A stretch of 32,148 bases of DNA from Microcaldota archaeon (GTDB taxonomy: Archaea > Micrarchaeota > Micrarchaeia > Micrarchaeales > Micrarchaeaceae), in contig JAJZVQ010000005.1 of the NCBI GenBank assembly GCA_021845575.1, positions 1-32,148 on the forward strand, read 5' to 3'. Positions within the stretch are counted from its first letter, which is position 1. The number at the start of each line of letters is the position of its first letter. The position numbers and the translations under genes were made by a program. Below, one piece after another: positions 1 through 32,148 of this stretch. The notes beneath the pieces were generated by a model. It ran no database searches and was not told where the DNA came from. It saw only the letters and a program-made list of their open reading frames with translations.

Positions 1-1
1 A

Positions 2-190
2 ACTACCTCTGGACAAGGGGAAAGTCACGCCTTCGGAGATATTATAAGACCTCAATTACAGGAGGCGGATGTCGCTGAACGAGGAACTATACTTGGTGTT
101 TTCAATCAAAAAGCACCATTGGAAGCCACTACCTTCAGGTATGGGAGGAGGTCACTTGTTTATGTTGATTCTGCATTAATAATAAGATGA
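2..190 (+). CDS. C-terminal fragment of an unidentified protein (5' end outside window)
   Basis: An open frame enters from the left edge and runs 62 codons to a TGA at 188-190. The visible tail reads smoothly as protein, with a stretch ending GRRSLVYVDSALIIR. I do not recognise the family. The HIT-family gene starts 22 bases downstream on the same strand, so the two may be co-transcribed. It could also be a chance open frame, but the codon use and lack of stops fit real coding. Confidence 0.5.
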   Translation, partial: TTSGQGESHAFGDIIRPQLQEADVAERGTILGVFNQKAPLEATTFRYGRRSLVYVDSALIIR

Positions 191-211
191 ATTAATTAAC
201 AGAGGGTAAGA

Positions 212-664
212 ATGAAAAGAGCAAATGAAGAGTACGGCGAATGCAGATTCTGCAATATCATAAATTCAAAGGAACCTGACTACAAGGTATTTGAAAATGA
301 TATTTCCCTGGCATTTCTGGATAAAAGGCCCTTGTTTATCGGGCATACCCTCCTTGTTCCAAAAAAACACATCGAAACGTTATACGATATGCCCAATGAG
401 ATTATAGGCGGATTGTTTTCAGATGTAAAATTTGTCGCAAAAGGGGTCGAACTTGCAATGCACGCGGACGGCACATTCATAGCAATAAACAATAGGGTCA
501 GCCAAAGCGTACCTCACCTGCATGTTCACATCGTGCCAAGGAAATACAACGAGCGTCTGAAAGGATTTTTTTGGCCAAGGACAGAATACAAAAACGAGAA
601 CGAGGCAATAAAAGTAATGGATTCGATAAAGAAAGAATTGGCGTTGCTAAAAAAACAGGAATAA
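212..664 (+). CDS. HIT-family nucleotide hydrolase/transferase
   Basis: This 150-residue protein carries the histidine-triad motif PHLHVHIVPR (H102, H104, H106; the middle histidines are the nucleophile/phosphate-binding residues in the family). An N-terminal CxxC (C11, C14) plus H53 in KKHIETL matches the zinc site of many HIT proteins. HIT proteins of this branch hydrolyse dinucleoside polyphosphates or nucleoside phosphoramidates in the cytoplasm; the exact substrate cannot be read from sequence. Length is typical of the family. The start follows a GAGGGT-like ribosome binding site at 202-207. It converges with the ERCC4 nuclease gene, leaving 9 bases between the stops. Confidence 0.93.
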   Translation: MKRANEEYGECRFCNIINSKEPDYKVFENDISLAFLDKRPLFIGHTLLVPKKHIETLYDMPNEIIGGLFSDVKFVAKGVELAMHADGTFIAINNRVSQSVPHLHVHIVPRKYNERLKGFFWPRTEYKNENEAIKVMDSIKKELALLKKQE

Positions 665-673
665 GTGCATCGC

Positions 674-1318
674 TTAATCCGCAGTATATTTGCCGTCTAT
701 TATCCTTTTTACCATCTCGGCTTTTTTCCTGCCTATCTTTTCAACTTTCATTATGTCGGATATGTCGGCGTTTGCGAGATTGCCTATGCTCTTAAAGTGC
801 TTAAGGATTGATTTTGCAAGCTTCGGGCCTATGCCAGGCAGGTTTCCAATCACGAATTCCCTGAACTGATCGTCGGTATAAGCTCTTTTTCCCCCTTTCA
901 GCGAGGGGATTCTGTTTTCGTCAATCTGTTCCCGCTTTGCCAGCATTAAAAGGATATCTGCAGTATCCTCTATTCCTTCAGAGAATATTACCTGCATTCC
1001 ATATCTCAGATACAGCGAGATTACCGCACCTCTTATGGAATTATAGTTTAGCGAAAATTCTTTTTTGTCCCCTTCAATCAGGACGATTGGAAACTCGTAT
1101 GTTTCTTTCAGCGACTTGACTTGCTCAAACAGCCTTCCAGTCACAATTGACGATTCGAAATCATGTACGGTCTTTCTTTCTATGCACACCCTATCGGATA
1201 TGATATAATCCCCGACATTCAATGTTTTTATCTCCACATTCCCGATAGCAGATTCAAGTGCTGCAAGCAGTTCCGTATTCCTTTCCCTGCTATCCACAAC
1301 AATCCTGATTTCTTCCAT
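674..1318 (-). CDS. XPF/ERCC4-type structure-specific nuclease with C-terminal tandem helix-hairpin-helix
   Basis: The 214-residue protein has an N-terminal ERCC4 nuclease domain with its active-site signature: D9 in VDSRE, GDY at 36-38, and the ERKTVHDF motif (E47-R48-K49, D53). Residues about 155-214 form an (HhH)2 DNA-binding domain (LPGIGPKLAK and VEKIGRKKAE hairpins). This is the short archaeal XPF arrangement without the Hef helicase. Family members cut 3'-flap and fork DNA as dimers in repair and fork restart. The gene starts 4 bases after the stop of the upstream membrane-protein gene on the same strand, so it is probably translated from that mRNA, an odd pairing of functions. PCNA binding is usual for short XPF proteins, but I see no clear PIP box at the extreme C-terminus. 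Confidence 0.93.
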   Translation of the reverse strand: MEEIRIVVDSRERNTELLAALESAIGNVEIKTLNVGDYIISDRVCIERKTVHDFESSIVTGRLFEQVKSLKETYEFPIVLIEGDKKEFSLNYNSIRGAVISLYLRYGMQVIFSEGIEDTADILLMLAKREQIDENRIPSLKGGKRAYTDDQFREFVIGNLPGIGPKLAKSILKHFKSIGNLANADISDIMKVEKIGRKKAEMVKRIIDGKYTAD

Positions 1319-1322
1319 TGTT

Positions 1323-3731
1323 TCACTTCCTTTTTGTGAAGGTTATATTCCTTATCAAAACATAAGTGGAATTGGAATTTGTCGAAAAGAGCAGGACATT
1401 CGGATTTGGTCCTGAGACAAAGGTCGTGTTCAGCGTATAATCCTCAAGTTTGTTTGTAGTGTTGAACGTGGCGATTGGAGTTTCTCTCCCCTGTCTGTTA
1501 ATAGTATACAGTCCGAGTTTTGTAGGAGGATAATATCCGTTAGATTGGGCGTATGTTTCGGCCTGGAAAGTTATTGTTGTATTTATCGGAGAGGATTCTC
1601 CTGTAATTATTTTCTGCCGCATGTTAGTCGTATTTGCATATGGGGCGTAAAGAAGTACCATTCCAAGGTTTAAGGGAACCCACAATACCTCGTTGCTTCC
1701 ATTGATAAATACCTGTTGGGGTGACCAGTCCGTCAGTATGGGATATGCCACATAGCTTCTGAATACGCTTCTGTTTATTGCTTGGGTGGTGGGATAAAAC
1801 AGGGTAAAGTTGCTCAAAATCGGCTGTCCGAAGACGCCAGTTGTATAATTAAACAGTTGGGCAAAATCACTTTCGTTGAATGCATTTTCCTCGATAGTTA
1901 CAAATGCGGTATTATAATTGTAAAGGGTAAACAGCGTCTGATTCGTGAAGTTTTCATTGATTGGCGATTGGTAGATCATGCTACCGGAAAGCTGCAGGTT
2001 ATACGCCTGCACGACCAAAGGTATATTAAACAGATATTCCTCCTGCGTATTATTCTGCCTTGTTAAATACCCTCCGACCAGCGGCTTATGCGTTATTGCC
2101 GTATAGTAAGTGGCTTCTCCCGGATACAGGGCGGGATGGGAGGAGGTAGGATTTGAAAGTGCAGGCAGATTTAGCGTGGTAAAATTCAGGGAATAGTTTC
2201 CTATGGCATAATAATATTGCGGAGTGATTATTTTCGTGGTCACGATTGCCGCCACGCTTCCCGACATTATTCCATTCGATTCTATCAGGATTATGGCACC
2301 TATTGCGGCTACTGCAAGAATTTTTTTGCTGTTTGACTTGAATTTTTCCAAAACAGAATTCATGCCGAAAGCGGCGATTACCGCAATGGCCATCTCTACA
2401 GCAAGATCAAATCTTCCAGGTTCCCTAAACACATTGAATAACGGGATTTTGCTATAAAAATAATATATTCCGGGTATGTCGTTTCCCAGACACGCTTGCA
2501 TTGCGGCATTGGATGAGAGACATGTTGAATTGATCTGGCCAAGATTGCCCACCTGTATGTAAGGGCCGAGAGCCATCCATCCAAACACCAGTGCAATCGA
2601 TATCCAAAGAATGCTCCTTCTGCGTTCTTTGTATATGCCATAGATTGCCAGAATAATTACCGTATATCCGACATAAGAGGTTGTCTCAGTGAAGTTCCCC
2701 GAGAAGATATAACTGTAGCTTGATGATAGACTATGCGCAAGCCCGTTGTAGGAACTGGGCAGGAAAAACGAAAGGAGATTATCGCTCCATGTCATAATAT
2801 TTGCGGGGGTGCTTGCCTGGTTTATGAAAGAAAGCGAGCTTTGGTTTAATCCGCTCAGTATGGGGATAAAACCAAAAGAACCCGAGACAAATGCCACCAG
2901 AACAAAGATTCCCATACCTAAAAGGAATGTTTTACTCAAAACCTTTGTCCGTTCCCGCTTCTGCAGTATGAAGAATATGAATATAACAATGAATATCAAA
3001 ATCAGCATTATGCCCTGCTCTATATCTCCCATAAACACCGCAAGCATGAACGATAAGCCAAGAGCTATCGGATAGACAATTGACCTCAGAGAAAGCTTCT
3101 GTTCTCCGTTGATAATTTTCAAGAAGAAGTATACCGACAGCGGCACAAATCCTATAAACATCCAATCAATATGGGAAAGCGATTGCGCTATATGAAACGC
3201 GCTGAACGTAAAGATTGCTCCGGCAATGAAGGAAGCATAGCTATTCTTGACCAAATACTCCGCAAGTGCAAACATCCCCAATCCGGATACCATAAAACCG
3301 GCAAAAAACAGAACATTATACGCGAATATCAGGTTTATTAATTGAAATGGCACTGAAATTAAGGAACTTATCGGCGCCATTGTCTGGAATATAAGGCTGG
3401 CGCCTATGGGCGGATACAAAAGGTACGTATACCATATGCTGCTGTGCAGCGTGAATGTGGCATAGCCGACCCACCAGATATCCCACAGATTTTGGTACGT
3501 GTCGCCGCCGACTCCCGGCGCCACGGTAGTGATGTGGGATGTTAAAGGCACAAAAATGATCAGAGCGATTATCAGGTAGATTAAGGAAACGAAAAAATAC
3601 TTCATAAAATTCTTTTTTATTCTGCATTGCTTTCCGGTGTGCATTTTTTCTTTCAATTCCCTTATTTTTTCCTTTATTTTATCCTCTTCTTCCGCTATGC
3701 TCTTTTCGTCTTTTATTTCTTTATCAAACAT
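1323..3731 (-). CDS. Large multi-spanning membrane protein, probable GT-C-type glycosyltransferase
   Basis: This 802-residue protein has a charged, coiled-coil-like cytoplasmic N-terminus (about 1-44). About a dozen membrane segments follow between residues 45 and about 490, then a long extracytoplasmic domain rich in N-x-S/T sequons (about 500-800) ending in basic residues. The first outer loop contains GGDTYQNLWDIWW, with acidic residues D77 and D84 placed as in the catalytic loop 1 of GT-C enzymes using polyprenyl-phosphate sugars. The SHIDWMFIGFVPL segment also resembles the family. Activity and substrate are inferred; an oligosaccharyltransferase- or mannosyltransferase-like role at the cell surface is likely. 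A divergent GT2/flippase operon lies just upstream, consistent with surface glycan work. The ERCC4 nuclease gene follows 4 bases downstream. Confidence 0.65.
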   Translation of the reverse strand: MFDKEIKDEKSIAEEEDKIKEKIRELKEKMHTGKQCRIKKNFMKYFFVSLIYLIIALIIFVPLTSHITTVAPGVGGDTYQNLWDIWWVGYATFTLHSSIWYTYLLYPPIGASLIFQTMAPISSLISVPFQLINLIFAYNVLFFAGFMVSGLGMFALAEYLVKNSYASFIAGAIFTFSAFHIAQSLSHIDWMFIGFVPLSVYFFLKIINGEQKLSLRSIVYPIALGLSFMLAVFMGDIEQGIMLILIFIVIFIFFILQKRERTKVLSKTFLLGMGIFVLVAFVSGSFGFIPILSGLNQSSLSFINQASTPANIMTWSDNLLSFFLPSSYNGLAHSLSSSYSYIFSGNFTETTSYVGYTVIILAIYGIYKERRRSILWISIALVFGWMALGPYIQVGNLGQINSTCLSSNAAMQACLGNDIPGIYYFYSKIPLFNVFREPGRFDLAVEMAIAVIAAFGMNSVLEKFKSNSKKILAVAAIGAIILIESNGIMSGSVAAIVTTKIITPQYYYAIGNYSLNFTTLNLPALSNPTSSHPALYPGEATYYTAITHKPLVGGYLTRQNNTQEEYLFNIPLVVQAYNLQLSGSMIYQSPINENFTNQTLFTLYNYNTAFVTIEENAFNESDFAQLFNYTTGVFGQPILSNFTLFYPTTQAINRSVFRSYVAYPILTDWSPQQVFINGSNEVLWVPLNLGMVLLYAPYANTTNMRQKIITGESSPINTTITFQAETYAQSNGYYPPTKLGLYTINRQGRETPIATFNTTNKLEDYTLNTTFVSGPNPNVLLFSTNSNSTYVLIRNITFTKRK

Positions 3732-3885
3732 TCGATCACAACAAAAAAAGGTATTTCATAAACGTGCGAATAAAAACAATAATAAAAACAACAATAAACT
3801 ATAAATAAGAAGATTAATATTATTACTGGTAATTAAAAAAATTATTACTAAAAAAATTATCGCCGAATCAAAAATTGGTAATGAG
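3732..3885. promoter_or_regulatory. Divergent intergenic promoter region
   Basis: This 154-base, almost GC-free spacer separates the leftward membrane-protein gene from the rightward GT2 gene. It holds a TATA-like ACTATAAATAAG at about 3798-3809 for the rightward gene. It also has short A/T-rich near-repeats: AATAAAAACAA written twice in tandem near 3772-3795, and TAAAAAAATTAT twice near 3834-3860. No ORF or RNA gene is apparent. Confidence 0.4.
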
Positions 3886-4587
3886 ATGGAATATTCGGAT
3901 CTCACTGTTGTAATACCTACGCTTAACGAGGAAAAAAATATAGGATTGCTCATGGGGAAACTTCAGGATAGCTACAAGGGAATTAACATAATCGTATCGG
4001 ACGACGGATCTTCTGACGGCACAAAAGGCATCGTCAACAAATTCGCAAAAGACAACGGCAGAATAATGTTTTTAGACAGGTCTTTAGACATGATCCATGG
4101 CTTAACCATCAGCGTCATCGATGCGGCAGAGCTTACTAAAACAAGATATCTGGTGGTAATGGACGGGGACATGCAGCATCCTGCAGAAGTCGTTGAAAAA
4201 ATATACAAATCCTTATTAGAAGGAAACGATATTGTGGTAGGGGTAAGAAAGAAGGTTGAAAAATGGGGAATATGGCGCCATCTCATATCCATCAGCGCGT
4301 CATCGCTTTCGCATCTTGTTTTTAAGTTAAGACGAAAAAGGACGGTAAGCGACATGCTCTCGGGTTTTTTCGGAATAAAAACCGCATTATTTAAAGATAT
4401 TATCAAAAATAATAAAAGCAGTTTTGTTTTTAAGGGCTATAAAGTGCTCATAGACATATTGAGAAATGTAAACAACAATGCGAAGATCGCGGAAATACCC
4501 TATGTAACGTTCCATGAAAGGACCTTGGGCAAATCAAAGTTCAGGTATTCGCTGGTATTGAATCTTATAGAATCCCTGTTAAAATGA
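3886..4587 (+). CDS. Family 2 glycosyltransferase, dolichyl-phosphate mannosyltransferase-like
   Basis: The 233-residue GT-A fold protein shows the GT2 landmarks: VVIPTLNEEKNI at 8-19, SDDGSSDG at 38-45 for nucleotide binding, the DxD metal site in MDGDMQHP (D93, D95), and a late FHERTLGKSKF (209-219) typical of Dpm1/DPMS enzymes. There are no C-terminal membrane helices, so it is the soluble or peripheral form. Such enzymes load a sugar from a nucleotide donor onto dolichyl phosphate on the cytoplasmic face, feeding GT-C transferases. The neighbours fit: a flippase begins 13 bases downstream and a GT-C-like protein is divergent upstream. The sugar specificity is not readable. Confidence 0.88.
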   Translation: MEYSDLTVVIPTLNEEKNIGLLMGKLQDSYKGINIIVSDDGSSDGTKGIVNKFAKDNGRIMFLDRSLDMIHGLTISVIDAAELTKTRYLVVMDGDMQHPAEVVEKIYKSLLEGNDIVVGVRKKVEKWGIWRHLISISASSLSHLVFKLRRKRTVSDMLSGFFGIKTALFKDIIKNNKSSFVFKGYKVLIDILRNVNNNAKIAEIPYVTFHERTLGKSKFRYSLVLNLIESLLK

Positions 4588-4600
4588 AAAAAGTGTTTTT

Positions 4601-6214
4601 TTGGCAATTGATGAAAAGGAAATTCCGCAAAGTACGCTGGAGATAGGCAGCAAGGCTATGAATGTGGCAAGCTTCATACTTGGGGGCAAGGTCATTTCGC
4701 TTCTGCTCCTTGCCGCTTCGTTTATAATTGTGGTAAGGCTTCTCGGCCCTTCGAATTACGGCCTTTACATATTGGTGCTGGCGACTGTCGGATTTTTCGG
4801 TGCGATTGGAAACTTTGGAGTAGGTTCCGCTTTCAACAAATTCATACCCGAATACAGGGTAAAAAACAGGATAGGAGAAATCGAAAAAATCCTCGCGAAC
4901 GGCTTTGCGATAATTTTAATTTCCAATATTGTGCTTATCCTAATTATTTTATTTTTAAGCGGTTTCTTTGCGAATACCTCCTTCCACAATTTCCAAATAC
5001 CTGCAGGCAGTAATCAGGCATATTCCTACTCATATATAGTAATGCTTATCCAGATCGGCTCTCTCTCTTTGATAACAGGCATGCTTTACAATATCTCCAT
5101 TGATGCGCTCATAGGATTCCAAAAGGGCAAGCATCTGGCGATTTCAACCATAGTGCTCGCCTTGGTGCAGTCGGTATTGAGCATAGTGCTCATATTTGCA
5201 GGCTTTGGGGCTCTTGCGCCGTTATTAGGGTATATTGCCGGGCTTCTGGCTGCCTTCCTTGTAGCCGTTTATTTTCTCTACATTCCGAATAAACTCAGGA
5301 TCGTGCGTCCGAGCTTCGAAGGCATAAAGAAATTAATCAGGTTTTCGTGGCCGATTGCGGTATCCAATTTTTTTGGCACGGTCATGAACAATTTAATACT
5401 CATTATCTTGGGATTGTTCGCAGTTGCAGCCGTTATAGGGAATCTCGGGGTTGCGGTCAAAACAGGTTCTTTGATAGATCTTATAAGTGGTTCCATAAGC
5501 ATATCCCTGATACCCGCATTCTCGATAGGGTTCATGAACGAGAAGATCAAAAAGAGCATAGGCAAGATGTATTCTTATTCGGTATACTTCTCGTTTGTTT
5601 TCCTGACTCCGATGATTGCCGCGCTCGTGGTGTTCTCAAAACAAATCTCTTATACCGCATTTGGCGGGGTGTATGCCCTTGCTCCTGAGTATATAGCGGT
5701 ATTCGGAATTGGATTTTTAATAGGGATATTCAGCATGTACAACTCGCAATTGCTTATCAGCGCCAATAAGGTAAGAAAATTATTGAAATATAATATCATA
5801 ATAGTAATTATCCAGCTGGCTCTGATTCCGGTATTGATTCCGACATTGGGAGGGCTGGGAGCTGCGATGCTCACATTTCTTGTAGGGCCGATAATAATGA
5901 ATATAGTCATGGCAACTGTCTTAAGGAAAGAGTTTGCGATAAGCTTCAAAGCCTCAAAGCTTTTCAGGCTGATGGTTGCGAATCTGGCGGTAGTGCTTGC
6001 ATTTTTGCCGGTTTTCCTGTTCCTGCAAAGTCATTACATACTACAGATAGCGCTTGCAGTTATAATTGTGTTTGTGCTGTATCCTCCGCTGCTTGCAATA
6101 ACAAAAGCCGTCGGAAAAAATGAGATTGATATCATGTACAATATGACAAGCAAAATCCCGATAGTGAATAAGATAATACCTTATGTACTTGCATATTCAA
6201 AATATTTTATGTGA
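4601..6214 (+). CDS. Polysaccharide/lipid-linked oligosaccharide flippase (MOP superfamily, Wzx-like)
   Basis: This is a 537-residue, highly hydrophobic protein with about 12-14 predicted membrane helices. Its N-terminal GGKVISLLLLAASFIIVVRLLGPSNYGLY block is characteristic of RfbX/Wzx-type exporters, and residues 70-90 carry the usual GVGSAFNKFIPEYR loop. Family members flip undecaprenyl- or dolichyl-linked glycans across the membrane. The only start upstream of M20 is TTG at 4601; M20 (position 4658) is the alternative. It sits between GT2 and ThpR, and its TGA overlaps the region immediately before the thpR ATG. Together with GT2 and the divergent GT-C protein it forms a small surface-glycosylation locus. 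Confidence 0.88.
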   Translation: MAIDEKEIPQSTLEIGSKAMNVASFILGGKVISLLLLAASFIIVVRLLGPSNYGLYILVLATVGFFGAIGNFGVGSAFNKFIPEYRVKNRIGEIEKILANGFAIILISNIVLILIILFLSGFFANTSFHNFQIPAGSNQAYSYSYIVMLIQIGSLSLITGMLYNISIDALIGFQKGKHLAISTIVLALVQSVLSIVLIFAGFGALAPLLGYIAGLLAAFLVAVYFLYIPNKLRIVRPSFEGIKKLIRFSWPIAVSNFFGTVMNNLILIILGLFAVAAVIGNLGVAVKTGSLIDLISGSISISLIPAFSIGFMNEKIKKSIGKMYSYSVYFSFVFLTPMIAALVVFSKQISYTAFGGVYALAPEYIAVFGIGFLIGIFSMYNSQLLISANKVRKLLKYNIIIVIIQLALIPVLIPTLGGLGAAMLTFLVGPIIMNIVMATVLRKEFAISFKASKLFRLMVANLAVVLAFLPVFLFLQSHYILQIALAVIIVFVLYPPLLAITKAVGKNEIDIMYNMTSKIPIVNKIIPYVLAYSKYFM

Positions 6215-6218
6215 TGAG

Positions 6219-6740
6219 ATGAAGACAAGGGCATTCATAGCCATTGACATACCCGAAAGCATCAAAGGCAAAATATATATGCCAGAAATCGAAAATGCCA
6301 AAATAAGCGGCAAACAGCTCCACATAACCCTGATATTTTTAGGATATGTTGACGAAAACGAGATAGAAGAAATCAAAAAGATTATTTCATCATTAAAACA
6401 AAAGCCTTTTTTGGTATCCCTCAAGGGAATGGGTTTCTTCGCATCGGGCAGCCATGGCGTAGTATTCGCAAACGTAGAAAAGGGAAAAGAGGAGATAACC
6501 GGAATTTACGCCGAAATAACGGACAGATTGGGCAGCCAAGCATCAAAAGAGTTTATTCCGCATGTAACCGTACTGCGTTTGAAAAACATAAAATCAAAAA
6601 AAGAGATAATCGAAAAGCTCGCTAGAACGAAAAACGACGCCTTCGGCAGTTTTTTGTGCAACGAAATAAAGCTCAAGAAAAGCACGCTCGGAAGGGATGG
6701 AGCGGTGTACGAAGACTTGTTCGTCAAGGAGCTGCATTGA
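6219..6740 (+). CDS. thpR: RNA 2',3'-cyclic phosphodiesterase (ThpR/LigT family)
   Basis: The 173-residue 2H phosphoesterase has both catalytic HxT motifs: H35-I-T37 in QLHITLIFLG and H115-V-T117 in FIPHVTVLRL. The N-terminal MKTRAFIAIDIP is the standard ThpR opening, so the ATG at 6219 is chosen over an upstream in-frame ATG at 6183 that lies inside the flippase gene. ThpR hydrolyses 2',3'-cyclic phosphate RNA ends to 2'-phosphate; archaeal members can also join tRNA halves in vitro. It follows the flippase stop by 4 bases and overlaps the convergent gene by 17 bases at the 3' end. Confidence 0.93.
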   Translation: MKTRAFIAIDIPESIKGKIYMPEIENAKISGKQLHITLIFLGYVDENEIEEIKKIISSLKQKPFLVSLKGMGFFASGSHGVVFANVEKGKEEITGIYAEITDRLGSQASKEFIPHVTVLRLKNIKSKKEIIEKLARTKNDAFGSFLCNEIKLKKSTLGRDGAVYEDLFVKELH

Positions 6741-7278
6741 CCTTTTGGATATTCAACTCCCCCGGTCTGTAAATCCTGTCCAATAAAAGAATATTGAGAC
6801 TCATTCCCTGATGTGCATCTATCGCGACATGCCGTATCTGGTTTCCAAAGAGATCGGCTTCCATTATCGGAATGTTTTTCCTTTCAAATAATTTTATCAA
6901 TGATTTTACAATTTCATAATTCTGGTTATTCTGCAATCCTATCATCCTAGCTTCCAGATTGCCCCCTTTTATTTTTTCTATTTCTTTTGCAGCATCGAAA
7001 TTGCTTATTCTTGCAACAAACAATTCACCGGAATTAATGTTATATACCGATACAAGCAGATCATTGGTAAGATTTGGCGCGGCGATATACCGTTTGCCAA
7101 TCTTTTCGTCGTATCTGATTTGAAGCACGCCCTCTTTTTCCAGATATTCGCAACTGCCGTTCTCGTCCATCTTTGACTTTGAAATATGCGGCCTGTCCTT
7201 GAAATTCAGGGTTAACACGGCCGTGTTAACATCATTTTGCGACAGTTTATCTTCAAGTTCTTTTCCGAATCCCCACAT
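6724..7278 (-). CDS. Conserved hypothetical protein, possibly CheD-like fold
   Basis: The 184-residue soluble protein starts at ATG 7276-7278 behind an AAAGTGGTGG ribosome binding site. A longer frame beginning at 7356 runs through a tandem repeat and is not supported as translated. The C-terminal half (GGNLEARMIG, then EADLFGNQIRHVAIDAHQGMS and LLDRIYRPGEL) resembles in layout the end of CheD-type glutamine deamidases, where a GG..R..F....G segment follows a basic helix. I see no convincing catalytic Cys/His pair: the only cysteine is C43, in SCEYLE. I treat the family as unknown. It converges on thpR with a 17-base overlap and its promoter region has been tandemly duplicated. Confidence 0.75.
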   Translation of the reverse strand: MWGFGKELEDKLSQNDVNTAVLTLNFKDRPHISKSKMDENGSCEYLEKEGVLQIRYDEKIGKRYIAAPNLTNDLLVSVYNINSGELFVARISNFDAAKEIEKIKGGNLEARMIGLQNNQNYEIVKSLIKLFERKNIPIMEADLFGNQIRHVAIDAHQGMSLNILLLDRIYRPGELNIQKVNAAP

Positions 7279-7643
7279 TTCCACCACTTTGCGACCATTA
7301 ATTGAATATCTATCATCAAATAATAAATTTATGTTTAATTGAATATCTATCATCAAATAATAAATTTATGTATTTTCATACTATGATTGGAAATCGTGTT
7401 TCCTGCTATTTTTTGCAAAATAATCAGAAAATATAAAAGGATAGGCATAAAAGCCAACTTTTTAAGGCCGATTTATTGCGAATGGTTTTTATTTCTTTAT
7501 CTCCATAATTTTATAGATATTTTTTGTTGGAGTTTTAAAAAAACATTATTTTTACGAAAAACATATAGTAATTTGTCTGTGTATAACTAATATCTTAATT
7601 TAAACTTATTGTTTTAAATATATTGACATTTAAAGTGGGTCTT
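7279..7643. promoter_or_regulatory. 365-base AT-rich spacer between divergent genes
   Basis: The left end holds the 37-bp tandem duplication upstream of the leftward gene. The right end holds the rpoD promoter region, with TATA-like TTTAAATATATT at about 7614-7625 and TAATTTAAACTTATT at about 7597-7611, and a GTGGGT ribosome-binding-like element at 7635-7640. A 67-codon open frame at 7387-7590 has no ribosome binding site and an implausible composition (many F, I, K, Y), and is not called. I see no structured RNA in the middle. Confidence 0.45.
7298..7371. repeat. Exact 37-bp tandem duplication (two copies) in a promoter region
   Basis: Bases 7298-7334 are repeated without a mismatch at 7335-7371. 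On the minus strand each unit reads ACATAAATTTATTATTTGAT and onward, so each carries a TATA-like AT-rich element upstream of the leftward hypothetical gene starting at 7278. The duplication extends the open frame artificially to 7356. It may give the gene two promoters or alter spacing. Confidence 0.9.
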
Positions 7644-8213
7644 ATGAAAGTCGAGGTAAAAGAAGATTCTGAAAAGGTATACAAGTTTATACTGGAGGAA
7701 GTCGACAGTTCGTTTGTAAATGCCTTGAGAAGGGCTGCGATAAACAGAGTGGAGACTTTCGCAATGGACAAGGTAATGTTTTATGAAAACACAAGCGTGA
7801 TGTTCGATGAATACATAGCGCATAGAATCGGACTTATACCAATAACTACACCAAGCAAGGGGTATAATAAAAATGATGAAATATTGTTTACGTTAGAGGT
7901 CGAAGGCCCATGCGTAGTATATTCAAAGGACTTTAAAAGTTCAGACAAGGAGGTAAAGATTGCCAATCCAAATATACCCATAATAAAACTAACGGAAGAA
8001 CAGAGATTGAGATTGGAAGCGAAGGCCATAATAGGAAATTCCGCAATGCACGCAAAGTTCCAGCCCGGCTTCGTGACGTTCAATCAAACTGACGAAGACA
8101 AGTTTGAGTTTTATGTTGAGCCGTTTGGCCAGATGCCGCCAAAAACTATAGTATTAAAAGCCATAGATGCAATAAAAAATGAGATTAAAGAATTGGAAAA
8201 AGAGGCTAAATAA
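7644..8213 (+). CDS. rpoD: DNA-directed RNA polymerase subunit D (Rpo3), short form without Fe-S domain
   Basis: The 189-residue homologue of Rpb3/alpha NTD has the family signatures FVNALRRAAINRVETFAMD near the N-terminus, DEYIAHRIGLIPI in the middle, and EGPCVVYSKDFKSSD before the insertion domain. Subunit D dimerises with L and nucleates polymerase assembly. Many archaeal D subunits carry a ferredoxin-like domain with cluster-binding cysteines; here the protein is about 70 residues shorter and has only one cysteine, so that domain and cluster are absent. ATG 7644 is chosen over an upstream TTG at 7623, because it has GTGGGT 3 bases before it and starts MKVEVKEDSEKVYKF. It heads the classical cluster; tRNA-Leu begins 1 base after its stop. 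Confidence 0.96.
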   Translation: MKVEVKEDSEKVYKFILEEVDSSFVNALRRAAINRVETFAMDKVMFYENTSVMFDEYIAHRIGLIPITTPSKGYNKNDEILFTLEVEGPCVVYSKDFKSSDKEVKIANPNIPIIKLTEEQRLRLEAKAIIGNSAMHAKFQPGFVTFNQTDEDKFEFYVEPFGQMPPKTIVLKAIDAIKNEIKELEKEAK

Positions 8214-8214
8214 T

Positions 8215-8319
8215 GCGAGGGTGGCAGAGCATGGTCAAATGCGCAGGACTGAGGTTTTTGGCTAAATCAGAACTCCTGTGTCTTTAGTGACTGCGAGAGT
8301 TCAAATCTCTCCCCTCGCA
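8215..8319 (+). tRNA. tRNA-Leu (anticodon GAG) with an 18-nt canonical anticodon-loop intron
   Basis: The acceptor stem is GCGAGGG with CCCTCGC and discriminator A8319. The D-arm is GCA/TGC with GG in the loop. The anticodon stem CAGGA/TCCTG encloses CTGAGG then C, giving anticodon GAG. The long class II variable arm is 8278-8294, and the T-arm GAGAG-TTCAAAT-CTCTC is intact. Intron 8255-8272 lies at position 37/38. The precursor forms a textbook bulge-helix-bulge: CTGA pairs with TCAG, flanked by 3-nt bulges GGT and AAC, with TTT/AAA closing the inner loop. CCA is not encoded. The gene lies between rpoD and rpl18e and must share their transcript unless it has its own promoter inside rpoD. Confidence 0.96.
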
Positions 8320-8330
8320 AGGTGAAGTTT

Positions 8331-8699
8331 ATGAATAAAATAAATCCGGAAAAACCAAATACAAAGGAATGGCTTAATGTTATCAGGAAAGGCATAGAGG
8401 AGGAACCGAAGTCAAAGTTATGGAGAAAACTCTATAAGGAAACAGCAACGACAAGCAGGACAAGGAACGAGGTAAACATATTCAAGATAAATAAATGCAG
8501 CGCAAACGAAGACAGAGTAATTGTTCCCGGAAAAATCCTCGGAGAAGGAAAGATGGACCATCCAGTGACAATAACCGCAATGGAGTTTACTAAGAAAGGG
8601 TTGCAGGAGCTTCAAAAAGCAAACTGCAAGATAATAAACATAAACGAATTATATGCCGACATGAAAAGCAGCAAGAAAGTAAAAATAATAACAAAATGA
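8331..8699 (+). CDS. rpl18e: 50S ribosomal protein L18e (eL18)
   Basis: The 122-residue protein contains the eL18 hallmarks NPEKPNTKEWLNVIRKG, SKLWRKLYKE and VIVPGKILGEGKMDHPVTITAMEFTKKG. The start at ATG 8331 follows a perfect GGTGA Shine-Dalgarno at 8321-8325 with 5-base spacing; an in-frame GTG at 8322 is part of that Shine-Dalgarno and not the start. It binds the large subunit near uL15 in the family. It begins 12 bases after tRNA-Leu and precedes rpl13, as in the standard archaeal order. Its 3' end is included in a 22-bp tandem duplication. Confidence 0.97.
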   Translation: MNKINPEKPNTKEWLNVIRKGIEEEPKSKLWRKLYKETATTSRTRNEVNIFKINKCSANEDRVIVPGKILGEGKMDHPVTITAMEFTKKGLQELQKANCKIININELYADMKSSKKVKIITK

Positions 8700-8723
8700 T
8701 TTAAAAATAATAACAAAATGATT
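8680..8723. repeat. Exact 22-bp tandem duplication spanning the rpl18e stop and rpl13 leader
   Basis: Bases 8680-8701 (ending in the last codons and TGA of rpl18e) are repeated exactly at 8702-8723. The second copy supplies an extra ATG at 8718 in frame with rpl13, which is a copy of the overlap around the rpl18e stop and not evidence of a longer L13. The copy also supplies the ATGAT element just before the true rpl13 ATG at 8727. Confidence 0.9.
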
Positions 8724-8726
8724 TTT

Positions 8727-9176
8727 ATGAAGATTGACGCAAATGAATATATGGTTTTTGATGCAAACAAAAAGATTGTCGGAAGGTTTGCTTCCGTAAT
8801 CGCCAAGAATCTCCTGAACGGGAAGACAGTGGCAGTGATAAATGCCGAAAAGGCGCTGATAAGCGGGAACAAAAACGACTTGATGAAAAAATACAGGACA
8901 AGGCTGAACATAAAAGAGACAATGAATCCTGAAAACTCCCCGTATTGGTCAAAGAAACCCGACATTTTGATGAAAAGGATAATCAGGGGAATGCTTCCGT
9001 ATAAGAGTAGCCATGGAAAAGAGGCTTATAAAAGACTTAAGGTATTTATATCTGTGCCGGAAATATTTAAAGATAAAAGTTGCGTCGAGATGGTTTCAAA
9101 AGATACAAAAACGATGTACATGAATACAATGAGCATAAAGGAGCTGTCGGAACTTTTAGGATATAAAGAACAGTGA
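8727..9176 (+). CDS. rpl13: 50S ribosomal protein L13 (uL13)
   Basis: The 149-residue protein starts MKIDANEYMVFDANKK and contains the uL13 signatures KIVGRFASVIAKNLLNGKTVAVINAEKALISG and the late RGMLPYKSSHGKEAYKRLKVF. It is an early-assembly large-subunit protein. The start at 8727 is preferred over ATG 8718, which arose from the 22-bp duplication; TGAT at 8719-8722 acts as a Shine-Dalgarno core. Its TGA at 9174-9176 overlaps the GTGAT Shine-Dalgarno of rps9, suggesting translational coupling. Confidence 0.96.
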   Translation: MKIDANEYMVFDANKKIVGRFASVIAKNLLNGKTVAVINAEKALISGNKNDLMKKYRTRLNIKETMNPENSPYWSKKPDILMKRIIRGMLPYKSSHGKEAYKRLKVFISVPEIFKDKSCVEMVSKDTKTMYMNTMSIKELSELLGYKEQ

Positions 9177-9181
9177 TTTTT

Positions 9182-9727
9182 ATGGAAGATATTAAAGAGG
9201 AGGTTAAGAAAAAAGAACTTAAAAAAGTGGACAAAAAAGAAAAGAACACTTCAAAGAAAACGGCAACAAAAAAGAAACCAGCCGCAAAAGCTTCAAGGAA
9301 AAAACCCGCAAAGGAACCTGTAAAAATCATAACTGCAAAGAGCAAAAGGAAGCGCGCCACAGCAAGGGTAATGGTAAGGGAAGGCAGCGGAAGGATAAGA
9401 ATCAACAGCATGGACATTTCCACTATAAGGCCGAAGGAACTGAGAAGGCTCATGCAGGAGCCCGTTTTCGTATCCGAACTTACAAGAGATGCGGCAAAGA
9501 GCGTGGACATAGAGATAAATTTGAAGGGCGGCGGGAGTGTTTCGCAGGCAAGGGCGGCAAGAACCGCAATAGCAAAGGGATTGGCTAAATTCTCAAGCAA
9601 TGATACTATAAAAAATGAGTACATGAGAATCGACAGGAGTTTCCTTGTTGACGATTACAGAAGAGTAGAGCCCAAGAAGTTTATGGGACCTAAGGCAAGG
9701 GCAAGATTCCAAACCTCATATAGATAA
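9182..9727 (+). CDS. rps9: 30S ribosomal protein S9 (uS9) with lysine-rich N-terminal extension
   Basis: Residues from about 50 to 181 are a complete uS9: SKRKRATARVMVREGSGRIRINSMD at the start, the RAARTAIAKGLAKF helix, and the invariant tail RARFQTSYR that reaches the decoding-site tRNA. Archaeal uS9 is usually near 130-140 residues. Here about 48 extra N-terminal residues consist almost only of K, E, A, T and P (KKTATKKKPAAKASRKKP). That tail looks like a histone-H1-type disordered basic extension, perhaps for rRNA contacts. ATG 9182 is selected over GTG 9173, which belongs to the GTGAT Shine-Dalgarno. Confidence 0.96.
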   Translation: MEDIKEEVKKKELKKVDKKEKNTSKKTATKKKPAAKASRKKPAKEPVKIITAKSKRKRATARVMVREGSGRIRINSMDISTIRPKELRRLMQEPVFVSELTRDAAKSVDIEINLKGGGSVSQARAARTAIAKGLAKFSSNDTIKNEYMRIDRSFLVDDYRRVEPKKFMGPKARARFQTSYR

Positions 9728-9751
9728 ATGATAATTACAATAAATAGTAAT

Positions 9752-9779
9752 AACTGCAATAAATAAACTGCAATAAATA
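9752..9779. repeat. 14-bp tandem duplication upstream of rpoN
   Basis: AACTGCAATAAATA occurs at 9752-9765 and, with its first bases shared in phase, again at 9766-9779. A third degenerate copy of CAATAAATAGT lies just upstream, near 9738-9748. The repeat enlarges the rps9-rpoN spacer to about 60 bases in an otherwise compact operon. Confidence 0.8.
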
Positions 9780-9788
9780 GTGATAAAA

Positions 9789-9995
9789 ATGATGATACCT
9801 GTAAGATGTTTTACATGCGGCAGCGTAGTGGCGGACAAATGGGAAGAATACAACAAAAGAGCAAACATTGATCATGAAGATCCGAAAAAAGTTCTTGATG
9901 AAATGGGAGTGAAAAGGTATTGCTGCAGAAGAATGTTCGTGAGCAACATAGAGCTGATAGACGACCTTATGGTCATTGGAAACAAGAAGGCATAA
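9789..9995 (+). CDS. rpoN: DNA-directed RNA polymerase subunit N (Rpo10)
   Basis: The 68-residue zinc protein begins [18 protein letters not shown] and carries the paired CC of KRYCCRRMF. Together with the first CxxC this gives the atypical zinc-bundle ligands of Rpb10. It stabilises the D/L assembly platform. The start is taken at ATG 9789 (MMIPVRC) behind GTGAT at 9780-9784; ATG 9792 is equally possible. Rpo6 (rpoK), which often follows rpoN in archaea, is not found here; tRNA-Pro follows instead. Confidence 0.96.
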
Positions 9996-10005
9996 AATTT
10001 CAGAT

Positions 10006-10015
10006 AATATATAAG
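10006..10015 (+). promoter_or_regulatory. TATA-like element for tRNA-Pro / rps2
   Basis: AATATATAAGT sits about 26-35 bases before the 5' end of tRNA-Pro at 10041, the expected distance for an archaeal TATA box. It suggests that the tRNA and downstream rps2 can be transcribed independently of the rpoD operon. Confidence 0.5.
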
Positions 10016-10040
10016 TATTTTTGTTATGATAATTTCAAAA

Positions 10041-10143
10041 GGGGCCGTCTGCTAGCTTGGTAGGCTTCCAGCTTGGGGTGCTGGCGACTCGAGAAAATTT
10101 CGGGAATTCAAAAAGCGCTCAATTGAAAATCTCGACGGCCCCA
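10041..10143 (+). tRNA. tRNA-Pro (anticodon GGG) interrupted by about 30 nt in the T-arm
   Basis: The acceptor stem is GGGGCCG with CGGCCCC, then discriminator A10143. The D-arm TGCTAGCTTGGTAGGCT is a typical proline D-arm. The anticodon arm CCAGC-TTGGGGT-GCTGG gives anticodon GGG with no intron at 37/38. The T-stem is TCGAG (10089-10093) with CTCGA (10131-10135), but the loop between is 37 nt and not 7, an excess of 30 nt. Within it TTTC pairs with GAAA and AATT with AATT, leaving a 3-nt GGG bulge, which is bulge-helix-bulge-like. I could not fix the exact splice sites: no single contiguous excision restores a perfect TTCNANN loop, so two introns or a relaxed motif are possible. CCA is not encoded. 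Confidence 0.85.
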
Positions 10144-10168
10144 AATATTTTACCAAAAGTGTATTTTC

Positions 10169-10774
10169 ATGGAAGAAGAATTATTGATTAACCAGAACGA
10201 GTATCTTGAAGGAGGAATCCATATCGCTACGAAGATGAAATCGCAGGGAATGGCAAAATTTGTCTACAAGGTAAGGGAGGACGGGCTTTACCTTTTAGAC
10301 GTAAAGACAATAGACTTTAGGATAAGGATTGCGGCGAAGATGATAGCTAGATATGATCCATCAAGAGTGGTGGTCAGGGCGTCGAGGATATACGCGATTT
10401 ATGCTGCGGAAAAATTCGCCGAGATAACTGGAGTACAATTGCTAAAGGGCAGAACTACTCCCGGAATATTCACAAACCCGAAAAGGGACAATTTCATGGA
10501 GCCCCAATTGCTGTTCATAAGCGATTCGAGGAACGAAAAGCAGTCGATAAACGAGGCAAGCAATACCTCTATACCAATCATCGCCTTGTCTGACACGGAC
10601 AACCTTACAAAATATATCGATTTGATAATACCCGTAAATAACAGGGGAAGAAGATCCCTGGCGTATATTTACTACCTTCTTGCAAGGGAAGTTATGATGG
10701 AAAGGGGTGAAATAAAAAGCAGGGAAGAATTCAAGTACACCGTAGACGACTTCGAAGCAAAGCTGAAGAAGTAG
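10169..10774 (+). CDS. rps2: 30S ribosomal protein S2 (uS2)
   Basis: This 201-residue archaeal/eukaryal-type uS2 shows YLEGGIHIATKMKSQGMAKFVYKVREDGLYLLDV, RVVVRASRIYAIYAAEKFAEITG, GRTTPGIFTNP and the closing IPVNNRGRRSLAYIYYLLAREVM block. It places uS2 on the head-platform cleft of the small subunit. It is the last gene of the rpoD cluster in the usual archaeal order, separated from rpoN only by tRNA-Pro. The C-terminus is short, without the long SA-type tail of eukaryotes. Confidence 0.97.
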   Translation: MEEELLINQNEYLEGGIHIATKMKSQGMAKFVYKVREDGLYLLDVKTIDFRIRIAAKMIARYDPSRVVVRASRIYAIYAAEKFAEITGVQLLKGRTTPGIFTNPKRDNFMEPQLLFISDSRNEKQSINEASNTSIPIIALSDTDNLTKYIDLIIPVNNRGRRSLAYIYYLLAREVMMERGEIKSREEFKYTVDDFEAKLKK

Positions 10775-10942
10775 GTTTTGCCTGCAAATGTTCAGGATAA
10801 CACTATTTTGGTTATGGAGCCTATCTTTGTTCTTAAGGGTATTAGGCTTGAATGACACTGTATTAACAATCGCTATTTCTAAACAAAAAAGTATAATAAG
10901 TATCTTGTCATCTTATTCTTTTATTACATTTGTGTGAACTGC

Positions 10943-12109
10943 ATGGAGATAATAATAGCGATGTTGCTGCTACTGGGCATTTCGCTGATAATGGGGGAAA
11001 TATTCGAGAGGTATGGGCTTCCTGGAATAGTCGGAAACATACTCGCAGGGTTTATATTGGGACCTGCTCTTATCGGAATAGTTAATCCCGGTCCGGAACT
11101 TAGCACAATAGGTTCGGTCTCGCTTTTCTTCATAATACTGCTCATCGGACTGGAGGTAACTACCGATCTAATAACTAAAAACATCGGTAATTACAGCATT
11201 TTCACTATAACCGGATTTGTGCTGCCGTCAATTGTAATCGCGGCATTTTTCATATTTGTGATACATACCAATATGGTAGAAGGAGTCATAACCGCAATAG
11301 CGATAGGCGTGCCTTCGATATCCATAATATCCGTTTTGGCGTTAAAATACAATTTGATAAAATACAAAGACGGTTCTCTAATTATAGCCAGTACGGTAAT
11401 AAGCGATATTCTTGCATTTTCTATACTTGCCATACTGACAAACATCGGCAGCATTTTGTATATTATCGTAGCGCTGATAGCGGTATTCGCAGCGTTGTTT
11501 GCCATAGACATACTGATCAAAAGGCATGCGTTTTTCATACGCAAGTTCTTCCATCGCATGAGCATGACCGAAAGCGGAGAGCGTATAACATTCGGATTGA
11601 TAATAGTTGCGGGCTTGGTATTTGCTTCGATATTCCAATTGATAGGGATAACATATGTACTCGGCGCATTCTTTGCAGGCATGCTGATATATGACACATT
11701 AATGGGTAAAAAATTTTACAGGAAGGTTTCAAGAACTTTTAAAAGAATAAACTACAGCTTTTTCATACCTATATTCTTTAGCATAGCGGGTCTCAGCGCG
11801 GTATTTCCAACCGGATTGTATCTACTATTTTTAATGATTTCATTGGCCATAATCGGACTTTTCAGCATTATGACATATTTGTTCGGAATGCGCATATTCA
11901 AAAATATAAATTCGTCTACAGGTACTGGAATCATAGGGAGCAGAGGGGCGGTCGGAGTCACTATAGGAAGCATCGCTTTCACCTCAGGATTGATATCTAT
12001 AAACATGTATTCGATAATAATATTGGGCACAATAATACTGTCAGTTTTCATGCCACTGCTGATTTCCAAGAAAGACAAAGAGAATGCCAAGGCAATTGAT
12101 GACTACTGA
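10943..12109 (+). CDS. Cation/proton antiporter, CPA2 (Kef/NapA-like) family
   Basis: The 388-residue integral membrane protein has about 12 helices. The opening MEIIIAMLLLLGISLIMGEIFERYGLPGIVGNILAGFILGP is the standard CPA2 start, followed by SLFFIILLIGLEVTTDLI. The discontinuous helix region (GVPSISIISVLALKYN, then STVISDILAF) corresponds to the ion-binding core. No RCK/TrkA-N domain follows, so gating by nucleotides is not indicated. It exchanges Na+ or K+ for protons across the membrane. ATG 10943 is preferred to the in-frame GTG 10934. It appears monocistronic: 168 bases upstream are non-coding and a terminator-like hairpin follows. Confidence 0.88.
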   Translation: MEIIIAMLLLLGISLIMGEIFERYGLPGIVGNILAGFILGPALIGIVNPGPELSTIGSVSLFFIILLIGLEVTTDLITKNIGNYSIFTITGFVLPSIVIAAFFIFVIHTNMVEGVITAIAIGVPSISIISVLALKYNLIKYKDGSLIIASTVISDILAFSILAILTNIGSILYIIVALIAVFAALFAIDILIKRHAFFIRKFFHRMSMTESGERITFGLIIVAGLVFASIFQLIGITYVLGAFFAGMLIYDTLMGKKFYRKVSRTFKRINYSFFIPIFFSIAGLSAVFPTGLYLLFLMISLAIIGLFSIMTYLFGMRIFKNINSSTGTGIIGSRGAVGVTIGSIAFTSGLISINMYSIIILGTIILSVFMPLLISKKDKENAKAIDDY

Positions 12110-12156
12110 ACGCATAGCGTACACGGGTAATTATGTTGTATTCGTTCCTGTATTAT

Positions 12157-12220
12157 ATGGATCATTTTTTATACTCCCGCCAGAACCTTCAATATCCAAA
12201 ATGATAAGATCCATTTTTTT
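12157..12220 (+). terminator. Possible hairpin terminator after the antiporter gene
   Basis: ATGGATC (12157-12163) pairs perfectly with GATCCAT (12208-12214). ATTTT and AAAAT can extend the stem inside, and a run of seven T follows at 12214-12220. The loop is long, so it is a weak hairpin; archaeal termination may rely mainly on the T-run. Confidence 0.35.
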
Positions 12221-12267
12221 AATTAGTTCTCCTATTTTTATTGTCATTTCCCCACAACATAATGTTA

Positions 12268-12912
12268 TTATCTGTGTCTTTCTCCTTTATATTCAGTATA
12301 CATATCAAGTCTTAATTTGGCTCTCTGTCCCGTCTTAGTATTAAGAAAAATTATACCTTCCGGTTTTTTGATTGCACCGCCATGTCTCATCCTGTAAAGC
12401 AAGCTGAATATTCCTCCTTCTTCAACAGGTTTGAGTAACCAATCTCTTATCAATTCAAAATTGTGCTCATATTTGTACCATGATTTGTATACAAGATGCT
12501 TTTTCACATAATAATCAAAAGGGATCCAAATATGTTCGTTCAAATCGTACAAGTTGCCATTTGCCTTAGGCCCTACCACCTCGCCGAAATACTGACCGTC
12601 CATATGTAAGAATTCATCAAGATAACCCTTTTCCACGGAATTGAGCAATGCTTCTACTATAAACTTTTTTGTTCTATCGAAAAATCGCACTTTGTTAAGC
12701 CTATTCCAAATCTGTGTTATTTCCCCGTTTTCAATTATTATAGACACATTAGTTCCATCAAGCTTCTCAGATACTTCGATATTCTCGTTTCCAAGACACC
12801 ATTCATAACCTTTCGTAATTTCAGGTACCACTACGTATAAGGCATTGACATCTTTCCTGTCGAAAGGGCTTTCAAGCTTCGGGAAATCCTTTGCGGTTAT
12901 CATTTCACACAT
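12268..12912 (-). CDS. ATP-dependent RNA ligase family protein
   Basis: The 214-residue nucleotidyltransferase has covalent ligase motif I at SEKLDGTNVS with the predicted AMP-accepting lysine K50. A GQYFGEVVGPK segment at 106-116 acts as motif III/IIIa, PEGIIFLN at 184-191 (E185) is motif IV, and AKLRLD at 198-203 (K199) is motif V. This matches the compact Rnl2/Rnl5-type core without an extra C-terminal domain. The family seals 3'-OH/5'-phosphate RNA nicks; archaeal tRNA exons are normally joined by RtcB, so this enzyme likely has another repair role. ATG 12912 is used, but M4 (12903) is also plausible. It is monocistronic, on the strand opposite to its neighbours. Confidence 0.88.
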   Translation of the reverse strand: MCEMITAKDFPKLESPFDRKDVNALYVVVPEITKGYEWCLGNENIEVSEKLDGTNVSIIIENGEITQIWNRLNKVRFFDRTKKFIVEALLNSVEKGYLDEFLHMDGQYFGEVVGPKANGNLYDLNEHIWIPFDYYVKKHLVYKSWYKYEHNFELIRDWLLKPVEEGGIFSLLYRMRHGGAIKKPEGIIFLNTKTGQRAKLRLDMYTEYKGERHR

Positions 12913-13056
12913 CCGTTATAGGGCATAAAGTTTCTATCTTGATTTTTATTGTTTTTGTGCATAATCGCAATCGGCTGTGCAGCGTATTTATGGCAAAAAC
13001 AAATAAATAATACTTTTATACTGATATAAATAACAAATATTATAAAAAAGATTTGT

Positions 13057-13716
13057 ATGAATCAAAAAAAGCACTATATTTTTCAAAATGCAATAGAAAA
13101 TGCGAGTAATAAAAGTGCAAGTTCCACAAAATCACAGTCTTTCAAATGGTGCCCTTTTTGTGGGGCTGATTTGTCTGAAGCAACAGATAATCCCGATTCC
13201 TGTCCTAACTGTAAAAAAGATATAAAAAAAATAATGGATTTGCAAAGGTTCAATCAACCAAATAAAAAAAACAGCGGAGAAAAAACTCCAAAAATAAGGA
13301 ATAAATACATGATTAAAAAAATGGGCGAAGAGGGAATGCATCAAACTATAAATATAAATATTAATGGGAAATATGAGGATATTGATATTGCAATTGCTCC
13401 TGCTATCGCAAAATTAAATACGGTCGGCGCAGAAACAGAAAACTCCTGTCAAGGAGGGAACACATCCAGCCAGGCATACATTACGCTAAAAAGCGGAAAA
13501 TTTCCAGACGAATTGGTTTCGGCATGGAAAGGCGCGGGATTTTACGTTTCAAAGCATATTGTCAGGGCAGCATATAAAAATACACTTAATTCTGATAATC
13601 CTTTTAGCGACATAATAGAAAAATACGCGTCGATTCTTTTTCAAAAGTCGCTAAACGACTGGTTGAAAGGGGATCTTGACACAACGGGGAAAAAATACAG
13701 GCTTTTAAGAATTTGA
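13057..13716 (+). CDS. Zinc-ribbon protein with an SCQGG-motif C-terminal domain, function unknown
   Basis: The 219-residue protein has an N-terminal four-cysteine zinc ribbon (WCPFCGADL, C32/C35, and CPNC, C49/C52). A basic linker (about 60-95) follows, then a domain with a short beta strand (INININGKYEDIDI) and LNTVGAETENSCQGGNTSSQAYITL (120-144). The T-x-x-SC-x-G arrangement recalls TYW3-like and phage/archaeal domains in which a helix leads into an SCEG/SCSG turn, but I cannot assign the family. The zinc ribbon suggests nucleic acid or protein binding. It is flanked by an oppositely oriented RNA ligase and followed by a hairpin plus T-run. Confidence 0.82.
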   Translation: MNQKKHYIFQNAIENASNKSASSTKSQSFKWCPFCGADLSEATDNPDSCPNCKKDIKKIMDLQRFNQPNKKNSGEKTPKIRNKYMIKKMGEEGMHQTINININGKYEDIDIAIAPAIAKLNTVGAETENSCQGGNTSSQAYITLKSGKFPDELVSAWKGAGFYVSKHIVRAAYKNTLNSDNPFSDIIEKYASILFQKSLNDWLKGDLDTTGKKYRLLRI

Positions 13717-14017
13717 AGTTTTATTCCTATAAATTTTAAATAATTTTATGCCCTATAAAAGATATTTTTTATCTTCTTTTTTGATTTATTTTTAAGATTG
13801 ATATACTTCTTTGGTTTCGCATACAAAATCTCCTGTTTTCCGTAAAACGTTGTTTAGGGTGCTCATACTCATTTTCCAATATATACCTATACACTGCATT
13901 GCTTATTTGCATATTATCCTTTTTTTAATCAGTATATTTAAATATCATACTAATATTATAGGATAAAGTATAAGAAAACAACCAATCTGAATACATTCAA
14001 AGCTATTACTAAGTTGT
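13717..14017. other. 301-base non-coding spacer between convergent genes
   Basis: No credible ORF lies here. The spacer contains the terminator-like hairpin of the rightward zinc-ribbon gene near its left end. At its right end is the distal arm of a possible terminator for the leftward PHP gene. The middle (13790-13970) is AT-rich and I see no RNA gene or repeat in it. Confidence 0.6.
13759..13782 (+). terminator. Hairpin plus T-run after the zinc-ribbon gene
   Basis: AAGATA (13759-13764) pairs with TATCTT (13770-13775) across a 5-nt T loop, followed by CTTTTTT. It lies 43 bases after the stop of the zinc-ribbon gene and resembles an oligo-T archaeal terminator. Confidence 0.5.
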
Positions 14018-14028
14018 TTATTGGTTGT
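13978..14028 (-). terminator. Long-loop inverted repeat at the 3' end of the PHP gene
   Basis: ACAACCAAT at 13978-13986 is perfectly complementary to ATTGGTTGT at 14020-14028, the latter including the TAA stop of the leftward PHP gene. On the minus strand the right arm is followed by TTTTCTTAT. The 33-nt loop is long, so a role in termination is tentative. Confidence 0.4.
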
Positions 14029-14836
14029 CTGTATCCTTATTCATGAAGTAAAGATATAAGGATTTGATTTTTTGCACAAGGTCGAATGCTACTTCTGAAG
14101 CTGAATAAGAATCAAAATGGGCAGTGGTAGTTTTGTTTTTAATTTGCATTTTAAGGTTTATTGCAGAGTTTCCTGCAAACTGTGTATAACCCTTTCCTAT
14201 AAATTCTTTTGTATGTGCGTCGCTGGCGCCCACTTGTGCGAACCCAAGAGAGGCATTTGCTAATGACGCCATTGCATTAAACACAATAGAGAAAGAGCTC
14301 GAATTGTTGATTACTTCGATTGCGTCAAAATCCAAACCTGCCAAAATCCTTGATAAAGGAGGATACCCTTTTTCATTGAATTTGACAAAATTGAAAGGAT
14401 GCGGTGCAATAGCAATACCTCCCTGTTCATGAATTTCGTAGATGGTTTCTGAAGCGGTTTTTCCTGGAATAATTTTCCGATTTAAAAAGAGACCTACGAC
14501 ATGGCCATTCTTCGTAGAAATTTCTTCGCCTATTACAACATCCACTTTAATATTATTTTTCAGCGCATACTCTTTTGCCTTAAAAGCACCTTTTATCCTG
14601 TTATGATCAGTGATGGCAATCACCTGCAATTTTCCTGCAGCAGCATCGATAATGCTTTCTGGGGAGCTTGTTCCATCACTATAGCTTGAGTGTATATGTA
14701 TATCGGCTTTTGAATAAACAGTATCGCTAATATCATTACAGGTTTCAAATCTTTTTAGTTCTGATATATCTAAGCATATATCGGAATGATAGGCTAAATT
14801 TTGATTATTTGCAATTTTAGTTTTTTTAGTTATCAT
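14018..14836 (-). CDS. PHP-domain metal-dependent phosphoesterase
   Basis: In this 272-residue protein residues about 44-240 form a PHP domain with a complete metal site: HIH (H47, H49), DH of ITDHNR (D77-H78), E104 in GEE, H112, H146 of the PHP-like APHPFNF, and D206-H208 in ASDAH. The first 43 residues are an extra, poorly conserved segment. PHP enzymes of this stand-alone class hydrolyse phosphoesters on nucleotides, RNA 5' ends or sugar phosphates; the substrate here is unknown. It is divergent from the TPR gene. A TATA-like GGTATAAATTTTAG (minus strand, 14860-14873) lies about 30 bases upstream of the ATG, so the mRNA may be leaderless. Confidence 0.88.
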   Translation of the reverse strand: MITKKTKIANNQNLAYHSDICLDISELKRFETCNDISDTVYSKADIHIHSSYSDGTSSPESIIDAAAGKLQVIAITDHNRIKGAFKAKEYALKNNIKVDVVIGEEISTKNGHVVGLFLNRKIIPGKTASETIYEIHEQGGIAIAPHPFNFVKFNEKGYPPLSRILAGLDFDAIEVINNSSSFSIVFNAMASLANASLGFAQVGASDAHTKEFIGKGYTQFAGNSAINLKMQIKNKTTTAHFDSYSASEVAFDLVQKIKSLYLYFMNKDTDNQ

Positions 14837-14927
14837 GTTAACCTGTCCATTTTGAGTACTAAAATTTATACCTCTTTTGTTTCTTCAAAAATTATAAGAG
14901 AATCGCCAAGCTCTCAATAAAATATAA

Positions 14928-14937
14928 TTATAAATAT
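14928..14937 (+). promoter_or_regulatory. TATA-like element for the TPR-protein gene
   Basis: TTATAAATAT lies about 32-41 bases upstream of the ATG at 14969 in the divergent spacer with the PHP gene. Transcription would start near 14960, giving a very short leader. Confidence 0.45.
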
Positions 14938-14968
14938 CTCTAAATAATATTGATATATATTTGATTAC

Positions 14969-15949
14969 ATGGAAAGATCTAAAATTAGGAGCGAAGGAAG
15001 CGTAGAAAGAGAGAAAAATATAAAATTGATTTTGCGCTCTGATAACACAATTCCAATCAATAAGATTTTTTGCAGTGAATTTGATGCATTAAATATCCCA
15101 AAAAACGTTCAGAAAGAAATACGCAACAAATATGATAAATATGTTAACGGGATTGCAAACAGCATCAAAGTTTGGCTGAATGCGAATAAAATCGAGAACA
15201 TAGATAAAACAGATGAGAAAGAACTTTTTGAATATTTATTAGATGTTTTCCACAAAGATTTCAGTACCTCATATAAAGAGAACATTACACTAACCGCGTC
15301 GATTCAAAATAATGAGTTTAATTGTTACTCTTCTTGCATAATTCTTGGAGATGCATTGGATAAAGTTGGTAAAAATTTCAAGGTTTTGGCGCTTTCCAAT
15401 CATATATTATTATGCGGTAAATCTTATGCATTTGAAACCACCTCTGATTTGGGAAAAAATGCAACTTATCCTTTGAAAGAGATTAATTTGTATTATACGA
15501 ATTTGAAAGAGAAGAACGCGGAATTTTTATTATATGCTGCGTATACCTGGATATCAGATATATTTGCCGAAAAAGACGAATTTGTAGAAGCAATAAAATA
15601 CCTTGACAAGGCTATAGACGTAGATCCAAACCACATAAGTGCATGGAATAATAAGGGCGTATTATTAAGTGAAATAGGCGAATATGAAAAAGCTTTAAAG
15701 ACTTTTGATACCGCATTAAAAATCAATCCAAAAGATAATGATACATATTATAACATTGGAAAGTTATTTTACAAAATGAAAAAATACGAAGAAGCCGCCA
15801 AATTTTTCGAAGAAACGGTAAGGATTAATCCGAATGATATAGAGGCATGGTATAATAAAGGATCCGCCCTTCTAGAATTGAAGGAGCTGGAAAAGGCGAA
15901 CGAATGTTTTAAAAAAGCCCAAAGTCTAATTAATTATAAATCCGATTAA
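14969..15949 (+). CDS. Transglutaminase-like protease fold fused to C-terminal TPR repeats
   Basis: The 326-residue protein appears to have two parts. Residues about 85-160 show a cysteine-histidine-acid arrangement of transglutaminase-like enzymes: C119 in NCYSSCIILGDAL at a helix start, H145 in LSNHILL, and E156 in AFETTS. This layout (helix with Cys, strand with His, strand with acid) is inferred from motif order only. Residues about 190-324 are tetratricopeptide repeats with clear W/Y-A-D-P consensus (three full repeats at about 223-256, 257-290 and 291-324, plus a degenerate one before). No signal peptide is seen, so it is cytoplasmic. It may be a protease or scaffold; the substrate is unknown. 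The next gene is 137 bases away. Confidence 0.8.
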   Translation: MERSKIRSEGSVEREKNIKLILRSDNTIPINKIFCSEFDALNIPKNVQKEIRNKYDKYVNGIANSIKVWLNANKIENIDKTDEKELFEYLLDVFHKDFSTSYKENITLTASIQNNEFNCYSSCIILGDALDKVGKNFKVLALSNHILLCGKSYAFETTSDLGKNATYPLKEINLYYTNLKEKNAEFLLYAAYTWISDIFAEKDEFVEAIKYLDKAIDVDPNHISAWNNKGVLLSEIGEYEKALKTFDTALKINPKDNDTYYNIGKLFYKMKKYEEAAKFFEETVRINPNDIEAWYNKGSALLELKELEKANECFKKAQSLINYKSD

Positions 15950-16045
15950 TTAAGGAACAGATATTATGTTTATAGAAAGGGGTACAAAATTGATATATAC
16001 AAAACCTCTATTTGTTTAAAATGGATTACCTAACATTTAAAGTAA

Positions 16046-16056
16046 GATATAAATAT
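16046..16056 (+). promoter_or_regulatory. TATA-like element for the glycine-zipper protein gene
   Basis: GATATAAATAT lies about 31-41 bases before the ATG at 16087, with a GTGATTGG Shine-Dalgarno-like element at 16079-16086 directly before the start. Confidence 0.45.
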
Positions 16057-16086
16057 TTAAATTAACACTAAATAATTAGTGATTGG

Positions 16087-16899
16087 ATGGTTGATGCATT
16101 AAAAAAGAACGAAAAAAATGAGGATAAAGTGATAGTGGCAAAAACAGGGGATACTGGATTTGTAATGGTTAATAACAAAGTGGTCCATAAACTGTCAAAA
16201 GGGGAAAAATTTGTTGGATTTGGTGAATTTGTCAAAACCAAACCTATTGAAACTATAAAGATGCCTTCATTAATATCAAAAGAGGAAATACTGTCCAAAA
16301 CCCAGGAAATCGAAAGTCCAGCAGAAATAAAAAACGAAACAAATAAAAATGATACCAAAAAACAAAAAGGACTCAAAAAAACTATAGAAACGTTATTCGT
16401 TGCAGCGGCTATTTCTGCTTTATCTTTAACCGCACCGACAATTGCAAGTGCAAGCGGTTATAATAATTATTATGGGCAGAATCCACAGACTCAGGTGGTA
16501 ACTCCAAACCAGCAGGGAAACGCGGCATTGGGAGTCGTAGAACAGGACATACCCGTTACAATAAAGGAGGCGCCTACTCAAACAACCCAGAATACCAATA
16601 ATATAATAATACCTGCAGCCGGGGCGGCAGCAGGAGCATATATCGGAAGCAGGGTAGGAAAGGCATTTGGCAATGAAGGGGTAGGTGCGGTAATAGGAGG
16701 AATATTTGGTGGAGGGGTTGCAAACGAAGTTGGTCAGAACGCGGGAGTACAGACAGTTCCTGGAAATGAGGTAATAGTCAATATAAACGGCCAACTTTAT
16801 ACATATGTGCAACAGGGAGCTGTGCACTTCAGTCCTGGAGAAAAAGTGGTCGTAACTGAAATAAACGGAGTTTACCATGTTTATCCCGCTGCGCAGTAA
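16087..16899 (+). CDS. Membrane-anchored glycine-zipper protein
   Basis: The 270-residue protein has three parts. Residues 1-98 are polar and charged, with no signal, ending in a KK-rich stretch. Residues 99-122 (TIETLFVAAAISALSLTAPTIASA) form a hydrophobic segment with an ASA-x-G boundary that looks like a signal peptidase site or membrane anchor. Residues 174-220 are a glycine zipper (AAGAAAGAYIGSRVG and VGAVIGGIFGGGVANEVG) like the rickettsial 17-kDa antigen/SlyB outer-membrane lipoproteins. A small C-terminal beta domain (NINGQLYTYVQQG to the end) follows. Such domains pair or insert in membranes; their presence in an archaeon, behind a 98-residue cytosolic tail, is unusual. Function is unknown. 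Confidence 0.78.
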   Translation: MVDALKKNEKNEDKVIVAKTGDTGFVMVNNKVVHKLSKGEKFVGFGEFVKTKPIETIKMPSLISKEEILSKTQEIESPAEIKNETNKNDTKKQKGLKKTIETLFVAAAISALSLTAPTIASASGYNNYYGQNPQTQVVTPNQQGNAALGVVEQDIPVTIKEAPTQTTQNTNNIIIPAAGAAAGAYIGSRVGKAFGNEGVGAVIGGIFGGGVANEVGQNAGVQTVPGNEVIVNINGQLYTYVQQGAVHFSPGEKVVVTEINGVYHVYPAAQ

Positions 16900-16934
16900 C
16901 AATAGTGTTTTTGAAAATTTAATTTGGTGTAATT

Positions 16935-17108
16935 ATGGAAAAAGTGGAATTTGAATTTGAAAAGGATGGTCCGATATTGGTCAAAAAGGAGGGAAGAGTG
17001 GAATTTGCGCTCTGCAGATGCGGCCATTCAACAAAGAAGCCATTCTGCAGCGGTGCACACATTGCAGCAGGTTTCAAGGCAGAAGCGAGTAAGCTAGAAA
17101 TCAAATGA
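16935..17108 (+). CDS. CDGSH-type [2Fe-2S] mini-protein
   Basis: This is a 57-residue protein. The central ALCRCGHSTKKPFCSGAH fits the CDGSH iron-sulfur signature C-x-C-x2-(S/T)-x3-P-x-C-x-G-x-H, with cluster ligands C27, C29, C38 and H42. The aspartate of the name motif is replaced by serine (CSG). No membrane anchor is present, so it is a soluble redox/iron-sulfur protein; archaeal and bacterial single-domain members have no settled role. The ATG follows GGTGTAATT. It lies 35 bases after the glycine-zipper gene on the same strand and could share its mRNA. Confidence 0.9.
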   Translation: MEKVEFEFEKDGPILVKKEGRVEFALCRCGHSTKKPFCSGAHIAAGFKAEASKLEIK

Positions 17109-17193
17109 ATTTTTTTTCGTTTTGTCAGTCCGTGATAAAGCAAGAACATTCCCAAATGACAAAATTGATAAACTTTTAGATCAATAATTAATC

Positions 17194-17850
17194 ATGGATA
17201 AATTAGTGCTACTTGACAAGGCTAAAGCCAATCTATTGATTAAATTATTAAATAAAGAATACCCTGATACGAAATACTACCTTGATTTCAAAACTCCGGC
17301 AGACCTGCTTGTTGCTGCTATACTCTCTGCGCAGACAAGAGACGAAGTGGTAAATAACATAACTCCAAAATTGTTTTCGCATTACAAAAATGCAAACGAT
17401 TACGCGAATTCTACAAAAGAAGAATTATTGGATTATATCAAGCAGGTAAGTTTTGCTGGGAATAAAGCAAGCAACATAATAGAGGCTTGTAAGGAAATAG
17501 TCAGTAAATACAATGGCAAAGTGCCTAATAAAATAGAGGATTTGTTAAAGCTTAAAGGCATTGGGCGCAAGACCGCAAACACAATACTGATAAATGCGTA
17601 TGGGATTGTGGAGGGGATACCCGTTGACACGTGGGTGATAAAGCTCTCTTTTAGGATGGGTTTGAGTTTAAACAAAAATCCAGACAAAATAGAAGAAGAT
17701 CTGATCGGGAAGATAGAAAAAAAATACTGGCACAATATCGCCTATGTCCTAAAGGCGCACGGGAAAAAAATATGCAAAACAATACCTATGTGCAGCACAT
17801 GCCATGTTAAAAATATTTGTCCGAAAAACGGAGTCACGGAATTTGTTTAG
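17194..17850 (+). CDS. nth: Endonuclease III (base-excision DNA glycosylase/AP lyase)
   Basis: The 218-residue HhH-GPD enzyme contains LLVAAILSAQTRD at 38-50, the hairpin LKGIGRKTAN with catalytic lysine K126, and the catalytic aspartate D145 in GIPVDTWV. Four C-terminal cysteines (C194, C200, C203, C209) bind a [4Fe-4S] cluster. Two departures: the usual VDTHV has tryptophan for histidine, and the first cysteine gap is 5 residues rather than the common 6. It removes oxidised pyrimidines and nicks abasic sites. The EndoQ gene starts 17 bases after its stop, so the two probably form a repair operon. Confidence 0.95.
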   Translation: MDKLVLLDKAKANLLIKLLNKEYPDTKYYLDFKTPADLLVAAILSAQTRDEVVNNITPKLFSHYKNANDYANSTKEELLDYIKQVSFAGNKASNIIEACKEIVSKYNGKVPNKIEDLLKLKGIGRKTANTILINAYGIVEGIPVDTWVIKLSFRMGLSLNKNPDKIEEDLIGKIEKKYWHNIAYVLKAHGKKICKTIPMCSTCHVKNICPKNGVTEFV

Positions 17851-17867
17851 ACAAAAAGGGTTTTTTG

Positions 17868-19148
17868 ATGAAAATAATAGCAGACTTCCATATTCATTCA
17901 AGATATGCAATGGCATGCAGCAAGAGCATAACCATAAAAGGGATTGAAGCCGCTTCACTAAACAAGGGAATAAACATCGTGGGAACAGGGGATTTTACGC
18001 ATCCCGAATGGCTATCCGAAATAAAAAGGGATCTTGAAAAAGGAAAGGGAGAAGGACTTTACAAAGTAAAGGGCTCAAATTCCGGCGTTTTATTTGTACT
18101 GAGTACTGAAGTTTCGACAATCTTCGAACAGGATAAAAAAATTAGGAAAATTCATCACTGCATACTTGTAGATGATATAGAGAAAGCCGAGGAGTTGAAT
18201 GGCAAATTAGCAAATTTCGGCAATCTTTCTTCAGACGGGAGACCGACATTGTCAATGAGTGCAGCGGAACTCGTTGAAACTGTAATGAATGTGGACAAGG
18301 AATCTTTCGTGTTTCCGTCGCATGTATGGACACCATGGTTTTCGGTATTTGGCTCCATGTCGGGTTTTGATTCTATAAAAGAGGCGTATGAAGATAAGGC
18401 AAAACATATATACGCATATGAAAGCGGGCTTTCGTCAGATCCAAAAATGAACTGGCGCATTTCGGAATTGGATAAGTATTCTTTGATATCAAACAGCGAT
18501 TCACATTCGCTGGAAAAAATAGGCAGGGAAGCAAATGTGTTCGATATTGAGGGGGTTTCATACAAAAAGATTATTGCGGCGATAAAACAGAAAGATCCAA
18601 ACAAATTCAAATCAACAATAGAATTTTACCCTGAAGAAGGCAAATACCATTATGACGGGCATAGGAATTGCAACTTTTCAATTGATCCCTCCAATGAAGA
18701 AACAGCCATATGTCCCGTATGCGGAAAAAGGCTTGTGTTGGGGGTATTGCACAGAGTCAACGACCTTGCCGACAGGCCAGCGGGTTATATCCCAAAAGGT
18801 GCAATACCTTACGTGAATCTTATACCACTCATAGAAATAATAAGCTATGTCGAGCATAAAAGTGTATACTCCGAAAGCGTAAAAAGGATGAAAAATATTA
18901 TAATTTCAAAATTTGGAAACGAATTTAATGCGGTAATGAATGCGGATTTGAATGATATAAAAGAGACAGAGGGCGTAAACCCAGAAATTGCATCTGCAAT
19001 AGGAAATATAAGGGCGAACAGCGTGCATATAACTCCAGGCTATGACGGTGTCTACGGAAAGATAGATATTATTTACAAAGATAACGAAAACAGGCAAGAA
19101 AGCGCAAAAAAACCAAAGCAAAGCGGGCTTTCGAAGTTTCTGTCCTAA
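17868..19148 (+). CDS. Endonuclease Q (EndoQ), PHP-type deaminated-base endonuclease
   Basis: The 426-residue protein matches the archaeal EndoQ family in length and order. Its N-terminal PHP domain has metal ligands in ADFHIHSRYAMACSKSI (H8, H10), GTGDFTHPEW, STEVS, KIHHCIL, PSHVWTPWFSVFG and ISNSDSHS. A zinc module with CPVCGKR and an upstream HRNCNF follows at about 260-300, and then a helical C-terminal region. EndoQ nicks DNA 5' of uracil, hypoxanthine and abasic sites. ATG 17868 (MKIIADFHIHS) is the family start; an upstream TTG at 17817 lies inside nth. The extreme C-terminus ESAKKPKQSGLSKFLS ends in a QSGLSKFL motif that fits a PCNA-interacting peptide. Confidence 0.93.
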   Translation: MKIIADFHIHSRYAMACSKSITIKGIEAASLNKGINIVGTGDFTHPEWLSEIKRDLEKGKGEGLYKVKGSNSGVLFVLSTEVSTIFEQDKKIRKIHHCILVDDIEKAEELNGKLANFGNLSSDGRPTLSMSAAELVETVMNVDKESFVFPSHVWTPWFSVFGSMSGFDSIKEAYEDKAKHIYAYESGLSSDPKMNWRISELDKYSLISNSDSHSLEKIGREANVFDIEGVSYKKIIAAIKQKDPNKFKSTIEFYPEEGKYHYDGHRNCNFSIDPSNEETAICPVCGKRLVLGVLHRVNDLADRPAGYIPKGAIPYVNLIPLIEIISYVEHKSVYSESVKRMKNIIISKFGNEFNAVMNADLNDIKETEGVNPEIASAIGNIRANSVHITPGYDGVYGKIDIIYKDNENRQESAKKPKQSGLSKFLS

Positions 19149-19165
19149 TCTCTTATCCCGAACTA

Positions 19166-19468
19166 TTATGCGTCGATGCTCGATTCCTTGTAACCTATGC
19201 TTATAAGTATCTTTTTGACTTCGTTGACATGGTTACCCTGAAGCTCTATGATATCGTCTTTATACGTACCCCCGCAGGCAAGCCCTTTCTTCAGATTCTT
19301 TGTCACATTTTCTATCTCGTCCTGATTTATTCCGGAAACAGCAGTGAGTATCTTCTTGAATTTTGCTTTTTTAGTATAAACTTTTATTTTTGTTTCTACT
19401 TCCTTGTCAAGGACTGAGCATACGCATATCTCCGTAGGCAGACCACATCTCGGACAAACTTCAGACAT
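19166..19468 (-). CDS. Translation initiation factor aIF1 (SUI1 family)
   Basis: The 100-residue protein has a small N-terminal zinc-knuckle with C5, C8, C15 and C17. The SUI1 core follows: VYTKKAKFKKILTAVSGI, LKKGLACGGTYKDDIIELQGNH and VKKILISIGY. aIF1 monitors start-codon pairing on the small subunit. Its ATG overlaps the TAA of the uL29 gene by one base (TAATG), so translation is coupled. It converges with the EndoQ gene, with 17 bases between stops. Confidence 0.96.
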   Translation of the reverse strand: MSEVCPRCGLPTEICVCSVLDKEVETKIKVYTKKAKFKKILTAVSGINQDEIENVTKNLKKGLACGGTYKDDIIELQGNHVNEVKKILISIGYKESSIDA

Positions 19469-19674
19469 TATATTTTTGCACCCCTTTCATTAAGAACCGT
19501 TAACATTCTTGCTATTGTCTTTTTTATGGATCGTGTTTTCACGACCTTGCTTGCAACTCCTGTTGAAGCTATCTTCCTCTTTTCCACAGCAAGCTCAAGA
19601 CCTAATTCATCCAATTTGGCCTTTAAAGCATTATCTGAAAGAGCTCTAATTTCTTTCGCTTTTATATAAAACAC
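19468..19674 (-). CDS. rpl29: 50S ribosomal protein L29 (uL29), GTG start
   Basis: With the GTG start at 19672-19674 the product is 68 residues: FYIKAKEIRALSDNALKAKLDELGLELAVEKRKIASTG, then a basic helix KTRSIKKTIARMLTVLNERG. This is the two-helix uL29 pattern and usual length. GTG is preceded by GGTGTAAAAGGA. A longer frame from TTG 19716 would begin only about 10 bases from the TATA box, upstream of any transcription start, and is rejected. uL29 sits at the exit tunnel and helps dock SRP; its pairing with aIF1 away from the main ribosomal operon is common in archaea. Confidence 0.9.
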   Translation of the reverse strand: MFYIKAKEIRALSDNALKAKLDELGLELAVEKRKIASTGVASKVVKTRSIKKTIARMLTVLNERGAKI

Positions 19675-19720
19675 CGTTCCTTTTACACCAAGGACATTAA
19701 TTTTATTTTGTAACAAAAAG

Positions 19721-19732
19721 TATATAAGACTT
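19721..19732 (-). promoter_or_regulatory. TATA box for the uL29-aIF1 operon
   Basis: On the minus strand GTCTTATATACT is a good archaeal TATA element 47-60 bases upstream of the GTG at 19674. It predicts a start near 19697 and a 20-25-nt leader containing the Shine-Dalgarno, and excludes the TTG at 19716 as a translation start. Confidence 0.6.
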
Positions 19733-19773
19733 TACCTGTAAAATATTATTAATCATCTCGTTTTGTGATAAAT

Positions 19774-20190
19774 ATGACCAATATATTTGATGTAGATGCT
19801 TCTATACTTGTAAAAGAGACAGCAGAAAAATTGAAAGGATTAATCAAAGAGCCGCCTAAATACACTCTTTACGTAAAATCAGGCGCGGGGAGGGAAAGGC
19901 CGCCAGACAACCCTGATTTTTGGTATGAAAGGAGCGCGGCCATACTAAGACAAGTATACATTAACGGGCCTGTTGGAGTAGAAAGATTGCGAGTAAGATA
20001 TGGAAACAAGAAAAAACACGTAGTGCACAGGAAACATTTCACGAAGGCGGGAGGCAGTATAATAAGAGATTCATTGGAAGCGTTGGAAGCCGCAGGTTTT
20101 GTCAAAAAAACAAAGAAAGGCAGAGTTATTGATTCTAAAGGGACATCATTTTTAGATAAAATCAGCAATGAAATAAATCAACGCAAGTAA
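19774..20190 (+). CDS. rps19e: 30S ribosomal protein S19e (eS19)
   Basis: The 138-residue protein starts MTNIFDVDASILVKETAEKLK and contains PDNPDFWYERSAAILRQVYINGPVGVERLRVRYG and SIIRDSLEALEAAGFVKK, the winged-helix signatures of eS19. ATG 19774 follows a GTGAT Shine-Dalgarno (19765-19769) whose GTG is in frame but not the start. It begins an eight-gene rightward operon running to ftsY, the standard archaeal order, with a divergent promoter shared with uL29. Confidence 0.96.
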   Translation: MTNIFDVDASILVKETAEKLKGLIKEPPKYTLYVKSGAGRERPPDNPDFWYERSAAILRQVYINGPVGVERLRVRYGNKKKHVVHRKHFTKAGGSIIRDSLEALEAAGFVKKTKKGRVIDSKGTSFLDKISNEINQRK

Positions 20191-20204
20191 AGCCAGTGTT
20201 AGGT

Positions 20205-20501
20205 ATGGAGGAAGAACAGGCAAATGAACAAAGGAAAAGGTATGAATTCGCATTCAGGAAATTTCAGGAAGAACAGCAGAAGAAAGAGCTAATGAAAAGA
20301 TTCCTTGACAATTTGGCTTATGAAAGGCTTATGAATATAAGGGCTTCAAATCCGGAATTCTACAATCAGATAGTAAACCTGATGATCCAGCTTATACAAT
20401 CCCAACAGATAAGAGGGAAAATATCTGAAAAGCAGTTTGTAAGCCTGTTGGAAAAGATAACAAGTAGGCATGAACCTACAATATCATTCAAACATAAATA
20501 A
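20205..20501 (+). CDS. PDCD5/TFAR19-family DNA-binding protein
   Basis: This is a 98-residue basic helical protein. The conserved core KRFLDNLAYERLMNIRASNPEFYNQIVNLMIQL, followed by QIRGKISEKQFVSLLEKIT, is diagnostic of archaeal PDCD5-like proteins. They bind DNA or chaperonin-type complexes in different organisms; the archaeal role is not defined. ATG 20205 is used rather than GTG 20196. It lies 14 bases after rps19e and before rpl39e, the conserved archaeal position. Confidence 0.94.
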   Translation: MEEEQANEQRKRYEFAFRKFQEEQQKKELMKRFLDNLAYERLMNIRASNPEFYNQIVNLMIQLIQSQQIRGKISEKQFVSLLEKITSRHEPTISFKHK

Positions 20502-20521
20502 TTATACTAATGGTGTTATAT

Positions 20522-20683
20522 ATGTCAAAGAAAAGCAGGGAAAAAAAGGTGAGACTCGGAAAGAAAATAAAGCAAGCTAGAAGAATCCCTCTAGTCGCAA
20601 TGCTTAAGACGCATAGAAAGAAACAGTTCAACCTTTTCGCTAGGAATTGGAGAAGGCATAAATTAAAAATGAATTTAAAATAA
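20522..20683 (+). CDS. rpl39e: 50S ribosomal protein L39e (eL39)
   Basis: The 53-residue, highly basic protein (MSKKSREKKVRLGKKIKQAR, then RIPLVAMLKTHRK and RNWRRHKLK) is eL39, which lines the peptide exit tunnel. The RNWRRxKL end is the most conserved part. Archaeal eL39 is about 50 residues, so it is full length. It lies between the PDCD5 gene and rpl31e. Confidence 0.95.
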   Translation: MSKKSREKKVRLGKKIKQARRIPLVAMLKTHRKKQFNLFARNWRRHKLKMNLK

Positions 20684-20691
20684 GTGATTGA

Positions 20692-21048
20692 ATGGAGCGT
20701 TTACTTACAATTAGTATAAGAAAGTATTTATCGAAACAGCCAAGGACAAAAAGAATAAGAAAGACTGCAAAATATGTGAAGGATAGGGTTTCCCATTATA
20801 TCAAAATCCCGCTGGAAAACGTAAAAATTGACGATTCATTAAACAGGGCGATAGTCAAGTATTATGCAATGAAGATGCTTCCGTTAAGGCTTAAGGTAGA
20901 CATAAACAACAATATTGCGAACGTGAAGCTCCAAGAGGTTAAACCCGCAACAGGTACGTCAAGTGGCCCTAAAGAAGAAAAGAAAGCCCCTAAAAAAGCG
21001 CCCGAAAAGGATAAGAAAGCCACAGTGAAAAAAGAAACGGCAAAATAA
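20692..21048 (+). CDS. rpl31e: 50S ribosomal protein L31e (eL31) with lysine-rich tail
   Basis: Residues 1-85 contain the eL31 pattern ERLLTISIRKYLSKQPRTKRIRKTAKYVKDRV and VKIDDSLNRAIVKYYAMKMLPLRLKV. A disordered tail of about 30 residues follows (GPKEEKKAPKKAPEKDKKAT), of the same composition as the uS9 N-terminal extension. GTGATTGA precedes the ATG as a Shine-Dalgarno. The stop TAA is followed directly by the ATG of the aIF6 gene, with no gap. Confidence 0.94.
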   Translation: MERLLTISIRKYLSKQPRTKRIRKTAKYVKDRVSHYIKIPLENVKIDDSLNRAIVKYYAMKMLPLRLKVDINNNIANVKLQEVKPATGTSSGPKEEKKAPKKAPEKDKKATVKKETAK

Positions 21049-21729
21049 ATGAATAATATGAAAGCGGTTAGGAGCACGATATTTGGCAGCGATCTTGTTG
21101 GCGCATTTGCCACTGCAACAGACAGATATGTTTTTGTGGGATACGGCATAAGCAAAAACAAAAAAGAGCTCATATCGTCTGTTTTGAATGTCGAATATAT
21201 CGAATTATCAGTAGACAATTCCAACCTTGTCGGAATCTTTATGAGGGGCAATTCCAAAGGATTATTGGTTTCAAATCTTATGAGCAAATATGAAGTAAGT
21301 GTACTGAAGGAAAAGACAGGAATGGAGGTTTCGCAAATCGAAAGCCCGCTCAATACAATAGGAAACAATATAATAGCAAATGACAAAATCGCAGTTGTGA
21401 ATCCCGATTATGACAAAAAGAGCATTGATTTTATAAGAGACGCTTTGGATGTCGAAGTTGTCAGTATGTCAATAGGGGGATTTAAAACTGTCGGTGCGAA
21501 TAATATATTGACAAATAAAGGATTTGCAATCAACAACCACTGCACAGACAATCAAAAAGAAATCTTGGACAAGCTGGCAAATTTTGATTCCATAAGGACT
21601 ACTGCAAATACGGGAGCTTTGGGTATAGGTATTTCGACAATATCCAATTCGCACGGTTGTGTAGTCGGAAACGGCTCTACAGGTTTTGAGTTTGTAAGGA
21701 TTTTAGAAGCGCTTAATATAGAAGGGTAA
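21049..21729 (+). CDS. Translation initiation factor aIF6
   Basis: The 226-residue pentein-fold protein has the fivefold internal repeat typical of IF6, seen in FGSDLVGAFATATDRYVFVG, NSNLVGIFMRGNSKGLLVS, NTIGNNIIANDKIAVVNPDYD, TVGANNILTNKGFAINNHC and NGSTGFEFVRI. aIF6 binds uL14 on the large subunit and prevents joining with the small subunit. Its ATG abuts the rpl31e TAA; ATG 21058 (MKAV) is the alternative start. LX follows in the normal archaeal order. Confidence 0.96.
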   Translation: MNNMKAVRSTIFGSDLVGAFATATDRYVFVGYGISKNKKELISSVLNVEYIELSVDNSNLVGIFMRGNSKGLLVSNLMSKYEVSVLKEKTGMEVSQIESPLNTIGNNIIANDKIAVVNPDYDKKSIDFIRDALDVEVVSMSIGGFKTVGANNILTNKGFAINNHCTDNQKEILDKLANFDSIRTTANTGALGIGISTISNSHGCVVGNGSTGFEFVRILEALNIEG

Positions 21730-21733
21730 TAAC

Positions 21734-21898
21734 ATGAAATATGAGATAATCGGAAAAATCAAGGACAAATCATTCAAATTGATAGTGGAAGCAAAAAGCG
21801 AAAAGCACGCAGAAGAGCTTGGAATTATCAAGTTGGGGAGCAAGAACAGAATAAAGAAGCCCGCAATCAAGATAGAAAAAATCGGCAAGAGTGAATAA
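21734..21898 (+). CDS. rplX: 50S ribosomal protein LX (eL20/L18a)
   Basis: The 54-residue protein (MKYEIIGKIKDKSFKLIVEA, then AEELGIIKLGSKNRIKKPAIKIEKIGKSE) matches archaeal LX, a single copy of the ubiquitin-like fold found twice in eukaryotic eL20. Length is slightly below the family average but all core segments are present. The ATG of the prefoldin gene begins immediately after its TAA. Confidence 0.92.
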   Translation: MKYEIIGKIKDKSFKLIVEAKSEKHAEELGIIKLGSKNRIKKPAIKIEKIGKSE

Positions 21899-22309
21899 AT
21901 GGAGCACAAGGAAGAATATACTATGGAGGAACTGCAGTACATGTTGCAGGTATATCAAGATAGGTATAGGGCTCTTTCCGAAGAGATAAAAGAAACGGCA
22001 GCATTCGTGGATGCAATGCGCAACGCAGAAAAAGCTCTTGAAAATCTAGAGTCGCTGGAAAATAAAAATGCACTTATAAATGTGGGTGGCGGTTTGTACT
22101 TAAATGCAAAGGTAGAAAAACTGCAAAGTGTGGCGGTGGAGATAGGTGCCGGCCTGATTGTTGAAAAGGGAAAAGAGGAAGCCGCCGAATCGCTAAAAGG
22201 CAAAATAGAGAAGCACACCGAACTAATGAACAAAATGCTAAGCGAAACAAAGCAGATAGAAGAAACTATTTACAATTTGTCCATTCAAATGAGAAAAACC
22301 GAGGAATAG
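21899..22309 (+). CDS. pfdA: Prefoldin subunit alpha
   Basis: The 136-residue protein has two long coiled-coil helices flanking a beta hairpin motif (NKNALINVGGGLYLNAKVEKLQSVAVEIGAGLIVEK). This is the four-strand insertion that distinguishes alpha subunits from beta. Two alpha and four beta subunits form the jellyfish-like chaperone that hands unfolded proteins to the thermosome. It lies in the usual place between LX and ftsY. Confidence 0.95.
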   Translation: MEHKEEYTMEELQYMLQVYQDRYRALSEEIKETAAFVDAMRNAEKALENLESLENKNALINVGGGLYLNAKVEKLQSVAVEIGAGLIVEKGKEEAAESLKGKIEKHTELMNKMLSETKQIEETIYNLSIQMRKTEE

Positions 22310-22315
22310 ATTAAT

Positions 22316-23524
22316 ATGTTTGACGGATTAAGAAAAAAATTTCAAAATGCGGTAAAATTATTCTCAGATAGGGAAGAGAAAAAACTTGAGGAAAATTCAT
22401 CCGGCGATTCAGTTTCTGGCACCATCACGGATTCTGAAAGCATCACCACCCCCAAAAGTCCGAATAATTCTGAAGATAGTATCTCTGGAAATCACAAAGA
22501 TACCGTTTCAAATATTTCCAGCCAAGATTCAGAAATCGTTCGTAATGGAATCACATCGCGCAAACCCCCAATTGAAAATGCAATCCAAGCCCCTCAGCAA
22601 GAAAAAAAGCAAATTAACTCAAAAGTAAAAATCAAGTTGTCAACAAAAATAAAAGGGACTATATTTAACAAGGTAAGACTCAGCGATTCCGAAATAAATG
22701 GTTTTGCAGAAGATTTAAAGGTGTCCATGCTCGAATCGGATGTCTCTTATGACACAACCGAAGAATTCATAAGCGATTTAAAGAAGAAATTAAGCACGGA
22801 AATAAACGCCAAGGACATCAAATCCGCTCTTTTTGATAGCGTGAGGGCCTCTCTTTTAGATATAATGTCAAAGGCACATCCAATAAACATAATGGATGGC
22901 ATAGAAAAGAAAATCAAGGAAAGGGAAATCCCTGTAAAGATACTGTTTCTCGGCCCCAACGGAACCGGGAAAACGACAACGATAGGAAAAATAGGATATA
23001 TGCTTAAGTCAAAAGGAATTAGTATGGCATTTTCTGCGAGCGACACTTTCAGGGCTGCGGCAATAGAGCAGACCGAGCATCATGCCAATGCGCTTAATGT
23101 GCCGGTCATAAAAAGTGTTTATGGCGCAGATCCGTCAAGCGTGGCATTCGATGCTATAGCATATGCGACGGCCCACAACATAGAAGTCGTGCTCATAGAC
23201 AGTGCGGGAAGGCAGGAGACGAATAGGAACCTGATAGGGGAGATACAAAAAATGGCAAGGGTGATAAAGCCCGACATTGTAATTTATGTAGGGGAGAGCA
23301 CCTCCGGAAACGCAATAGCGGAGCAGATAAGGGAGTTCTCGAAGTTCATAAGGATTGACGGGATAATTCTGACAAAGCTGGACTGCGACGCAAAGGGTGG
23401 GAATGCGATATCCATAACAAGCACGACCGGAATACCCGTACTCTATTTTGGAATAGGCGAATCATACAAAGATCTAATACCTTACGATCCAAAAATGATT
23501 ATAGACGCCATACTGCCGAATTGA
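22316..23524 (+). CDS. ftsY: Signal recognition particle receptor FtsY
   Basis: The 402-residue SRP GTPase has a P-loop GPNGTGKTT at 213-221, DTFRAAAIEQ, DSAGRQETN, TKLDCDAKGG for guanine recognition, and a final GIGESYKDLIPYD. The N-domain begins near 108. Residues 24-104 form an acidic/polar, low-complexity S/N/T/D-rich linker behind an amphipathic MFDGLRKKFQNAVKLF membrane-binding helix. It docks ribosome-SRP complexes at the membrane. It is the last gene of the eS19 operon; 113 AT-rich bases with a repeat element follow. Confidence 0.96.
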   Translation: MFDGLRKKFQNAVKLFSDREEKKLEENSSGDSVSGTITDSESITTPKSPNNSEDSISGNHKDTVSNISSQDSEIVRNGITSRKPPIENAIQAPQQEKKQINSKVKIKLSTKIKGTIFNKVRLSDSEINGFAEDLKVSMLESDVSYDTTEEFISDLKKKLSTEINAKDIKSALFDSVRASLLDIMSKAHPINIMDGIEKKIKEREIPVKILFLGPNGTGKTTTIGKIGYMLKSKGISMAFSASDTFRAAAIEQTEHHANALNVPVIKSVYGADPSSVAFDAIAYATAHNIEVVLIDSAGRQETNRNLIGEIQKMARVIKPDIVIYVGESTSGNAIAEQIREFSKFIRIDGIILTKLDCDAKGGNAISITSTTGIPVLYFGIGESYKDLIPYDPKMIIDAILPN

Positions 23525-23580
23525 CAATCGCTGTTTTGAATGAAAATTATATTGCAAACAGTATATAAAACATATTATTA

Positions 23581-23608
23581 CTATTTTGTGTGCAATATTT
23601 CATATATT
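23581..23608 (+). repeat. 28-bp perfect direct repeat, left copy, bounding the AbiE cassette
   Basis: The 28 bases from 23581 (CTATTTTGTGTGCAATATTT and eight more) recur exactly at 25076-25103 in the same orientation. The sequence diverges immediately outside. A TTGCAAAC half-site 28 bases upstream is an imperfect inverse of the GTGTGCAA inside the repeat. Confidence 0.85.
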
Positions 23609-23637
23609 TTAATGAATTGATAAACATAAATTAGGCA

Positions 23638-24330
23638 TCAATGTATTGACAATGTAAATTCAATAAGCTTTATTTTGAGTTTTTTTAAAGGTATTATATC
23701 TTCTTTTTTGACAAAATCCTGCATTTGGCCAACATATCTATGTTCTGTCCAAGAATTTATAATTCTTGCAAATTCCGCCTTGTCAAATGAAAAAGGTTCT
23801 TTAGAATGCTTGCATTTATAATTTACTTCGAACAAGTTGCATGTTGTACCTCTTTCCAGAATTTTATAAGCATCCCATAAATCCTTGCCTTCTTTACGCT
23901 CAACTATCGCCCTCACTTTTTCAGCCAGTATTTCGTCAAGCTCCATTACACGCACAAAGTACCTGTGCCCGTTTTCCGAAATCAAATTTGTTTGGCCGAC
24001 ATTCTTTTTTATAACATCTCTAAGGTATGAGATATCAATGCTTGATTTTAATTCACCTACCTTAAATTCTATGGTATTGGATGAAAGACTTGTGATTGTC
24101 AATCCGATACCTTCAATAAAATCTTTTATTTGATAGGTAATATTTCCATATCCAGGTCCTATATACGATAAATCAATATCTTTCGAAAACCTGTTTAGAT
24201 TATACACTTTTGCCAGTGCAGTGCCACCTTTGAAGATTACAAGCTCTGATAGTATAGAATCGCTGAATATATATTCCAGTATATCATCCAAAACTAAAGA
24301 CAGCTCCTTCTTCGTTTCATTTTTTATCAT
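23638..24330 (-). CDS. abiEii: AbiEii/AbiGii-type nucleotidyltransferase toxin
   Basis: The 230-residue protein shows the AbiEii polymerase-beta-like signature VIFKGGTALAKVYNLNRFSKDIDLSY (G35-G36-T37, D51, D53). A later basic/acidic motif AEKVRAIVERKEGKDLWDAY contains the K and D conserved in the family. Type IV/AbiE toxins transfer nucleotides, with tRNA acceptor ends as targets in characterised members. Its ATG overlaps the antitoxin stop by 4 bases (ATGA). Only chromosome-maintenance genes lie nearby and the pair is bounded by 28-bp direct repeats, so lateral acquisition is likely. Confidence 0.93.
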   Translation of the reverse strand: MIKNETKKELSLVLDDILEYIFSDSILSELVIFKGGTALAKVYNLNRFSKDIDLSYIGPGYGNITYQIKDFIEGIGLTITSLSSNTIEFKVGELKSSIDISYLRDVIKKNVGQTNLISENGHRYFVRVMELDEILAEKVRAIVERKEGKDLWDAYKILERGTTCNLFEVNYKCKHSKEPFSFDKAEFARIINSWTEHRYVGQMQDFVKKEDIIPLKKLKIKLIEFTLSIH

Positions 24331-25040
24331 TTAATCATCCATTTTTTGTCGTTGAAAAAACTTTGACCAGATCTATCTATTGCCACCAAACTTTTCTTAT
24401 AAACATGAGGTATAAGTTTTTCTAATATGTCCCCCTTATTTACATAGTCCAAGAAAAAACCAACTCTATTTATCAATATTCTAGAGTCCATTCTAAAAGT
24501 ATAATCAATCAGCTTTTCATAATCAAGTTGGCGCCCATATTCAATTAATTGTTTATGATAATTTACCAAATCCGTAAAAAAAGGGAACTCCCCAAGATAC
24601 AAGGAATCGACAAATGCTTTTTCTATGGACGATATAGATATCCATTTAGATTCGTTATAACCAAAAAATCGTTTGGGTTTGAATTTGATAAATAAAAGAT
24701 CAGCATCATTGAAATTAATTGGTCTATGCGCTTTTGTAGTAATGACTCTAATTTTTTTTGGTATAATGTTTGAAATACCAAAACGTTCAAATGCAGATTC
24801 CGTGGCGATATAAGACGGATAAATAATCTTTGACGCAATCGAAAAGATATCCCTGATAGGCGCTCCATTAAAATAATACCTTCCTTTCATTATTTCTCCG
24901 ATGCTGTCATTTTTTACCATTGCTTTAAGAAGGTTTGATAAAGCAGAACCATTAATACCAAGAACCTTAGAAGCATCTTTTGCAGTGAAGACAAGCATCC
25001 TGTTTTTCTTTAACCATTCTAAAAGAATATCTTTATACAT
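24327..25040 (-). CDS. abiEi: AbiEi-type antitoxin/transcriptional regulator
   Basis: In this 237-residue protein residues 1-60 form a winged-helix domain (FTAKDASKVLGINGSALSNLLKAMVKNDSI, with a GRYYF wing). The AbiEi_4-type body follows, with YIATESAFERFGI and the IEKAFVDSLYLGEFP segment. AbiEi represses its own promoter and neutralises AbiEii without direct complex formation in known systems. It is the first gene of the pair. Its upstream region holds one copy of the 28-bp repeat and an imperfect TTGCATAC/GTGTGCAA inverted pair, a candidate operator. Confidence 0.92.
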   Translation of the reverse strand: MYKDILLEWLKKNRMLVFTAKDASKVLGINGSALSNLLKAMVKNDSIGEIMKGRYYFNGAPIRDIFSIASKIIYPSYIATESAFERFGISNIIPKKIRVITTKAHRPINFNDADLLFIKFKPKRFFGYNESKWISISSIEKAFVDSLYLGEFPFFTDLVNYHKQLIEYGRQLDYEKLIDYTFRMDSRILINRVGFFLDYVNKGDILEKLIPHVYKKSLVAIDRSGQSFFNDKKWMIK

Positions 25041-25054
25041 AAAATAATATTTTA

Positions 25055-25090
25055 TTGCATACTATTTAAATTTTTCTATTTTGTGTGCAA
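25055..25090. promoter_or_regulatory. Imperfect inverted repeat upstream of AbiEi (candidate operator)
   Basis: TTGCATAC (25055-25062) and GTGTGCAA (25083-25090) are inverse to each other at 7 of 8 positions with a 20-bp AT-only spacer holding ATTTAAATTT. The site lies 15-50 bases upstream of the leftward AbiEi ATG, overlapping the expected TATA/BRE position. A similar TTGCAAAC/GTGTGCAA pair occurs at 23552-23595 beyond the toxin gene. Confidence 0.45.
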
Positions 25091-25103
25091 TATTTCATAT
25101 ATT
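25076..25103 (+). repeat. 28-bp perfect direct repeat, right copy, bounding the AbiE cassette
   Basis: This is identical to 23581-23608 and in the same orientation. The two copies enclose 1467 bases containing only the AbiEii and AbiEi genes. Confidence 0.85.
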
Positions 25104-25224
25104 CTGCAAAAGATATTTATTAGATTTTTTCAATATGTGGCTCTTTGCAAAAGTGGATGAATAAAGAACGTTGCTGTATTTTGGCCTCGGATTTAAGCAA
25201 TAAACAGTCAAAAGGTTGCACCGA

Positions 25225-25599
25225 TTATTCTTTCCGATAAAGAGACAGATAATAATTCACGTTAAGCACTCCGTTCTTGTAGATGCGCTTGAATTCCATG
25301 AGCTTGTCTCTCAAAAGCGCTATCTCCCCTTCATATTCATCCTTTTCGCAGTTTTTGGCTGTCCTTAATTTTTTGCCATAGTTTTTGATCGCTATTTTTA
25401 GACTTTTCTTATAAATATCCTTGTCTACAAATTTCATTGTTTCTGCAAGTTCACTGTAGTATCTGCCTGCAAGCTTGTATCTTTTGTGCTGTTCTGCCGC
25501 CTTGGCTTTGTCAGATATCCTTTTATACACATCTTCCAATAATTCTGCATCCTTGTTTTTCTTGTCGTAGCTTATTACAATGCAGTTTCCGCTTGTCAT
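25225..25599 (-). CDS. Small helical protein, unknown function
   Basis: The 124-residue protein is highly charged and predicted almost entirely helical. The segment AAEQHKRYKLAGRYYSELAETMKFVDKDIYKKSLKIAI resembles a pair of TPR or MIT-type helices (alternating A/Y spacing), followed by a coiled coil (KCEKDEYEGEIALLRDKLMEF region). I do not recognise the family. A TATA-like ATATTTATATCTC (minus strand, 25619-25631) lies about 25 bases upstream of the ATG, so the transcript would be near leaderless. It is divergent from smc. Confidence 0.7.
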   Translation of the reverse strand: MTSGNCIVISYDKKNKDAELLEDVYKRISDKAKAAEQHKRYKLAGRYYSELAETMKFVDKDIYKKSLKIAIKNYGKKLRTAKNCEKDEYEGEIALLRDKLMEFKRIYKNGVLNVNYYLSLYRKE

Positions 25600-25760
25600 A
25601 CTTACACATACAGTATAAGAGATATAAATATTTTACTTTGCCGTTTTGAGCGCAAAGTGCTCACTTTCTTCTTTAAACCAATTGCCAAACAGACTTATTT
25701 TATCCCAAAAATTATGCGAAGAGGCAATAACCGGCAGTTATGTTTTTAAGCTTTTTTACG

Positions 25761-25768
25761 TATAAATA
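25761..25768 (+). promoter_or_regulatory. TATA box of smc
   Basis: TATAAATA lies 21-28 bases before the smc ATG at 25789, which predicts a leaderless or near-leaderless transcript. AGGCGGCGAT at 25774-25783 could alternatively act as a Shine-Dalgarno. Confidence 0.5.
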
Positions 25769-25788
25769 AAATAAAGGCGGCGATAATA

Positions 25789-28700
25789 ATGCAGTATATA
25801 GACAGAGTTATAATTCACAATTTTAAATCTTTTAAACATGCGAATATAAAATTTGATAAGGGATTTAATTGCATTGTAGGGCCTAATGGGTCTGGAAAGT
25901 CAAACGTATGCGATTCATTGCTTTTTGCCTTGGGCGAGCAATCACTTAAACGCATGAGAATATCCTCAACCTCACAGCTTATTACCGATAAGATTAAGAA
26001 AAATGAGGACGCACACATATACGTAAAAGTGGTTTTTGGAGGGGATAAAAATATAGAGGTTACAAGAGAAATAAACGGAGACAGGATGACTTACATACTC
26101 AACGGGAAAAGATCGACTAGACAAATGGTCATAGATTCATTAAGGGAAAATAGTTGCGAAATAAATGAAACGAATACTATAACCCAAGGAGAAATAGCGG
26201 AATTGCTTAGTCTCAACCCAAAAGAAAAAAGAGCCTTAATTGATGTTGCGGCAGGAATAAGAGAATTTGATATCAAAAAGGCGGAATCACTAAAAGAATT
26301 GGAAAAGGTTGAAAATAAAATTGGAAATTCAGAGGCAATATTAAACGAAAGACTTGGTTTTTTAGAAGAATTGGCAAAAGAGAGGGAACAAGCGGAGAAA
26401 TATATTCAAGCCAACAACGCAATAAAGCAGATAAATTACACCTTACTTAAATTAAGAGAGGAATTGCTTACAAAAGAATATGAAAAAAAAGCGGGGGAAT
26501 ATATAAAAGACATTGAAATCAAAACAGCCATCGAAAGAAAAATCGGTGAAATTGAAAGCCAAATGCAAAAATTAATGGATGAAAAAGAGGCGTTTTCGAA
26601 GAAATTGAACGAAAGGTCAATAGACGCAAATACAAATAACAGGATACTTGAACAAGTAAACAAAACAATAGCGGTAAACGAATCAAAAATTGAAGCGATA
26701 AGAAGGGACAAAAAAAATGAAGAAGAGAGAATAAAACGTTTAAGCGAAGAGAGAGAAAAGCTAAACCAAAAACACCAAGGCAACGATATGTCAATAACGG
26801 AATTGACAAACAGTTTGAGGGATATAGGAGAAATTCAAGAAGAGCAAGACGTAACTTATGTGGAGACCCTTTCTGCAGAGTACAAAACTTCGCAGGAAAA
26901 TATTGAATTGCTAAAATTAAAACTTGACTCATTCGAAAAGGATTATTCCCAAATAATGTTTGATCTTAACAGTATCGAGAAGGATATTAATAGCCTAAAG
27001 GACTCAATCAAACTGTTAAAAACCCAATCCGCAGAAAAGGAGTCTTTCAGTAATTTGACAAAAAAATCGTTGGATGACGCCAAAAACAAAATAACCAAAA
27101 AGCTTGATGAATTAAAGGTATTTGAGCTAAAACTAAAAAAATTAGATGAGGAGGCCAATAAATGGCAGGTAGAGCGAATCAATTTTAAGGAGCAGCTTTC
27201 GTTGTCAGGCAACTCTGATAAGATCGCAAAATTCTTAAATGCAAATATAAAAGAAGGATTTTATGGCAGAGCGGAGGATTTATGCAGTTACGATGAAAAA
27301 TACGCTCTTGCGGTATATGCATCTGCATCATCAAGGCTCAATTACTTTATAGTCGATTCTATAGACATTGCAGACATCGCCATAAAATTGCTAAAAAATA
27401 ATAATCTTGGGAGAGCGTCGTTTATCCCGTTAAAGAGCCTTAACGTTAAAGAAACCGGCACGGGCAAGAACAATGACGAAGATGAATTGCTTTCACATTT
27501 AAAATTTGACAACAAATTTAGGAAAGCGTTTCAATTTATATTCTTTAATACTTATATTATAAATGACATTCAGGAATCAAAAAAATTGGGTATAGGCCAT
27601 AGAAGGTATGTCACATTAAATGGCGAATTAATCGAAACTTCAGGCATAATTACCGGCGGAAATATAAAACTGAATCCATCGTTTAAAAACATAGAGTTAA
27701 AGTTGAATAATGCAAATGCCAACTTAGAAAGGATAAATAATGAAATGTCTATAACAAGGAAAAGTTTGGAAGAATCGCGAAAAGAACTTTCGGAATACGA
27801 ATCAATGCGCCTAAAACTGGATTTTGAATTAAATTATTCTATCAAAGAAACCGCAAAAATTAATTCTGATATATCAAATTCAGACAATCTTCTTGTTAAT
27901 AAAATAAATAAACTGGAAGACCTTAAAAAATTACTTAAAAAAATATCAGAGGAAAAGGAGGATGTTTTATCCAAATTAAATGAAGAAAAAGAGACAAATA
28001 ATCGATTATACCATAGATTGACGAAATCACTCTTGGAAAGCCACGGGAAAATGTCGGCCGAAGAAATCGAAAAAACAAAGATGGCCAGAGAGCAAAAAGA
28101 AAGCAAAAAAATAAAAATTGCCGAAATAACCAAGGAGAACCAGATGTTGAATGATCGAATCAATGATATCATCAGAGAAATTAATGATTTGAATATTAAT
28201 ATTGAAAAATCAAAAAGCGACGAGAACGATATAATATTAGAAACGGCGAATCTCAGGAAAAATATGCTGGAGCTTCAAGAAAAAATGGCGCATTATGATG
28301 CCGAAACCCAAGAAGTCTATGCCCAACTAAAAAGGTATGAAAGTGAAATGTCCACTATCAGTATGGAAAAGGGAAAATTATTAAATAACTTAGAAAGATT
28401 AAACAAGGAGATTTTTGACGTCGAAGCGACCAAAGTGCAATTAGAGGTAAGGATCGGCGATATAAAATCTGAACTTATACAATATACCGAAATGCCGCTC
28501 GTAAAAGGAGATGTCCAAACGCTAGAGGGTGAACTCGCCAAAAAAAGACTAGAATTAGAGGGTATTGGAATGGTGAATATGAAAGCTCCAGAAATTTACG
28601 AGCAAAAAAAGGCGGAGGTAGACGAAGCGCAACAGCGTATGTCAATCCTCCAAAACGAGAAAGCATCCATACTTGAGATGATTAACCAGATAGAGTCAAG

Positions 28701-29163
28701 AAAGTTAGATATATTTACCGAAACACTTGAATCAGTCAATAAAAATTTCAAAGAGTTATATAAACATATATTCACTGGAGAAGCGTCACTTGTTGTGGAT
28801 AATATAAAAGACACATTCAATTCTGGCTTGTCTATAGACATAACCATAGATAATAAGCATAAACCAATGGAAAGGTTTTCAGGAGGTGAAAAATCCCTTA
28901 TGATGTTAATGCTTATATTTGCCATACAGATGAGGAAACCAATGTCTTTTTATATATTTGACGAAATAGATGCTTCCTTAGACAAGGAGAATTCGAAAAA
29001 GCTTTCTCTGCTTATAAGCGAACTCAGCAAAAAATCGCAGTTTATAGTCGTAAGCCATAATGATTCTATGGTGACTTCTTCGGTTACGGGCATAGGCATA
29101 ACAAAACAAGATTACGAATCCAGAGCTGTTGGAATCATGTTGTCTGAAAAGAATTCTATCTAA
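25789..29163 (+). CDS. smc: Chromosome segregation protein SMC
   Basis: The 1124-residue SMC has its Walker A at 31-39 (GPNGSGKSN) in the opening FKSFKHANIKFDKGFNCIVG. Long coiled coils (about 155-470 and 660-980) flank a hinge at about 480-650 (YGRAEDLCSYDEKYALAVYA, with GIITGGN at the end). The C-terminal head carries the ABC signature FSGGEKS (1030-1036) and Walker B IFDEIDASLD (D1058, E1059). All ATPase residues are intact, and length is near the usual 1150-1200. It organises and segregates the chromosome, normally with ScpA/ScpB; those genes are not in the window. The signal peptidase gene follows 20 bases downstream. Confidence 0.97.
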   Translation: MQYIDRVIIHNFKSFKHANIKFDKGFNCIVGPNGSGKSNVCDSLLFALGEQSLKRMRISSTSQLITDKIKKNEDAHIYVKVVFGGDKNIEVTREINGDRMTYILNGKRSTRQMVIDSLRENSCEINETNTITQGEIAELLSLNPKEKRALIDVAAGIREFDIKKAESLKELEKVENKIGNSEAILNERLGFLEELAKEREQAEKYIQANNAIKQINYTLLKLREELLTKEYEKKAGEYIKDIEIKTAIERKIGEIESQMQKLMDEKEAFSKKLNERSIDANTNNRILEQVNKTIAVNESKIEAIRRDKKNEEERIKRLSEEREKLNQKHQGNDMSITELTNSLRDIGEIQEEQDVTYVETLSAEYKTSQENIELLKLKLDSFEKDYSQIMFDLNSIEKDINSLKDSIKLLKTQSAEKESFSNLTKKSLDDAKNKITKKLDELKVFELKLKKLDEEANKWQVERINFKEQLSLSGNSDKIAKFLNANIKEGFYGRAEDLCSYDEKYALAVYASASSRLNYFIVDSIDIADIAIKLLKNNNLGRASFIPLKSLNVKETGTGKNNDEDELLSHLKFDNKFRKAFQFIFFNTYIINDIQESKKLGIGHRRYVTLNGELIETSGIITGGNIKLNPSFKNIELKLNNANANLERINNEMSITRKSLEESRKELSEYESMRLKLDFELNYSIKETAKINSDISNSDNLLVNKINKLEDLKKLLKKISEEKEDVLSKLNEEKETNNRLYHRLTKSLLESHGKMSAEEIEKTKMAREQKESKKIKIAEITKENQMLNDRINDIIREINDLNINIEKSKSDENDIILETANLRKNMLELQEKMAHYDAETQEVYAQLKRYESEMSTISMEKGKLLNNLERLNKEIFDVEATKVQLEVRIGDIKSELIQYTEMPLVKGDVQTLEGELAKKRLELEGIGMVNMKAPEIYEQKKAEVDEAQQRMSILQNEKASILEMINQIESRKLDIFTETLESVNKNFKELYKHIFTGEASLVVDNIKDTFNSGLSIDITIDNKHKPMERFSGGEKSLMMLMLIFAIQMRKPMSFYIFDEIDASLDKENSKKLSLLISELSKKSQFIVVSHNDSMVTSSVTGIGITKQDYESRAVGIMLSEKNSI

Positions 29164-29183
29164 ACAAAATATTTTGTATATGG

Positions 29184-30239
29184 ATGTTTTACATGCATAA
29201 AAATGAAAGTAAATCCGGCAAAAATCGGGGAAATGCCACAAATACGAAACAAGCATCAGCAAAGCCGAGCAAACTGATTATCTGGCCATTTTATATCCTA
29301 TTTCTGGTTTTTGTTGTGCTTTATGTATTAACACAGTCAAATTATTTTTCGGTATATTTCGGTGCGGCGGCACTAATTTCTCTTATAATCATAATAGTGG
29401 CGGAGTTTGTAAAAAGCAAAAATGAGTCAGGAATGAAATCAACATTCGCTGAGATTGCAATAGCGATAGTGGCAGTTTTTATACTGTGGTTTATAATTCG
29501 CTCTATCCTTGCAACCGCGACCCCTATTGATGTAGTGCCGAGTTGCAGCATGCTTCCGACGCTGCATAGGGGCGATATGATTGTCATACAGGGCATCAAT
29601 TCTAAGAATATAAACTTGCTGAAAGCGCCAGTCATAAATATCACAAAGTCGGATTTCCAGAACATGCAAAAAAATATGGGAAGCGAGTCATTAGAATGTT
29701 TAGCTTACAATGCGACTGAAGGTAGGATTTCGCAAACAGTATATCCGGGTTATAGCGTTGGATTGTTTTTGTTCAAACCTGGCACCGAGCCTAGAATTGT
29801 CTCAAACGACTTTCAAAATGGAAATATGATAAAATATTATTGCGGCGAGAACCCAGTAAAGCTTCAAAACGGCAGCATAATAAATGAAGCGTATACCACT
29901 GGAATCAGCATAAATGGGGTTAGAATAAATGGAGATATAAACAACAGTATAATAGTATACCAAACCATACCACAGGATTACTTCTATAGTATAGGTGATG
30001 CGTACATAGTCCATAGATTATACGCGATATTGAATGTAACTGGGAATTATTATTTTCTGACAAAAGGAGATAACAATCCGGGTCTTGACATACAATACGG
30101 AAACTACCCCGCAAATATGAGTTATATAGCTGGCAAAGTAATACTCGATATCCCCTATTTGGGATATATCAGGCTTTTGATGAGCGGGCAGTTAGAACAA
30201 CCGCAAGGTTGTAATTCAACCGTAATACAGCAGACTTGA
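29184..30239 (+). CDS. Signal peptidase I with extra membrane helices and a large insertion
   Basis: The 351-residue protein has three N-terminal membrane segments (about 31-50, 58-74, 88-110). The S26 serine motif PSCSMLPTLHRGDM follows (nucleophile S122), then IVHRLY with the archaeal catalytic H277, and TKGDNN with D296. Archaeal/ER-type peptidases use Ser-His-Asp rather than Ser-Lys. The gap between the Ser and His motifs is about 155 residues, roughly 120 more than usual, and holds an extracytoplasmic insert rich in N and G. ATG 29184 is used; ATG 29193 is as likely. It processes secreted preproteins at the outer membrane face. Confidence 0.92.
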   Translation: MFYMHKNESKSGKNRGNATNTKQASAKPSKLIIWPFYILFLVFVVLYVLTQSNYFSVYFGAAALISLIIIIVAEFVKSKNESGMKSTFAEIAIAIVAVFILWFIIRSILATATPIDVVPSCSMLPTLHRGDMIVIQGINSKNINLLKAPVINITKSDFQNMQKNMGSESLECLAYNATEGRISQTVYPGYSVGLFLFKPGTEPRIVSNDFQNGNMIKYYCGENPVKLQNGSIINEAYTTGISINGVRINGDINNSIIVYQTIPQDYFYSIGDAYIVHRLYAILNVTGNYYFLTKGDNNPGLDIQYGNYPANMSYIAGKVILDIPYLGYIRLLMSGQLEQPQGCNSTVIQQT

Positions 30240-30297
30240 AAAACCAGAGTAAAAAGTAAATGTTTTATAATATGTTGTTCTATTTAATAATGATTTT

Positions 30298-31026
30298 ATG
30301 ATAGAAATAAAGATATTCGGAAATGTGGATTTTGCAGATTTTACATTTATAGAGGGTTTTCCAGGTGTGGGGTTAGTAGGACCGATGAGTATAAGTTATA
30401 TAATAAACCAGCTTAATCTAGAATATGTCGGGTATATAAAAAGCGACCTATTCCCGCCATTGGTGTCAATACACAACAATATACCTCTCCCCCCGGTAAG
30501 GTTATATTATTCAAAGGAATACAAAATTCTCACGCTTTTTGCAGAAGTAGGGCCCATAGCTGAAGATTATATATATGAGATATCAGATGGAATATACAAT
30601 TTTATTAAAAGCCAAAAAATACATCAAGTAATTTCTATAAGCGGCGTTCCCGTACATAACACCGAAAATAAAGGAGTATTTGGAATAGCATCGACCAATG
30701 AAGGGATAAACGAACTGGTTAAAGTGGGCATAAACAAGGTCGGAGAAGGTGTGGCTACAGGAATAAGCTCATTAATCATAACACAATCAACGTTGGACAA
30801 TCTTTTGGACTTTAACCTGCTTATACCGGTAAATCCGGATATAATAGACCCAAAATACGCGGAGCTCGCAATACAGAGTATCAACAAAATTCTTAACATA
30901 GACATAAATATAAGCGAATTGGATAAGGAGGCAAAAATAGTGGAAAGCAAAATCAAGGACCTCGTAAAGAAAAGCAAGGAATCAAAGGCATACAATAATG
31001 ACTCAGGCAATGTTATGTATGTGTAA
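30298..31026 (+). CDS. PAC2-family protein (proteasome assembly chaperone-like)
   Basis: The 242-residue protein shows the archaeal PAC2/PbaB-like pattern FIEGFPGVGLVGPMSISYIINQL near the start, DLFPPLVSIHNNIPLPPVRLYY, the ISGVPVHNTENKGVFGIAST block, and GVATGISSLIITQSTLDNL. A basic/acidic helical tail follows, and the residues after it (KESKAYNNDSGNVMYV) end in a hydrophobic-tyrosine tail of the HbYX-like form (M-Y-V) seen in proteasome-binding chaperones. Function as a proteasome assembly or activator protein is inferred from the family. ATGATTTT precedes the ATG. Confidence 0.85.
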   Translation: MIEIKIFGNVDFADFTFIEGFPGVGLVGPMSISYIINQLNLEYVGYIKSDLFPPLVSIHNNIPLPPVRLYYSKEYKILTLFAEVGPIAEDYIYEISDGIYNFIKSQKIHQVISISGVPVHNTENKGVFGIASTNEGINELVKVGINKVGEGVATGISSLIITQSTLDNLLDFNLLIPVNPDIIDPKYAELAIQSINKILNIDINISELDKEAKIVESKIKDLVKKSKESKAYNNDSGNVMYV

Positions 31027-31038
31027 TATTTTTAAAAA

Positions 31039-31141
31039 GCAGGGGTAGCAAAGTCTGGTCTGGCTCTAGCCACAGAAAAATGCGCAGGACTTAAGATCCT
31101 GTGGTCTAGCACCTTCGTGAGTTCAAATCTCACCCCCTGCA
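31039..31141 (+). tRNA. tRNA-Leu (anticodon UAA) with a probable D-loop intron of about 17-19 nt
   Basis: The acceptor stem is GCAGGGG with CCCCTGC and discriminator A31141. The anticodon arm CAGGA-CTTAAGA-TCCTG gives anticodon TAA with no intron at 37/38. The variable arm is class II, and the T-arm GTGAG-TTCAAAT-CTCAC is intact. The D-stem GCA/TGC encloses 30 nt instead of the 13 seen in the window's other tRNA-Leu. The excess folds as a bulge-helix-bulge-like motif: TCTG (31054-31057) with CAGA (31073-31076), a 3-nt bulge GTC, inner helix TGGC/GCCA and a 4-nt A stretch before the D-stem. Excision of about 31060-31078 would leave a normal D-loop with GG. CCA is not encoded. Confidence 0.9.
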
Positions 31142-31177
31142 AATCCAAAACCATGCTAATCAAATAGGGTTAATAAA

Positions 31178-31208
31178 AGGATATAAATATCTTTATCCCT
31201 AAAGATAT
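31178..31208 (+). promoter_or_regulatory. TATA box and perfect 9-bp palindromic operator of the mntA-hepT operon
   Basis: A TATA element (GGATATAAATAT, 31179-31190) is followed by a perfect inverted repeat: ATATCTTTA at 31187-31195 and TAAAGATAT at 31200-31208, spaced by TCCC. The ATG is at 31213, so transcription would start at about 31205-31213 (leaderless) inside or beside the palindrome. Its position and symmetry fit autorepression by the RHH-like domain of the first gene product. Confidence 0.6.
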
Positions 31209-31212
31209 CAAT

Positions 31213-31728
31213 ATGGCAGAAACGAAGATTTACATTGCGGATGCGGTCGACGCAAAGCTTAGAGAGATTGCAATGGAACGGTTTGGCTATGGCAGAGGGT
31301 CGATAAGTAGTGCCGTAGAAGAAGCAATAATCCAATGGTTGAGCACACAACATGCAATAAAGAATAAGATACAGGAAATAATAAAAACTGCTGAGAAAGA
31401 CAGACATGTCATTGCCATTCTATTATTTGGTAGTTATGCTAGAAGGGAAAAGAGTTACAGAGACGTAGATATTGCAATTTTGATTGACAAAGAAATTAAA
31501 TCGTTCGATGAGCTTAACAAATATTCAACAATAGAAAATGATATTAAATTTGATATCTCAATACTCAATGATCTCCCTTTGAATGTACAGAGGCGTGTGC
31601 TTAATGAAGCTAAGATTATTTTTCTAAACGATAAAGATAAATTGTATGACTATAGCATACAAATAGCAGAAAAATGGTCTAATTATAGTTATAGGTTTAA
31701 TATTTTAACTGGCGAAAAAAATGTTTGA
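31213..31728 (+). CDS. mntA: MntA-type minimal nucleotidyltransferase antitoxin fused to an N-terminal RHH-like domain
   Basis: In this 171-residue protein residues about 4-45 (KIYIADAVDAKLREIAMERFG, then GSISSAVEEAIIQWL) have the strand-helix-helix layout of a ribbon-helix-helix DNA-binding domain. Residues 65-135 are a minimal nucleotidyltransferase with LLFGSYARREKSYRDVDIAIL (G73-S74, D84, D86) and a third acid D114 in KFDISIL. MntA antitoxins add AMP to a tyrosine of the HEPN toxin HepT (type VII). It overlaps the HEPN gene by 8 bases. Most MntA proteins are single-domain, so the fused DNA-binding module is noteworthy and suggests direct autoregulation. Confidence 0.88.
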   Translation: MAETKIYIADAVDAKLREIAMERFGYGRGSISSAVEEAIIQWLSTQHAIKNKIQEIIKTAEKDRHVIAILLFGSYARREKSYRDVDIAILIDKEIKSFDELNKYSTIENDIKFDISILNDLPLNVQRRVLNEAKIIFLNDKDKLYDYSIQIAEKWSNYSYRFNILTGEKNV

Positions 31729-32134
31729 TAAAGAGCGAATAAAAGAAAAACTATCCAATCTTGAGCTTTATTCAAAGCGGCTTAGCTCGATTGTGCCTAA
31801 AAATTCTGATTCCTACAAAAATGCCGACATTATACTTAAGAGTGCAATCGAGAGAAACCTCCAGCTGGTAAGCGACGTAGAGCTCGATATCCTAGCTCTT
31901 TTATACAAAGGCCTTGAGCTCAAGCTTAGCGGTGACGATCTCTCATTAATAGAGAGCCTGAACGGCAAGCTTAGCAAAAAGAGCATAAATAAAATAAAGG
32001 AAAGGAGAACATTGAGGAATTTGTTGATACATGCATATGCCGATTCCGGCTATGAAGAAGAGTCTTTCAAGCAAGCATACAACACGTCTGATATTATTGA
32101 ATTTATAAAAGAAGTGAGGCAGCTTCTCGCATAG
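31721..32134 (+). CDS. hepT: HEPN-domain RNase toxin (HepT/DUF86 family)
   Basis: The 137-residue all-helical protein has the catalytic HEPN motif R-x4-H-x-Y in RNLLIHAY (R99, H104, Y106). Y106 is the tyrosine type modified by MntA partners. HEPN toxins act as dimeric metal-independent RNases, with tRNA or mRNA as targets. Its ATG lies 8 bases before the end of mntA, so it is translationally coupled. It follows the tRNA-Leu(UAA) gene, a common neighbourhood for acquired modules. The remaining 14 bases of the window are non-coding. Confidence 0.92.
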   Translation: MFDKERIKEKLSNLELYSKRLSSIVPKNSDSYKNADIILKSAIERNLQLVSDVELDILALLYKGLELKLSGDDLSLIESLNGKLSKKSINKIKERRTLRNLLIHAYADSGYEEESFKQAYNTSDIIEFIKEVRQLLA

Positions 32135-32148
32135 CATTGAAGCCCAGA

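Follow-up and report, generated by a model that had tools for sequence, protein, structure and literature searches.

The stretch of archaeal DNA analyzed here (the window, 32,148 nucleotides) carries a class II tRNA-Leu(UAA) gene on its forward strand, with an excess of 17–19 nt in the D-loop. The gene for a PAC2-family protein lies directly upstream, and a further leucine tRNA of the window served as an internal control. The assembly that includes the window contig comprises 779 kb and is 94% complete. The relevant features are as follows:

8215–8319, forward strand: tRNA-Leu(GAG) gene, with an ordinary intron in the anticodon loop and the D-loop normal (GCAGAGCATGGTCAAATGC); used as internal control
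30298–31026, forward strand: PAC2-family protein gene (Pfam PF09754), marking the orthologous locus by synteny
31039–31141, forward strand: tRNA-Leu(UAA) gene (from the fold, ARAGORN on the predicted mature form and order-wide homologues)
31039–31045/31134–31140, forward strand: acceptor stem, 7 bp, GCAGGGG/CCCCTGC, with discriminator A31141
31048–31050/31081–31083, forward strand: D-stem, 3 bp, GCA/TGC (from fold and covariation)
31055–31057/31073–31075, forward strand: central helix, CTG/CAG (from the fold and a 54-gene alignment)
31058–31060, forward strand: 5′ bulge GTC, 3 nt, predicted 5′ splice site after 31059 or 31060 (from the fold and intronless D-loops)
31061–31077, forward strand: putative intron in the preferred register, 17 nt, TGGCTCTAGCCACAGAA (from homology); alternative 31060–31078, 19 nt
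31062–31071, forward strand: inner intron hairpin, GGC (31062–31064)/GCC (31069–31071) with loop TCTA (compensatory changes in relatives)
31076–31080, forward strand: A-rich 3′ internal loop, predicted 3′ splice site after 31077 or 31078 (from fold and alignment)

An ARAGORN call of a tRNA-Arg(CCT) at 8215–8319 was discarded as a misreading of the tRNA-Leu(GAG) gene.

The strands of the D-stem are separated by 30 nt, and the remainder of the gene shows an anticodon stem of 5 bp (CAGGA/TCCTG) with the loop CTTAAGA and the anticodon UAA, a variable arm and a T-stem of 5 bp (GTGAG/CTCAC). At minimum energy, the entire gene folds into a cloverleaf of -39.5 kcal/mol (z -3.6), compared to an average of -27.6 for 200 shuffled sequences, none of which (0/200) reached as low a value. 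Here, the D-arm stacks on a TCTG/CAGA helix, the GTC bulge, a TGGC/GCCA helix and the TCTA loop, with AAAA at the 3′ side. This is the same fold, at the same position and with the same perfect acceptor, anticodon and T-arms, as drawn in the initial annotation. T31054 with A31076 forms a marginal fourth pair of the central helix and T31061 with A31072 a marginal extra pair of the inner helix, while G31057-G31058 correspond to G18-G19 of the tRNA. Judged by fold and covariation, the exon–intron borders show the elements of a bulge-helix-bulge (BHB) motif in relaxed form: a short central helix with a bulge on either side. The helices and the 5′ bulge agree with the BHB-like fold proposed before, but the A-rich 3′ “bulge” faces an unpaired AAG and is an internal loop, which makes the motif relaxed and not strict.

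Scans of the window with ARAGORN in bacterial mode and with Rfam at the gathering score missed the tRNA-Leu(UAA) gene, whose RF00005 score is only 21.4 bits. Since neither allows D-loop introns, these misses are not evidence against a tRNA. ARAGORN found no tRNA in the unspliced sequence and called a canonical tRNA-Leu(TAA) after removal of either 17 or 19 nt, in line with the earlier expectation that excision of about 17–19 nt restores a normal D-loop.

Conservation and distribution of the D-loop insert

The insert was compared among 54 tRNA-Leu(UAA) copies from relatives, found by searching with the window gene. It is present in all of them and always built in the same way: CTGG (or CCGG) is followed by a bulge, a hairpin, CAG or CGG, a stretch rich in A and then the D-stem. 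The hairpin is usually closed by GGC/GCC, and its loop ranges from 3 to 18 nt. The three core pairs of the central helix are kept in 54/54 genes, with the middle pair covarying between T-A, T-G and C-G, and the inner helix shows compensatory changes at one pair (C-G/T-G/T-A) and at another (G-C/G-T/A-T). T31054-A31076 is broken (C-A) in 10 of the 54 genes and T31061-A31072 in 7, in both cases uncompensated, so that the firm parts are two helices of 3 bp. Across the whole tRNA, 14 pairs show changes on both sides among the 54 relatives, against a mean of 6.0 in shuffles, and this signal is lost when the pairing partners are slid. RNAalifold, given no structure, predicts the same arms. The structure in the window is not a product of chance. 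Besides that, the D-stem has an A12-C23 mismatch in 18/54 genes (alignment columns 12 and 57; the other forms are A-U and G-C); C-to-U editing or mismatch tolerance may deserve attention here.

A pattern derived from the insert and scanned over the GTDB genomes yielded 95 stretches, and nearly all of the titles listed are Candidatus Micrarchaeota; the titles include Ca. Micrarchaeum sp. A_DKE, ARM-1 and a few bins titled Marsarchaeota. Four of the listed matches bear titles outside this group (a proteobacterium, Bradyrhizobium, Aequorivita and a Methanosarcinaceae bin), and by our own estimate a few chance hits are expected. We infer that the host genome belongs to the order around Ca. Micrarchaeum.

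We searched 196 genomes of the phylum with a covariance model built from the intron-containing gene; 103 of these genomes make up the order with its two families (f1 and f2). Full-length matches of more than 100 bits and at least 101 nt were obtained in 95 of the 103 genomes, and a 96th (G189) carries the intron in a gene cut by a contig end. One member, G003, has an intronless tRNA-Leu(UAA). An exact-pattern search of the remaining six genomes revealed no UAA gene, most likely because the assemblies have gaps or the sequence is a variant one. Outside the order, the best model matches are almost all 84–86 nt long, those inspected have a normal D-loop, and most other families of the class carry an intronless tRNA-Leu(UAA). 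The exceptions are an anticodon-loop intron in G129 (L221) and a longer D-loop intron in G186 (L207). The latter shares with the window intron the gene, the insertion site and a 4-bp central helix with the D-loop CTGG, but it differs in its length of approximately 38 nt and its unrelated inner sequence; the two could have arisen by separate insertions or go back to a single old one. In all likelihood the ancestor of the order (f1 and f2) already had the window intron, and nearly all members have kept it, with one clear loss.

In G003, the same PAC2 gene precedes the intronless tRNA-Leu(UAA), the two being separated by a TnpB-family gene (L225:7073-8305); this position identifies the tRNA gene as the ortholog without the insert. 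It carries GCAGAGCCTGGTCAAATGC and has an anticodon stem and variable arm of the UAA kind, and a genus mate (G028) keeps the intron. Exact intron loss or gene conversion from another leucine tRNA could each account for the G003 gene. Within the window genome, the UAG, CAG, CAA and GAG leucine tRNAs all have normal D-loops, and in a relative (G015) a tRNA-Leu(GAG) copy is intronless. The insert is thus absent from an ortholog, from four leucine tRNAs of the same genome and from outgroup families. The loss in G003 by either route, together with the four normal isoacceptors, indicates that the mature tRNA can do without the insert. The intron persists nearly order-wide, while other tRNA introns are less stable within the order (a close relative lacks the GAG intron). 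For this reason we mention, as a rather improbable explanation, that selection rather than inertia maintains the intron, which may then act before splicing, e.g. as a folding or modification checkpoint of tRNA-Leu(UAA).

Several further elements were observed around these genes. The TnpB-family gene of G003 neighbours the single tRNA-Leu(UAA) of the order that was found without an intron. In the window, a nucleotidyltransferase/HepT-like pair (MNT-HEPN type) lies directly 3′ of the tRNA (31213–32134), and an AbiEii gene is located at 23638–24330. Two genomes (G053:C29, L234:2077-3707; G022:C14, L233:518-573) contain a second copy of the tRNA-Leu(UAA) 3′ half, starting with the anticodon loop. 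In G053, an AbiEi/AbiEii-type toxin–antitoxin pair sits between the gene and its duplicate 1.5 kb downstream, and the arrangement looks like a small integrated cassette.

Predicted splice sites, splicing enzyme and other interrupted tRNAs

At either end of the intron, the predicted splice site may fall at one of two adjacent positions. On the basis of homology, an intron at 31061–31077 seems moderately favored over the 19-nt alternative. Its removal would give the D-arm GCAAAGTCTGGTCAAATGC, the form of intronless leucine tRNAs; among the relatives, D-arms in this register come to 19 nt (GGTCAAATGC) or, for the GGAA group, to 18 nt (GGAAAATGC), and both forms occur in intronless leucine genes. 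An intron of 19 nt (31060–31078), a refinement and not a true rival, would follow from the strict rule of two nucleotides past the 4-bp central helix TCTG/CAGA. It corresponds to the minimum-energy fold, and forcing the 17-nt register costs 5 kcal/mol (-37.8 vs -32.8). However, the 19-nt register leaves D-arm stretches of 16–17 nt, found in no intronless leucine gene inspected (those have 18–19 nt), and its defining pairs are the two lost, uncompensated, in 10 and 7 of the 54 genes. In addition, the clean 4-bp helix CTGG/CCAG of G186 (L207) gives GGTC/AAATGC by the strict rule, a junction of the 17-nt type. The 19-nt register is accordingly possible but the less probable of the two, and strict BHB geometry was set aside as the sole guide to the cut sites after comparison with the intronless genes. 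The junction 31059/31079 proposed initially survives as one of the two registers on grounds of fold geometry, while homology prefers 31060/31078.

Both a splicing endonuclease and a ligase are encoded in the genome. PF01974 matches twice within a single open frame of contig C42, and the 386-aa EndA encoded by this frame aligns end to end with the ARMAN-2 EndA 4FZ2 (565 bits). Its length, this alignment and the two PF01974 matches agree with the epsilon2 architecture, a single chain of approximately 390 aa with three units (alphaN-alpha-betaC). In the ARMAN-2 enzyme, Tyr236, His251 and Lys282 are catalytic, and alanine at Tyr160 or Lys161 abolished BHB and BHL cleavage (PMC6379350, PMC12397907). 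All five residues are identical in the alignment. The window genome, whose endonuclease architecture had been marked for inspection, hence possesses a full-length homologue of the ARMAN-2 epsilon2 endonuclease (PDB 4FZ2, 9W2K) with the catalytic triad and the Tyr-Lys of the substrate (specificity) loop conserved and no notable difference. A similar long endonuclease was found in 59/60 relatives and in most class members tested, and across the class these enzymes have approximately 390–420 aa, most with two PF01974 matches. As the long enzyme is class-wide, it looks older than the window intron, and the idea that it was gained together with the intron was set aside. The ligase RtcB is present in two pieces, each at a contig end.

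A survey of the tRNAs in the window genome by RF00005 matches (n = 37, not exhaustive) gave approximately 18 interrupted genes by our own reading of the sequences. Each of the five weakest matches has an interruption in the D-loop (tRNA-Leu(UAA) of the window and tRNA-Gln(CUG)) or in the T-loop (tRNA-Arg(UCG), tRNA-Ala(GGC) and a tRNA-Ser), and it is such genes that automatic tRNA annotation misses. The D-loop intron of tRNA-Gln(CUG) (C11:90081-90341; L105, L240) has the same fold arrangement as the window gene, so that D-loop introns are less exceptional here than the initial annotation, which called them rare, had assumed. The T-loop introns of tRNA-Arg(UCG) (L241, C42:60200-60700) and tRNA-Ala(GGC) (L242, C32:2900-3200) are near-identical (TTCAAAAT.ATTTCTA...TAGAAATTATGAAAATC), as would be expected after a recent copying of one intron between tRNA genes. 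Furthermore, tRNA-Leu(CAA) (L034, C11:50791-50886) has an 11-nt T-loop insert that includes a GTTC/GAAC helix and is probably an intron of very small size, and the tRNA-Ser (L243, C11:61400-61800) appears to carry an intron in the anticodon loop in addition to that in the T-loop.

Intron or structural extension, and relation to known systems

Altogether, the D-loop excess is very probably a tRNA intron of the BHB class, predicted from the sequence to be excised by a broad-specificity endonuclease. In the precursor, the CTG(G) of the D-loop would pair with the 3′ part of the intron and a hairpin would form inside the intron, leaving two bulges beside a short central helix. An epsilon2-type endonuclease, tolerant of relaxed motifs, would cut in both bulges, and an RtcB-type ligase would join the tRNA halves. 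Excision would free G18-G19 to dock with the T-loop and bring the D-loop back to normal length. We infer the transcription, cleavage, exact cut sites and ligation of the tRNA-Leu(UAA) precursor.

One could also imagine that the insert is never removed and that tRNA-Leu(UAA) functions in this order with an extended, structured D-arm. Order-wide conservation of the insert and the compensatory changes in its helices fit this view, and a structural extension would likewise keep its position and part of its sequence (GGC/GCC). Moreover, the motif is relaxed, two of its eight pairs are not maintained, and the G003 D-arm has a form common to other leucine tRNAs that gene conversion could explain. A working tRNA elbow, however, would not allow a paired G18, and G18 is paired in the precursor with C31073 in 54/54 genes, barring its binding to the T-loop. 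The orthologous G003 gene does without the insert, the loop varies from 3 to 18 nt, and the motif is of a kind cut by the genome's own type of endonuclease; we therefore regard a retained insert as very unlikely. A stable extension conserved in relatives had been named at the outset as the observation that would speak against an intron. The insert is indeed conserved, but what is conserved are the helices of the splicing motif, with a loop free in length and sequence and with G18 locked. It is even more improbable, to a degree that it can practically be neglected, that the window gene is a decayed, non-functional copy and that another tRNA reads UUA codons. Standard tRNA finders do miss the gene, but all of its arms are perfect, covariation is found in every helix, the gene is retained through the order and no other UAA leucine gene was found in the genome. 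The intron reading is favored because the isoacceptors are normal, an ortholog lacks the insert, the central helix locks G18 and ARAGORN calls the tRNA only after removal. With a splicing motif and an encoded enzyme carrying the specificity loop, the D-loop intron originally suggested thus gains support at the level of sequence.

The tRNA-Leu(UAA) of bacteria and plastids is known for a group I intron, which is self-splicing, hundreds of nucleotides long and located in the anticodon loop. The window intron affects the same isoacceptor but is short, lies in the D-loop and is of the BHB kind; no Rfam family match to a group I intron was obtained in the window, and the insert has just 17–19 nt. 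BHB introns at noncanonical positions of archaeal tRNAs, including the D-loop, have been described, as have multiple-intron tRNAs and an enzyme cutting noncanonical introns in ARMAN-1 and -2 (PMC6379350, PMC12397907, PMC4033280). The window intron shares with them the D-loop position, the relaxed BHB motif and the endonuclease family. We found no literature text naming a tRNA-Leu(UAA) D-loop intron or its order-wide retention, which may be contained in Fujishima et al. 2011 (ARMAN tRNAs). D-loop introns and the enzyme being already known, the order-wide retention is the notable part. This order combines dozens of natural variants and one clear loss with a broad-specificity enzyme whose structure has been solved, and thereby offers a ready set for testing how relaxed a motif the enzyme still tolerates and why certain tRNA introns are retained.
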